DNA of 64,000 nucleotides from Branchipolynoe longqiensis (taxonomy: Eukaryota; Annelida; Polychaeta; Phyllodocida; Polynoidae), in contig CM059203.1 in the NCBI GenBank assembly GCA_030323885.1, positions 1-64,000 on the forward strand, written 5' to 3'. A program made the position numbers and the translations under genes. The stretch's first letter is position 1; the number at the start of each line of letters is the position of its first letter. This document shows positions 1-64,000 of this stretch, one piece after another. The notes below the pieces were generated by a model that did not search any database, was not told where the DNA came from, and saw only the letters and a list, made by a program, of their open reading frames with translations.

Positions 1-995
1 GGACACTAGCGCGAACCTGGGTTGAACTTGGCGTTGTTTTAGTAGTTGGGGGAGAGCTATTGGTGAGCTTTTAGCACGACGGGGCCCTGCTGATCGCCGC
101 ACGATGCATCGTCGCGTAATGCCGTCATCGCGTGCCGTGGTTTCACCGCGCCGTTGTCGCCTCGCCTCGCCCGACGGTCGCATGACTTGCAGTGGCCACG
201 TTGTGTGTGTGTGTGTGTGTGTGTGTGTGGCGGGGGGGGGTGTTGGAGGGTTGTGGGGGGGATGAGGGGGGTTATGGGGAGGAGGGCCGGCGGCGGTGAG
301 GGTAAGGGCGGCCCGATGGAGGAACTCGGTGTGCGGTCTTAATGTAGGGGTCAGCGCCCCCTTCCCACACACCCACACACCCACACTCCCACACACCCAC
401 ACTCCCACACACCCACACACCCACACACCCACACTCCCACACACCCAACCCCTGCACAGCACTGCAGGGGTGGAGGAAGTGTGGGAGGAGTTTTATCAAT
501 ACGCCATTGTCAATATCCGGATTCGCTGAAATGGCGCGCGAGCTTTTGAATTTATTAACATATAATATCACGTGGGAATTTAGAGGGGAAAAAACCCGTG
601 TGTTAGTGGGAATTAATATGAGGAGCGATTTCTGGCAGTTTGTCTTTTGGGCTCGTCAGTATATTTATGTTTTTTAGCGAAGAATTAGCATAAATTGTTA
701 TGGGTATGGTTATGCGGAGAATGATGGTTGTCGGAACGGGGAAGGGCTGTGGTGCGGGGGAAGGGGGGGGGGGGGTACCTCCCCGACACTGATGGTGGGG
801 AGGGGGGAGTAGGGGGGGGTACCTCACTGACACTGCCATCCTTAATAACACGTGACATAACCCGGCGGGCTCCACGAGTGAGTCACGGCCGCCCTTACAG
901 CGAAGTCAAAACTACCTTTTATTTAAAGAAAAATAAATACAGCGCCCCAATCGGTAGATGCCTGTAACCCCTACAACCCTTTATATATATATATA
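1..995. repeat. Left flank with simple repeats, no gene seen
   Basis: No supportable gene. It holds a GT microsatellite at about 203-229, a minisatellite of CACACACCCA/CACTCCCACA-type units at about 365-447, and G-rich tracts near 755-820. Two isolated CACGTG E-boxes lie at 569-574 and 849-854. Open frames here are translations of the simple repeats. Confidence 0.7.
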
Positions 996-1366
996 CAGGG
1001 ATGAACTATCTCCGCCATTTCGCGGATTTCCGCGATTGTTGATATTCACTGATTAATGCTCACAAAATGCAAATATATTATATATATATATATTATATAT
1101 GAGAGTAATTGATTAGACCAAATCCCATTTTATATGACCTTAGATGTTGCTAGAGCATAGATCCCCAACAAGAAATGATTAGGTACGGGCGATAATACAG
1201 TCACAACAGGGACAGTTTAAACCTGACTTCCGGCATTTTCCCGCGATTCCCTGATAGTGCTAATCCTATGCTGGAAAATCCGCGTTTGCGCTGAAATTCG
1301 CCGTTGGCACCAAGGTCTCGGCGAGATTTCCGCGTGAATTTTTGCCGAAGACCACCTTCATCCCTG
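996..1366. mobile_element. MITE family a (TIR CAGGGATGAA)
   Basis: The segment starts CAGGGATGAAC and ends CTTCATCCCTG, an inverted repeat. Its interior has the same 'TTTCCGCG'-type text as copies at 24036-24403 and 59900-60219. A piece of SINE family 1 tail ('ATGACCTTAGATGTTGC') and a TA microsatellite sit inside it. The terminal CAGGG resembles hAT-type ends, but no transposase is present. Confidence 0.6.
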
Positions 1367-1482
1367 TAAGCTGTGACAAATGCAAATAATTGTTGTGTTG
1401 TGCATAATTTACTACTACAGTAGACTTATCTAGGACTTATTTAACGTATAGAAGCCTATGGGTCAGAGTCGGGGAATAAAGC

Positions 1483-2160
1483 AGCCAATCAGCGACGAGT
1501 ATTTTGGTCACGTGACCGTTACTCCGTGGGACTAGAGTTGTTTAGGGTGGGAGGGTGTTTTGTCTCAGCCAATAGGAAGGCTTGATTTGGCTAATTTATG
1601 CAAATTTATGTATCTAGGTCACGCCCACGCCCAAATAAGGGTGTATGAAACTAGGTCAAGTTTGGGGGTTTGACCTAGATAGGGGGTTAAAAAGTTCCAT
1701 TCGGCGCTTAAGCGTTGAGTCTATGGAATGGTACCGTGTGTTTGCGCGCACTATCTGGTCGTTTTACTGGACTTTTTGCCAAATTGTGTGTGCGTGTGTG
1801 TGCACCCCCACCAAAAGGGGGCGTGGCCTATTTTGATTGACAGTTGGTTTCAGCCAATGTTCGTTGAGTATTCGTTTGATTGACAGATACGAACTGGTGT
1901 TGTGGTGCATTTTGTAAACATTGGCACGTGCTTTCGGGGGTGTATGTAAACATTGGCACGTGTTTTTGGTGCGGGGTCCGTGGGACTAGAGTCGTTTTTC
2001 GGGTGGGAGGGTGTTTTTGGTAAACATTGGCACGTGCTTTTGGGGGGGTATGTAAACATTGGCACGTGTTTTTGGTGCGGGGTCCGTGGGACTAGAGTCG
2101 TTTTTCGGGTGGGAGGGTGTTTTGTCGTTTAGTAAACATTGGCACGTGACACGTGCTTTT
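1483..2160. promoter_or_regulatory. E-box and CCAAT-box rich tandem repeats
   Basis: Six CACGTG E-boxes fall at 1925, 1957, 2031, 2063, 2143 and 2150, and another at 1509. CCAAT motifs occur near 1487, 1568 and 1852. A segment beginning TCCGTGGGACTAGAG and ending GGGTGGGAGGGTGTTTT is repeated at about 1523, 1977 and 2083. This looks like a duplicated regulatory block. Whether it belongs to the host or to the left end of the Polinton is not resolved. Confidence 0.5.
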
Positions 2161-2169
2161 GAATTTTGA

Positions 2170-2450
2170 ATTTTGGCGGGTACTGCTGCCGTAATGCCAA
2201 ATGTAAGATATCCGGTGAGTACTCCGGTGGTTATATTTGTTGCTGTCGCAATACCGAAAGCGGAAATGTATGACATCCGGTGGTTGATTTTTTGTAATTT
2301 TAGTCATATTGTATACTGTCGTATACCGGAAAGCGAAACGAAACGAAACCGAAAACCGAAACCAAAAAATTTAAAAAACCGAAAATGTATGAATCCTCCG
2401 ATGATTTTTTTTGAATTTTAGTTATATTTGTAACTGTCGTAATACCGAAT
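2170..2450. repeat. Three diverged tandem units
   Basis: Three imperfect copies of about 85-110 bp share the pattern AATGTA-GA-ATCC followed by a T-rich stretch and then CTGTCGTAATACCGAA (about 2200, 2265 and 2384). A GAAAC/CGAAAAC simple repeat lies between copies two and three. No coding signal was seen. Confidence 0.5.
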
Positions 2451-2500
2451 GGTTATGTGTGTGGTTATTAAAAAAAGAAGCTTTTAGGAATCTGCGTGCG

Positions 2501-2547
2501 CGCAGACGCCGGTGTACGAGCTTGAAGGCCGTACACCGGCGTCTGCG
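2501..2547. repeat. Perfect 17-bp stem, 13-nt loop hairpin
   Basis: CGCAGACGCCGGTGTAC at 2501-2517 is the exact reverse complement of 2531-2547, with a 13-nt loop. The GC-rich stem stands out in AT-rich surroundings just left of the Polinton genes. It could be a fold-back tip, a replication or terminal structure, or part of an RNA. Only the structure is seen; function is inference. Confidence 0.75.
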
Positions 2548-2554
2548 TCTGCGC

Positions 2555-2815
2555 GAGCTATATAGCCCCGAAGTCTCGGGTTGACTATAAAACTTACAAG
2601 CACACTAAATTAAAAGCAGTGTTATGATTCGCATTTAAACCTAAATGGTTGATTCGAATGATAACTTTTAACGATGTCTGCGCATGCGCTATATATATAT
2701 ATAGCCTTGAAGGCTCGGGTTGACTATAAAAACTTACAAGCACATCAAATACAGTGTTATGATTCGCATTTCCACATTGGCTAAATGAGCAATTCGAATG
2801 GTAACTTTTTTTGAA
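2555..2815. repeat. Direct duplication of about 125 bp
   Basis: The blocks at about 2562-2672 and 2696-2805 are two copies sharing CTCGGGTTGACTATAAAA, ACTTACAAGCACA, GTGTTATGATTCGCATTT and ATTCGAATG-TAACTTTT. Each is preceded by a GCGC-AGCTATATA-type stretch. They may be repeats near the left end of the Polinton. Confidence 0.6.
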
Positions 2816-3925
2816 TTGTTGTTAGTTGCAATAGACAAAGACAAATTTAATGCAATTGGCTTTTTTATATATGTTTTTATAACAAAGAACAATTAAGATA
2901 AGTTGTGATTACGTGGTAATCATTGTTTATTAGGTATATACCATTTTGCGGTTGTTATCACAATTTATAGTTTAGTGAGTAACCACAATAACAATTTGAG
3001 GCAAGCCGCAATAACAATTTTAGTGTTTTGTGCCCGTGTCTTCAATCTTACCGAAGCCCCTTTCACAGCGGGGTACACACGCGACCAACATTCTGCAGGG
3101 GTAGTGTTACTTGAATGCGACTTTTTTAAATTGGTATCCTGCTTGGGGGGCCCGTGAGTTATGGATTTATTTCTTGTTGGGTTTAACAACCCGGACCACA
3201 TGTGGTTTTCGTTATATTGCGGGCGATGCCATGTTTTGGTTCTGATTACTGCAGTATAGCTTAACCCTTTTAAAACTAAATACGCTTTATAGTGTGCAGT
3301 GTATTATATATGACAAGAATCACAGTAATAACAATTTTGTCATAAAAATGACAATGAATTATAATGAGCAAAAATATATTGCCATATTGTCCAAAATTTC
3401 AGTTGTCTGTAAATAGTTCTTTTGATCACGATATCACAGGTTTTCTTTTCCAGTTTAGTCGAACTAAGCCGAACCGAGTCGAGCCTGGCCGAACCGCTTG
3501 ACGATAGTGACGATATTGTAGTATGTAATGATTGTGAAATTACATTTCAAGTCCATCCAAACCCGGTTATGATAAAACCTTTAAAGAAAAATAGTATTAG
3601 TTAACATATTATAAATTAGTGTTATATGGTTATAGTACAACAATTAATATAAAAAAACATATAATTTGAATTTTTTTAAAGAGAATATATAATGAGTTCA
3701 CATACCTTTAATGATTTGTCTTGTTGCAATATACAAGTCTCAAAGGCATTGTAAATGCTCTTCATCCGTTCCGTTCTGTTCCACCGTGTGTCAGTGCATT
3801 TGTTTGCAAAATCCAACTTCTTTTTTTGTTCCAAATGCAATATTGGGTAGTATCATATATTGTAGGAAAACAAAAACATAACGTGTATATGTGTATGTGT
3901 ATGTTTATTTATATGTAAAGTGTGT
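2816..3925. other. AT-rich stretch with possible small exons
   Basis: No confident gene. On + a strong acceptor-like site (TTTTCTTTTCCAG, ending about 3454) precedes an open frame of about 50 codons to a stop at 3604; it includes a Cys-x-x-Cys pair. On - an open stretch of about 45 codons ends at 3706 in a good donor (AAAG/GTATGTG). Either could be an exon of a spliced Polinton gene, but I could not connect them to a start codon. Confidence 0.3.
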
Positions 3926-4552
3926 TTAAGTATAAAATATTTCATGTATGACTGAATTTTTTGTAAATCGCCATGACCGTAATTTGGAAGTCGAAACTTT
4001 TTCTATAGGATAAATTGATTGCAAAATTATATCGTTAGTTTGGTGTGGAATTAAAACGGCTAATTTAGCCCATTTTGTGCATTTTTCACTATCACCATCA
4101 TGTCCAATTTCATGTTTAAATTTTTTGATAAAAGTGTAGGTAACACCTATATGATTTATTTTTGATAATTGCCTAAAATCTGGGGTTACTAATATAGCTT
4201 TTAATAAAATTATAATAATGGATGCGGAAACAAAAACACCACCAGCCATTGTGCGCTTAAATTTTTCAGCTGCGGCTCTGCAAGCGTGCTTGTTTATCAC
4301 ATGTTTAATAAAATTTGTTAAATTATGAATTTGATTAGGAATAATAAAGGTATCAAAGTGTTGTAACTCTAAATTAATGGTTTCTATAGCCTGAATTTCA
4401 TGGAAAGAATCAACGGGTGCAACAGTATTATTATCTACAACATTACACAATTTTCTTAATGTACTTACATGATATGGTGATGGTGTCTGTTTTGAGAAGC
4501 GAGTTTGATGGACTATTGTTGAGGGTTGAAGATGGTAAAATGATGTTGTCAT
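3926..4552 (-). CDS. Unknown protein, antisense gene of the Polinton
   Basis: The frame is 208 codons starting at an ATG at 4552 and is divergent from the acidic/PC4-like gene on the other strand. I do not recognise the family. One hydrophobic segment at about residues 104-121 (GVFVSASIIIILLKAILV) could be a membrane helix. The rest is hydrophilic with scattered Cys and His. A strong donor-like GTAAGTAC lies inside the frame near codon 28 (about 4460-4470), so the real product may be spliced and shorter at that point. Codon use is AT-rich like the neighbouring element genes, and a single reverse-strand gene at one end is common in Polintons. That it is a gene at all is moderately supported by length; its function is unknown. 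Confidence 0.45.
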   Translation of the reverse strand: MTTSFYHLQPSTIVHQTRFSKQTPSPYHVSTLRKLCNVVDNNTVAPVDSFHEIQAIETINLELQHFDTFIIPNQIHNLTNFIKHVINKHACRAAAEKFKRTMAGGVFVSASIIIILLKAILVTPDFRQLSKINHIGVTYTFIKKFKHEIGHDGDSEKCTKWAKLAVLIPHQTNDIILQSIYPIEKVSTSKLRSWRFTKNSVIHEIFYT

Positions 4553-5025
4553 GGCTATAAATGAATGAAAGTTTTTGTGAAATGTACACGTTACGTCCGA
4601 GTCCTCCGGTGGGTAGATACCAATATGAATTTACAAAATATGGAGGGCTTATGTGGGTTGTAAGAATCCAAGATGGCTCCCAAGGGACGCTAAATATTTT
4701 TTTTTTTTGGTAGTTTATCATTCAATTATAAGCCGAATCCTGGTTACTGGGTATCTAAGTTAACCAGGTTTGCGTTTCCGGGTGGAACACGGTGTGTCAC
4801 AAAGCCCGAATCTTTAAGAAAAATGTCCTTATCGGTACTACTTCTACTAGTGCTACTATTACTATCGCTGTTGCTTTTAATAGCACTACTACCATCACCA
4901 CCACCATCACCACCACGATACCAGACGTCATTAAGTGAGAATATTAGTAATTATTTGTAAGTACTGAACTTTTCTTTTTTGAAAAAAACATTTTGAAGAG
5001 ACAGAAATCAAAAAAAAGGAGGACA
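4553..5025. promoter_or_regulatory. Divergent intergenic region with trinucleotide repeat
   Basis: This space between two divergent genes probably holds both promoters. It contains an impure CTA/CCA trinucleotide microsatellite at about 4843-4920 and no clear TATA box. The + gene start is placed at ATG 5026, since the frame upstream of it has no ATG. Confidence 0.4.
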
Positions 5026-5829
5026 ATGAGTCGTAGAGGTAAAAAAAGTGATATGAAGTTGAATTTTACACCTTCAGCATCAACATCATCAGCATCATCG
5101 TTAAATATTATTCCTGGTACTTCTAATGCTCCTTTAAGAGCTATGTCAACTACCGGCGCCGCAGTGGGTATAACCCCGATCACTGTGGCTGGTAATTTAG
5201 TCAACGCTGGAATGATAGCAGCAATGACACCAACACCAACGGCAGGGGTGACGACTTCGGTAACAATTGAACATTCTGACACAAATGCCGCGGCGGCCAC
5301 TGCTATAAAATTAAATAGTAGTGGCTACAATGCTAATTTTAACGAGCAACAAGATAGGCATGCTGCTGCGGTAGAAAGTCTTTTGGAATTGGCAGTAGGT
5401 GGCAAATTGCCAGAAAAAATTGCGAACATTTCAAATAAGGATTGGAATGAAATTAAATCACTCGCGTTAGACGTAGAAGAAGTTGAAATGGAGGATGATG
5501 GGCAGCGCATAGATAACACCGACACAGACGAGGAGGAGGAGGAGGAGGAGGAGGAGGAGGAGGAGGAGGAGGAGGAGGAGGATGAGGAGGAGGCGGACGA
5601 AGATGACGAGGTGTTTGTGGAAAAAACAAAGATAGCGAAAAAAGTAGTAACAGTACTAGAGTTGAAACTGAAGTAAAACCCATTCACTACCAACACCAAC
5701 ACCAACACCACCTTCGCGGTCAAAATACCGATATTAGCACACCTACCAAAAAAAAGCTTCGACGGATACCACCTACAATGGTTGATATAGTAAATGAAGC
5801 AATTCACCAAAATGACATTACCACTGAAG
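5026..5829 (+). CDS. Acidic protein, exon 1 of spliced PC4-like gene (frame break)
   Basis: From ATG 5026 an open frame runs to a stop at 5676. It is Ser/Ala/Thr-rich, then has a run of about 20 Glu coded by a pure GAG repeat (about 5530-5580). The frame one base back is open from 5586, continues past the stop with a coding-like Lys/Arg-rich segment, and ends at 5829 in a classical donor (GAAG/GTAAGG). The two frames must be joined between 5586 and 5676. Two six-A runs (5621-5626 and 5638-5643) are the likely places. The cause may be a real one-base loss, an assembly error, or slippage. Joined with exon 2, this would be an acidic nuclear-type protein with C-terminal PC4-like domains. The gene start and splice donor are well supported; the break is seen directly. 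Confidence 0.6.
5530..5585 (+). repeat. GAG trinucleotide repeat (poly-Glu)
   Basis: This is a nearly pure GAG microsatellite inside the acidic coding region. In the frame one base back it reads as poly-Gly and meets a stop at 5583, so the frame change must lie 3' of the repeat. Confidence 0.9.
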
Positions 5830-6120
5830 GTAAGGTACGTTAATTACATTTTTTTTTAAAAATTATTGTTAAATTAAAAGTATATAAACTGAAGTTGTTG
5901 TAAAACATTAATCATAAAGGGTTAAATGCATTCAGCGTGTATGTGTCTCTGAGCGGGTGTCATTTATCGTTTTGTAGACATTGATATTAGGTGGTGTTGA
6001 AAAGGTTAAATGTATTTGTCGTACACGCATGCTTGGAATCTGTTTTACTAACAATTTTTTATTTTTTAGATACATTATTGTAAAAAATATTTTAATACAT
6101 TTACTTTTTTGTTTAAACAG
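5830..6120 (+). other. Spliceosomal intron, 291 nt, inside a Polinton gene
   Basis: The donor GTAAGG at 5830 follows GAAG. The acceptor TTTTTTGTTTAAACAG ends at 6120 after a T-rich tract. Exon 1 ends after codon position one and exon 2 supplies two bases, so the phase matches. Both flanks are open in the joined frame, while the intron contains stops in all useful frames (for example 5838 and near 6112). No cDNA evidence is available here. Confidence 0.75.
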
Positions 6121-6968
6121 GACTGAACCAAATTGTCGTCAAGACGACACAACTTAAGCCACCGCGGACACCTCGAAAAAGAATTCATTTCGTAGCTGAA
6201 GAAAAAGAAGAAGAAGAAAAAAAGAAACGGGCTCGCAAGACGTATGAAAAAATTGTAACTCCAAAGCAGCTAACGGGCTCTCCAAAAGAAGTAGTCGCAA
6301 GTACTTTTACAGCAGTTCAAGATTCGGATCAATGGTCAGCCGCAAATCCCAAAAAAAGAGAGCAACTATTCATCAAAAGTTTTACAAAAGCGCTTAAGGT
6401 AAATTCATCACTTTGGTTTTCTGACGATTATACATTACCCATTCCCATTATTACACCCATAGTTAGACCACATACACATACATTATTCACAACTGAACCA
6501 ATACAAACCAACGAAAATGTGATACTAATTCAACCCAATAGCCAATTTAATTTAGCTAATTCTGAGGTGCGTTTGGAAATCTATGATAATGAAATGAAAT
6601 TTGTGAAACAGAAGAAAAATAGCGTATATCAAAAAAGTGTGACAATTAATTTAAAAGCGCTTAATGATATATGTCATGTAAGTAACAAAGTTGTTACATA
6701 TTCGGAAACATTGAAAAAACAAGTAGCTGAAAATTCTGTTGATCCAAAAACAAATAATTTGAAAATTATTATTGATCCGCTTAAATCAGTGTTCATTGCG
6801 GTATCCATTTACCAGGGTCAAGTTTTAATTCACATCAGACATTATTTGAAACGAGAAATGCAAGAGGGTCTTGTAAAATTTATTCCGACAAAGGAAGGTA
6901 TTACAATCACGGCTAATGCTTTAATGGATTTGAATGATAGAGTATTGCCAATAATTAAACGCTCTTAA
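6121..6968 (+). CDS. PC4-like ssDNA-binding protein, exon 2 (C-terminal part)
   Basis: The frame is open from the acceptor at 6121 to the stop at 6968, about 282 codons, with no ATG before an ATG at 6595, so it has to be reached by splicing. It begins with a Lys/Glu-rich basic-acidic stretch. It ends in a segment resembling the PC4 (transcriptional coactivator p15) fold: VLIHIRHYLKRE, then PTKEGITI, then a hydrophobic helix to the end (about 6820-6965). A second, weaker copy of the same pattern lies before it (about 6560-6680, VRLEIYDNEMKFVKQ), suggesting tandem domains. PC4 proteins bind ssDNA and act in transcription or replication, so a replication accessory role beside the polymerase is plausible. 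The polymerase gene starts only 7 nt downstream. The domain call rests on recognition by eye. Confidence 0.6.
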
Positions 6969-6975
6969 AAAAAAA

Positions 6976-9900
6976 ATGGCCTCCAATTTAAAGTGTATTC
7001 ATTGTGGTGGTAAATTTGCTTTACAAAGTCAACTGACAAATCATGTAAAAAAATGTAGATTTTTGTTTAGGTATTGTCCATTATGTGGAAATAATCTATG
7101 TAAAAAAAGGGAATGTAAAGGTGAAATATTTAATCTAGATGAGTTGTCTTTGGTTATCAAAAATAATCCGGATATATTAGATATATATAACAAACGATGG
7201 ACTGCAATTCAAACGGGTGTGCGCACAAATGGTGTAAAAGTTTCACAGGTTAACATACGCTTACCAACAGGTGAATTAACTGATGCAATTGATATTATGC
7301 GTACTATTCACACAAATCAACGTGAACTATATAAAGTTGGTCTTTCGCTTGGTCTTATATTGCAACACAAAGAAACAAATGAGTATCGTTATTTTCATGC
7401 GTCGCAAAATAATGCACAATTAACAAAACAACTTTTCTCGATTTCCAATTCAATTACATTAGAAAGATCACTTATTTCATATTTTGTTATTTGTGATGTT
7501 ACTGAAGAAGCAAAAAGAGTAGTGAATGAAGATACAAAATGGAAAATTGTTGAAATAACAAACCTTAATGTGGCAATATATAGAATTAATTCTTTTCCAA
7601 TTGGAACTATACCTAGAATTCCAACACACATGCTTAAACGCGGTATGTTGCATTTTCAAAGGAACTCTATAACACATAGGAAATATAATGATAACTTATG
7701 TGTATTTAGATGTTTGGCAAAATATTTATATAATGATTGCAATGTAGCTGTAGAATTATTAAAACGATATGATTCTTCTGCAAATCCAAAATTATTTAAA
7801 GGTGTTTTGTTAAAAGATTTTGCTAAATTGGAAAACTTGTTTGATGTGCAAATTGGTGTTTATAGTATTGCAGCTACAGGAAAAGTATCTGTTATTCAAA
7901 CACCTACAAAAAATTATGCTGAAAATGGTAAAATGAATGTTAATTTGTACAAAAAACATGCTAGTTTGATTGTGGATTTTACACGTTATATTCAAATATT
8001 TACTTGTAAAAAATGTTATAAAAGATTTAACAAAATTAAGTATCTTCAGCAACATTATAAAGCATTAAAACCATGTACTAAAGTTAACTTTCAGTATCCA
8101 GGAGGTGTGTATAACAATACTTTAAATGTATTTCAACAATTAGCGTTAGCTGGTATTCACATTTCAAATAATATATCAAAGGTTTATCCATATAAAATTA
8201 CTTACGATTTTGAAGCATTTTTTAAAAGCCCAACTTGCTCGAATACAAAAAAAGTAAAAATAGAGGCAAATCATGTTCCACTATCAGCCAGTGTAGCATC
8301 GGATTTTCCTGGATATGAAGAACCTATTTGCTTTATTCGTAAAAAAGATAACGATTTAGATGATTTAGTTAACCGAGTGTTTTTGTATATTTATGATTTG
8401 GCAATTCTTATCGGAAACAGTGTAAAAGATATATTTCAGGTAACTTTAATTGAATTAGATAATATTATAGAAGAGGCTCTTACTTGTGAAAAGCAAACTC
8501 AAAATGGAAAAAAATGGCATTTAACAGCTCATCCATTTGTTATATTAAAAAAACGGTTTCTTAATTGGATATATCAGGTTCCGGTTATTGGTTTTAATAG
8601 TGGAAAATATGATTTAAATTTAATCAAAATAGAATTTCATCAATTTTTACATAGTCGCGAAGAAACTGTGCAAGTTATTAAACGAGGTAATCAATATTTG
8701 TCTATTACAACAGAACATATGCTGCTTCTTGATATTTTTAATTATCTTGCTCCAGGATATAGTTATGATTCATATTTAAAAGCTTTTACTAAAGACAATG
8801 TTAAGGGATATTTTCCATATGAATGGTTAACCAGTGTTAAAAAACTAAATAATACAACACTTCCACCAAGGGCGTGTTTTTATAGTTCGTTAACAAAAAC
8901 TACGATAAGTGAAGATGCGTATAACACTTGTAAAACAATTTGGAAGGATCGTAAAATGAAAACATTTAGAGATTATTTGATTCATTATAATAATAGTGAT
9001 GTAAAACCATTTGTTACAGCATTAAATAACCACGCTAGTTTTTTCAAAGAACGTAATATTGATATGTTTAAAGATGGAATATCACTACCTGGTTTAACTT
9101 TAAGATTTCTTTTTCAAAATATAAATTCAGCGGCACCATATGTTCTTTTTAATAATCGAGATAAACATTTACACGAACTTGTTCAAGATCATTTAGTTGG
9201 GGGCCCTTCAATTATTTTTCATCGGTATCATGAATCTTGTGTGACAAAAATACGAGAGGCTGACTTTGGTGATAAAGCTAAATTATGTCAGCATATAATA
9301 GGTGTAGATGCAAACTCGCTTTACTTAAAATGCCTTTCTGAAGAACATTGTTCAGGTTTTTATATAGAACGACGTAGGTGTACTAATTTTAAAGCTGAAA
9401 TTTGTCAAAAAACAAGTATTACAGCTTTAGAATGGATACAATATATAGAATACATTAATCAAATAAAATTAAAACATCAATTGAATGGTGGTGAAGTTGT
9501 TATAGGTGGTCGTAGAATTTCGGTTGATGGTTTTCATGTTGAAACTGGTGATATATATAATTTCAATGGTTGTTATTGGCATGGGCATAACTGCAATTTA
9601 ACAACAAAAATGAATGTTGATGAAAAAATTAATAGACAAGCTCGCACTCAAAGAGTTTACGAATATTTAACAACATTAGGTTATAAAGTTACTATTATGA
9701 ATGAGTGTAAATGGAACCAATTGAAACAATCTTCCAAAGTTGCTAACATTTTAAAACACTGGACTATTCCGAAACCAAAGTATAACACAGATATTTTAAC
9801 AGAAGCAGCAATTTTACAACAAATTGAAAATGGAACTCTTTTTGGTTTAATTCAAGTAGATATTATAACACCTGAATCTTTGAAACCATATTTTAAAGAA

Positions 9901-11055
9901 ATGACACCCATTTTCAAAAATATTACTGTTGCAGTAAAAGATTGTGGTGCATATATGACTGAATTTGTCAAGGAATATGAAATTGCAAAACCACCTCAAC
10001 GAATGCTTATTGGTAGTTATTTTGGAAAAGAAATTCTGTTAGGTACACCGCTTTTAAAATGGTATATTCAGCATGGTTTAAAAGTAGTAAAAATATATCG
10101 TGTAATTCAATATGTACCACATAAAACATTTGAGTCTTTTACCTATGAAGTTACTTGCGCTAGAAGAATTGGTGATCTTAATTCTGAAAGTAAAATTATT
10201 TCTGATTTGTATAAACTTTTGGGAAATAGCTCATATGGTAAAACTATTACAAATAAGAAAAAACATACAAAAGTAACATATGTCAATAGTGAAAAAACTG
10301 ATAATTTGGTTAACAATTGGCGTTTTACACGAGCAACTGAATTAAACAGTGATTTATATGAAGTTGAAATGCAATTACAAAAAATTAAATTTAATTTACC
10401 TTTACAAGTTGGCTTCATGGTATACCAATATGCAAAGTTAAAAATGTTGCAATTTACATTTGATTTTTTAGATAAATTTGTTAGCCGACAAGATTATCAA
10501 ATATGTGAAATGGATACAGATAGCCTTTACATGGCCCTCAGTGGTAATTCTTTGGATGCTGTAGTTAAACCACATCTTAAAACAGAATATTTTAAAGAAA
10601 AACCTAAATGGATTCCAACGGCTGTGTGTAATGAACATCTTGATGATTATGTTATAGCTCAAATTAATTCTAGAGAATGGATACCATTAGAATGTTGCAA
10701 GCTTAGTTTAAAATATAATTTACGAACACCAGGCTTATTTAAAATTGAATGGGAAGGTGATGGTATAATATGTTTAAATTCTAAAACATATATGTGTTTT
10801 TCGTATGAAAATCAAAATAAAGTGTGTCAAAAATGGAGTGCTAAAGGTGTTGTAAAAAAACAAAATTTACTTACTCCAAATGATTTTTTAAAAGTTTTAA
10901 AAACAAAACAATCACATTCAATAACTAACACAAATTTTAAGCTTGTTAATCAAAAAATGCATACTTACTCAACTACTAAAATAGGTGTAAGCCATTTATA
11001 TTTAAAAAGAAAAGTTTTAAATGATAGAATTAGTACTATTCCGTTAGATATTTGA
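6976..11055 (+). CDS. POLB: Protein-primed family B DNA polymerase (Polinton PolB)
   Basis: 1359 codons, a typical or long size for Polinton PolB. N-terminal C2HC-type finger (C7, C10, H23, C27) and a second Cys cluster (C34, C37, C42, C47). Next is a segment with C242 in NDNLCVFRC and H328 in YKKHASLIVDF, a Cys-His arrangement recalling OTU-type peptidases. A further finger follows (TCKKCYKRF). Exonuclease motifs are D411/E413 (TYDFEAF), N541/D546 (FNSGKYDL) and Y671/D675 (YNNSD). Polymerase motifs are A at D778-Y783 (DANSLY), B near N1084 (LLGNSSYGK), C at D1180/D1182 (MDTDSLY), and KTY at 1270-1272. All catalytic residues I looked for are present and the frame is intact, so it could be active. 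It would replicate the element from a terminal protein primer. Known from family: this polymerase is the hallmark of Polinton/Maverick elements. Confidence 0.95.
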   Translation: MASNLKCIHCGGKFALQSQLTNHVKKCRFLFRYCPLCGNNLCKKRECKGEIFNLDELSLVIKNNPDILDIYNKRWTAIQTGVRTNGVKVSQVNIRLPTGELTDAIDIMRTIHTNQRELYKVGLSLGLILQHKETNEYRYFHASQNNAQLTKQLFSISNSITLERSLISYFVICDVTEEAKRVVNEDTKWKIVEITNLNVAIYRINSFPIGTIPRIPTHMLKRGMLHFQRNSITHRKYNDNLCVFRCLAKYLYNDCNVAVELLKRYDSSANPKLFKGVLLKDFAKLENLFDVQIGVYSIAATGKVSVIQTPTKNYAENGKMNVNLYKKHASLIVDFTRYIQIFTCKKCYKRFNKIKYLQQHYKALKPCTKVNFQYPGGVYNNTLNVFQQLALAGIHISNNISKVYPYKITYDFEAFFKSPTCSNTKKVKIEANHVPLSASVASDFPGYEEPICFIRKKDNDLDDLVNRVFLYIYDLAILIGNSVKDIFQVTLIELDNIIEEALTCEKQTQNGKKWHLTAHPFVILKKRFLNWIYQVPVIGFNSGKYDLNLIKIEFHQFLHSREETVQVIKRGNQYLSITTEHMLLLDIFNYLAPGYSYDSYLKAFTKDNVKGYFPYEWLTSVKKLNNTTLPPRACFYSSLTKTTISEDAYNTCKTIWKDRKMKTFRDYLIHYNNSDVKPFVTALNNHASFFKERNIDMFKDGISLPGLTLRFLFQNINSAAPYVLFNNRDKHLHELVQDHLVGGPSIIFHRYHESCVTKIREADFGDKAKLCQHIIGVDANSLYLKCLSEEHCSGFYIERRRCTNFKAEICQKTSITALEWIQYIEYINQIKLKHQLNGGEVVIGGRRISVDGFHVETGDIYNFNGCYWHGHNCNLTTKMNVDEKINRQARTQRVYEYLTTLGYKVTIMNECKWNQLKQSSKVANILKHWTIPKPKYNTDILTEAAILQQIENGTLFGLIQVDIITPESLKPYFKEMTPIFKNITVAVKDCGAYMTEFVKEYEIAKPPQRMLIGSYFGKEILLGTPLLKWYIQHGLKVVKIYRVIQYVPHKTFESFTYEVTCARRIGDLNSESKIISDLYKLLGNSSYGKTITNKKKHTKVTYVNSEKTDNLVNNWRFTRATELNSDLYEVEMQLQKIKFNLPLQVGFMVYQYAKLKMLQFTFDFLDKFVSRQDYQICEMDTDSLYMALSGNSLDAVVKPHLKTEYFKEKPKWIPTAVCNEHLDDYVIAQINSREWIPLECCKLSLKYNLRTPGLFKIEWEGDGIICLNSKTYMCFSYENQNKVCQKWSAKGVVKKQNLLTPNDFLKVLKTKQSHSITNTNFKLVNQKMHTYSTTKIGVSHLYLKRKVLNDRISTIPLDI

Positions 11056-11359
11056 AAAAGTGTATGTTAACCTGTGAAACATAATAGGGTAACAAGTTCA
11101 CTATAAAGGTTTATATGAACTTTTACCCAACGACATCTTATCAATTACATACATTGTATGTAAAAAGTAAAGGTTATCCAACGATTGTATTATATAAGTT
11201 GTTTAGTAAATCAAAGGTTGTGTATATTAGTTATTGTAGTATTATTCCATTACATATATTGTATGTAAAAGTGAAAGTTATTCAACGATTGTATTATATA
11301 ACTTGTTTAGTAAAATCAAAAGGTTGTAAGTTGTGTATATTAGTTATTGTAAAATTACA
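11056..11359 (+). promoter_or_regulatory. Tandem-duplicated promoter-like segment
   Basis: A block at about 11143-11236 is repeated at about 11249-11351 with few changes. Both contain CATTGTATGTAAAA, CAACGATTGTATTATATAA (TATA-like), TTGTTTAGTAAA and TGTATATTAGTTATTGTA. The second copy ends 8 nt before the ATG of the next gene. Two TATA-like cores at about 11190 and 11295 suggest a duplicated promoter; this is inference. Confidence 0.5.
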
Positions 11360-12325
11360 ATGGCAAGTTTTTTTCGAAAATATAACTTAAGACCTTTAAA
11401 ACATAGATTAATAACTAGTACAAGCAATAGCCGTATTCAGACTAAAGAAATGGCAATCGCTTTTTCCCAAGAAAAAGTTAAAAGATGGTTAAAATCAATT
11501 TCAAATAATCCTTTACCACCTTTGGAAGATAATTTTGAAAATGAAACTATTGTCATTACACCCTCACATTTTATGGAAAATACCAAACATTTACCTTTTG
11601 AAACAACTGCATGCGGGTGTCCTATTCGTTTAACTTGGGAGGCTATTCATAAAGATAATATTCAATATTTTATTGAACCGCAAACACCGTCTTGTGTAGA
11701 TAGTGTTTTATATGGTACTTTAGTTTCAGATAGCCTGAGCAATTGCATTAGAACAGCACTTATTGATTCGAGGCATATTGGTTTAAGTATCAATGATGCA
11801 ACGTTTGGTATTTATCTTTGGCATGAACCACAGTGTAATTTAGTTATTACTAGATATGTTGTATTAGATATTAACACTCTCATTTTAAATAGATATAAAT
11901 TATGTGTGTGTCAATTAGCCCCAAAGGGTGTATGTATAGCCTGTTTAGAAAGTCATTTTGTGTTAGATTATTTTAAATCAGATATTATAGATGCTTGTTT
12001 TCGAATTCAGGTGCAAGTTAATCCTTGGGGTTGTGATAAAGTAAATAACCAAAACAACATTTATTTTAGAGAAATTTGGTCAGCAAAAACAGCCTTTTTT
12101 TCTGGTCCCAACAATAGTAATGATTGGTTTTATACAATAAATCGTAATGGTGTCTGGTGTTACTTAGCTTTAAATGAAACTAAAAAACATCGCACTCAAG
12201 CAACATTTTTTTGCCAATGGTGCAAGCGACCAGCCAATGGTGCGATGTTTTTATGCCCCAGTTGCACAAAAGTACTTAAGGAGTACCGAGGTAAAACGAT
12301 ATCTAGTTTGTTTTTAGCTAATTAG
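11360..12325 (+). CDS. Unknown Cys-rich Polinton protein with C-terminal zinc ribbon
   Basis: 321 residues from ATG 11360 (MASFFRKYNL); the frame extends upstream but has no earlier ATG I trust. I do not recognise it. The N-terminus is basic. The middle is rich in Cys (CVCQLAPKGVCIACLESHF). The C-terminus has two CxxC pairs, C285/C288 (CQWCKRP) and C299/C302 (CPSCTK), consistent with a small zinc ribbon. It sits between polymerase and ATPase, a place where accessory or virion genes are found. I checked it for an adenain-like protease: no GHW-type His motif or matching Cys box was visible. A DNA-binding or regulatory role is only a guess. Confidence 0.65.
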   Translation: MASFFRKYNLRPLKHRLITSTSNSRIQTKEMAIAFSQEKVKRWLKSISNNPLPPLEDNFENETIVITPSHFMENTKHLPFETTACGCPIRLTWEAIHKDNIQYFIEPQTPSCVDSVLYGTLVSDSLSNCIRTALIDSRHIGLSINDATFGIYLWHEPQCNLVITRYVVLDINTLILNRYKLCVCQLAPKGVCIACLESHFVLDYFKSDIIDACFRIQVQVNPWGCDKVNNQNNIYFREIWSAKTAFFSGPNNSNDWFYTINRNGVWCYLALNETKKHRTQATFFCQWCKRPANGAMFLCPSCTKVLKEYRGKTISSLFLAN

Positions 12326-12592
12326 CAATAGTAATTTTTAGTTTTGTATTAGCTACTCTTATGATATGTTCACCTTTTAGTAAATTGTTTGTGTAATATT
12401 TAGTAATTTAATTTTGTTATCTTAGCAATTCCTGTATATTAATAGGTATATATACCAAAAAAACATTGTTCACCTTTGCATTTGTAAAAAAAATAAAAAA
12501 ATATTTAAAAAATGATTATAGTCTTACATTTTTTATATAAAAACTATGTCTTTTGGTAAGGCGGCTTAGTATGTCTCGAGTGGTTGATCGAA
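12326..12592 (+). promoter_or_regulatory. AT-rich spacer with TATA box before ATPase gene
   Basis: TATATAAA at 12535-12542 lies about 50 nt upstream of the ATPase ATG at 12593. An AATAAA-like run (about 12489) could serve as polyadenylation signal for the upstream gene. An ATG at 12571 opens only a 15-codon frame overlapping the ATPase start in another frame, so it may act as a small upstream ORF. Confidence 0.45.
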
Positions 12593-13252
12593 ATGGAACA
12601 TTCATTAGTGGATTTTGATCCACGGTTACAAGGTCCGTTTTCTATGATAATAGCTGGTCCGTCCAATTCGGGAAAAACACACTTAGTAAGTACACTAATT
12701 GACAATGCTGACGAGTTAATAATTCCACGTGTAAACAAAGTACTTTACTATTATGGACAATGGCAATCAACCTTTGAAAATATGAATACAAAAATTCAAT
12801 TTAAACAAGGATTACCTTCAAAGGAAGAATTGGAATCAACTGAAAATGATGCTGGTAAACTACACACGCTTTGCATAGTGGACGATTTAATGAAGGAAAC
12901 TGATAAAGAAATACTATGTGATATATTTACCAAAGGATCACATCATTGGTTTGTTTCAATAATCTACATAACGCAAAATATTTTTGAAAATACTCCAGCT
13001 TACCGAACTATGTCAACAAATGCAAGTTATTTAGTCATGTTTAAAAATCCAAGAAACATGGCTCAAATAATGCCAATTTCACGTCAGGTTTTTCCGAAGA
13101 AACCAAATTTTTTAACAGAAGTATATAATGGAGAAACAACAGAACCTCATTCATATATTGTAGCAGACTTCAAGCAAGAAACGCCGCATCAGTTTAGAGT
13201 CAGATCATCTATAACCTCACCAACAAATCAACTTGTTTTCGTGTCAACATAA
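12593..13252 (+). CDS. Genome-packaging ATPase (A32-like, FtsK/HerA superfamily)
   Basis: 219 residues from ATG 12593; the in-frame codon nine bases upstream is TTG. Walker A is AGPSNSGKTHL at residues 21-31, and Walker B is LCIVDDL with D97/D98. A later YITQN segment fits the sensor Asn/Gln of this group. Polinton packaging ATPases of this family pump element DNA into capsids, as A32 does in poxviruses. With integrase, polymerase and capsid genes it completes the diagnostic Polinton set. The frame is intact. The next gene starts 17 nt downstream, so the genes are packed almost without spacers. Confidence 0.9.
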   Translation: MEHSLVDFDPRLQGPFSMIIAGPSNSGKTHLVSTLIDNADELIIPRVNKVLYYYGQWQSTFENMNTKIQFKQGLPSKEELESTENDAGKLHTLCIVDDLMKETDKEILCDIFTKGSHHWFVSIIYITQNIFENTPAYRTMSTNASYLVMFKNPRNMAQIMPISRQVFPKKPNFLTEVYNGETTEPHSYIVADFKQETPHQFRVRSSITSPTNQLVFVST

Positions 13253-13269
13253 GATTGAAAAAAAGAATC

Positions 13270-13614
13270 ATGGTGAAATATGCTTTTCAACGATATAACA
13301 AAACATTATCACATATGAGCAAAGTACCGGAGGAAACGTGTCGACATCTTATTATATCTAGTAATGATGGTGTTATGGAAGCCATAAGTGAATTGTGTCG
13401 GAACCTATTGAACAATAATATTCCAGTTAACGATGAATTAAAGAAGAAATTGGAGCCACACGTCAAAATGATACGCAAAATTGCAAAGAAGAAACTTAAA
13501 ACCAAAAGCAAAAAAAAACTAATTGTAAACCAAAAAGGAGGACTTTCATTTTTACCAGGTTTATTGGCAGCTCTTATACCAACCGTCCTAAGGTTATTCA
13601 ACATCAAGATTTGA
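13270..13614 (+). CDS. Small basic Polinton protein with hydrophobic C-tail
   Basis: 114 residues from ATG 13270. It is a helical, charged protein with a C-terminal pattern QKGG (about residues 91-94) followed by a hydrophobic tail (LSFLPGLLAALIPTVLRLF). From memory, similar short proteins recur next to the ATPase in invertebrate Polinton-like elements; their role is not known to me. The GG-x step before the hydrophobic tail resembles the cleavage sites used by adenain-type proteases in adenovirus and ASFV, so it might be a virion protein that is processed and released as a membrane-active peptide. That is inference. It lies 17 nt after the ATPase and 50 nt before the next ATG. Confidence 0.7.
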   Translation: MVKYAFQRYNKTLSHMSKVPEETCRHLIISSNDGVMEAISELCRNLLNNNIPVNDELKKKLEPHVKMIRKIAKKKLKTKSKKKLIVNQKGGLSFLPGLLAALIPTVLRLFNIKI

Positions 13615-13664
13615 TACAAAAACACTTTATTCGTATGCTAAAAATCAGTTGTCAATTAACCACC

Positions 13665-14435
13665 ATGGGTTATAAACGTTTAGCATTGATTGATCCGCGC
13701 TTGGTTCAGCGCCCCGGATTAAAAAATACATCAACTAAGGACAAGGTAAATAACCAACATCAAACTACTAACTGGACTAAATACAAGGAGAAAGCCATAA
13801 ACAGTTTAAATCCTCATGCTGCGTTATTACAAGTTCTTCAAGATTCATATAAACGTTTAAACGAAGCGTTATATGATGAAAATATAACCCCAGAGGCAAG
13901 ACTTCAACAACATAAAATGGAATTGAACAAAATTCAATTATTAATTGATAAAAATAAATATTACTTGAATCGTGATCTTCTACAAAATCAAGAAACCAAT
14001 ATTGAACCAAAATTGACATCGGAGAAAGCAACACCTCAGTCATTTTTTATGATGAAACTTATGGATAATATACCAAAAATAAGTCGTTCAAAAACAAGAC
14101 GTCTCGTCGCAGCTTTGGAACAAAGCAAAAGTATTAAATGGAATACAAATGGAAACATTATCAGTATAAAAGGAAGTCCTGCACCAATCGGAAGCAATAT
14201 TATTACTTTGCTTAATGATATGAGTGCTTTTAGGAAAACAAGATTAACAAGACCCGCCGGCGCTATACAACTACAACAACTAATTGCACAAATTGATCCC
14301 GATTTTAGTTTGGTTAAAAATTTGCTTTATCATAGAACAATTGAACCTCACCAGACGTTATCCGCATTACCTACATCTAGAATAGAATCACCAATATCAG
14401 CATCAACGTCGACTGCAACATTGTCATCACCAGCC

Positions 14436-14469
<34 letters not shown>

Positions 14470-14510
14470 CTAAGAGAAGTAGATCTAAATTACCAAAATG
14501 GGTAAATTAA
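13665..14510 (+). CDS. Conserved Polinton protein of unknown function, Ser-rich tail
   Basis: 281 residues. I chose ATG 13665 because it has a near-ideal Kozak context (ACCACCATGGG); an in-frame ATG exists at 13635 and the open frame reaches 13611. The N-terminal half is helical and charged. Residues about 133-205 (from MDNIPKISRSK to TLLNDMS) form a compact segment that I recall from other animal Polinton-like elements, always without known function. A Ser run of about ten (AGC repeat, 14440-14468) precedes the basic end. The last codons overlap the integrase start by 13 nt in another frame, which suggests a shared transcript or very tight packing. Confidence 0.7.
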
Positions 14511-15616
14511 AGCAACGCACCAGTCTTCATGATAAAATTATAAACATTTATACAAATCCAATGGAACCTGGAAGTTTTACAAGTGGTAGTAAACTTTTTA
14601 AACAACACTTTCACAAACAAAAACAAACCAAAAATAGCATTGATGAAGCATTACAAACATTAGATGCCTATACAAAACATAAACCTGTTGTACGAAAATT
14701 TCAACGAAACAAAGTAATCGTAGGAGGTATAAATGAACAATGGCAAATTGACTTAATGGATATGCAAAAATTGGCAAAATATAACAAAGGCTTTAAATAT
14801 ATACTAACCATTATTGATGTATTTTCTAAATACGCTTGGGCGATTCCAATTAAAAGCAAAAGTAATAAAAATGTGACTATTGCTTTAAAACAAATTTTAG
14901 ACAAAGGCTACAAACCAAAACGAATTCAATCCGATAAAGGAACAGAATTCTTAGGCCGTATGTTTCAAAATTTATTAAAAACTGAAAATATTACTTTTTT
15001 TACAAGTGAAAATGATGAAATTAAAGCAAGCATTGTGGAACGCTTAAATCGAACATTGAAAGAAAAATTATGGCGATATTTTACCTACGCTGGAACTTAC
15101 AAGTATATAAATATTCTGCAAGCTATTGTACATTCATATAACAATACATTTCACAGCACTTTAAAAATGACTCCAACTCAAATAACAACAAAAAATCAAG
15201 AAAAAGTATTTTACAATATCTATAAAATACGTAATAAACAAATCAAACACGTGTGGCAAAAAACTAAAGAAAGAACAGTGCAACTTGGTGACAGAGTTAG
15301 AATAATTAAAACGCGCGGTGTTTTTGACAAAGGTTATGAACCAAATTGGACAACTGAAGTATTTACGGTTACAAAATACCGAGGCAAACGAGGTTGTATC
15401 ATAATGGATGACAATGATGAAGAAATAAAAGGCGTGTTCTATCCAGAGGAAGTGCAAAAGGTGTTAAAGTCTCAGACAGATACATACCCTATAGAAAAGG
15501 TGTTGCGATACAGAGGAAAAGGTCTAAGGAAAGAAGCATACGTGCGTTGGAAAGGATACAGCGACAAATTTGATCAGTGGATTCCAGCAAAAAATATTAC
15601 AAAAATTTCATCATGA
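14498..15616 (+). CDS. INT: Retroviral-type integrase (rve) with chromodomain, Polinton INT
   Basis: 372 residues from ATG 14498. The catalytic triad is visible as D85 (QWQIDLMD), D146 (QSDKGTEF) and E181 (VERLNRTLK), with the second spacing of 35 characteristic of D,D-35-E integrases. Flanking text (SKYAWAIPIKSK, YNNTFHSTLKMTP) is typical of Polinton integrases, the group including C. elegans F54H12.3. The C-terminus (about residues 330-368, YPIEKVLRYRGKG to WIPAKNI) is a chromodomain, which in related integrases directs insertion toward chromatin marks. The triad is intact. The gene overlaps the upstream gene by 13 nt and its stop overlaps the next start as ATGA. Confidence 0.93.
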   Translation: MGKLKQRTSLHDKIINIYTNPMEPGSFTSGSKLFKQHFHKQKQTKNSIDEALQTLDAYTKHKPVVRKFQRNKVIVGGINEQWQIDLMDMQKLAKYNKGFKYILTIIDVFSKYAWAIPIKSKSNKNVTIALKQILDKGYKPKRIQSDKGTEFLGRMFQNLLKTENITFFTSENDEIKASIVERLNRTLKEKLWRYFTYAGTYKYINILQAIVHSYNNTFHSTLKMTPTQITTKNQEKVFYNIYKIRNKQIKHVWQKTKERTVQLGDRVRIIKTRGVFDKGYEPNWTTEVFTVTKYRGKRGCIIMDDNDEEIKGVFYPEEVQKVLKSQTDTYPIEKVLRYRGKGLRKEAYVRWKGYSDKFDQWIPAKNITKISS

Positions 15617-16698
15617 TTTTAACACTTCCTAGTAACAGTTCAGAAAAGTATTATCCAAATAATACATTGACCGAATTTCGAACACATCTTGTGCAACCGC
15701 TAAATTTTGAAGTTTCACATGAAGTCGCATTGTCGGAAATAACATTTCCAACACAATGGGAATGTCTTCCAAGATATCAACAAATTGTAATAGTTGCTTT
15801 AAGAAGTGTGTATTCATTGGCTGAGATAAAAGCGCAAACAAACAAGTCGCTTGATGATACGTTGCCTGAACCCGACACTGATGTAAATTGGCATAGACTT
15901 TTTGATACTGAACGTGACTATGCTTACAAAGATGATGAATATGATGGTGGACGTACAGTTGATGAGCTAGAAACACATTTAATTGACTACACTGATAGTA
16001 ATTATTGGACTTTCGTAAAAAGAGAAAAGCTACTAAAACGTGCAAAAAAATTTGTTAAAGATAAACAATATAAGCATACCAATATGATAGATGATATTGC
16101 GACTGTAGCTAATCAAAAAATATTACAATGGGCTATAATCCCGCTGGATTACCCATTAATATTTAAAAATAATCGTGATGTTATTTGGTATTTGAATAGT
16201 ATTATCAGCGAGGCTGTAAAAGAAAACATAACTTTTTTGAAAAGTCACTATATAAATAAAAAGGTAATATTTACTTTTAGAAGAGGTTGTGATATGATTA
16301 AAATCAATCCACCGAGACATTGTGCGATATATTTAACACCAGAACTAGCAAATCTCTTGGGATTCAACGATCAATACATGTTTTACTGGAAAACTCAATC
16401 ATCATTACCAATGGATGTGTTTGGAGATATTTATTCAGTTTACGTTTATTGTGACTTAATCGAGTCGAGACCAGTTGCCGATCAAATGGCTCAACTTTTA
16501 CGTGTGGTTGCAATTGATCGTACCGGCCGTAGTGGATTTGTGCAAACTGTTAGTTTTCAACACTTGGACTTTTTTGCTATGCGAGCAAATGCTATAGACA
16601 CTGTTGCTGTGTATTTAAAGGATCGAGCTGGACGATACATACCATTTCAACGAGGAGAAGTCACAGTATCAGTACTATTACGGCCAAAAGAAGTTTAA
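15613..16698 (+). CDS. Penton-like minor capsid protein of the Polinton
   Basis: 361 residues from ATG 15613, which shares ATGA with the integrase stop. It opens with LTLPSNSSEKYYPNNTLTEF and a following segment with VALSEITFP. I recall this signature from the single-jelly-roll minor capsid (penton-type) protein of animal Polintons. The C-terminal half is beta-rich with few charged runs, as expected. It would form the capsid vertices with the major capsid protein two genes downstream. The frame is intact. The assignment rests on remembered family features and position, not on a search. Confidence 0.75.
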   Translation: MILTLPSNSSEKYYPNNTLTEFRTHLVQPLNFEVSHEVALSEITFPTQWECLPRYQQIVIVALRSVYSLAEIKAQTNKSLDDTLPEPDTDVNWHRLFDTERDYAYKDDEYDGGRTVDELETHLIDYTDSNYWTFVKREKLLKRAKKFVKDKQYKHTNMIDDIATVANQKILQWAIIPLDYPLIFKNNRDVIWYLNSIISEAVKENITFLKSHYINKKVIFTFRRGCDMIKINPPRHCAIYLTPELANLLGFNDQYMFYWKTQSSLPMDVFGDIYSVYVYCDLIESRPVADQMAQLLRVVAIDRTGRSGFVQTVSFQHLDFFAMRANAIDTVAVYLKDRAGRYIPFQRGEVTVSVLLRPKEV

Positions 16699-16718
16699 TT
16701 TTTTAAAAACAAGAAACA

Positions 16719-17177
16719 ATGAATACCGGATATGCATCATACTACAAACATCAGATAGGTTCTGGTAACATATCTATCTACAAAGGAAGAATAAGTCAAC
16801 GCGGTCATGGTCTTGGAGGCATGCTTAGCGGTCTTTTACGAGGTGCTACACCGATTTTCAAATCTATTGGAAAATCATTGTTAAGAGCTGGAATAGGTGT
16901 AGCAGACGATGTGTTATCTGGACAAAATATAAAACAATCATTATCAAACAGAGGTCGTGGTGTAGGTAAACAACTAATTCAAAGGGGTGTGAGAGCGTTA
17001 TCATCAGCAGTATCAGTGCCACCTAGAAAAAAACGACGCAAAAATCCCAAAAAAAAACCGACGCAAACGCGTAAACGAGTAAGACAAACTGGTGGTGGTG
17101 TTGGAAAAGCTCCTACTCGCAAACGACGTCGTAAAGTTTCTAAAAGAACAAAAAGTGATTTATTTGGACACCTTTAG
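16719..17177 (+). CDS. Basic pX/pVI-like virion protein
   Basis: 152 residues. An N-terminal QIGSG motif is followed by a Gly-rich and amphipathic segment (LGGMLSGLLRG, FKSIGKSLLRAG, about residues 31-70). The end is very basic, with PRKKRRK, TRKRVRQ and TRKRRRK and a QTGGG step between them. Small proteins with this plan in adintoviruses and Polintons are compared with adenovirus core protein pX and the membrane-lytic pVI. It would condense DNA inside the capsid or disrupt membranes after processing. The GSG and GGG steps are possible adenain-type sites. It starts 20 nt after the penton-like gene. Confidence 0.75.
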   Translation: MNTGYASYYKHQIGSGNISIYKGRISQRGHGLGGMLSGLLRGATPIFKSIGKSLLRAGIGVADDVLSGQNIKQSLSNRGRGVGKQLIQRGVRALSSAVSVPPRKKRRKNPKKKPTQTRKRVRQTGGGVGKAPTRKRRRKVSKRTKSDLFGHL

Positions 17178-17180
17178 TAG

Positions 17181-17190
17181 ATATAAATAA
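17181..17190 (+). promoter_or_regulatory. TATA box upstream of major capsid gene
   Basis: ATATAAATAA, directly after the stop of the basic protein gene and about 95 nt before the capsid ATG at 17284. Its AATAAA could also act as polyadenylation signal for the upstream gene. Confidence 0.5.
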
Positions 17191-17283
17191 ACTCGCATGA
17201 CACTTTAAGACATCAGACGAAGACATATCTTGGAAGGAAACACACTTAAAAAAAAGACGCTAGCAGTGAATAATTTCTTAATC

Positions 17284-18116
17284 ATGGCCAACTATCGCGA
17301 AGAATGTAGTGTACACGAATTGGATTTACACGAACGCATACCATTGCAAACCTCTGTTGTTTCCAGTGAATACGTCAAACTTAAACCAGTGACATCATTA
17401 ACAGATAATGCTACAATCGAATTTCACATACATAAGTCTTCTAAATACACAGATTTGTCGGAAACCGTGTTGGAATTAGAAGTCGACATTGTGAAAGCAA
17501 ATAATCATGCAACTCGTGTCACGCAGGCTGATGCCTGCGCCCCGGTAAATAATTTTGGTGCGTCCATGTTTAAAGACATTCAAGTATATATCAATGATCG
17601 AAAAATATCTGGAAACCAAGACAACCATCCATACAGAGCCTACATCGAAAATCTACTGAATCGTTCAAAAGCAGACAAAAAATTTTGGATGTACAATGAA
17701 ATGTGGCATGCTGACACGAGTGGACACTTTGATGCAAGAGATGCTACCAACAATGGATTTATTGAGCGACAAAAGCGTGCTGTAGCTGGAGCAATTACCA
17801 TGGTTATTCCATTACATATTGACATAGCGCATCAACACAAACTACTTCCATCGAGCACAGACATTCACTTTAGGCTAATGCGAAGTTCTACCGCTTTTTG
17901 CCTAATGGGAGAAGAAGACCATGAATTTATTCCGTTGATAAAAAATGCTTCATTAAGAGTTCGGCAAGTCGTGGTGTCTGCAGAAGTTGCACTCGTTCAT
18001 GAAAAAGCTGTATCGGGTACACCATTTGTGTATCCAATGCAACGTACAGAAACTATCAGTCATGTTATTCCTACCGGAAATCATAACGAAACATATGTTT
18101 TATCAAATAGTGGTCA
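17284..18116 (+). CDS. Major capsid protein, N-terminal part, cut by assembly gap
   Basis: 277 codons are visible from ATG 17284 (AATCATGGCC), then unknown bases begin. The text (MANYREECSVHELDL, VYINDRKISGNQDNHPY, LPSSTDIHFRLMRSS) belongs to the family of C. elegans F54H12.2, which sits beside the integrase gene F54H12.3 and is regarded as the double-jelly-roll major capsid protein of Polintons. Members are usually about 450 residues or more, so at least 170 residues are missing. After the gap there is no recognisable continuation, only a 41-bp satellite. Either the gap is larger than shown or the element is truncated. The visible part has no stops or frameshifts. Confidence 0.85.
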
Positions 18117-18615
18117 NNNNNNNNNNNNNNNNNNNNNNNNNNNNNNNNNNNNNNNNNNNNNNNNNNNNNNNNNNNNNNNNNNNNNNNNNNNNNNNNNNNN
18201 NNNNNNNNNNNNNNNNNNNNNNNNNNNNNNNNNNNNNNNNNNNNNNNNNNNNNNNNNNNNNNNNNNNNNNNNNNNNNNNNNNNNNNNNNNNNNNNNNNNN
18301 NNNNNNNNNNNNNNNNNNNNNNNNNNNNNNNNNNNNNNNNNNNNNNNNNNNNNNNNNNNNNNNNNNNNNNNNNNNNNNNNNNNNNNNNNNNNNNNNNNNN
18401 NNNNNNNNNNNNNNNNNNNNNNNNNNNNNNNNNNNNNNNNNNNNNNNNNNNNNNNNNNNNNNNNNNNNNNNNNNNNNNNNNNNNNNNNNNNNNNNNNNNN
18501 NNNNNNNNNNNNNNNNNNNNNNNNNNNNNNNNNNNNNNNNNNNNNNNNNNNNNNNNNNNNNNNNNNNNNNNNNNNNNNNNNNNNNNNNNNNNNNNNNNNN
18601 NNNNNNNNNNNNNNN
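18117..18615. other. Assembly gap (499 N)
   Basis: Unknown bases. The gap lies between the major capsid gene and a 41-bp tandem array, so it is probably a satellite collapse, and its true length is uncertain. The 3' end of the capsid gene and the right end of the Polinton, if present, must be here. Confidence 0.98.
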
Positions 18616-19391
18616 GACAATTAAAGCTCCAGTTTAAACAAGGTTGTGGGTAGTTAGACAATTAAAGCTCCAGTTTAAACAAGGTTGTGGGTAGATAGAC
18701 AATTAAAGCTCCAGTTTAAACAAGGTTGTGGGTAGATAGACAATTAAAGCTCCAGTTTAAACAAGGTTGTGGGTAGTTAGACAATTAAAGCTCCAGTTTA
18801 AACAAGGTTGTGGGTAGATAGACAATTAAAGTCCAGTTTAAACAAGGTTGTGGGTAGATAGACAATTAAACTCCAGTTTAAACAAGGTTGTGGTAGATAA
18901 ATTAAAGCTAGTTTAAACAAGGTTGTGGGTAGATAGACAATTAAAGCTCCAGTTTAAACAAGGTTGTGGGTAGATAGACAATTAAAGCTCCAGTTTAAAC
19001 AAGGTTGTGGGTAGATAGACAATTAAAGCTCCAGTTTAAACAAGGTTGTGGGTAGTTAGACAATTAAAGCTCCAGTTTAAACAAGGTTGTGGGTAGTTAG
19101 ACAATTAAAGCTCCAGTTTAAACAAGGTTGTGGGTAGATAGACAATTAAAGCTCCAGTTTAAACAAGGTTGTGGGTAGTTAGACAATTAAAGCTCCAGTT
19201 TAAACAAGGTTGTGGGTAGTTAGACAATTAAAGCTCCAGTTTAAACAAGGTTGTGGGTAGATAGACAATTAAAGCTCCAGTTTAAACAAGGTTGTGGGTA
19301 GATAGACAATTAAAGCTCCAGTTTAAACAAGGTTGTGGGTAGATAGACAATTAAAGCTCCAGCTTGAACAAGGTTGTGGGTAGTTAGACAA
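18616..19391. repeat. 41-bp tandem array
   Basis: About 19 copies of a unit containing GACAATTAAAGCTCCAG, TTTAAACAAGG and TTGTGGGTAG; a few copies near 18830-18910 carry small deletions. The last unit runs directly into the terminal repeat of the next MITE (TTAAAGCTGCATTATCC), sharing ATTAAAGCT, so the array may have grown from the edge of that transposon. Confidence 0.9.
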
Positions 19392-19737
19392 TTAAAGCTG
19401 CATTATCCAAAGACATTTTCAAAACCAAAACAATTATCTAGATTTGACTGCACAAATCGGATGTAGGCATAGGTGCACTTATTAAACATTTGTTGCTGCA
19501 TAGAAGGAAGCGCTAAGACACGTTAATAGAAGCTGTTATTGCTGAAGCCTAGGTTGCCAGTATTTTGAATAAAATGGTTGATTGGTTGTTAGTTTTACGT
19601 CCTGGCAACATCTAAGGTTATATAAAGACGGGGGAATTTAAAATAAAAGTTACTAAAGTAGATTATAATGATCAAATCTAATGTATTTATTTAAGAAAAT
19701 TGCAGAAGCTCAAAAACACCGGATTATGCAACTTTAA
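19392..19737. mobile_element. MITE family b (TIR TTAAAGCTGCATTATCC)
   Basis: It begins TTAAAGCTGCATTATCC and ends GGATTATGCAACTTTAA, an imperfect inverted repeat. The interior shares text (GGTGCACTTATTAAACATTTG, GAAGCCTA, TTATTTAAGAAAAT) with copies near 27488, 37231, 49672 and 53211. A SINE family 1 tail (TTACGTCCTGGCAACATC) sits inside. No coding capacity. Confidence 0.65.
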
Positions 19738-20448
19738 GTAAATGATTAAAGGCGCGGGTATCATGCAAAGTTGCAGACTGCGCAGGTGCAGACAATAGGC
19801 CATATAAATAAAGAGCGCATTCCACTCGCAGCGCGCTGCGTGTCGACAAACGCATAGTCCAGTGAAAGCATCAAATTTTCAAAACCAAAGCACTTATCTA
19901 CATTTTATTCTAGATATCCAACTTAGATACACGGATGCACTTAAACCAAATACAAAAAGAATTGGCGATGGTCCCTGCCTGTGCCTGGAGAATCGCCCGC
20001 CCCTCAATTTTCTTAATTCTTTTTTAAACTGTTAAAGATGCATCGGGCTAGCAGCAATTCAACCTTCGTATCAATTTTTAAGTCATTGGATTGACTCAGA
20101 CAGGGTTCGAACACAGGAATTTGAATCCAACGACCTACTAGAATGGGAGGCGGGCGCTCAACTCATTCAGCCATCGCTTCTGGTTACACATTACGTCTAC
20201 GTAAAAAATTAAAAATTAAAATAGAAACCACCCGCCCAACCTAGCCGAGTCAAGCCAATGACTTTAAAATTTATACTTGTCGCTACCTAGCCTGGATTTC
20301 GGCATTACGAGAATAGGACAAGGAGCAGTGGAATGAGGAAGACCAATTGTTCGCGATTAAAGTTTCCCCTGCTTAATCAACTGATGTACAAAAAAAACAT
20401 AGTTCAACTAATGACCGATAGTTGGCAGCACACTACATGATTTGCTGG
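19738..20448. repeat. Intron sequence with SINE family 1 pieces
   Basis: A degraded tRNA-like head of SINE family 1 lies on the - strand at about 20075-20190 (GGGTTCGAACACAGG). An opposite-strand piece lies at about 20235-20340. Otherwise unique AT-rich intron sequence; no exon seen. Confidence 0.5.
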
Positions 20449-20585
20449 TTGTTGGAGTTTTACGTCTTGGCAACATTTAAGGTCATATCAGGACGGGTAG
20501 ACTGCATAATGCTGGCTCCTGTAGACTACAACCCCCGTCCTGATATGACCTTAGATGTTGTCAGGACGTAAAACTCCAACAACCA
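20449..20585. repeat. Palindrome of two SINE tails
   Basis: About 52 bp starting TGGTTGTTGGAGTTTTACGT at 20449-20500 face a near-perfect reverse complement at about 20533-20585, with about 32 nt between. Both arms are the tail of SINE family 1, so two tails are joined head to head. Confidence 0.8.
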
Positions 20586-20879
20586 ACTACACTACAACCT
20601 CGAGCAAGGTGTTAGTCCACCATGGCTATTCTCTCAGTATCACGCATCAAGGGCACCTCTGACAAAAATAAATTAAAATTATAAAATTAAAAAATGGGAA
20701 TCTGAATCCTGACAAAATTTGCCCAACTCTGCAACAGCGCTACAAATTCATAAATAACGGGGGGGAAAGAGGCGAAAGGAGGGGGAAAATGGGGGGGATT
20801 TTAAACAAAAGGGGGGGAAAAAAAGTAGGAATGTTACTATTTGTGATTGGGGTGAGTGAGTAAAGGTGGTAGTGCTCAC

Positions 20880-21034
20880 CGACTTGACCTGTTGAACATT
20901 TTGGGTGGCGTAGTTTTGAAGACGGGTGACTTGGTGAGGGGACGCGGGAAGCCGGAGCAGGCGTAAACCATCCGCTCCTGAATCAACTCGCGAAGCCGCT
21001 TCACCCACAACTGTTTCGTGTCCAGCGAGGACGC
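20880..21034 (-). CDS. TRIO: Trio-like RhoGEF, exon ending PH domain 1
   Basis: A 155-nt exon. The acceptor on - is CTTCTTCGCAG before GCGTCC; the donor is AGTCG/GTGAGC. The first 20 or so residues (ASSLDTKQLWVKRLRELIQ) are the C-terminal alpha helix that closes the PH domain of the first GEF module in Trio/Kalirin, followed by a Pro/Ser-rich linker. It enters in phase 0 from the exon at 24684-24788 and leaves after two bases of a codon. No further downstream exon is visible in 1-20879, so the next intron is at least 20.9 kb and contains the Polinton. Confidence 0.9.
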
Positions 21035-21062
21035 CTGCGAAGAAGCATGTGAGCGACATAAA

Positions 21063-21352
21063 GTAGAGCTTGTTTTATTTAACGACGCCTCTAGAGCAAA
21101 TTGATTTTTATCATTGGCTATTGGACATCAAACATATGGTCATTCTGACATTTTTCTTTGAGGAAACCTGCTGCTACCACATAAGCTACTCTTTCCAATA
21201 AGCATCAAGGGGTCTTTTATATGCACTTTCCCACAGACAGGACAGCACATACCACAGCCTTTGGTGAACCAGTTCTGGACCACTGAGCAGGATCGATCAG
21301 ATGATCGACACCTTCACAGGTGGACACTCTACCGCCTGAGCTACGTCCCGGC
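21063..21352 (-). mobile_element. tRNA-headed SINE family 2
   Basis: Read on -, it begins with a tRNA-like head, CGGGACGTAGCTCAGGCGGT then AGAGTGTCCACC, and ends in the conserved body and tail (GACGCCTCTAGAGC, AACAAGCTCT). Further copies lie at 44894, 46469 and 55884. Confidence 0.75.
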
Positions 21353-22605
21353 CCCTGCGCACGACCAAGTCAACTGGCAATATACGAAGCGCGTGGGATG
21401 CCATTTCACGAAGCAAAACGACAAGTGCAAGACCCTTGTGTCCTTCCAGATTCTTGGAGCAGCGAAAGCCAACTGGTCCCACCAGGTGCATAGCCAGGTT
21501 CTAAACTTTGGAAAGCGCAAGCGCATAAAAAAGGGGCCATGACGCATACCAAGTTATTTCAAATTCATTATACATTTTAATTTTGTATTTAACATCAAAA
21601 CACAAAGATTTTACACTTTTAAAGGAAGTACACGATTGTTATTTTGTATTTATAATTTTTGTGAAACAAGGAAGACGCAACTTTTATCGCACACGAGAAA
21701 TAAAGAGTTAAAGAAATTGTTGAAAAGGGACCACATTTGAAGAATGCGCAATGCGATAATGTGAAATTAGAATCTGTCAGGAAGCCTAGAGCTTTAGAAG
21801 ACAAACTAACTATTCATGGCGGTTTAACTAACTAACTAATGGCGGTTTAACTAACTAATCTTCAGTTTATTACTACCACACGGTGGCGGTCTCGACTACG
21901 CTGACCCTTGCTGCGTTAGAAGGACCAGCAGGTGGCAGCACGCTAGTGGGGCGAGCGGTCCCAATGGTGAATCGTTCCACGCCCTCCTAACGCCCACCCC
22001 ACCCCCATTGCAGGTTACCCGTTACCTGGGTTTGCGATGCCAAGACAGTTCTATTCTGACCTACATGGAATAAACCAAGAAGGAACCCGAAGACTGAAGC
22101 ATTAACGGGGTGTCGGTCCCTCACTTATTTACCCCAAAGACAGAAGCTGGTCCAGCACAACAAATCACAACTGACTGTCTTTTCAAAAGTGGATCAATTG
22201 TCTAACTACCCACAAGCGCTAGATATTACTATCTATATTCACTAAATATTTACTATTCGCTAAATATTACTAAAATAACCACAGTCAAGAACATCAACAA
22301 TATTTAGCGCAGAACTGCTCAAACAAAATCCATGCGATACATTGTCCAATGTTATAGGGAGAACCAATCCCTCGCCACTGGTTGCAGCTGAACTATACAT
22401 GTATTGTGACGTCAGACAGAAGCGACAGGTTGAAGCACAAACTTGATAAAGTATCCATAAAATGGCTTCAATTCACTATTATTGAAATGAGGCTTGGGAT
22501 ATGTTCCTTGCTGGAGGGTGGAGTGGATTATGATACCGTTATATTGCAGTGGATTGCTTGTGCAAAACGCGCTGATATAATTAGTGGCGCGTCGGCTCAA
22601 GCTTG
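21353..22605. other. Intron sequence, no gene seen
   Basis: Mixed unique sequence with a short duplicated ATGGCGGTTTAACTAACTAA near 21815-21860. A CTCF-like motif at 21925 is listed separately. No exon of Trio or other gene recognised. Confidence 0.5.
21925..21938 (+). promoter_or_regulatory. CTCF-like motif
   Basis: CCAGCAGGTGGCAG matches the 14-base core CCASYAGRKGGCRS at every position. Binding is inference. Confidence 0.5.
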
Positions 22606-23475
22606 AGGCAGCGTTATTTCATAAGGGAACTCTACCACGTTGTCTGAGTGTTCCCCCGGCTTACATGACTCTCACACCTGAGAGGGGACATTGAGGTAGC
22701 GTTATTTCATACAGGAACTCTACCACGTTGTCTGAGTGTTCCCGGCTTACATGACTCTCACACCTGAGAGGGGACATTGAGGCAGCGTTATTTCATACAT
22801 GAGCTCTACCACGTTGTCTGAGTGTTCCCCGGCTTACATGACTCTCACACCTGAGAGGGGACATTGAGGCAGCGTTATTTCATACAGGAACTCTACCACG
22901 TTGTCTGAGTGTTCCCCGGCTTACGTGACTCTCCACCTGGAGGGACATTGAGGCAGCGTTATTTCTACATGAGCTCTACCACGTTGTCTGAAGTGTTCCC
23001 CGGCTTACGTGACTCTCACACTGAGAGGGGACATTGAGGCAGCGTTATTTCATACATGACTCTACCACGTTGTTGAGTGTTCCCCGGCTTACGTGACTCT
23101 CACACCTGAGAGGGGACATTGAGGCAGCGTTATTTCATACAGGAACTCTACCACGTTGTCTGAGTGTCCCCGGCTTACGTGACTCTCACACCTGAGAGGG
23201 GACATTGAGGCAGCGTTATTTCATACAGGAACTCTACCACGTTGTCTGAGTGTCCCCGGCTTACGTGACTCTCACACCTGAGAGGGGACATTGAGGCAGC
23301 GTTATTTCATACAGGAACTCTACCACGTTGTCTGAGTGTCCCCGGCTTACGTGACTCTCACACCTGAGAGGGGACATTGAGGCAGTGTTATTTCATACAT
23401 GAGCTCTACCACGTTGTCTGAGTGTCCCCGGCTTACATGACTCTCACACCTGAGAGGGGACATTGAGGCAGAACG
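22606..23475. repeat. 86-87-bp tandem array
   Basis: About ten copies of a unit with ACATTGAGGCAGCGTTATTT, GAACTCTACCACGTTGTCTG, TCCCCGGCTTA and GACTCTCACACCTGAGAGG. CTCTCACACCTGAGAG can fold as a short hairpin. No relation to a nearby exon was found. Confidence 0.9.
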
Positions 23476-23576
23476 GGCCCGATAGTCACAGCGTAACCAT
23501 GGTGGCCCTTACAGTTGATAAGGCCGTAAATAATTTAAAAGAATCGGTAGTTTCAAGATATATACAAACTAGTTTG

Positions 23577-23900
23577 TTTTTGTTGTTTTACGTCCTAGCA
23601 ACATCTAAGGTCATATCAGGAGGGGTACCGACTTGTGACAGTGTGCACTCATGGCGACTTTATAGTGCTGTCCCACTGGGAAACCAGGCCGCTGGCACCA
23701 TGACCTGGTATCCCACTCAGTCACATTATCCTGACACCGAGCCAACCAGTCCTTGTCCTATCCTAATAATGCCAAGCGCCAGGCTAGGAAGCAACAAGTA
23801 TCAATTTTAAAGTCATTGGTTTGACTCGACCAGGGTTCGAACCCACGACCTACCAACATGGGAGACGGATGCTCTAACTCATTCGGCCATCCCGTCTGGT
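23577..23900 (-). mobile_element. tRNA-headed SINE family 1, near full length
   Basis: On -, the head reads GGATGGCCGAATGAGTTAGA with a B box GGTTCGAACCC. The body contains GTCAGGATAATGTGACTGAG, and the tail reads TAGATGTTGCTAGGACGTAA. This is the reference copy for many fragments in the window. Confidence 0.8.
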
Positions 23901-24035
23901 ACATATACAAACTATGATTACTTAGGTCTTTGCTGGACGAAGGTCATTAGACCTGTATATATCCAGATCATTGTCTGATTGTCATATTCAATCATGATAA
24001 TTACAGTCACTGCTTCAGTCCTCCCTGATCCAGGA

Positions 24036-24403
24036 CAGGGATGAAAGTGGTCTCCGGAAAAAAACGCGAAAATCAGGCCGAGACCCTGGCGCCACCTAGT
24101 GGGTTCTGACAGAACCAACGGCAAATTTCTGCAAAAATGCGGATATTCCCCCATAGGATTATCACTGTCAGGGAATCGTGGGGAAAATGCCAGAAGTAAA
24201 GTTTCAACTTTCCTTTGTATTATCGCCATGCCTAACTTTCTTGTTTGGGTTTTATGTTCTAGCAACATCTAAGGTCATATGAGAATAGGATTCGGACTAA
24301 TGAATTGCTGTCATAAATATATCCTGATTCCATTGCAGTTTGTCAGTGAATATAACAAATAAAACACAGAAATCCGCGAAATCGCAGAGATCTTTCATCG
24401 CTG
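24036..24403. mobile_element. MITE family a copy
   Basis: It starts CAGGGATGAAAGTGGTCTCC and ends GATCTTTCATCGCTG, with interior text shared with 996-1366 and 59900-60219. A SINE family 1 tail is inserted near 24243. It carries the CTCF-like motif at 24089. Confidence 0.65.
24089..24102 (-). promoter_or_regulatory. CTCF-like motif
   Basis: On - it reads CCACTAGGTGGCGC, a full match to CCASYAGRKGGCRS, inside a MITE. Confidence 0.5.
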
Positions 24404-24683
24404 CTAGGAAGCAGCAGAGAATGACTCAGTCTCAGCAGACAGTCGGACATAGATGAGAATGGCCTGACAAAAACAAAGATCAGGAAAATATTTAATGAAA
24501 TTTTAGGACTTCTAAAGTGACGGGAGAAACCCACCAAGCAACGACGCAGCCGTCCGGGGAGAAGAAGGTGCGCAGTATTTTGACCATATCTGGGTAAAAA
24601 ATTGGGCAGATCAAAAAGCCGGAATTGCGGATTTATCCGGAAGATTCTCATCTATGCTCGTTAGAAACAAAGGATGAACTTAC

Positions 24684-24788
24684 ACGTAAGATAATCTTGT
24701 AGTCTGAGATGGGGGCCACTGTACCCGTCCACAGAGCAAACTTGCACTCATCCCCTTCGATGTGCTCCGTGACACCGATATCGTTCAT
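24684..24788 (-). CDS. TRIO: Trio-like RhoGEF, PH domain 1 central exon
   Basis: 105 nt, 35 codons, phase 0 at both ends. The acceptor is TGTTTTGCAG; the donor is TTACGT/GTAAGT. The peptide includes GVTEHIEGDECKFALWTG, the beta-strand part of the Trio/Kalirin PH1 domain. It follows the exon at 26386-26592 and is followed by that at 20880-21034. Confidence 0.93.
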
Positions 24789-24831
24789 CTGCAAAACAAA
24801 GTCACACACAGATGAAAGCAGTCACTCCCGC

Positions 24832-25236
24832 AGATAAAAGATTCACCCCGTAATTACAGTAGGGGTGAAGAACAACCCATTAGAAAAAGTGGCGAGGGGC
24901 GCGGTAAATGAAATGAGCAGATAAATTCTTAATTTAAGAAGCGAAATATATTCTTCACATATATCTTAAAATTTACCCACTAATTTTGATTTGACAAATA
25001 TAATAAAACATGTAGTTTTAATAGACTTTAAAAGTAAAATCGACTGCATTCTATGGTCGCCATCTTTTCTTTTTGCATCCGCTCCCATTTCACCAACTCT
25101 GTGCCGATATAAGTAGCCATTAGATACTGGAACCAGGAAGTCCACTTCCTGTTCCATACTAAAGCTCTTTTCGCCCGTATTTAGACTCCGCTGTCATTCA
25201 CCCCTACTGCAAGTATGGTGTGAATCTTTTATCTAT
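24832..25236. mobile_element. MITE with about 40-bp TIRs
   Basis: The left end AGATAAAAGATTCACCCCGT with CAGTAGGGGTGAA nearby is mirrored at the right by TTCACCCCTACTGC and GTGTGAATCTTTTATCT. The interior is non-coding. It sits in the intron between two PH exons. Confidence 0.65.
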
Positions 25237-25469
25237 TACTCCAGCAGAGCTGTCTGCAGGACAGACTGGGTTATGGACAACATCCACAAGATTTGTCCAA
25301 TCTAAACAGATAAATATATTTATCTATCATAGCCAGCCACTTTTGAAGTGCAGAATTAATTAAATCATGTCGATTAATAGACTTTAAAACTTAAATGGAG
25401 AGCATCCAGTGGCTGCCATCTTGTTTTTCTATTTTTTGTTATTCCGAGTTCCTCCACTCTACGCCATTA
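25237..25469. other. Intron sequence, no gene seen
   Basis: Unique intron sequence; a related stretch (GACTTTAAA-GTAAAATCGA...GCCGCCATCTT type) occurs near 25020, 25380 and 51800, so part of it is repetitive. Confidence 0.4.
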
Positions 25470-26290
25470 TAGATAAACACTACAATGCATTAAATCTAGT
25501 AATAATATATGTGTCGTATATATGGTATATTACGACCATAGATTTAATACAACTACTACAATGCATTAAATCTAGTAATAATATAATATGTGTAGTATAT
25601 ATAGTATATTACGACCATAGATTTAATACAACTACTACAATGCATTAAATCTAGTAATAATATAATATGTGTAGTATATATAGTATATTACGACCATAGA
25701 TTTAATACAACTACTACAAAGCATTAAATCTAGCAATAATATAATATGTGTATTATATATAGTATATTACGACCATAGATTAAATAAACTACTACAAAGC
25801 ATTAAATCTAGCAATAATATAATATGTGTATTATAAGTTATATTACGACCATAGATTTAAACAACTACTACAAAGCATTAAATCTAGCAATAATATAATA
25901 TGTGTAGTATATATAGTACATTACGACCATAGATTTAATACAACTACTACAAAGCATTAAATCTAGCAATAATATAATATGTGTATTATATATAGTATAT
26001 TACGACCATAGATTTAATACAACTACTACAAAGCATTAAGTCTAGCAATAATATAATATGTGTATTATATATAGTATATTACGACCATAGATTTAATACA
26101 ACTACTACAAAGCATTAAATCCAGCAATAATATAATATGTGTATTATATATAGTACATTACGACCATAGATTTAATACAACTACTACAAAGCATTAAATC
26201 TAGCAATAATATAATATGTGTAGTATATATAGTATATTACGACCATAGATTTAATACAACTACTACAATGCATTAAATCTAGTAATAATA
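25470..26290. repeat. 79-bp AT-rich tandem array
   Basis: About ten copies of a unit with CAACTACTACAAAGCATTAA, ATCTAGCAATAATATAATAT and TATATTACGACCATAGATTT. Units vary by small deletions. Confidence 0.9.
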
Positions 26291-26385
26291 ATATATTGCA
26301 CATTCAGAGCTATAAAAAATACACCAACAAACGAAGGTTGTTTTTTTTTTTAAATAAAAAGAAGGAAAGTCAGTTGCGCACTTAC

Positions 26386-26592
26386 CATGAGTTTAAACTT
26401 GTATGCGTATCTGGACTTGCCGTTGCTATCCTTTACTTCCTTAGCAACTACGAAACACATTTCGAAGAGAAATATGTGTCGCTCGCGTCCTTTCTTGATG
26501 ATCTGCTTCGGGTCCCACACAGTGAAATGGTCTTGAAGTAAAACCTCTCCAAGTAGGTCAAGATTCTCCTGCAAATTGCCCAGTTTGAGTCC
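26386..26592 (-). CDS. TRIO: Trio-like RhoGEF, DH-PH junction exon
   Basis: 207 nt, 69 codons, phase 0. The acceptor is CAACTACATCAG and the donor is CTCATG/GTAAGT. It codes the end of the DH domain and the first strands of PH1, including KKGRERHIFLFEM and YAYKFKL, hallmarks of the Trio/Kalirin GEF1 PH domain. The downstream exon continues directly. Confidence 0.95.
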
Positions 26593-26716
26593 CTGATGTA
26601 GTTGTAGGGAGGCAGAGGTGAAAGAGAAACACACATGCACACACCGCCACGAACAGCAACACGCAACACACAGTGAACAGCCGCAGGGTGGCGGGTTGAC
26701 GTCCTAGCAACATCGA

Positions 26717-27430
26717 AACACTCAGTAAACAGTCAGTAGTCACTAAACAGCCAGTGAACAGTCAGTAAACAGTCAGTAGTCAGTAAACAGCCAGTGAACA
26801 GTCAGTAAAACAGCCAGTGAACAGTCAGTAAACAGTCAGTAAACAGTCAGTGAACAGTCAGTGAACAGTCAGTAAACAGTCAGTAGACAGTCAGAACAGT
26901 CAGTAGACAGTAAGTAAACAGTCAGTAGACAATCAGTAAAGAGTCAGTAAAACAGCCAGTAAACAGTCAGTAAAACAGTCAGTAAACAGAGAGCAGACAG
27001 TCAGTAAACAGTCAGTAAACAGTCAGTAAACAGTCAGTAAACAGTCAGTAAACAGTCAGTAAAACGGTAAATGAACAGTCAGTAAACAGTCAGTAGTCAG
27101 TAAACAGCAAGTGAGCAGTCAGTAGTCAGTAAACAGTCAGTCAGTAAAACAGCCAGTGAACAGTCAGTAAACAGTCAGTAGACAGTCAGTAAACAGTCAG
27201 TAAAACAGTCAGTAAACAGTGAGCAGACAGTCTGTAAGCAGCCAGTAAACAGTCCATAAGCAGTCAGTAAACAGTCCATAAGCAGTCAGTAAACAGTCAG
27301 TAAAAGTCAGTAAACGGTCAGTAAAACAGTCAGTAAAACAGTCAGTAAAACAGTCAGTAAACAGTCAGAAAACAGTCTGTAAACAGTCAGTAGACATTCT
27401 GTAAACAGTCAGTAAACAGTCTGTAAACGC
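26717..27430. repeat. 11-bp tandem array (ACAGTCAGTAA)
   Basis: About 60 copies of ACAGTCAGTAA and near variants. On the Trio strand each unit reads TTACTGACTGT and contains a branch-point-like TTACTGAC. The array ends about 125 nt upstream of the acceptor of exon 26386-26592. Confidence 0.9.
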
Positions 27431-27487
27431 ATGTTCTACCAGACAACAGCTAGACGTCTACAAAACTACTTTCAACTAAGTCACCTT

Positions 27488-27802
27488 ATAGTTGCACGGT
27501 CCGACAAAAGCAAAACACTTCTCTAGATCCGCGCCTACATATCTAACGTAGATACTGGTGCACACATTAAGCATCTGTCGCCACATTGGAGGGCACACTG
27601 AGTCAATTTAATAGAACCTAGTGCTCCTGAAGCCTATTCGGTAAGAGCTTTGGCATGTTTACACTTCAAATATCTCCCGAGTTAGTCAGTTAAAAGAAAA
27701 GTTACTTCAAAGTAACACATGATAGAATACAATGATCAATCTAATCTATTTATCTCAGAAAATGACAGAAACTCAAAACCATCGGACTGTGCCACTTTAA
27801 AG
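27488..27802. mobile_element. MITE family b copy
   Basis: The ends are TATAGTTGCACGGTCCGAC and CATCGGACTGTGCCACTTTA, with interior text shared with 37231-37680 (TTATCTCAGAAAATGACAGA). Confidence 0.6.
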
Positions 27803-28296
27803 TGGGACATTGGGGGGGGGGGAGCACACAAACATGGTTACAAATCGGCACTGGGACCCAGGTACCAGTGTGGTGACGACACTGCATTCAGGACGGGCAT
27901 TACACCACATTATTGCATTATGCAGTCGTTAGTTTGACGCGCAGTTTACTATACACGGATTAAAGTCATATCCAATCAAATTTCTTGAGGGGAAAAAAGC
28001 GTAAAATTGCCTTCTGGAAAATTGTCCACAATTCTCCAGCAAAGCTGAGCCAATGAGTGGCCATAAGGTCTTTGGGGAAAATCGCGGAAATCAGCATCTC
28101 GTCCCTTATTGTTGTTCATGCTGCTATTATTATTACTATTACTATTATATCATCATTATCATCATCATAATTGTGTTTAGTGTGGTCATTCACAACACAA
28201 AGTTCAAATCTTCCACCAGACTGTCTTACTGATGGAAGATTTAAACTATTTTCTTTGAATGAACTACTCTAAAACTATGATGACAATGAAATAATA

Positions 28297-28327
<31 letters not shown>

Positions 28328-28744
28328 TGATAATAATGATGATAATAATAATAATAATGATAATAATGACAATAATAATGATAATAATAATGACAATAAT
28401 AATGATAATAATAATAAATTTCCTGGAGGACAATTTTACACTTTTTTAACTTTAAAAAATTTGATCGGAGGTGACTTTCATCCTTGATTAGTAAGTGCGC
28501 GTTAAACTAACGACTGCTTTGACTACACCACATTGAACGGAGTCTAATCCCAAGATCATGTCAACACAACATCGCCACTTACATCTATTTAAACACAGTT
28601 CTGTGACTTGGTTTCAACTCCAAACTTTCACCAATTTTAACGGATTCGATTCATAGCAAAAGTTGTCTCTGAATTCACATATGAACTATTTCATTATTCT
28701 AGATTATCTGATTATAATTCACGTCAAATGTTTGATTGTATTAA
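27803..28744. repeat. Intron sequence with AAT/GAT microsatellite
   Basis: An impure AAT/GAT microsatellite lies at about 28285-28420. A degraded piece of MITE family a text lies near 27985-28110 and 28425-28490. No exon seen. Confidence 0.5.
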
Positions 28745-28988
28745 GGGGCCGTCCAGAGTTGTCAACATTTTCACAGTCGTACAAAGAGTACTACTTTCCA
28801 GACCCCCCCCCCCCGCCCCCAAAGTAGTACAGATCAACATTTTACATACGATTTAATTCACATTATTAGTGTAAATTAAATATCAACATCTTATTCAGCG
28901 ATAAACGTCATACATTACTGATACCCCCTTCCCACACGCCAATTGTACGCTTTGCGTGATTGAAAATGTTGGTAACTTTGGACGGCCC
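28745..28988. mobile_element. MITE family c (TIR GGGCCGTCCARAGTT)
   Basis: GGGGCCGTCCAGAGTTGTCA at the left mirrors GTTGGTAACTTTGGACGGCC at the right. A C run lies at 28801-28815. A second copy, with nested insertions, lies at 47933-48590. Confidence 0.7.
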
Positions 28989-29219
28989 GCTAAGAAAAAA
29001 AGAGAAGAAAAAAAAGGGTTAGGTAGTAATTTGTAGAGCGTTCTTTGAGTTTCCTTTGTGTGTGCATGCATTGTGTGTTTTGTGCCGTCCACCTGCTTTT
29101 ATGGTGCTGAATGAGCGCACACTTCACCAGCTCGTCTAGGCATTACTAGGACAGGGCAAGTAACTGCAATGGGGAATATACATTTCAGGGTTTCAAATTG
29201 ACCCTGCTTAATCAACGAT

Positions 29220-29485
29220 TATATGTTTGTTTGTTGTTGTTTTACGTCCTACCAACATCTAAGGTCATATCAGGACGGGTCAACGATTTTAACAACCTCC
29301 CTCTCCTAACCTCCCGCCCCCCCCCCCTAAACAAATATTAAAAAATATATCGGAAAGAGTAGCCTATGTGGCGGTTACCTTCAAAGAAATATGTCAGAAT
29401 GACCATATGTTTGACGTCCAATAGCCGATGATACGAAAATCAATACGCTCTAGAGGCATCGTTAAATAAAACAAGCTTTACTTTG
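29220..29485. mobile_element. SINE fragments (families 1 and 2)
   Basis: A family 1 tail at about 29225-29283 (TTACGTCCTACCAACATC) and a reverse family 2 piece at about 29345-29485 (AGAGTAGCCTATGTGGCGG, CTCTAGAGGCATCG). Confidence 0.6.
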
Positions 29486-29680
29486 CGACCATGATAAAAT
29501 GACCATACTAACGTGCCTCCATGCCGAACACCAGGCGGTGATTGGAATAAATGCGTGATTCCCAATTAGTGTGTGATGCTCTCTGTGCCCAAGTCAGCTG
29601 TGGGATCTGTACGCGTGTGTTACAACATCACATGGTGGGTGTGGTCTCGTGGTGACTGGCTTCGTTTGTGGGTTGGGTGG

Positions 29681-30008
29681 TTGGTTGTTGTTTTACGTCC
29701 TAGCAACATCTAAGGTCATATCAGGATGGGTACCTATTGCCTTGTGACAGTGCGTACTCAGTCACTTTATAGTACTGCCCCACTGGGAAATCAGGCCTAC
29801 TGCCGGTACCATGACCCGATATCCCACTCAGTCACATTATCCTGACACTGAGCTAACCAGTCCTTGCCCTATCCTAATAATGCTGAGCGCCAGGCTAGGA
29901 AGTGACAAGTATCAATTTTATAAGTCATTGGTTTGACTCGACCGGGAACCAAACTCCTGATCTTTACCCCGCGAGGCCCGCGCTCTACCGACTAGGCTAC
30001 CGCGTCCG
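29681..30008 (-). mobile_element. tRNA-headed SINE family 1, near full length
   Basis: The tail TTTTACGTCCTAGCAACATC is at the left. The head on - reads CGCGGTAGCCTAGTCGGTAG with a degraded B box near 29940. Confidence 0.7.
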
Positions 30009-30112
30009 GGTCGTGTGTGTGGGTGAGAAGTGTGACAGTATACATTTTAGTGCGAGGTCTGTAGCAGATCCTGGTGCTATCACTGTGCACAAGGACCTGT
30101 GCAGAATGTAGG

Positions 30113-30725
30113 TCAAACTGCGCAGAATGTAGGTCAGCTGTGTAGAATGTAGGTCAGTTGCGCAGAATGTAGGTCAGGTGTGGTGTCCTTGTTTCCACTC
30201 ACTACATAATACTTTTTTAGGTCAAACTCCTATTCTGATGGTCATGGTTCAATTCCCCGTGCCATCACCTCTCCCAATTTGAATTTCTAACGCTGTGTAT
30301 AACTTACAGAGTCATCAAAGGCCAGTTGCTCTCATACCAGGTCTATGTGGTGTAGGAGGTTAAAAATCCCTTGGTTATGTAAAATTCTAGGCTCAGACTT
30401 TCAATCAATAAACTGTCTATTGGTGAAAACGAGTCTATTCACACTTATCTATGATAGGCAGTATAAATCCTCAAGAAGAAGAACATTATTTTTTAGGACG
30501 GGGTTTGTATTACTTCCTTGCTGTATCTATCCCCATGTACACTTTATTTCTGTATCTATTTCTATTACTCTCTTGCTGTATCTATCCCCATGTATTCTTT
30601 ATTTCTGTACCTATTTCCATTACTCTCTTGCTGTATCTATCCCCATGTACACTTTATTTCTGTATCTATTTCTATTACTTCCTTGCCGTATCTATCCCCA
30701 TGTATACTTTCTTGTATCCATCTCT
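30113..30725. repeat. Short tandem repeats plus SINE family 3 copy
   Basis: Four to five copies of GCAGAATGTAGGTCA lie at 30098-30178. A head-truncated + strand SINE family 3 lies at about 30215-30480 (GGTTCAATTCCCC, TCTATGTGGTGTAGGAGG). A roughly 65-bp tandem with TATCTATCCCCATGTA and CTTTATTTCTGTATCTATTT lies at 30515-30725 (four copies). Confidence 0.65.
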
Positions 30726-30848
30726 GTGTATGCTATTATTGGTTCGCGCTGCTGGTCAGCGCCTATGTTCTTTCAGGCTGGTGCCTGATAGTGCTACAGT
30801 GTGTGCATGTTGCTGTGCTAGGTTAGCTTTGTGCGTGTCATACTTTAC

Positions 30849-30926
30849 CTCGAACCCGCTGAGCATGGACAGGTGCATGGCGTCGTTTGCCTTCTTCGGT
30901 ACGTTCAACATAACCTCCAGGCCGTC
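30849..30926 (-). CDS. TRIO: Trio-like RhoGEF, late DH-domain exon
   Basis: 78 nt, 26 codons, phase 0. The acceptor on - is TGTTTGTCTTGTAG before GACGGCCTGG; the donor is TTCGAG/GTAAAG. The peptide contains DGLEVMLNVPKKANDAMHL, matching the DH domain of Trio/Kalirin GEF1 just after the conserved region 3 helix. Its first 28 bases together with the acceptor are copied about nine times in the tandem array just upstream. Confidence 0.95.
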
Positions 30927-30929
30927 CTA

Positions 30930-31490
30930 CAAGACAAACACGCAAACCCGTTTACATCCTGTATGTTCAACATAATGCTGTACTATAAGACAAACACACA
31001 AACCCGTTAACAACATGTACGTTCAACATAACCACCAGGCCGTCCTTCAAGACAAACATGCGAACCTGTTAACAACATGTACGTTCAACATAACCACCAC
31101 GCTGTCCTGCAAGACAAACACGCAAACCCGTTTACAACGAGTACGTTCAACAAAACGCTGTCCTACAAGGCAAACATGTAACCCCGTTTACAACCGGTAC
31201 GTTCAACATAACAACCACGCCGTCCTACAGGACAAACACACAAACCCGTTAACAACTTGTACGTTCAACATGACCACCAGGCTGTCCTACAAGACAAACA
31301 CGCAAACCCGTTTACAACCTGTACGTTCAACAAAACGCTGTCCTACAAGGCAAACATGTAACCCCGTTTACAACCGGTATGTTCAACATAACAACCAGGC
31401 CGTCCTACAGGACAAACACACGAACCCATTAACAACCTGTACGTTCAACATAACCACCAGGCCATCTTACGAGACAAACATGTAAACCCG
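30930..31490 (-). repeat. Tandem array copying a 3' splice site and exon start
   Basis: About nine units (62 bp, some about 55-57 bp). On the Trio strand each contains CTTGTAG or a close variant, then a copy of the start of exon 30849-30926 (GACGGCCTGG...ATGTTGAACGTAC, 28 nt in the complete units), then a spacer with GTTTGCGTGTTTG. The units begin near 30957, 31015, 31076, 31139, 31196, 31258, 31320, 31376 and 31438. The array borders the true exon directly. Confidence 0.9.
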
Positions 31491-32384
31491 TTTATACCCG
31501 TCTTACCAACCAAAATACAATTACAACACTTTTTCAAAACATCATGTAATTTGTTTTTCAAGCCATCATGTAATTTGCAAAAGTCTTCAGTTGCACTTAA
31601 AGTGTTTTGGTTGCGAATTTGTATCTCTATTTATACCCAAATCATGCTCATAGATCAACTTCACATTTCCTACTCACATGTAAACATTTAGGGCTTGCGA
31701 GACTGACCCGCAATTCGGCTAACTTGTAGGACAACAGCTCCACATTCACCCAGACTTAGTGAATATCTGCAGATCCCGTCCTAACACCTGGGTGTGTGCC
31801 TTGATTATATAAGGCACGACACTGCATGACTCAGACTCAAGTCGAAGACTACGTGTCTGCCACCTTGGTTCTTCCATCTTTGCGATTGAACCTGATAGAT
31901 CAGGCTTGGTGCGATCACCGCCTTTGTTCATTTTTTTTGTAACTTTGTAAACCCTCTAGCGCTTGCGGGCACCCAACTTTGATTATTGTGTTTCAAACAT
32001 AATGAACTGATGTGAAATGTATGTGTAAGTCTTCACTCGAACCTCTACTATCCGCGTTGATATGACGACACGAGAGTGAGTACCGGCTCAAGTCGGCTGG
32101 TATAGTCCACGAAGATGACAAACAAACTCAGAATGTAATATACGAATGATGTCACGGGTGGGATTCCCTCATCACATGACCTAATATCGTTCCCCACAAC
32201 CAGGGAACACCGGGAACCCCTTATTTAGGTTGCACTCACACTCGCCATTGTGGCACTCTCCCATCACATATGCAGTTACACAAACCGAAAAGGTGTGCTT
32301 GGAGAGCATTTGTCGCAGTACAGTTCCAGTCTCAAAGGCCTATACCGGGTGCATTTAAATATCGATAAGCATTCTGCGGCCTAC
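31491..32384. other. Intron sequence with an unnamed dispersed repeat
   Basis: Text near 32110-32340 (GGTGTGCTTGGAGAGCATTT, GGGTGGGATTCCCTCATCAC) recurs in reverse near 51430-51480 and 51880-51990, indicating a dispersed repeat. No additional exon recognised. Confidence 0.45.
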
Positions 32385-32519
32385 CTTGATTTCCCCTTTT
32401 CCCTCCTCACAACAGGAGAGCAGGTCTTTGAGCAGGAGCTGGTACTTGGTAATCCGCTGTACCGGCTTGATTAAATAAGAAGCTATTGCGCCACTCAGCT
32501 CATGTTTTCTTTGATGCTC
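32385..32519 (-). CDS. TRIO: Trio-like RhoGEF, DH conserved region 3 exon
   Basis: 135 nt, 45 codons, phase 0. The acceptor is TTTTTCTTACAG and the donor is ATCAAG/GTAGGC. It codes [17 protein letters not shown], the most conserved helix of Dbl-homology domains, which contacts the Rho GTPase switch regions. The neighbouring CCEEGKGE is typical of Trio/Kalirin GEF1. Confidence 0.97.
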
Positions 32520-33059
32520 CTGTAAGAAAAACAACACAAAACATACAAAATGGTCATATCTGCATCATGTACTAACATTCTAACCTCCTCCTTTCAAATT
32601 CTCGTGCTAATCTCCCTTTGTAAAAAGAAAAGAAGAAAAAAAGAAATCCTCTTGAAAGAAGCACATCTTAATTCATGTGTGTTCTTCCCATCTGTCGGAG
32701 ATTATATCTTTTACAGAAATTCCTCTTTTATCGCCCTTCTTAAAAAGAAAGAAAGAAAAAAGACCCACTTGTAAGTAACATGTCTTAATCTGTATTCTCA
32801 TCTGTGTGTCGACCACTTATTTTTGACCAAAACAAAATCAGGAATTTTTCCCTAGACCTTGTGTAAAAGTCCACCGTAGAATTTTACAGATAACAAGTCA
32901 ACATTTGTGGTTCAAGATATTATCCTGTATATGGAAATAACACTGTTACAAAAGCGTATTGAATTTACGTGCTGGTATGTACAGAGAAATGATCGAACTG
33001 AGCTGTATATATTATATATACGCTACACAAACTAGTCCTTGTAACTGGAATACGAGGCA
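32520..33059. other. Intron sequence, no gene seen
   Basis: Unique intron sequence with two similar A-rich stretches (AAAAAGAAAAGAAGAAAAA near 32622, AAAAGAAAGAAAGAAAAA near 32743). It holds no supportable coding frame. Confidence 0.5.
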
Positions 33060-36000
33060 CCACATGTAACCTAGCACACATCAAACCTAGCAACACATAC
33101 ATCAAACCTAGCAACATATACATCAAACAAACCTAGCAACACATACATCAAACCTAGCAACACATACATCAAACCTAGCAACACATACATCAAACCTAGC
33201 AACACATACATCAAACAAACCTAGCAACACATACATCAAACAAACCTAGCAACACTTACATCAATCCTAGCAACATATACATCAAACCTAGCAACACTTA
33301 CATCCAACCTAGCAACACTTACATCAAACCTAGCAACACATACATCAAACAAACCTAGCAACACTTACATCAACCCTAGCAACACTTACATCAACCCTAG
33401 CAACACTTACATCAAACAAACCTAGCAACACTTACATCAACCCTAGCAACACATACATCAAACAAACTTAGCAACACTTACATCAACCCTAGCAACACCT
33501 ACATCAACCCTAGCAACACTTACATCAACCCTAGCAACATATACATCAAACCTAGCAACACATACATCAAACCTAGCAACACATACATCAACCCTAGCAA
33601 CACTTACATCAACCCTAGCAACACTTACATCAAACAAACCTAGCAACACATACATCAAACAAACCTAGCAACACTTACATCAAACCTACCAACACTTACA
33701 TCAACCCTAGCAACACTTACATCGACCCTAACAACACATACATCAACCCTAGCAACACATACATCAAACCTAGCAACACATACATCAAACCTAGCAACAC
33801 ATACATCAACCCTAGCAACACATACATCAAACCTAGCAACACATACATCAAACCTAGCAACACTTACATCAACCCTAGCAACACTTACATCAACCCTAGC
33901 AACACATACATCAACCCTAGCAACACATACATCAACCCTAGCAACACATACATCAAACCTAGCAACACATACATCAACCCTAGCAACATTTACATCAAAC
34001 CTAGCAAAACATACATCAAACCTAGCAACACATACATCAAACAAACCTAGCAACACTTACATCAAACCTAGCGACACTTACATCAAACAAACCTAGCAAC
34101 ACATACATCAAACATAGCAACACATACATCAAACAAACCTAGCAACACATACATCAACCCTAGCAACACATACATCAAACCTAGCAACACTTACATCAAA
34201 CCTAGCAACACATACATCAAACATAGCAACACATACATCAAACAAACCTAGCAACACTTACATCAAACCTAGCAACACATACATCAAACCTAGCAACACT
34301 TACATCAAACCTAGCAACACTTACATCAAACCTAGCAACACATACATCAAACATAGCAAGACATACATCAAACCTAGCAACACATACATCAAACAAACCT
34401 AGCAACACTTACATCAACCCTAGCAACACATACATCAAACCTAGCAACATATACATCAAACAAACCTAGCAACACATACATCAAACCTAGCAACACATAC
34501 ATCAAACCTAGCAACATATACATCAAACAAACCTAGCAACACATACATCAAACCTAGCAACACATACATCAAACCTAGCAACACATACATCAAACCCAGC
34601 AACACTTACATCAAACAAACCTAGCAACACATACATCAAACATAGCAACAGATACATCAAACAAACCTAGCAACACATACATCAAACCTAGCAACACATA
34701 CATCAAACCTAGAAACACATACATCAAACAAACCTAGCAACACATACATCAACCCTAGCAACACATACATCAAACCTAGCAACACTTACATCAAACCCAG
34801 CAACACTTACATCAAACAAACCTAGCAACACTTACATCAAACCTAGCAACACATACATCAAACATAGCAACACATACATCAAACCTAGCAACACATACAT
34901 CAAACAAACCTAGCAACACTTACATCAAACCTAGCAACACATACATCAAACCTAGCAACACTTACATCAAACAAACCTAGCAACACATACATCAAACCCA
35001 GCAACACTTACATCAAACAAACCTAGCAACACATACATCAAACATAGCAACAGATACATCAAACAAACCTAGCAACACATACATCAAACCTAGCAACACA
35101 TACATCAACCCTAGCAACACATACATCAAACCTAGCAACACTTACATCAAACCCAGCAACACTTACATCAAACAAACCTAGCAACACTTACATCAAACCT
35201 AGCAACACATACATCAAACATAGCAACACATACATCAAACCTAGCAACACATACATCAAACAAACCTAGCAACACTTACATCAAACCTAGCAACACATAC
35301 ATCAAACCTAGCAACACTTACATCAAACAAACCTAGCAACACATACATCAAACCTAGCAACACATACATCAAACAAACCTAGCAACACTTACATCAACCC
35401 TAGCAACACATACATCAAACAAACCTAGCAACACTTACATCAAATCTAGCAACACATACATCAAACAAACCTAGCAACACTTACATCAACCCTAGCAACA
35501 CATACATCAAACAAACCTAGCAACACTTACATCAAACAAACCTAGCAACACTTACATCAAACCTAGCAACACATACATCAAACCTAGCAACACATACATC
35601 AAACAAACCTAGCAACACATACATCAACCCTAGCAACACATACATCAAACCGAGCAACACTTACATCAAACCTAGCAACACTTACATCAAACAAACCTAG
35701 CAACACTTACATCAAACCTAGCAATACTTACATCAAACCTAGCAACAAATACATCAAACAAACCTAGCAACACTTACATCAAACCTAGCAACACTTACAT
35801 CAAACCTAGCAACACTTACATCAAACCTAGTCACACATACATCAAACAAACCCAGCAACACATACATCAAACCTAGTCACACATACATCAAACCTAGCAA
35901 CACATACATCAAACAAACCTAGCAACACTTACATCAACCCTAGCAACACTTACATCAAACATAGCAACACATACATCAAACCCAGCAACACTTACATCAA

Positions 36001-36494
36001 ACCCAGCAACACTTACATCAAACCTAGCAACACTTACATCAAACCTAGTCACACATACATCAAACAAACCCAGCAACACATACATCAAACCTAGCAACAC
36101 ATACATCAAACATAGCAACACATACATCAAACCTAGCAACACATACATCAAACAAACCTAGCAACACTTACATCAAACCTAGCAACACTTACATCAAACC
36201 TAGCAACACTTACATCAAACCTAGCAACACATACATCAAACATAGCAACACATACATCAAACCTAGCAACACATACATCAAACCCAGCAATACTTACATC
36301 AAACCTAGCAACACATACATCAAACATAGCAACACATACATCAAACCTAGCAACACATACATCAAACAAACCTAGCAACACATACATCAAACAAACCTAG
36401 CAACACTTACATCAAACCTAGCAACACTTACATCAACCCTAGCAATACATACATCAAACCTAGCAACACTTTCATGTAACCTAGCAACACTTAC
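33060..36494 (-). repeat. Tandem array of 5' splice-site copies (21-bp unit)
   Basis: About 150-160 units of 21 bp (some 25 bp). On the Trio strand each unit is TTTGAT, or a variant such as GTTGAT, followed by GTAAGTGTTGCTAGG or GTATGTGTTGCTAGG. This is the last six bases of exon 36495-36584 plus the first 15 of its intron. The first unit is the real splice donor itself. The 21-bp period explains the long open frames on -. The array is about 3.4 kb of consensus-like 5' splice sites. Confidence 0.95.
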
Positions 36495-36584
36495 ATCAAA
36501 GAAGGTGCCTCCGTGCGCCACCAGCAGCTGATTGGAGGCTGGCTTGTTTTTACAGTAAGTCACATAGATAGAGAACCGCTCCGC
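36495..36584 (-). CDS. TRIO: Trio-like RhoGEF, middle DH-domain exon
   Basis: 90 nt, 30 codons, phase 0. The acceptor is GTTTCTTTCAG and the donor is TTTGAT/GTAAGT. The peptide includes [18 protein letters not shown], matching the DH domain between conserved regions 2 and 3 of Trio/Kalirin. Its 3' end is the founder of the 3.4-kb splice-site array. Confidence 0.95.
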
Positions 36585-37019
36585 CTGAAAGAAACATGAA
36601 ACACAATAATTAGTGGCGCTAATTAAATAACCAAGTTAAGTCTATGTTTTGTACCAAGGCAGAAATCTAAATCCTACTTTTGTGCAACCAAAATCTTAGT
36701 TTTCCTCCAGTATGTCAAATATGAAAAAACTAAGCTGTCAGACAATTAACAATATATATTCGGAATAAAGTAACTTATTTCATTCACATTCCAAAGAATT
36801 TATGACATTCAAGTTAAGGTTTGAACAAGAAATGGAAGCAACGTCCGATAGATTCGTCCAAAACTAATGCAAAATGATAAAAAAATCTGACTTTATCCAA
36901 CAAATACGTAAATATCCAACTAATGTCGGATAATCCGACTCTGTACAAAGACTGCCAAGGGTCTGCACTGGGTCATGCATTCAACATCTGATTACATCAT
37001 TTTACCAAGTATTGCTTGC
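36585..37019. other. Intron sequence, no gene seen
   Basis: Unique AT-rich intron sequence. Confidence 0.5.
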
Positions 37020-37680
37020 TTGTTTGTTTGGGGTTTACGTCCTAGCAACATCTAAGGTCATATCAGGACAGGTACCGACTTGTGACAGTGCACACTCATG
37101 GTGACTTTACAGTGCTACCCCACTGGGAGACCAGGCCACTGGCACCATGACCTGATATCCCACTCAGTCACATTGTCCTGACACTGAGCCAACCAGTCCT
37201 TGTCCTATCCTAATAATGCCGAACACCCGGTTTAAAAGCTGCATAGTCTGATGGAGATTCAATTTTGATCTAGAATTGTTGTAAATATAGTTTATTCATT
37301 GAATAAAGTCTTTTGTCAGTGCCGTGGCACTTGTCTTCCAGCCATGTGACAATACAGTTATTTACAATATATGCATATGTAGTCTGATATTGTCATTGAT
37401 TCCACATATCTAACTTAGATACTGAAGCACTTATTAAACATTTGTCGCCACATAGAAGGGAATACCGGGCAATGTAACAAAACCTCTTACTGAAGAAGCC
37501 TATGGTGCCTGAGGTTTGACGTGCTTGCCAAAGTTAATTTTGCATGTTTGCAATTCAAATATCTCAAAATTTAAAATAAAACTTACTTCAAACTAAAGTA
37601 AGGTAGATTATAGCGATCAACCTAATATATTTATCTCAGAAAATGACAGAAACTCAAAACCATCGGATTTTGAAACTTGA
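37020..37680. mobile_element. SINE family 1 body followed by MITE family b
   Basis: A SINE family 1 copy without head lies at 37028-37225 (TTACGTCCTAGCAACATC to CCTAATAATGCCG). It is followed at once by a MITE family b copy at about 37228-37680 (AAAAGCTGCATAGTCTGATG to CCATCGGATTTTGAAACTT). Confidence 0.65.
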
Positions 37681-38156
37681 AATAAAACTCAACTCAACCC
37701 CCCCCCCCCCCCATGTGGTTCACTTTGCACGGCAGTGAACACGTTGGATGACCCCTTTGACCCCTTACAGACGCAGCTCGTGACCGGGTCGTGGATGCGT
37801 CTCACTGTGTGGTGCCGTGTTGAAGGTTTGTTTGTTTGTTTGTTTAACGACCCCCAGCACAAAAAGTAAAACATCGGCTATTGGGGGGTCATACAAATGT
37901 TAAACATATCTGAGTACAAAATTACATTTCAAACAGGTAAAATAGAGCATGGAAATGTATGCCAAAAGAGCATACAACTGTGGTGAAATCACAAGTGGTA
38001 TATGATAAATCAAATCAACAGTAAAAGACTTTTTAAGTTTAAAATGGGAAATGGTTTTCTTGTAAAAACCAGTTTCCCTAAAAAATGTAATAATGAGTTG
38101 TGGATGGAATCGGAACGACTCCATCACACCGCATTTCAAATTTTGTTTGTCTAATG

Positions 38157-38193
<37 letters not shown>

Positions 38194-38300
38194 ACCAAAA
38201 CCCCCCCCCCCCCCCCCCCCCAAACACAAAAAGGAAACATGGGCTACGGTGTTGAAACAATTATACATGCAGTAAACACACACAGAATGCTAATGAAATA
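37681..38300. repeat. Intron repeats with long poly-C tracts
   Basis: A C run lies at about 37697-37712. A GTTTGTTTGTTTAACGAC start at about 37828 is related to SINE family 2 tails. A C tract of about 60 bases interrupted by ACCAAAA lies at 38157-38220. Proline-rich open frames here are artefacts of the C runs. Confidence 0.6.
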
Positions 38301-38302
38301 AT

Positions 38303-38690
38303 CTGAAGGTCAGTGGTTCGATTCCCCATGCCATCACCTCTGCCAATTTGGATTTACACCGATGTGTATAACTTACAGCGTCATCAAATGTCAGTTGATC
38401 TCATACCATACCATGTCTATGTGGTGTGGGATGTTAAAAATCCCTTGGGTCGGTAAAAGTATAGGCTCGGGAGGTCTATCGACCGTGGTGTGGGAGGTAA
38501 AAAATCCCTTGGGTTGGTAAAAGTGTATGCTCGGGCTTTCTATCGACCGACTGTCTAATGGTGAAAACAAGACTAGTCGGACTTATCCATGATAGGCAGT
38601 ATACGTCCTTAAGGGACAGCGAACTATTTGGACTTATCCATGATTGGCAGTATAAATCCTCAAGGGAGAGAGAACGTAAAGACGGCCCGA
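38303..38690 (+). mobile_element. SINE family 3, tandem pieces
   Basis: A B-box-like GGTTCGATTCCCC at about 38315 begins a head-truncated copy. A second body starts near 38484, ending in GGCAGTATAAATCCTCAAG. The pieces lie just downstream of the exon 38697-38766 donor on the Trio strand. Confidence 0.65.
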
Positions 38691-38696
38691 ACTCAC

Positions 38697-38766
38697 CCAC
38701 GTCACGAAGCAGTGCCCGACGTCCTCAGGCAGCATCTCATACTTCTCCAACTCTCTGAGGAAGACG
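38697..38766 (-). CDS. TRIO: Trio-like RhoGEF, DH conserved region 2 exon
   Basis: 70 nt. The acceptor is CTCTTCCTTACAG and the donor is ACGTGG/GTGAGT. It takes one base to finish the codon begun in exon 44759-44871, then codes [19 protein letters not shown] and FVTW, matching Trio/Kalirin GEF1. The phase closes exactly with the exon at 36495-36584. Confidence 0.95.
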
Positions 38767-38817
38767 CTGTAAGGAAGAGACAAGTGCCGTCACTACCACT
38801 CCCCGTACACGGCTCGT

Positions 38818-39215
38818 CAGGGTGTGTGTGGTAGTGTGTGTGTGTGGTAGTGTGTGTGTGTGTGTGGTAGTGTGTGTGTGTGTGTGTGGTAGTGTGTGTG
38901 GGGTAGTGGGTGTGGCTGTGTGAGTGTGCCTGCTGCGTGTGTCTTTGTGTATGTGTGTGCCTGCTGCGTGTGTCTGTGTTTGCCTGCTGCGTGTGTCTGT
39001 GTGTCTGTGTGTGCCCGCTGCGTGTGTCTTTGTGTATGTGTGCCTGCTGCGTGTGTCTGTGTGTGCCTGCTGCATGTATGTGTGTCTGTGTGTGTGTGTC
39101 TGTGTGTGCCTGCTGCGTGTGTTTGCGTGTATGTGTGTCTGTGTGTGCCTGCTGCATGTGTATCTGTCTGTGTGTCCCTGCTGCGTGTGTTTGCGTGTCT
39201 GTGTGTCTGCGTGTG
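38818..39215. repeat. GT-rich minisatellite
   Basis: A GTGTGTGTGTGGTA repeat is followed by units with GTGTGCCTGCTGCGTGTGTC. On the Trio strand this is a CA-rich tract 50-450 nt upstream of the acceptor at 38766. CA tracts can be splicing enhancers (hnRNP L type) in vertebrates; here this is only a possibility. Confidence 0.85.
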
Positions 39216-40650
39216 CAGGTCGCCACAGTTCTGCTCACGTCAGACGCCCAGTAGGATGTGAGTGACCTACTCTACTCACGTGACCTACTCACGTGACCAC
39301 CTACAAAGCCACCCCGGTAATCCGCACACATTTGATTACACTCACACTATTTTGATACAGGGGTGCCTTCCTGCTTGGCCGAATGGCACTAGTGCTGTAT
39401 GAAGTCATTAGAATATAATTCCACAGTGAACAACAAAATAGCGTTGTACATGCGCAATGAAAAACAAGACAGGTACCTGTTACCATAGCAACATTTTCCT
39501 AACGAGTCAAGTGAATACAGTACAAGTGAAAGCTCACCATAATGCTCACACAACCACCATCACCACCTACATGAACGTACTCAGTAGACTAGCTATCACC
39601 AACACGCTGACTCTCAAACAGCTCACACAACCATCGTCACCACCTACATGAACGCAGTCATGAGACTAGCTATCACCAACACGCTGAGTCTCAAACAACT
39701 CACACAACCACCCTCACCACCTACATGAACGTACTCAGTAGACTAGCTATCATGAACATGCCGAGTCTCAAACAGCTCACACAACCACCATCACCACCTA
39801 CATGAACGTACTCACAAGACTAGCTATCACCAACACGCTGAGTCTCAAACAGCTCACACAACCGTCACCACCTACATGAATGCACTCACAAGACTAGCTA
39901 TCACCAACACGCTGAGTCTCAAACAACTCACACAACCACCATCACCACCTACATGAACGTACTCAGTAGACTAGCTATCACGAACATGCCGAGTCTCAAA
40001 CAGCTCACACAACACTAGCCATCACCAACACGCTGAGTCTCAAACAGCTCACACAACCACCCTCACCACCTACATGAACACAGTCACGAGACTAGCTATC
40101 ACCAACACGCTGAGTCTCAAACAGCTCACACAACCACCCTCACCACCTACATGAACGTACTCACAAGACTAGCTATCACCAACACACTAACTCTCAAACA
40201 GCTCACACAACCGTCACCACCTACATGAACGCACTCACAACACTAGCTATCACCAACACGCTGAGTCTCAAACAGCTCACACAACCCAGTCTGTGACGTC
40301 AGGCACGGAAAGCACCCGTAGAATACACCCCGCCAGCTAAGGGGAAAGTACTCGAATAGAGTGGTTCCAGATTCTTCCAATAGATGTCACTAGCTGAACT
40401 GGCGGAGTGTATTAGATAGGTTATAAGCAGCGTCACCGGCCTTCAAATTCACAATTAGTCAAAGCAGGCTTTGTGACGCTTTCCTTTTGAAACTCGTCTG
40501 CAGTGAACTGTTTTGTTGTAGCCCTTCGTTATAATTTGTTACTCGAGAGTCAAAACATATTTCAGTTCTATTTGATATAGTTAGAGAAAGCCGGTCCAGC
40601 TGTTTACACATTCCCTGACATACGCCACCATAGTCTGTTATTTGTTTGGG
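39216..40650. repeat. 75-bp tandem array and flanks
   Basis: About nine copies of a unit with CACCTACATGAACGTACTCA, AGACTAGCTATCACCAACAC and TCTCAAACAGCTCACACAAC lie at 39540-40290. The flanks are unique. Frames here are repeat translations. Confidence 0.85.
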
Positions 40651-40880
40651 TTTCACATCCTGGCAACACCAGGCCGTCAGCACCATGACCTGATATCCCA
40701 CTCAGTCACATTATCCTGACACTGAGCTAACCAGGCGCGATCCAAATAATGCCGAGCACCAGGCTAGGTAGCGACAAGTATCAATTGTGTAGTTCATTGG
40801 TTTGACGCGGCCAGGTTTCAAACTCTTGACCTTCTGCACAGGAAGCCTGAACTCTACCAATTCGGCCACCGCATCTGGTC
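40645..40880 (-). mobile_element. SINE family 1, internally deleted
   Basis: The tail (TTTCACATCCTGGCAACACC) jumps directly to the body (GACCTGATATCCCACTCAGT), with the head on - ending near 40880 (GCGGTGGCCGAATTGGTAGA). Confidence 0.7.
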
Positions 40881-41590
40881 AAACCCATATTCAAACATGG
40901 TATATGTGCATAAGTAAAGTTATGTTGGTTATATTACTGCCCTTCTACAATAAATAAACAAATTTGAAAAAAAAAAGGCAGAACCTCAAAGCGATTGGAC
41001 CACGCCGGGGTGGGAGAGTTAGTTGTTGGCATCATGTGACCAGCTGACACCGGACGTACAGATACCGGATGTGGGTGTGACTGACACCAGCGCCCTGCAT
41101 CTGGTTCATCCAATTCACACTGGTGCAGGGCTGCCAACGTTGGAAAATGAAAAACCAGAAGATCTTAAGGGATGTTATATTGGGAGGTCTGGGGGTACTT
41201 CCGCACCCCCCCCCAACCCCCCAGAAATATTGTTTAATTTTAGATGCACTGTGGTGTATTTTGGACACAATAATCCGTAAGATTGATATAATATTACTAA
41301 CTTAAAAACCGGAAGATCACCGTATGGTAATGATCGGGACATAAAATATTGTACACCTTACGGCAAAACCGTAAAGGTTGGCAACCCTACTGATGTGTAC
41401 AAGTCAAAATAGACGCCCGGACACCAACAAGTCACCACCAACATGGCCGCTCTCCTCTGGCCAAGTCAGACGAGGTCATGCGTCACGTGATCACACCACG
41501 TGTAATCGGAGACACAATTCTAGCGCAGAACGCGGTGGCCGAAAAAGTAAAACACAGGCTTCCAGTGCAGAAGATCGAGAATTGAAATCC
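40881..41590. other. Intron sequence, no gene seen
   Basis: A degraded repeat lies at about 41120-41390 (GGTGCAGGGCTGCCAACGTT ... AAAGGTTGGCAACCCTACTG, inverted ends), probably another small inverted-repeat element. Two CACGTG sites lie near 41484 and 41497. Confidence 0.5.
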
Positions 41591-41591
41591 C

Positions 41592-41805
41592 GTTGAGTCA
41601 AACCGATGACTTACCAAATTGATACTTGTCACTACCTAGCCTGGTGCTCGGCATTAATAGGATACGGCAAGGACTCGTTAGCGCAGTATCAGGATAATGT
41701 GACTGAATCAGCACTATAAATTCACCATGAGTGTGCGCTGTCAGAAGTTGCTACCCATTCCGACACGACCTTAGATGTTGCCAGGATGTAAAATCCCAAC
41801 AAAGA
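41592..41805 (+). mobile_element. SINE family 1 body and tail, + orientation
   Basis: It runs from GAGTCAAACCGATGACTTAC through CAGGATAATGTGACTGA to ACCTTAGATGTTGCCAGGAT; the head is degraded. Confidence 0.65.
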
Positions 41806-41817
41806 ACGGAATTACAG

Positions 41818-41942
41818 CCAACATATTGCTGCCACCTGGTGTGACTTAGTCTAACTACAGCCTACCTAGTGCTGCCGCCTGGTATGACTTAGTCTAACTA
41901 CAGCCGATGTACTGTTGCCACCTAGTGTCACTATGAACCTTT
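41818..41942 (-). promoter_or_regulatory. Three tandem CTCF-like motifs
   Basis: A roughly 50-bp unit (TGACTTAGTCTAACTACAGC) is repeated and each copy carries a CTCF-like core. On - these are ACACCAGGTGGCAG (41829), ATACCAGGCGGCAG (about 41873) and ACACTAGGTGGCAA (about 41928), with one to three mismatches to the core. Confidence 0.4.
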
Positions 41943-42237
41943 ATTCATTCAAATGTTTATAACGTCTAAACATCTAAACATTGATGTAATTTCCAACCCA
42001 GCTGAGTTAAATTTTACTTAGTTAAAATTCAAAGCCTCTTTAAGGCGCGTTAGTAAATTTCAAGGCCTATTTGGAGATATCTGAACCTTTCTTCAAAGGT
42101 GGTAACTGAGATGGGACAAAACTTTGTTCAATGTGTCGATCAACATACCATCGGTAAATATATACATTTGCTCAGGATAATCTGATTTGATTTCATACAC
42201 AGTGCTTCATACTCTCAATATTGATTTGTGGTGTTCT

Positions 42238-42545
42238 CTGTGACGGAGTGGTTAGAGTGTCTGACTTTTTTCTAGGTCGGACTCCTAATCTGAAGGTTGG
42301 TGGTTCGATTCCCCATTCCCCCCCCCCCCACCTCTGCTAATTTGGATTTCCACCGCTGTGTATAACTTACAGCATCATCAAAGGCCAGTTGCTCTCATAC
42401 CATGTCTATGTGGTGTGGGAGGTTAAAAATCCCTTGGGTTGGTAAAAGTGTAGGCCCGGGCTTTCTATCGACAAACTGTATAATGGTGAAAACAAGTCTA
42501 TTCAGACTTACCCATAATAGGCAGTATAAATCTTCAAGAAAAAAG
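42238..42545 (+). mobile_element. tRNA-headed SINE family 3, full length
   Basis: The head is TGTGACGGAGTGGTTAGAGT with B box GGTTCGATTCCCC. The body has TAACTTACAGCATCATCAAA, and the end is GGCAGTATAAATCTTCAAG. The head resembles a Leu/Ser-type tRNA. Confidence 0.8.
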
Positions 42546-42821
42546 CCAATGTGTTTGTTTTGTGTTTTCTGTCTAAGTGTTTGTGTGCCGTTTTGTGTCT
42601 AATGCTAGTTGGACAAAGACATTAGTTCTCACCTTTTAAAACAGTCTCATTTTAAAATTCAAAACCTGCTCCAGATTGTGCAAAGCCTGCGACCAGTTAG
42701 CATTGACAGGCTTCATATCCATTTTAACGTATCAAATTCCACGGCTTTCAAGGACCTTTCGTGCAAAATTCCAGGTCGTTCTTCGGACGTTTATTAAATT
42801 AAAGTACCCCAAACCCGTTCT

Positions 42822-43070
42822 CTGTGGCGGAGTGGTTAGAGTGTCTGATTTTTTTCTAGATCAGACTCCTAATCTGAGGGTCGGCGGTTCGATTCCCCAT
42901 GCCCCCAGCTCTGCCAATTTGGATTTCCACCGCTGTGTATAACTTACAGCGTCATCAAAGGCCGGTTGCTCTCATACCATGTCTATGTGGTGTGGGAGGT
43001 TAAACATTCCTTGGGTCGGTAAAAGTGTAGGCTCGGGCTTTCTATCGACCAGCAGTGGAATGAGGAAGAC
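42822..43070 (+). mobile_element. tRNA-headed SINE family 3, second copy
   Basis: TGTGGCGGAGTGGTTAGAGT ... GGTTCGATTCCCC head and the same body. After GCTTTCTATCGACCAGCAGT it changes to other repeat text. Confidence 0.75.
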
Positions 43071-43386
43071 CAGTCGACTATGACTGAAATTTCCCCTGCT
43101 TAAATAACTAATGGACCAAAAAGAAAACAAAACCAAAAAAACCACAGCCGTATTCATCATCAATTAATTCACTGTGTAAGATGTGAAGTGTAAATAAGAT
43201 TAAAAAATAACGATGGACTTTAATATAAAAATCAAGAGGCAGGAAAACAAAACCACAAAAATCACTTTAAATACAAAATAATGAATAAAGAATATATGCA
43301 TTACCCCCCAGCTATTTCTGATTAAAAAACAACATAGGCTATAAAAATAATATAATCATGATTTACCATTTTCCAAGATTTTCAAG
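43071..43386. other. Intron sequence, no gene seen
   Basis: AT-rich intron sequence. Near 43370-43390 'TTTCCAAGATTTTCAAGGA' leads into the following array. Confidence 0.5.
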
Positions 43387-44640
43387 GATCTTTATGGAAA
43401 TTCCAGGACTTTCCAGGCCTGGAATCCTGAATTATCAAATCCCAGGACTTTCCAGGCCTGGAATCCTGAATTATCAAATTCCAGGACTTTCCAGGCCTGG
43501 AATCCTGAGTTATCAAATTCCAGGACTTTCCAGGCCTGGAATCCTGAATTATCAAATTCCAGGACTTTCCAGGCCTGGACCTGAGTTATCAAATTCCAGA
43601 CTTTCCAGGCCTGGAATCCTGAATTATCAAATCCAGGACTTTCCAGGCCTGGAATCCTGAGTTATCAAATTCCAGGTCTTTCCAGGCCTGGAATCCTGAA
43701 TTATCAAATTCCAGCACTTTCCAGGCCTGGAATCCTGAATTATCAAATTCCAGGACTTTCCAGGCCTGGAATCCTGAATTATCAAATTCCAAGACTTTCC
43801 AGGCCTGGAATCCTGAATTATCAAATTCCAAGACTTTCCAGGCCTGGAATCCTGAATTATCAAATTCCAGGACTTTCCAGGCCTGGAATCCTGAATTATC
43901 AAATTCCAGGACTTTCCAGGCCTGGAATCCTGAATTATCAAATTCCAGGACTTTCCAGGCCTGGAATCCTGAATTATCAAATTCCAGGACTTTCCAGGCC
44001 TGGAATCCTGAATTATCAAATTCCAAGACTTTCCAGGCCTGGAATCCTGAATTATCAAATTCCAGGACTTTCCAGGCCTGGAATCCTGAATTATCAAATT
44101 CCAGGACTTTCCAGGCCTGGAACCCTGACTTTATAATAAATTATTCCAGGCCTGGAATCCTGAATTATCAAATTCCAGGTCTGGAATCCTGAATTATCAA
44201 ATTACATGACTTTCGAGGCCTGGAATCCGAATATCAAATTACAGGCCCGGAATCCTTAATTATCAAATTCCCGGACTTTCCAGGCCTTGAATCATGCATT
44301 ATCAAATTCCAGGACTTTCCAGGCCTGGAATCCTGAATTATCAAATCCAGGACTTTCCAGGCCTGGAATCCGGAATTATCAAATTCCATGCCTTTGCAGG
44401 CCTGGAATCCGGAATTATCAAATTCCAGGACTTTCCAGGCCTGGAATCCTGAATTATCAAATTCCAGGACTTTCCAGGCCTGGAATCCTGAATTATCAAA
44501 TTCCAAGACTTTCCAGGCCTGGAATCCTGAATTATCAAATTCCAGGACTTTCCAGGCCTGGAATCCTGAATTATCAAATTCCAGGACTTTCCAGGCCTGG
44601 AATCCTGAATTATCAAATTCCAGGACTTTCCAGGTTTTCA
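43387..44640. repeat. 39-bp tandem array with 14-bp palindrome
   Basis: About 30 copies of a unit with GGACTTTCCAGGCCTGGAAT and CCTGAATTATCAAATTCCA. Each contains the perfect palindrome TTCCAGGCCTGGAA and a kappaB-like GGACTTTCC. Units near 44120-44300 are degraded. Frames on both strands are repeat translations. Confidence 0.95.
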
Positions 44641-44758
44641 AGGACCTGTACGAACCCTGATTGCGCAGTCCCAGCCCGGGGTGATACAAGATAAGAAGGA
44701 AGAAGATAATGACTGCGTGTCAAGAAGTTCTATGATCAAAGCGAACGGTCAAACTCAC

Positions 44759-44871
44759 TTATTGTGAAAGTCGTAGATCTCCTTGATGTTACCAAAGATG
44801 ACTTCGCTCTTCCCAGCGATGCCAGCCGGCACATCTGCTGGCGAAGCGTTTTGAAACTCCTCCAGGTAACA
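44759..44871 (-). CDS. TRIO: Trio-like RhoGEF, early DH-domain exon
   Basis: 113 nt. The acceptor is TGCTGCTGACAG and the donor is CACAATAA/GTGAGT. It enters in phase 0 and leaves after two bases. The peptide includes PAGIAGKSEVIFGNIKEIYD, matching the region between conserved regions 1 and 2 of the Trio/Kalirin GEF1 DH domain. Confidence 0.95.
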
Positions 44872-44893
44872 CTGTCAGCAGCAAAGAAATGTA

Positions 44894-45228
44894 AAGCTTG
44901 TTTTATTAACGACGCCTCTAGAGCACATTGATTTTTGCATCATCGGCTATTGGACATCAAACATATGATCATTCTGACATATTTCTTTGGAGGAAACCCG
45001 CTGCCGCCACATAGGCTACTCTTTCCGATAAGCAACATGCGGTGTTTTGTATGCACTTTCCCACAGACAGGACATCACATACAACAGCCTTTGAAGAAAC
45101 CAGTTGTGGACCACTGGTTGGAACGGAAAATAGCCAAAACTGCAAATGGGTCCACTGAGAAGAATCGATCGGATTACCGACACCTTCAGAGGTGGACATG
45201 CCACCGCATGAGCTTCGTCCCGCTCCCT
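44894..45228 (-). mobile_element. tRNA-headed SINE family 2
   Basis: The body and tail (GCTTGTTTTATTAACGACGC) are at the left. The head on - is about GGGACGAAGCTCATGCGGTG. Confidence 0.75.
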
Positions 45229-45709
45229 CCAAACTAGACTTGCTTTGTGGTTTCGTTTACTATGGACTCAGTTTGTCAGTGGGTGTGTGATGAACCCAAA
45301 GATAGCGAAACAACACTGTTAAATGGCTAACTCAGGGTTCCTGCACTTATCAGCCAATCACATCCAAGACTTTTTTAAGACTTTTTAAAGACTCTTTAAT
45401 ACCAATTTAAGTCCTACTTTCGCAGCAAATGTAAATCAGGGTATTTCCACATGCCACCCAATCATTAAAAAGCTGTCAAAATATGCGTGCACTTTTGACC
45501 AGTAGATTATGGTCTGTAGAGAATAGTGTCAACTCGGAAACATTTTTAGCTTTGTCAAGATCGCTTGTAAAACATCTTGACAAAATATTATAGTGGCCAA
45601 ACCTAATTAAACACCTTTTGATGACCTTTCACAGAAAGGTTACCATTTTAAAGACTTTTCAACACCTTGAAAATTGACTAATCAATTTAAGACTTCGCGG
45701 TAAGCTTAC
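45229..45709. mobile_element. Degraded small repeat (family d-like)
   Basis: CAGGGTTCCTGCACTTATCA ... CAAGACTTTTTTAAGACTTT resembles the ends of the element at 48171-48485. Degraded and without coding capacity. Confidence 0.4.
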
Positions 45710-45776
45710 CTTTATGCAGATCTCCAGGTCGTTCACGTAGGTTCGTTCTGTATGCAGCAGCTCAGCCATAATGAAC
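45710..45776 (-). CDS. TRIO: Trio-like RhoGEF, DH conserved region 1 exon
   Basis: 67 nt. The acceptor is GTGTTTCTAG and the donor is ATAAAG/GTAAGC. After one base completing the previous codon it codes FIMAELLHTERTYVNDL, the first conserved helix of DH domains, as in Trio/Kalirin GEF1. Upstream, about 2.5 copies of a roughly 50-nt unit containing the acceptor-side text (AACAAATCAACGAACTGT on +) lie at 45785-45900. Confidence 0.95.
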
Positions 45777-46468
45777 CTAGAAACACCGCACAGAACAAAT
45801 CAACAAACTGTGTCCAATACACCGTAAAGAACAAATCAACGAACTGTCTGCAATACACCGTAAATAACACATCAACAAACAAACTCCAGGACAACGCACA
45901 AAACACCTAAACAAACAATCTGCAATCGCGAAAGTCGAGTCGCGAAAGTCAAGTTACGCATCCCTCATGACTCAGGTCACAGGAGACAACGGCTCATACT
46001 ACCACTTTTAGTTAAAGTCGTTTCTAACTACCACTTTGAGTCCTGGAAAAGAGTAGGCACGGACAAGCAGAATGTGGCTTGAGCTTTGTTTGCTGTCCGT
46101 TATTTATATCATATATATAATGTTATATAATATATTATATAACACATCATATAATATACATGCAGAAGCCAAATGCTAAGTACTGTGGACAAGTGAAAAT
46201 TCAGACGGACAAGCGAAACTCACACCAGACTTGTCCAGTGGACAAGTGACAAATGTTGCTTATTTCTATGACTGCTAATGAAACCAAGAAGGGGGAGTTA
46301 GTCAGTAAACAACACAGGATGCACACAACATACGACGCTCACTTGGTCGCACTGGTACCGCCAGTTACTGCTGGTTCCGTGAAGCTACCATTACAAGTCA
46401 GACGTAGCTGGTCACTGAGCCAATCTGACACCGGACTGAGTACAATTTCACTTTCCATTTTTGGTTTA
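45777..46468. repeat. Intron sequence with short tandem and AT microsatellite
   Basis: The roughly 50-nt repeat at 45785-45900 (see exon 45710-45776) and an ATATAAT-type microsatellite at about 46100-46155. No exon. Confidence 0.5.
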
Positions 46469-46804
46469 AAGTAGAGCTTGTTTTATTTAACGACGCCTCT
46501 AGAGCACATTGATGTTCATATCATCGGTTATTGGACGTCAAACATATGGTCATTCTGACATATTTCTTTGTAGGAAACATGCTGCCACCATATAGGCTAC
46601 TCTTTCCGATAAGCCACAGGGGGTCTTTTATATATGCACTTTCTCACAGATAGGACAGCACACAACACAGCCTTTGATGAACCAGTTGTGGACCACTGGT
46701 TGGAACAGAAAATAGCCCAAACTGCGAATGTGTCCACTGAGAAGGATCAATCCGATGACCGACACCATCACAGGTGGACACTCTACCGCCTGAGCTACGT
46801 CCCG
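46469..46804 (-). mobile_element. tRNA-headed SINE family 2
   Basis: The left side reads GAGCTTGTTTTATTTAACGA. The right end on - is GGGACGTAGCTCAGGCGGTA. Confidence 0.8.
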
Positions 46805-47932
46805 CTTCCCTGTCCAAACCAAACAGTCTGGTATCGAGTTACAGACTACAATATTACGAAGTGTCAAACAGCGCCAGGAATCTGCCCGGCTGTCTTCATT
46901 CATGATTAACGTGGAAAAAGAAAAGAAAAAACAAGAAAGTAGCGACATTTATTTGTTCGATCAGAACCACAAGGGAGCCCACCGTCTCAAATGTGCTGAT
47001 AAATAAACGTGAAGAGAAAACACAGAAGATTCTATATAAAAAGCGAAACTAAATATTTCTGACATTGCTATTAAAAAGGTTTCAGTGCTGAAAAAAACTA
47101 ACTTTTAAAGAAAGCATTAAGACTGGCCAACGGATACACAGCAGTGGGCACCAATCAATTGATGAATAGCTGATAATTGATCGATAACTGACAATTATAT
47201 CGATGATTGAAGGAATCATTGATTTATTAATACGTGTGTGAGGTTCGAAATGATCATTGACTGATTGACAAATTGAGAAGACACAAATAACCTGATCAGA
47301 TGCTTATAGGTTGATCAATTATTGAAGGATTAATCAATCAATCGATAATCGATCAATCCCTTATCAACTGATCAATCAGTAGACATCCGGTTGAGTATTT
47401 AACCAAATACATCCAGAATTGGATTCAATCAATTCTCAATCAAGTCTCAATCAATTCTCAGTTAAAACTTTTTGTCGATTAACTACTTATCGATTGTCTT
47501 GTCGGTCCATCGAAAACAAGGCCGCATTCTGGGTATGCCTCACAGTCGACTCTGAGACGGCTCGGTGACATCTTTTTGGCCACTTTGCGTTCAGGGTGCG
47601 CCTCAGAATGACTCAGATGTCACGCTTTTCAGGTAGGAGGCAAAAACGCCTCCAAAACGCCTCCAAAATGGCCATGGGTTTCAACCAATCAGAGCTGTTC
47701 TTTTCAATTGCAAAGGGCTGAACGCTGTGGAGGCAGCCATTTTCGAGGCACCCGACAGCTATATGCCGTTCAGACTAGCGCGAGGTCTGGATTTCTCTGA
47801 GGTGCACACTTGAACGCGGCCTTGGACAACCAGCGAAGTCGGTGGACAACTGATCAATCGAAGCTCACCTAATCGATCACTAACGCGGCAGTTGTTTACT
47901 TAGTTTAATTACTGGTATTGGCTAATTACTTA
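46805..47932. repeat. Intron sequence with ATCGATCAAT-rich tract
   Basis: About 47150-47500 is dense in ATTGAT/ATCGAT words, able to form many small hairpins. A further repeat lies at about 47510-47825 (AAAACAAGGCCGCATTC ... GAACGCGGCCTTG, inverted ends), probably another small inverted-repeat element. No exon. Confidence 0.5.
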
Positions 47933-48590
47933 GGGCCCATCCAGAGTTGTCAACATTTTCACGGTCAAACAAAGAGTACTACTTTCCAGACCCCCACCCC
48001 CTCCCCCCCCCCCCCCCCCCCGCTTCCATCCCACAGTAGTTCAGATTAACATTTTACCTACAATTTAATTTACACTACTATTAATGTAAAATAAATATCA
48101 ACATGTATTAAATGATTAACAATAAATTACTGACACCCCCACCCGCTTCCCCGTCCATCATACGCTTTCAGGGTCCGTACACGTGTGAAGAAATGGAATC
48201 CAAGGCTTCTCAAGGCTGTTTTTGATAGGAATTCAAGACTATTTTCATTTGGATTTCAGGGGGGAGGAAACAATAGAGAATGGCGATTTCAGACTAACTT
48301 AGATCAGTGGGGACAGTTAAATGGAATTCAAGGCTTTTCAATACTAATTACCCAAAATAGGTTAAATTCAAGGCTTTTCAAGACTAATTACCCAAAATAG
48401 GTTAAATTCAAGGCTTTTCAATGCCTTGAAATGGGGAAAATGCAGTTCAAGACTTTTCAAGACTTTGCAGGCCCCGTACGGACCCTGCGCTTTGTACGAC
48501 GGGGAAAATGATGACAACTTTAATTGTTTGGTTGCTGGAGTTTTACGTCCTGGCAACATCTGAGGTCATATCAGGACGGCCCCCTTGATT
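47933..48590. mobile_element. MITE family c with nested insertions
   Basis: The left end is GGGCCCATCCAGAGTTGTCA. The interior matches 28745-28988, including a C run. It is interrupted at 48171-48485 by an element with perfect 10-bp inverted ends (GGGTCCGTAC / GTACGGACCC) that contains a 39-bp tandem (TTAAATTCAAGGCTTTTCAA). A SINE family 1 tail follows at about 48530-48578 before the likely right end GGACGGCCC. Confidence 0.6.
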
Positions 48591-49049
48591 AACCGAGCAA
48601 GCCACAGGTTTTGTGATTGACCGCCAATCACCTGAGTGGTTGCTAGCAGCATGACAAACAAACTCACTCCTCTCAGATCAGCAGAAGGGGAAGGAGGACA
48701 AGTAACCATGGTAACAGCCGGACAACAGTCTACACAGCGCGGAGAGGGGGAGGAGCAGCTGGAGGGGGTGGGGGGGGGGGGGGGAGCTGAGCGGGGGCAG
48801 CACATTGATCGCACTCTGCTCCCTAGGTTTCACTCAAGGGGTCAGAAACTGGGACATCATCTGGTTATATCAAAGCGCCAACTGCATGCCAGGATGACGC
48901 CATAGCCACGTTATGACGTCATCACAGACATAAGTAACTACTACGACGATGCCCCTACAGATGTTGTTATACAAAAAAAAATGTTTTTAAAAAAATGCTT
49001 TAAAAAAAGAAAAGCACTTGAAACTGCAGTCCTGTCTGTAGTCACTTAC
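48591..49049. other. Intron sequence, no gene seen
   Basis: Unique sequence with a G run (about 48767-48783) and A-rich stretches. No supportable gene. Confidence 0.5.
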
Positions 49050-49058
49050 TCTTTCTTC
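49050..49058 (-). CDS. TRIO: Candidate 9-nt microexon of Trio
   Basis: On - the sequence reads GGCTTATCAG, then GAAGAAAGA, then GTAAGTGAC, giving good splice sites on both sides. A pyrimidine-rich tract (CCTTCCATTTCCATCCCG) lies just upstream. The flanking exons join after two bases of a codon, so nine bases add exactly three residues (Lys/Glu-type) next to the start of the DH domain and keep the frame. The flanking exons also join perfectly without it, so it would be a cassette microexon. Inference from sequence alone. Confidence 0.45.
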
Positions 49059-49124
49059 CTGATAAGCCATTTTGGGAAACGGGATGGAAATGGAAGGTGA
49101 ATGACAATATTCTACAGGGTGGAC

Positions 49125-49138
49125 CCGCCACCTAGCGG
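49125..49138 (-). promoter_or_regulatory. CTCF-like motif (one mismatch)
   Basis: On - CCGCTAGGTGGCGG; the third base differs from CCASYAGRKGGCRS. Confidence 0.35.
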
Positions 49139-49273
49139 CACTTACACACATTTTTTTTTTTTTTTTTTTGGTCCATTAGTTGTTTAAGCAGGGGCACTTA
49201 CACACATCAACATTTATTGTGGCGTAAAAGGAAAACTAGGCCAAATAAATAGAAACTGGCACCGCCAACGTCC

Positions 49274-49605
49274 AGTTGGTTGTTGGAGTTTACGTCCTGG
49301 CAACATCTAAGGTCATATCAAGACAGGTACTGACTTGTGACAGTGCGCGCTCATGGTGACCTTTTAGTGCTGCCCCACTGGCAGATCAAGCCATCAGCAC
49401 CACGACATGATATCCCACTCAGTCACATTATCCTGACACTGAGCCAACCAGCCCTTGCCCTATTCTAATAATGGCGAGTGCCTGGCTAGGAAGCGACAAA
49501 TATCAATTTGGTAAGTCATTGGTTTGACTCGACCGGGAATTGAACTTCCCGACCTTCCACATGGAAGGTCAGTGCTCTACTGATTTGGTCATGGTGTCCG
49601 GTGTC
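49274..49605 (-). mobile_element. tRNA-headed SINE family 1, near full length
   Basis: The tail GTTTACGTCCTGGCAACATC is at the left and the degraded tRNA head is near 49530-49600. Confidence 0.7.
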
Positions 49606-49671
49606 CAGCATCCAAAATTTTGACGTGGACGCGTAAATAAATTTGGCATGTTTTCACATCAAATATCTCCA

Positions 49672-49940
49672 ACGTCAAAGCATCAAACTTTAAAAACCAA
49701 AAAGACTCATCACTTAGTAAGCATTCATTGCCACATAGAACTGAGAAGGGTATCTCAAGTCAAGTTAACAGAACCTGTTAACTGAAACTTAGGGTGCATG
49801 AATTGACTGCGAATTCCCTTCAAAGTGGCAACAAGTGCTTAATAGGTGCGTTAGTAAATAAGTTTAATATGCAGCCATCACATCAAATCTAAATAGTTTT
49901 ACTTTTTTTAAGTTCATCGGACAATGCAGCTTTAGCTCAT
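49672..49940. mobile_element. MITE family b copy, degraded
   Basis: Shared words include AAACATTCATTGCCACATAG-like text, and the right end is CATCGGACAATGCAGCTTTA. Confidence 0.5.
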
Positions 49941-49992
49941 ATTCACTGCGCTGTAACTTGAAGGCGACGTTCGGCTAAAGGCGAACACTCAC

Positions 49993-50096
49993 TCTTTCCG
50001 GCGCGCAGACTTGCGCTTCTCCTCAGTCAGCTCCTTGGCGGTTTGTTGCAGCTTCTCCTCCAGCGAAGGGTCAGACTTGCGGTCTTCGGAGTCGCT
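49993..50096 (-). CDS. TRIO: Trio-like RhoGEF, linker exon before DH domain
   Basis: 104 nt. The acceptor is GATATTTCAG and the donor is CGGAAAGA/GTGAGT. It enters in phase 0 and leaves after two bases. It codes a charged linker ending TEEKRKSARRK, which in Trio/Kalirin leads straight into the DH domain. The ending AAAGA/GTGAGTG resembles the microexon end AAAGA/GTAAGTG, so the microexon may be a partial duplicate of this exon edge. Confidence 0.93.
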
Positions 50097-50495
50097 CTGA
50101 AATATCACCAAGTTAAACCTGTCCTGTTGAAGATTTATACTGCCTATCATGGATAAGTCTGAATAGACTTGTTTTCACCATTAGACAGGTCTTCTTTGCT
50201 TATACCAACAAAAAAACATTCAATTGTTTTACATTAAATTAATTACAAAATCAATGTGAAGGTAACTTTATACATGTAATTACAAATTAAGAGATTTTTA
50301 TTATTATTATTTATTTTTAATGGATTTGCTAGATCACCCCTTGAGGAAGCCATACCCCTTACTACATGCTTGTTCGCTAAATGAAACTTTATTAAACTCA
50401 ATTAAAATAATCCAATGAGTCCAACTTCCAGTCTTCGGAATCACTCTGAATTATCCATCAACTGACGGTAATTTTTTTAATATAATTGAATGTAC
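50097..50495. other. Intron sequence with SINE family 3 tail
   Basis: A reverse SINE family 3 end lies at about 50120-50195 (ATTTATACTGCCTATCATGG). The rest is AT-rich. No exon. Confidence 0.5.
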
Positions 50496-50935
50496 CTACA
50501 CTGGTAGCTGTGACCTACACTCTACAGGCCATGACCTACACCATGCAGACTGTGACCTATACCATGCAAGCTGTGACCTATGCTGGGCAGGCCATGACCT
50601 ATATGATGTAGACTGACCTACACCATGTAGAATGTGACCTACACTGTGTAGCATGTGACCTACACCGTGCAGACTGTGACCGATGCCATGCAGGCCATGA
50701 CCTACACTGGGCAGGCCGTGACCTACACCATGCAGACTGCGACCAATACCATGCAGGCCATGACCTACACTGGGCAGGCCATGACCTACACGATGTAGAC
50801 TGTGACCTACACCGTGTAGACTGTGACCTACACTGTGCAGGCCGTGACCTACACCGTGCAACCCGTGACCTACACCATGCAGCCCGTGACCTACACTACA
50901 GGCCATGACCTACACCAGGCAGATCGTGACCTACA
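50496..50935 (-). repeat. 21-bp tandem array with GTAGGTCA (sister array)
   Basis: About 20 copies. On the Trio strand units read GGTGTAGGTCACGGCCTGCA-like, the same consensus as the array at 52125-52939, about 1.2 kb away in the same intron. Confidence 0.9.
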
Positions 50936-52124
50936 CCACATTGGATTATGCAGCTTTAAGTTAAACTTGTAATAAACGTTCAATAATCAAACATAAACTG
51001 CACGAATAAAGGTTGAGTTCTGTTAGAGTTCAGGAGGAAGAAACTGAACTGAGAATTCACCTTAACGGCCGGTCAATTACACGTTAGTGGACGTAGGTGA
51101 ACGTAGTGGAGGCTAACCTAGTTGAACGTACCAGCGTCCGTACTGTAACGTATTTATCCGTACCGTAACGTATTTATCCGTACCAAAACCTGCCATACCT
51201 TAACATATTTCAACGTAGATTAACATACTTACACCACGTTTGACCCACGTTAGCCTCCACTACGTTCACCTCCGGTCAACTACGTTCACTAAGGCGTATG
51301 TGACTGGGGCATAACACTAAATAACACATAACTCGTCCGGCTGATTCAATAAATGTTCAATTTGACAAGAATCATGAAATCGAATATACCAACGAGATCT
51401 ACTGATATTAAAGGGAACCTGTATAGCTCACAGACTGCAGCTGTACTCGGACAAATGCTCTCCAAGCACACCTTTGCTTAGTTTTTCAGTTGATGTAACC
51501 GAGTATGTGGGGGGGGGGGCGGGGGGGGGGAGAGTGTTGAGGTTGGTTGCTCCTGCTGTGTTGTAGTTAGTCCAGCAGCGCTGACAGGGCTTCTCCTTCT
51601 TTTTTTTTGTTTGTTTGTTTGTTTGTTTGTTTGTTTAAAGACACCCCAGACCAAAAAGTAAACATCGGCTATTAAGACAACCCTATAGAAAAAGGGTCAG
51701 AATTTGCAATCGAAAGTGCTAACAATTTAGGTCAAATGCTTAGTTATCAAAACCAGCTAATTTTGGAGTGAATACTTTTTTTAATATTGTAGATTAATAG
51801 ATTTTAAAAGTAGAATCGAGAGCTTTCTGTGGCCGCCATCTTCGTTTCTCCTTTCTGTGGGGAACCCCTCTAGGTCATGTGATGAGGGAATCCCACCCAT
51901 GATGTCCTTCATACATTACAAACCTGAGCACTCTCCCCCCACATATTCTATTACATAAACTTTTAAAAACTAAGGAACGGTGTGCTTTGAGTGCTTTTGT
52001 CAGTGTACTATTCAGAGTTGGTTTGTTTCTCAGGGAGGGCAATGCCGGGCGACTTTAATTGATAAGTGTGCTACAATTAAAATAATGTGCATCCGGCTTG
52101 GTTTGCTTTGTTGTTGGGAAATGA
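50936..52124. mobile_element. Intron with fold-back element and repeat pieces
   Basis: A MITE family b end (GGATTATGCAGCTTTAAG) lies at about 50943. A fold-back element lies at about 51075-51290 whose arms include AGGTGAACGTAGTGGAGGCT and its reverse complement. A copy of the repeat near 32110-32340 lies at about 51420-51480 and 51780-51990. GTTTGTTTGTTTGTTTAAAG at about 51606 is a SINE-2-like tail. No exon. Confidence 0.5.
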
Positions 52125-52939
52125 GGCCATGACCTACACATTGGCCGTGACCTACACCATTCAGGCTGTGACCTACACCATGCAGGCCATGATCTTCACC
52201 ACATTGACCATGACCTACACATTGGCCGTGACCTACACCATTCAGGCTGTGACCTACACCATGCAGGCCATGATCTTCACCACATTGACCATGACCTACA
52301 CAATGCAGGCCATGATCTTCACCACATTGACCATGACCTACACATTGGCCGTGACCTACACCATTCAGGCTGTGACCTACACCATGCAGGCCATGATCTT
52401 CACCACATTGACCATGACCTACACATCGGCCGTGACCTACACCATTCAGGCTGTGACCTACACCATGCAGGCCATGATCTTCACCACATTGACCATGACC
52501 TACACATTGGCCGTGACCTACACCATTCAGGCTGTGACCTACACCATGCAGGCCATGATCTTCACCACATTGACCATGACCTACACAATGCAGACCGTGA
52601 CCTACACCATGCATGCCATGGCCTACACCATACAAGTCGTGACTTACATTGTGCAGGCTGTGACCTACAAAATGCAGGTCATGACATACACCATGCAGGC
52701 AATGACATACCCCCTTCAGGCCTTGACCTACACCATACAGACCGTGACCTATACCATACAGAGCATGACCTAAACCATGCAGGCTTTGACCTCCACCATA
52801 CAGACAATGACCTACACCATGTCGGCCTTGACCTAGACCATACAGACTGTGACCTACACCATACAAGTCATAACCTACAACATACAAGTCATGACCTACA
52901 CCATACATGCCGTGCCCTACACAAGTTCCTGTGACCTAC
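52125..52939 (-). repeat. 21-bp tandem array seeded at a 5' splice site
   Basis: About 38 units. On the Trio strand the array starts at the donor GAT/GTAGGTCACAGG of exon 52940-53122, and units repeat GGTGTAGGTCA followed by ...GCCTGCAT-like text. A higher-order unit (with GTCAATGTGGTGAAGATCA on -) is repeated about six times at 52180-52590. Frames on both strands are repeat translations. Confidence 0.9.
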
Positions 52940-53122
52940 ATCGTGCGTGAGTCCGAGCGTCGTCTCCAGTTTGAGGCGGTACTTCTCCATGCGAGACGAG
53001 AAGTCCTTGTACCGCTTGTCGACGGCCGCCACCCATTGCTTGATGTTGGCTGCGTGCGCATGTCCCTTCTCGACCAGCGAGTCGGCCAGCTGCAGCAGCA
53101 GCTTCACCTTCTCGCGCGTCTC
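52940..53122 (-). CDS. TRIO: Trio-like RhoGEF, last spectrin-repeat exon
   Basis: 183 nt, 61 codons, phase 0. The acceptor is TTTGTTCCGCAG and the donor is CACGAT/GTAGGT. The peptide includes KLLLQLADSLVEKGHAHA and WVAAVDKRYKDFSSRMEKYR, the end of the spectrin-repeat region of Trio/Kalirin. It is the most 5' exon I can identify with certainty; the upstream spectrin and Sec14 exons must lie beyond or hidden in 53-64 kb. Confidence 0.95.
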
Positions 53123-53760
53123 CTGCGGAACAAAGGGAGGCGAAGTCAGTGCCAGCGATAACCCTTTGAGCAACCAGCACAGAACGCAGCTTTTAAATAC
53201 AACGACAATTTCAAGCTGCATAATCCGATGAAAGTATTGAATATTTAAAAGCGAAACGCTCACATAAATTTGATCGTACGCATCTAGTGTTAGATACAGG
53301 TGCACTCATTAAACATTCATCACAGCTTGGTGCTCTCGTACAATGCCGTTATGCTTGTAAATGGCTAATCAAAGCCTGAGTCCGGCATGTACATGTGCAC
53401 ACCAAATTTTAATTATACAGGTTTTCACTTTAAATAAATATAATCAAAGTGAACCTGTTAAATTAACGTCACTTCAGACTAAATTAAAGCCGATCGTTAC
53501 CATGCTTTTGAGCTTCTGACATTTTCTGAGATGAATACATCAGGTTGATCATTATAATGTACTTTATTTTAGCTTGAAGTAACTTTTATCTAAAGTGGCC
53601 AACTTTTGAGATATTTGAAGTGCAACCATGCAAAATTAATTTTGGCAAGCATGCCAACACTCTGAGTGACACCATAGGCTTCTAAGTTCTACAGCCATAC
53701 AAAGCTTTCTAGCTGATTCTGCCGGCACTGTGTTATGTAAATTCACTTGCACCGGGGATA
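53123..53760. mobile_element. MITE family b, two copies in opposite orientation
   Basis: One copy begins near 53211 (CAAGCTGCATAATCCGATGA) and includes GGTGCACTCATTAAACATTC. A reverse copy covers about 53490-53720 (TTCTGACATTTTCTGAGATG ... ACACCATAGGCTTCT). They may be one long fold-back. Confidence 0.55.
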
Positions 53761-54490
53761 ACTTTGCTTTTGAATATCTTTAATTATAGTTTAGTGGTAC
53801 AGATATCGGAACAAATACCCCGCAAACTTCGCACCAGATGCGGCCCAAATTTGTAGATTTTCCAGTTTTCTGGAGCCATCCTAAATATATACATAAAACA
53901 TAAAATAGACAATGAAATGTAAATTGTTTTTAACCAGTTTAAAAAATAGCCGGTTTTCTGGCAATTCCGACTTTCTGGGAGCCGGATAAGAAGCTTCAGT
54001 ACCTGTATTAGATTTTTTAATTTGGATTGCATTTTTATCAATAAATATGATGTGAAGGTAAGCTTCTTGCATATTGTTTGTTGTTTTACGTCCTATGAAC
54101 ATCTAGTTAAGGTAAGCAACGTGAAGTCGGGTATGGACCGACGTGCTGGTCACGCAGAGTAGCACAGGAGCACCAAACTCACAGGTACACTGGCACCTTG
54201 ACGAGCTGGCCAAGATTTAATGATGCCATTTTACCATCGCTTCAATGTGTTCGAAACTTGCCAATACACAACAGTGGGGATGATAGTGGTTTCAGGTAAC
54301 AAAACAAAAAAACGGAAATCAAGCCCAGATTATCCTGACAGCAAATTTTCATTTACGCCGATATCAAAAATGCCCCCAGGCTGTGAAAGCCCCCGGAAAT
54401 CCGCTTAAGAACGGGAAAATATCCCTGTACAAGCAAATACCGAAGATTTACTCACGCCATTCTGTCATAATTCAAACTTATTAAATTTAG
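53761..54490. repeat. Intron repeats
   Basis: Degraded inverted-repeat text occurs near 53850-54000 (TTTTCTGGAGCCATC, TTTCTGGGAGCC). A SINE family 1 tail lies at about 54080-54100. A MITE family a-like piece lies at about 54280-54430. No gene. Confidence 0.45.
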
Positions 54491-54494
54491 CAAG

Positions 54495-55225
54495 CCTCCA
54501 AATATAACACCTTACATAAATCAGGATTTCTCTTTGTTGTGCCTTACAAATCACTTTCCTGGTGTGTAGGTTGATAAATAATGTATTAATGCAATGTAAA
54601 ACTGTAACACCGACAAAGGAATGTCCAAATATAACGCCTTACATAAATCAGGAGTTGACTTTGTTGTGCCTTACAAATCACTTTCCTGGTGTGTAGGTTG
54701 ATAAATAACATATTAATGCAATGTAAAACTGTAACAACTGCAAAGGAATGTCCAAATATAACGCCTTACATAAATCAGGAGTTGACTTTGTTGTGCCTTA
54801 CAAATCACTTTCCTGGTGTGTAGGTTGATAAATAACATATTAATGCAATGTAAAACTGTAACACCGACAAAGGAATGTCCAAATATAACGCCTTACATAA
54901 ATCAGGAGTTGACTTTGTTGTGCCTTACAAATCACTTTCCTGGTGTGTAGGTTGATAAATAACGTATTAATGCAATGTAAAACTGTAACACCGACAAAGG
55001 AATGTCCAAATATAACGCCTTACATAAATCAGGAGTTGACTTTGTTGTGCCTTACAAATCACTTTCCTGGTGTGTAGGTTGATAAATAACGTATTAATGC
55101 AATGTAAAACTGTAACACCGACAAAGGAATGTCCAAATATAACGCCTTACATAAATCAGGAGTAGACTTTGTTGTGCCTTACAAATCACTTGTCAGCTCT
55201 GTAGGTTGATAAATAACATATTAAT
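54495..55225. repeat. 127-bp tandem array
   Basis: About six copies of a unit with AATGTCCAAATATAACGCCT, TACATAAATCAGGAGTTGAC and CACTTTCCTGGTGTGTAGGT. Confidence 0.95.
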
Positions 55226-55883
55226 GCAATGTAAAATTGGAGCACCTGCAAAGCAATGACTGATGAATGGTGAACAACTGAAAACATGTTTGTGCCGGGA
55301 CTAAGTTCAACTGAAGGGATCGAGGTAAATGTAAGAGTTGTAAAACAATGCAGCCAATGTTTTGTATAGCTTCACAAGTATTCGGGATAATATGCAATAT
55401 GAAAATAACTATGTTGTTTACCTCATGTTTTAAGTATTCGGAACAATAGGCAATACGATAATATTCATCTTTTATAGCTCATGTTTTTAAGTATTCGGAA
55501 TAATAGGCAATATGAAAATATTCATGTTTTAAAGTTCATGTTTTTAAGTATTCGGAATAATAGGCAATATGAAAATATTCATGTTTTATAGCTCATGTTT
55601 ATAAAACGTGAATAGAACATAAAACAACTTGTCCCACCCCTCTCCCCTCCCCCCCCCCCCCTTCCCCTCCTTACCCCCCCCCCCCCTCCTTATTCCCCCC
55701 ACCCACCCACCTCCCCCCTTCTGCTCCTCTAATTTCTCTCACCTTGACTTGCACCTGGTTACATAAAAGACTGTCCAGGAGTTACCTGAATGACTAGAAT
55801 CCACAGTCGTACCTGTCTTCAACGGACAACTCAGTATCCAGACCAGTGTTGTCATGATATAGCAAGCATCGTATAATAAAATA
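55226..55883. repeat. 62-bp tandem and C-rich tract
   Basis: About four copies of a unit with TTTAAGTATTCGGAATAATA and GGCAATATGAAAATATTCAT lie at about 55370-55610. Strongly C-rich sequence lies at 55635-55725. No gene. Confidence 0.8.
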
Positions 55884-56218
55884 AATAAAGCTTTTTTTTA
55901 TTTAATGACGCCTCTAGAGCTCATTGATTTTCGTATCATTGGCTATTGGACGTCAAACATATGGTCATTCTGACATATTTCTTTGGAGGAAACCCGCTGC
56001 CACCACCTCGGCTTTTCTTTCCGATAAGCAGCAAGGGGTCTTTTATATGCACTTTCCCACAGAAAGGAGAGCACATAGCACAGCCTTTGATGAACCAGTT
56101 GTGGACCACTGGTTGGAACAGAAAATAGCCCAAACTGCAAATGTGTCCACTGAGAAGGATCGATAGGATGACCGACACCTTCACAAGTGGAAACGCTACC
56201 GCCTGAGCTGCATACCGC
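55884..56218 (-). mobile_element. tRNA-headed SINE family 2
   Basis: GCTTTTTTTTATTTAATGAC lies at the left. The head on - reads GGTATGCAGCTCAGGCGGTA. Confidence 0.75.
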
Positions 56219-56264
56219 CCCCCCCCCTGCCAAGAGGCAGGCAAACGACACTTCTCCCAGTTAC

Positions 56265-56504
56265 CTGCTTCTGCTGCTGATGCTCCGGCTGCTGTTGCTG
56301 TTGCTGCTGTTGCTGCTGCTGTTGCTGCTGTTGCTGCTGCTGCCTTGGTGACACGCGTGCGCGCCGCGTGGTGGCGCCACCGTGCTTCCGGTAGCGGTCG
56401 TCAAGGTGCCAGAACCAGGTGGACTCGCGGCGCGACCGGCGATTCACCCAGCTGTCACCGGCCGGGAACAAGCGGCCCGCCCAGCCCCGCCACCGACCCG
56501 CCAT
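56265..56504 (-). CDS. Candidate poly-Gln exon, function unknown
   Basis: 240 nt, 80 codons, open from ATG at 56504 to a donor CAGAAGCAG/GTAACT, in phase 0. A CTAG directly before the ATG could be an acceptor. The peptide has Arg-rich and Trp-rich parts (SWVNRRSRRESTWFWHL), then about 18 Gln from a CAG/CAA repeat (about 56284-56341), then PEHQQQKQ. GC content is much higher than the surroundings. It could be an alternative or upstream exon of the - strand Trio gene, since the phase would fit exon 52940-53122. I do not recognise it in Trio, and it may be unrelated. Confidence 0.35.
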
Positions 56505-56511
56505 CTAGTGG
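56498..56511 (-). promoter_or_regulatory. CTCF-like motif
   Basis: On - CCACTAGATGGCGG, a full match to CCASYAGRKGGCRS, overlapping the ATG of the candidate exon. Confidence 0.5.
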
Positions 56512-56539
56512 ACGGGGCGCGAGCAGGGTGCTTGGTGGT

Positions 56540-58060
56540 GGTGGCAGAGAAATGGAAGCAAGAACTCCTCTCACTGACTTCTTGTTCTCGTTGTGAAATG
56601 GAAGGAAGTTCAACTATCAGAACCCTTCTTCTTGTGCTCTTTGCAAAATGGAAGAAGCTCAACTATCGGTGACTTCTTGTTCTCGTTGTGAAATGGAAAG
56701 AAGTCAAACTATCAGTGACTTCTTCTTGTATTCGTTGTGAAATGGAAAGAAGTCAAACTATCAGTGACTTCTTCTTGTATTCGTTGTGAAATGGAAAGAA
56801 GTCAAACTATCAGTGACTTCTTCTTGTATTCGTTGTGAAATGGAAAGAAGTTTAACTATCGGTGACTTCTTGTTCTCGTTGTGAAATGGAAGGAAGTTCA
56901 ACTATCAGAACCCTTCTTCTTGTGCTCTTTGCAAAATGGAAGAAGCTCAACTATCGGTGACTTCTTGTGCTTGTGAAATGAAAAGAAGTCAAACTATCAG
57001 TGACTTCTTCTTGTGCTCTTTGCAAAATGGAAGAAGCTCAACTATCGGTGACTTCTTGTGCTTGTGAAATGAAAAGAAGTCAAACTATCAGTGACTTCTT
57101 CTTGTATTCGTTGCGAAATGGAAAGAAGTTCAACTATAAGTAACTTCTTGTTCTCGTTGCGAAATGAAAGGAAGAACTCCTCTCGATAACTTCTTGTGCT
57201 TCTTTCGAAATGGAAGCAAGGTCAATTATCGCTGACTTTCTGTACTTGTTGCGAAATGGAAGGAAGTTCAACTATTCGTAACTTCTTGTTCTCATTGTGA
57301 AATGGAAGAAAGACCTCCTCTCGATAACTTCCCGTGCTTGTTGTGAAATGGAAGGAAGTTCAACTATTGGTGACTTCTTGTGCTCATTGTGAAATGAAAA
57401 AGTTGTCAGTGACTTTTTGTTCTCGTTGCGAAATGGAGGAAACTTCTTGTGTTTGTAGCGAAATGGAAGAAAGTTCAACTATCGGTGACTTCTTGTTCTT
57501 GTTGCGAAATGGAAGAAAGCTCAACTATCGTTGACTTCTTGTTCTTGTTGCGAAATGGAAGAAAGTTCACCTATCGGTGACTTCTTGTACTGGTTGCGAA
57601 ATGGAAGAAAGCTCAACTATCGGTGGCTTCTTGTACTCGTTGCGAAATTGAAGAAAGCTCAACTATTAGAGACTTCTTGTGTTGGTTGTGAAATGGAAGA
57701 AAGCTCAACTATTAGAGACTTCCTGTGTTTGTTGTGAAATGGAAGAAAGTTCAACTATCGGTGACTTCTTCTACTCGTTGCGAAATGGAAGAAAGTTCAC
57801 CTATCGGTGACTTTTTGTACTCGTTGCGAAATGGAAGAAAGTTCAACTATCGGTGACTTCTTGTACTCGTTGCGAAGTGCAAGAAAGTTCAACTCCTCAC
57901 AATGGCTTCTTGTTCTCGTTGTGAAATAGAAGGAAGAACTCCTCTCGTGCTTCTTTCAAAATAGAAAGAAGAACTACTGGTCACTTCCTGTACTCGTTGC
58001 GAAATGGAAGGAAGTTCAACTATTATTGACTTATTCTTGTGCTCGTTTCGAAATTCAAAC
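56540..58060. repeat. About 46-bp tandem array
   Basis: About 30 copies of a unit with GAAATGGAAGAAAGTTCAAC, TATCGGTGACTTCTTGT and CTCGTTGC, with length variants. Frames in both directions are repeat translations. Confidence 0.95.
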
Positions 58061-59332
58061 ACGTTCAACGGTGATTCCTTGAGCTTCTTGAGTAGCTCAG
58101 TCTTTCGTTTAGGTTCAAAATATCCGCTTCTGGTTCCTTACGTACAAGCGCCCAATGAGTATCCGCTTTGATCCAAATCAAGAAGCGTTGATCAGAACGA
58201 GGCTGGTTCCAGAAGCCGCTAACACAGTGCAGTCTCTGAGCAAGCTTACTCGACACCATTCAGGACCAAGTCCCAGGAGATCTAGGTGTATAAACCTAAA
58301 GGTTTTGATACAAGCTGATTGCACCTCACAACCCAAAATGTGGTTTATTTCACAAAGTCTTGCTTGGGCTCCCTGCCTGTCCCCACCATTGCTTCCAGTA
58401 TCGAGTTTTATGTGTGTGGATCTATATATTTTTTTATTATTATTTTATTATAGTTTATATATACTTAGTACTATTGCATGCAAACACCAGCACTAGCCAC
58501 AGGACTTTCTCTGCGTAAGACTGCTTTTAAAAAGAACTGGCCTTTACACCGTTAGAATATGTTTGCCTGCGCAAGCGACTATTCTGAAGCTACCCCCTTG
58601 ATATGACGTCACACCTGGTAGAGAGTGGAAGTCGTAGATCCAACAGCGTTCCAGTTCAGCGCAATGCTTACAGGCGCCTGGCAGAGTCTGTCTGTGTGTC
58701 CCTGTTCCTGGTGTTGCATTATAATAGAGCAGCGTATAAGGAGTAGGCAGCTGTATGTACCTCTTGTACATATTTAGTCAGCTTGCGTTAAGTTAGCCAA
58801 TCTGACCCCGCTTAATCGAGAAATCGCGTTATCTGACCAAAACATCCGTGGAAGAGATTTCCGCCATTCGCATTATCCTTCTAATTCGCAAAGTCCTATA
58901 TTTGACAATCTCGCTAATCCAACATTGGATGCCAGGAACAAAGTAGCGCAGTTAAATGAGGGTTGACTTAATATAAATAAGTCGCTTCCAGTACAGTTGC
59001 CTTTATTCGCTCAGCCCCGGTTTCCATATGTCACATAATAAATGGATCCAGACTGTCTTTTCCCACTTGTTTTGATGACATTTTATGCTGGTTTTCTATG
59101 TGTATATATTGTTGAATGGGGTTAATTGCTAATAGATTGACAAGAGTAGTAAATGAAGGCGGTGGGGTGGGTGTACATGCAGTTCACGCAGTTCACCAGA
59201 ACTGTCCGCCTTTATACAACATACACTCCTTATGTTTGAAATTCAGCGTTGCAGGGAATTTGTTGTATGCAAGTCTGTTATACACCCACATTCCTCTACA
59301 CAAGTCCTTAATACAGTCCTGTATGTTGGTTC
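58061..59332. other. Intergenic or intron sequence, no gene seen
   Basis: Mostly unique sequence. I looked for upstream Trio exons on - and found none with convincing splice sites. Confidence 0.45.
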
Positions 59333-59495
59333 CATGTTGGGAGTTTTACGTCCAGGCAACATCTAAGGTCTTATCCGGAAGGGTACCGACTTGTGACAGG
59401 GCGCTCATGGCGACTTTATAGTAATGCACCACTTGAAGACCATGCCGCCAGCACCATGACCTGATATCCCACTCAGTCACATTATCCTGACAAGT
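59333..59495 (-). mobile_element. SINE family 1, partial
   Basis: Tail and body only (TTTTACGTCCAGGCAACATC to CACATTATCCTGACA); it merges into the next array. Confidence 0.7.
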
Positions 59496-59899
59496 GTGTA
59501 ATATAATCCTTACAAGTGTGTAATATAATCCTTACAGGTGTGTAATATAATCCTTACAAGTCTGTAATATACAGTCTTCACAAGTGCATAATGCAGTCCT
59601 TATACATACAAGTCTATAATACAATCCTTTGCATACAAGTCTGTAATATGCAGTCCTTTCACGCCTGTAATATACAATCCCTATACTCTGAAAAAAAAAG
59701 ACAGTTCCTACAAATCTGTAACATAGTCTTGACGAGTCTCTAATGGAGTCCCTATGCATCCAAGTCAGAAATACCCATCCTTTACAAGTCTGTAAACAAG
59801 TCTTTAATGTAGTCCTTTACAAGTCCATAATGTAGTCCATACAAGTCTTTAATGTAGTCCTTTACAAGTCCGTAATGTAGTCCCTACAAGTCTTTAATG

Positions 59900-60219
59900 C
59901 AGGGATGAAAGTGATCTCTGGGAAAAAAAGCGGAAATGCTGATATTCTCCCATAGGTTTAACACTGTCAGGGAATCACAGAAAATTTCCGGAAGTCGTGT
60001 TTCATATATATTGGTATACGCTGATAGTGCTGCGCCATTTGAAGCATGTATAGTGGTAGCATACGCTGATAGTGCTGCGGCGTTTGAAGCATTTATTAGT
60101 GGGATATGCTGATAGTGTTGCGGCGTCTGCACCACGTATTAGTACAGATCTACGCTGATGGTGCTGCGGGATTGAAAAATCCTGGAAATCCGTGCAAACG
60201 CGGAGATCTTTCATCCCTG
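59900..60219. mobile_element. MITE family a with 6-bp target duplication
   Basis: It starts CAGGGATGAAAGTGATCTC and ends GGAGATCTTTCATCCCTG. TTAATG flanks both ends, a probable target-site duplication within the array. An inner tandem (ATACGCTGATAGTGCTGCG) is repeated about four times. Confidence 0.75.
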
Positions 60220-60302
60220 TTAATGTAGTCATTACAAGACTGTAATATAGTTCATACAGTCTGCAATGTAGTCCTTACAAGTCTACAATGTAGTCCGTAC
60301 AG

Positions 60303-60645
60303 TCCGTTGGTTGGTTGGTTGTTGGAGTTTCACGTCCTGGCAACATCTACGGTCATATCAGGACGGGTACCGACTTGTGACAGTGCGCACTCATGGCGAC
60401 TTTATAGTGCTGCTCCACTCGGAGACCATGCCACCAGCACCATGCATGATATCCCACTCAGTCACAGTATCCTCACACTGAGCCAACCAGTCCTTGCCCT
60501 ATCCTATTAATGCCGAGCATCTGGCTAGGAAGCGACATGTATACATTTTCAAGTAATTGGTTTAACACGACCAGGGTTCGATCCCATGTGTTCGAATCCC
60601 ATGATCTACCAAAACGGGAGACAGGCGCTCAACTCATTCTGGTCC
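60303..60645 (-). mobile_element. tRNA-headed SINE family 1
   Basis: The tail GGTTGTTGGAGTTTCACGTC is at the left. A degraded head on - contains GGTTCGATCCC-like B-box text near 60575. Confidence 0.7.
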
Positions 60646-61720
60646 CCAGTTTGAACTGCAGTCCTTACAGTCTGTAATGTAGTCCCTACATTTTACAGTC
60701 TGCAATGTAGTCCTTAAAGTCTGTAATGCAGTGATTACAGTCTGTAATGTAGTCATTACATTCTGTAATGCAGTGCTTACAGTCTGCAATGTAGTCCTTA
60801 AGTCTGTAATGCAGTGCTTACAGTCTGTAATGTAGTCCCTACAGTCTGTAATGCAGTGCTTACAGTCTGCAATGTAGGCCTTACAGTGTGTAATGCAGTG
60901 TTTACAGTCTGCAATGTCGTCCTTACAGTCTGTAATGTAGTCCCTCCACTTTACAGTCTGCAATTGTAGGTATGCGGGTATTGCAGTACCTCTGAAACCT
61001 TAGGTGTTAAATACCTCAGGGAGTTTGACGCCCCTGCCTTGCAAAGTTGTAAACCACTGCCTTGTGGTACAGGTTCTTGATAGAACTAAAGGCTAAGGGA
61101 GTAAACCCTAACAGAAAACCATGTTACCGTGGCAGCATTAAGGGTGGTGATGAATGGAACTCCCAACATCTCCCGACCAGCCACTGCAGGGACAAATAGT
61201 TTGCGCCTGTCTTGACGTGTTCTTGCCGGTGTGAGACCTCTATTTGCTCCCCGAGAGAGTGCCGCTAGTAACTTGCAAAAGCCAGCAGCACTTCAACACT
61301 TTGCAAGCAGCTTTTATGAAATGTCCAACCGCATGAAATAACATCACTCTCACAGCAGAGATCTAATTGGAGAGCGGCGGTTAACTAATGAAAGCAGTCT
61401 TTGTCACATTGCGACTGACAGCATGATGATGATGATGATGATGATGATGAATGTAGTCCTTACAGTCTGTAATGCAGTGCTTACAGTCTGTAATGTAGTC
61501 CTTACAGTGTGTAATACAGTGCTTACACTTTAGAGTGTGTAATGTAGTCCTTACAGTCTGCAATGCAGTGCGTACAGTCTGTAATGTAGTCCTTACAGTG
61601 TGTAATGCAGTGCTTACACTTTAGAGTGTGTAATGTAGTCCTTACAGTGTGTAATGTAGTGCTCACAGTGTGTAGTGCAGTGCTTACACTTTAGAGTGTG
61701 CAATGTAGTGCCTACAGGTG

Positions 61721-62040
61721 GGTGATAGTCCTTTATGAACACACATATAAAGCTGCCTCCTCCCGCTGCCGCCTTCCTGCAGCTGTGCCTCCCAAGTCCT
61801 ATTCCCGGGAGGAGTAGTCCCCAGTCAGCGTTCCTAAATACACACAGGCAGGCGCTCCCCGACGGTGGGGCTACATTTAGGTGTATCGCTTAAACCACCC
61901 ACTTTATGACGAGGTCAACTGGCAGGTGAAGTTTGTGTAGTTCGCCGTCTGCTCACCAGGGCGTTGCGGTATCTGTGTATGTACACACAGGGAATGTAAA
62001 TAAGCACCAACGGCTCCAGTATTGTCAGGCACTTCAAATA
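61721..62040. other. Non-repetitive spacer, no gene seen
   Basis: No convincing frame or splice sites. Confidence 0.4.
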
Positions 62041-62660
62041 TATCACGTAGCCACTGCTGACTTGGTAGGCGATACATCTGTATAATGATGTCTACAACTT
62101 GGTAGGCGATACATCTGTATAATGATGTCTACAATTTGATAGGCGATACATCTGTATAATGATGTATACAATTTGATAGGTGATACATCTGTATAATGAT
62201 GTATACAATTTGATAGGTGATACATCTGTATAATGATGTATACAATTTGATAAGGGATCCATCTGTATAATGATGTATACAATTTGATAGACGATACATC
62301 TGTATAATGATGTCTACAACTTGGTAGGCGATACATCTGTATAATGATGTCTACAACTTGGTAGGCAATACATCTGTATAATGATGTCTACAAATTGGTA
62401 GGCGATACATCTGTATAATGATGTCTACAACTTGCTAGGCAATACATCTGTATAATGATGTCTACAACTTGGTAGGCAATACATCTGTATAATGGTGTCT
62501 ACAACTTGGTAGGCGATACATCTGTATAATGATGTCTACAACTTGATAGGTGATACATCTGTATAATGATGTCTACAACTTGGTAGGCGATACATCTGTA
62601 TAATGATGTCTACAACTTGGTATGCAATACATCTGTATAATGATGTCTACAACTTACCCA
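62041..62660. repeat. 37-bp tandem array
   Basis: About 16 copies of a unit with CTACAACTTGGTAGGCGATA and CATCTGTATAATGATGT. Confidence 0.95.
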
Positions 62661-62778
62661 ATAGTGGTTTGGTAAGCAAAATCTTACGTAAGGATGTCTA
62701 TTAGTATTACTTATCCAAATAGTCACCACAGTATAACTTATCCACTACTGATTTGGTAGGCTATAAGCCTGTATCAGG

Positions 62779-62934
62779 ATATCTACAGCACCTCGTATTG
62801 CCAGGTGGTCACCCATCCAAGTACTGACTATTACTTATCCACTACTGATTTGGTAGGCTATAACTATATAAGCCTGTATCAGGATGTCTACAGCATTTCG
62901 TATTCCATGGTGGTCACCCATCCCAGTACTGACT
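62779..62934 (-). pseudogene. Two 5S rRNA-derived fragments
   Basis: CTACAGCACCTCGTATTGCC, then AGGTGGTCACCCATCCAAGT and ACTGAC (62785-62830), is the reverse complement of the 3' half of 5S rRNA, including the C-box region. A second copy lies at about 62888-62934. Both sit in copies of a roughly 110-bp repeat. They are too short and diverged to be functional 5S genes; a 5S-derived SINE remnant is possible. Confidence 0.65.
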
Positions 62935-64000
62935 AGGCTCAATTATGTATGTGTGTCTGTAAATAGTTAGCAAGTCGTGCCCCTGTTAGTGCCGGGGTCA
63001 CGTGACTGATACCAAACAGGGTCACGTGACTGATACCAAACGGGGCGAGGACCTGTCGGAGGGGGGAGTGAGATGATGTCACCCTCACCCCCCCCCCGCC
63101 TCCACCCCTACCCTCATCCCCACCCCACACCTCACCCGGGTGCAGGCGCCACCTGGCGCCAGGTGAGGGCGGTGTAATGTGGGGGGGGGGGGTGTGAGTG
63201 GGGGGGGGGGCCTCTGGCGGGAACTGTGGTGGGGTTTGAAATTGTTGACGTTGAGAATGAGAGAGCTGTGTGTGGGGAGGGGTGAAATGGAGGGCGAATG
63301 GGAGGGGGAGGGGAGAGAGATGGAGAGGAGGGAGAGAGAGAGAGGAGGGAGGGAGAGAGGGGAGGGAGAGAGAGAGGGAGGGAGAGATGGGAGGGAGAGA
63401 GAGAGGGAGGGGAGAGGGAGAGAGGGAGGGAGAGAGAGGGAGAGAGAGAGAGGGATAGGGAGAGATAGGAGGGAGAGAGAGGGAGAGAGAGGAGGAGAGA
63501 TAGGAGAGAAGGGAGAGGAGGGAAAGGGAGGAGAGGGAGAGAGATAGGGAGAGAGAGGGAGAGATAGGGAGAGAGAGGGAGGCATAGGGAGGGAGAGGAG
63601 GGAGAGGGGGAGGGAGAGGGAGGGAGAGGGAGGGAGAGAGAGGTAGAGGGAGGGAGAGAGAGGTAGAGGGAGGGAGAGGGGGAGATGGAGGGAGAGAGAG
63701 GGAGAGGGAGAGGGAGAGGGAGGGAGAGAGGGAGAGGGAGAGAGAGATACAGACAGAGGGCGTGTAGATGTGTATGCGTCTGTGCATGTGTCTCTGTGTG
63801 TTTGTTCGTGGGAGACACTGCACACGTTCGTTTGTTGCTTGTTTTTTTAGGGGGAGGCGGGGGGGGGGGGAGGGAAGGGGGGATATTTTACTTTTAAATA
63901 GAAAAAATACCAGCACCGATACAATTGCCTCAACGATTTTCACAGGTGAAATCAACCCCTAATAGACTAGTTCATCATTCCAGCCATACGTGCATTATAC
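62935..64000. repeat. G/C-rich and GA-rich low-complexity end
   Basis: Two copies of GGGTCACGTGACTGATACCA lie at about 62996 and 63019. C/G tracts lie at 63090-63215, and the region near 63144 includes GGCGCCACCTGGCGCCAGGT, which can fold as a palindrome. A 470-bp GA-rich (GAGAGGGA) tract lies at 63295-63765. Ser/Pro/Leu-rich frames on - are artefacts. No gene. Confidence 0.7.

Follow-up and report, generated by a model that had tools for sequence, protein, structure and literature searches.

Why does an intron of a Trio/Kalirin gene begin with 156 repeat units that resemble the 5' splice site at which that intron starts, and which of these sites would be used for splicing? The gene lies in the window, i.e. 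the whole 64-kb stretch of DNA that was analyzed, where part of it, comprising 11 exons, was placed on the minus strand by translation and splice signals. All 11 exons were recovered by tblastn when seven homologues were combined, although no single search set of exons was complete for each homologue. No upstream exons of the gene were found between 53.1 and 64 kb by tblastn with the seven homologues. The joined exon translation aligned with the solved Trio DH-PH chain 1nty_A over 310 residues, with a score of 477.7 bits. The features on which the question turns are the following.

36495-36584, minus strand: exon E6, 90 nt, in the DH1 domain of Trio/Kalirin; it matches Kalirin through FFD, and the repeat unit has its exonic part from the six final bases of the exon, TTTGAT.
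32385-32519, minus strand: exon E7, the authentic acceptor partner of E6, which continues EHQRKHEL.
32520-36494, minus strand: intron 6, 3975 nt, phase 0, approximately 86% of it array.
36480-36500, minus strand: the authentic donor and unit 0, TTTGAT/GTAAGTGTTGCTAGG, with 6 exonic and 15 intronic bases.
33070-36500, minus strand: the main donor-type array of 156 units, parsed as 115 units of 21 bp, 40 of 25 bp and one of 16 bp.
36459-36479, minus strand: unit 1, TTACATGAAAGTGTTGCTAGG, in which the donor GT is lost, the sole case among 155 complete units.

The alignment to the Trio DH-PH chain 1nty_A runs without a gap across FFD/EHQ, the join of E6 and E7. The end of E6 and the start of intron 6 therefore lie as first placed, with intron 6 in phase 0, and the original prediction that the exon at 36495-36584 ends in TTTGAT was independently borne out by the protein alignment. 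In 238 homologues (drawn from the best 120 of 397 and the best 120 of 1582), the two residues for which TTTGAT codes read FD in 141 cases and FE in 73. Because these residues are common among homologues, the exon end is old, and it is the exon that seeded the array. This agrees with the proposal that the unit was copied from the true 5' splice site and indicates that copying went from exon to intron.

The host of the array appears to be a lophotrochozoan gene. Among the named homologues, the best identities to the joined exons were all lophotrochozoan (Lineus 76%, Lingula 74%, Octopus 73%), while vertebrate sequences among the best 120 of 397 and the best 120 of 1582 were at most 70% identical. 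No sequence with a cephalochordate name was present among the 120 and 120 homologues listed from these same two sets. An amphioxus host was considered and rejected on these grounds. In a tree of 26 sequences, the window sequence grouped with one assembly protein (89/91) and then with a brachiopod and a nemertean (82/85), its own placement being below the strict support level. It fell outside a supported clade of 12 sequences, ten of them named molluscs, which holds all of the named molluscs in the tree. A mollusc host, initially suggested by a resemblance of the SINE-like repeat in the window, thus finds no support in this tree.

The array was predicted to begin at the splice site and to comprise about 150-160 copies of a 21-bp unit, made of TTTGAT and the intron start GTAAGTGTTGCTAGG, with nearly every copy keeping a consensus-like GTAAGT or GTATGT donor. 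Each of these points held. The array spans the exon-intron boundary and starts at the exon end, with a unit of 6 exonic and 15 intronic bases; 156 units were counted, and Tandem Repeats Finder (TRF) reported 33078-36500 with period 21 and 155.4 copies. Counting the junction itself, the array holds 32 exact copies of the junction 21-mer, which is absent from the rest of the window on both strands. There are 36 distinct unit sequences among the 156, and they occur in mixed order. The donor GT is present in 154 of the 155 complete units, and the donor hexamer is GTATGT in 85 units and GTAAGT in 59 (144/156). The other hexamers are GTATAT (five units), GTATCT (two) and GTATTT, GTAAAT, GTAGGT and GAAAGT (one each), in addition to one truncated unit. 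What did not hold was the expected regularity, since the 40 units of 25 bp, which carry an extra TTTG, mean that the steps are neither all 21 nt nor all in frame.

The edges of the array bear on how it grew. The odd units are the edge ones, namely the truncated last unit and unit 1, with its lost GT. Two copies of the 13-mer GCTAGGTTACATG are present in the window, one where unit 0 ends and unit 1 begins and one at the far edge of the array (33063-33075). The same neighbor at both edges is expected of growth in place. Within the array a 270-bp segment is exactly duplicated, with an offset of 356 bp, which is what unequal exchange, if this was the mechanism, would leave. Loss of the GT from unit 1 was also considered as a result of selection against the nearest competitor of the authentic donor; an edge unit that escaped homogenization fits too, and no claim is made.

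The possibility that the E6 array is the only junction-derived array in the window was considered and rejected, as a clear acceptor array was present at E8 and a weaker case for a donor array at E1. The features concerned, together with a repeat near E3, are listed here.

30849-30926, minus strand: exon E8, DGLEVMLNVPKKANDAMHLSMLSGFE, whose own acceptor recurs in the 62-bp array.
30899-31494, minus strand: acceptor-type junction array of about 62-bp units (180-bp higher order), each with the 3' splice site together with some 28 bp of E8.
52940-53122, minus strand: exon E1, ETREKVKLLL...LGLTHD, with the donor GTAGGT.
52124-52939, minus strand: probable donor-type array at the E1 donor (GAT/GTAGGTCACAG), with diverged 21-bp units and an intronic copied part.
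50507-50938, minus strand: second block of the E1-donor 21-bp family, at the other end of intron 1.
45783-45880, minus strand: repeat of 36 bp in 2.7 copies, with its end 7 bp away from the acceptor of E3; it covers pyrimidine tract sequence, not the AG.

Nine copies of the E8 acceptor array lie upstream of the authentic acceptor, and the AG is in register in eight of the nine. Both boundary types are hit in one gene, with a donor array at E6 and an acceptor array at E8. In the case of E1, the 21-bp repeat at both ends of intron 1 bears GTAGGTCA, and the 11-base GTAGGTCACAG was found exactly seven times in the block adjoining E1 and twice in the second block. However, the 21-base junction test at the E1 donor found no copies, which makes the E1 case weaker, as it rests on the 11-base GTAGGTCACAG match and adjacency. 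Derivation of this array from its donor junction is probable on the strength of the sequence match, less firmly so than for E6 and E8.

Other repeats were seen, most of them on the minus strand. An 86-bp array of 10 copies (22603-23471) has a unit with an acceptor-like CTCTCAG/G and a donor-like CAC/GTAAGC, and no exon was recognized nearby. Upstream of E1, several arrays of 20-28 bp with related, donor-like TTGTAAGGACT-like units occupy 59484-61717, and an open frame with a polyglutamine run (CTG/CAG repeat, 56265-56343) lies at 56199-56504. An assembly gap of 499 N (18117-18615) adjoins a 41-bp array at 18616-19399. A SINE-like repeat is present in five copies, at 37171, 29835, 23724, 59480 and 40709, all of them on the gene's strand.

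Tandem arrays cover 32-38% of the gene's intron bases, depending on the threshold, and 3% of its exon bases. An array lies within 10 bp of 3 of the 21 junctions when arrays of at least 2 copies are counted, and of 2 of the 21 when at least 3 copies are required. Two nulls were run on the 31 distinct arrays, both of them post hoc, after the data had been seen. When whole arrays were placed at random inside introns, a mean of 0.25 arrays had an edge within 10 bp of a junction, as compared to the 3 seen (P 0.002). When a single repeat period was thrown at random, the mean was 0.80 junction-containing arrays, as compared to 2 seen (P 0.19) or 3 with E1 counted (P 0.04). The latter null used the best-scoring TRF period, which was sometimes a higher-order one (180 for E8), and its mean of 0.80 is therefore if anything too high. 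The excess of array edges near junctions could mean that junctions favor arrays, although the two nulls disagree. The match of the E6 unit to its junction, by comparison, does exceed chance.

These observations are best explained, with a probability of roughly 75%, by the E6 array being a "mirage" minisatellite that grew from the 5' splice site and is tolerated, with the first donor doing the splicing. The 5' splice site would first have been copied by a short tandem duplication that straddled the last bases of E6 and the first of the intron, and slippage and unequal exchange would then have expanded it to 156 units. The relation between unit and junction, the signs of birth in place and the internal duplication are observed in the DNA, and exchange is the presumed mechanism. 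The outermost donor would still join E6 correctly to E7, and the duplication would have been tolerated for this reason. The decoys would be bystanders, with exon definition on the 90-nt E6 and its own donor presumably keeping splicing mostly at unit 0. The introns of this gene are rich in minisatellites, of which the E6 array is one among many, and its presence would not require that splice sites be specially targeted.

The strength of the decoys bears directly on this tolerated-bystander reading. Duplex energies were predicted for pairing with the 5' end of U1. The authentic donor gave a predicted energy of -7.3 kcal/mol, and 58 of the 143 decoy cores (GTAAG or GTATG) were predicted to pair with U1 at least as well. 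The remaining 85 cores were predicted at -3.5 (83 cores) or -1.9 kcal/mol (two cores). The claim that many decoys are near-identical to the true donor was thus correct with regard to predicted pairing. In a competition between sites of equal strength the downstream donor can prevail, and with decoys of equal predicted strength the accurate choice of unit 0 is therefore not guaranteed. The predicted equality of 58 of the 143 decoys with the authentic donor, together with the use of downstream units in IFI6 (PMC4526556), weighs against the decoys being bystanders.

The reading frame limits what use of a decoy could produce. Of 155 candidate donors, including the authentic one, 42 are in frame by length and 4 are also free of stops (0, +42, +63 and +84). 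The first in-frame stop lies at +105 nt past the authentic donor, and the array is dense in stop codons whichever of the three frames is read (31-38 per kb). Three decoys, at +42, +63 and +84 nt, could therefore add 14, 21 or 28 residues, the first of these inserts being a 14-residue peptide. The original prediction of a ladder of seven-residue additions did not survive, as the stop at +105 and the 25-bp units leave only these three alternatives. Occasional use of later units, if it occurs, would by this arithmetic yield the three extended products from those decoys and a premature stop or a frameshift from the rest.

It is unlikely that the array is functional as a set of donors. Under this explanation the roughly 143 GTAAGT or GTATGT copies bind U1 or draw the spliceosome downstream, either lowering productive Trio mRNA or titrating U1. 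The 58 decoy cores whose predicted U1 pairing is no weaker than that of the authentic donor are consistent with it, as is the density of stops, since use of a decoy past +84 would give premature stops. However, no contrast in conservation was found for the donor GT among the unit positions; positions -5, -2, -1, +3, +6, +8 and +12 do not vary in any of the 155 complete units. Selection on the decoy GT was accordingly rejected, since the GT is no better kept than several other positions and there is no sequence sign of selection on the donor as such. With regard to titration, the transcripts of one gene are unlikely to titrate an abundant snRNP. The amphioxus junction repeats are reported to leave splicing undisturbed (PMC3087553, PMC3902484), which also argues against a functional donor array.

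Alternative in-frame donors, as in IFI6, are a little less likely still. The first units would in this case give DH1 variants with 14, 21 or 28 extra residues, and the three open and in-frame positions at +42, +63 and +84 would allow it. The IFI6 minisatellite does give three mRNA species from repeat donors (PMC4526556). However, only 4 of the 155 candidates are usable, the authentic donor included, and an insert would fall inside the conserved DH domain. Among the homologues listed (best 120 of 397 and best 120 of 1582), which include no close relative, an insertion exactly at the E6/E7 junction was seen in none of 120 of the full-length class and in 1 of the 118 shorter ones that span it. 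This single insertion of 23 residues reads like a retained intron and, judged by its sequence, is unrelated to the repeat.

A length-dependent rheostat is doubtful to a slightly greater degree. More units would lead to more splicing to stop-ending decoys, so that allele length would tune a RhoGEF, and many such donor and acceptor arrays would be expected genome-wide. Beyond the number of decoys and their predicted strength, nothing favors either a rheostat or U1 titration.

A SINE origin, which is very unlikely, would be compatible with growth of a tolerated minisatellite from the splice site. It would derive the intronic half of the unit from the tail of the SINE-like repeat, three of whose five copies in the window have TGTTGCTAGG. 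This motif is the last ten bases of the array unit and recurs four times beyond the array, always on the gene's strand; three of these copies are in SINE-like tails, and one (26712) is in a similar tail with no recognized body. However, the match is of 10 bp only, an equally good score was reached by 5.2% of control intronic 21-mers and 3.3% of shuffled units (5000 of each), and TTTGAT/GTAAG is left unexplained.

That the assembler multiplied or shuffled the copies of the E6 array is more improbable again. The perfect 270-bp internal duplication could be read in this way, and the 499-base gap at 18117-18615 marks the assembly as imperfect. The 36 distinct unit types in mixed order argue against an artefact, as do similar arrays at another junction and throughout the introns. 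Assemblies also more often collapse repeats than multiply them.

The original suggestion that the array, through many predicted U1-complementary sites in the long intron 6, guards the transcript from premature polyadenylation (telescripting) is scarcely credible, since neither AATAAA nor ATTAAA occurs in intron 6 on the gene's strand, which leaves no canonical target there for suppressing intronic polyadenylation (16 AATAAA and 24 ATTAAA occur on that strand over the whole gene span), and the longer introns E2-E3, E4-E5 and E8-E9 (4.2-6.0 kb) hold no copies of their own donor junctions.

The copy number makes this locus a natural experiment in which one 90-nt exon is set against 58 decoys whose predicted U1 pairing equals or betters that of its own donor. 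If only unit 0 is used in cDNA, this would argue strongly that position and exon definition outweigh donor strength; if other units are used too, the array would be a length-variable splicing switch. Donor and acceptor junction arrays in one gene also provide material for models of intron growth and of intron gain by tandem duplication.

The phenomenon itself has precedents, although the original prediction knew of no described case. A limited search of open-licence literature turned up published cases from amphioxus and a single human gene only, and the phenomenon is now seen in a lophotrochozoan. The minisatellite of the human gene, IFI6, reportedly begins at an exon end and has 12-bp units. 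In the amphioxus reports, "mirages" are minisatellite-like tandem duplications of exon-intron boundaries, named at Adh3 (PMC3087553), with further cases in troponin C and PGBD5 (PMC3902484). The globins BflGb6 and BflGb9 have mirages at 5' and 3' boundaries and keep regular splicing (PMC3087553), and the junction repeats are reported not to disturb normal splicing (PMC3087553, PMC3902484). Many units keep their AG/GT signals, Adh3 units measure 10-72 bp, and cluster boundaries escape homogenization (PMC3087553, PMC3902484). The E6 array resembles the mirages in its boundary-spanning tandem units, in the splice signals kept in many of them and in the fact that either 5' or 3' boundaries are affected. 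Its odd edge units and the restriction of GCTAGGTTACATG to the two edges likewise match the escape of edge units from homogenization. It differs in its lophotrochozoan Trio/Kalirin host, in having 156 units as compared to the 6 and 3 described for the BflGb6 haplotypes, and in the presence of more than one affected junction in the gene.

Human IFI6 (6-16) has a minisatellite with multiple splice donors, of which two downstream units are used, giving three mRNA species (Turri, Cuin and Porter 1995, via PMC4526556). As in IFI6, a minisatellite in the transcript supplies repeated donors, and the E6 array starts at an exon end, as the IFI6 one is said to do. However, two downstream units serve as donors in IFI6, whereas only three E6 decoys would be usable in frame. 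The Rogers model, in which introns are gained via tandem duplication across AG/GT sites (as discussed in PMC3087553), shares with E6 the duplication of segments bearing splice signals within a gene. It differs in that no new intron has arisen at E6, all copies being within one existing intron. No junction minisatellite from any lophotrochozoan was found in the limited search of open-licence literature, in which molluscs were little covered. As far as this search extends, the lophotrochozoan host, the copy number and the further junction-derived arrays in the same gene are new here.
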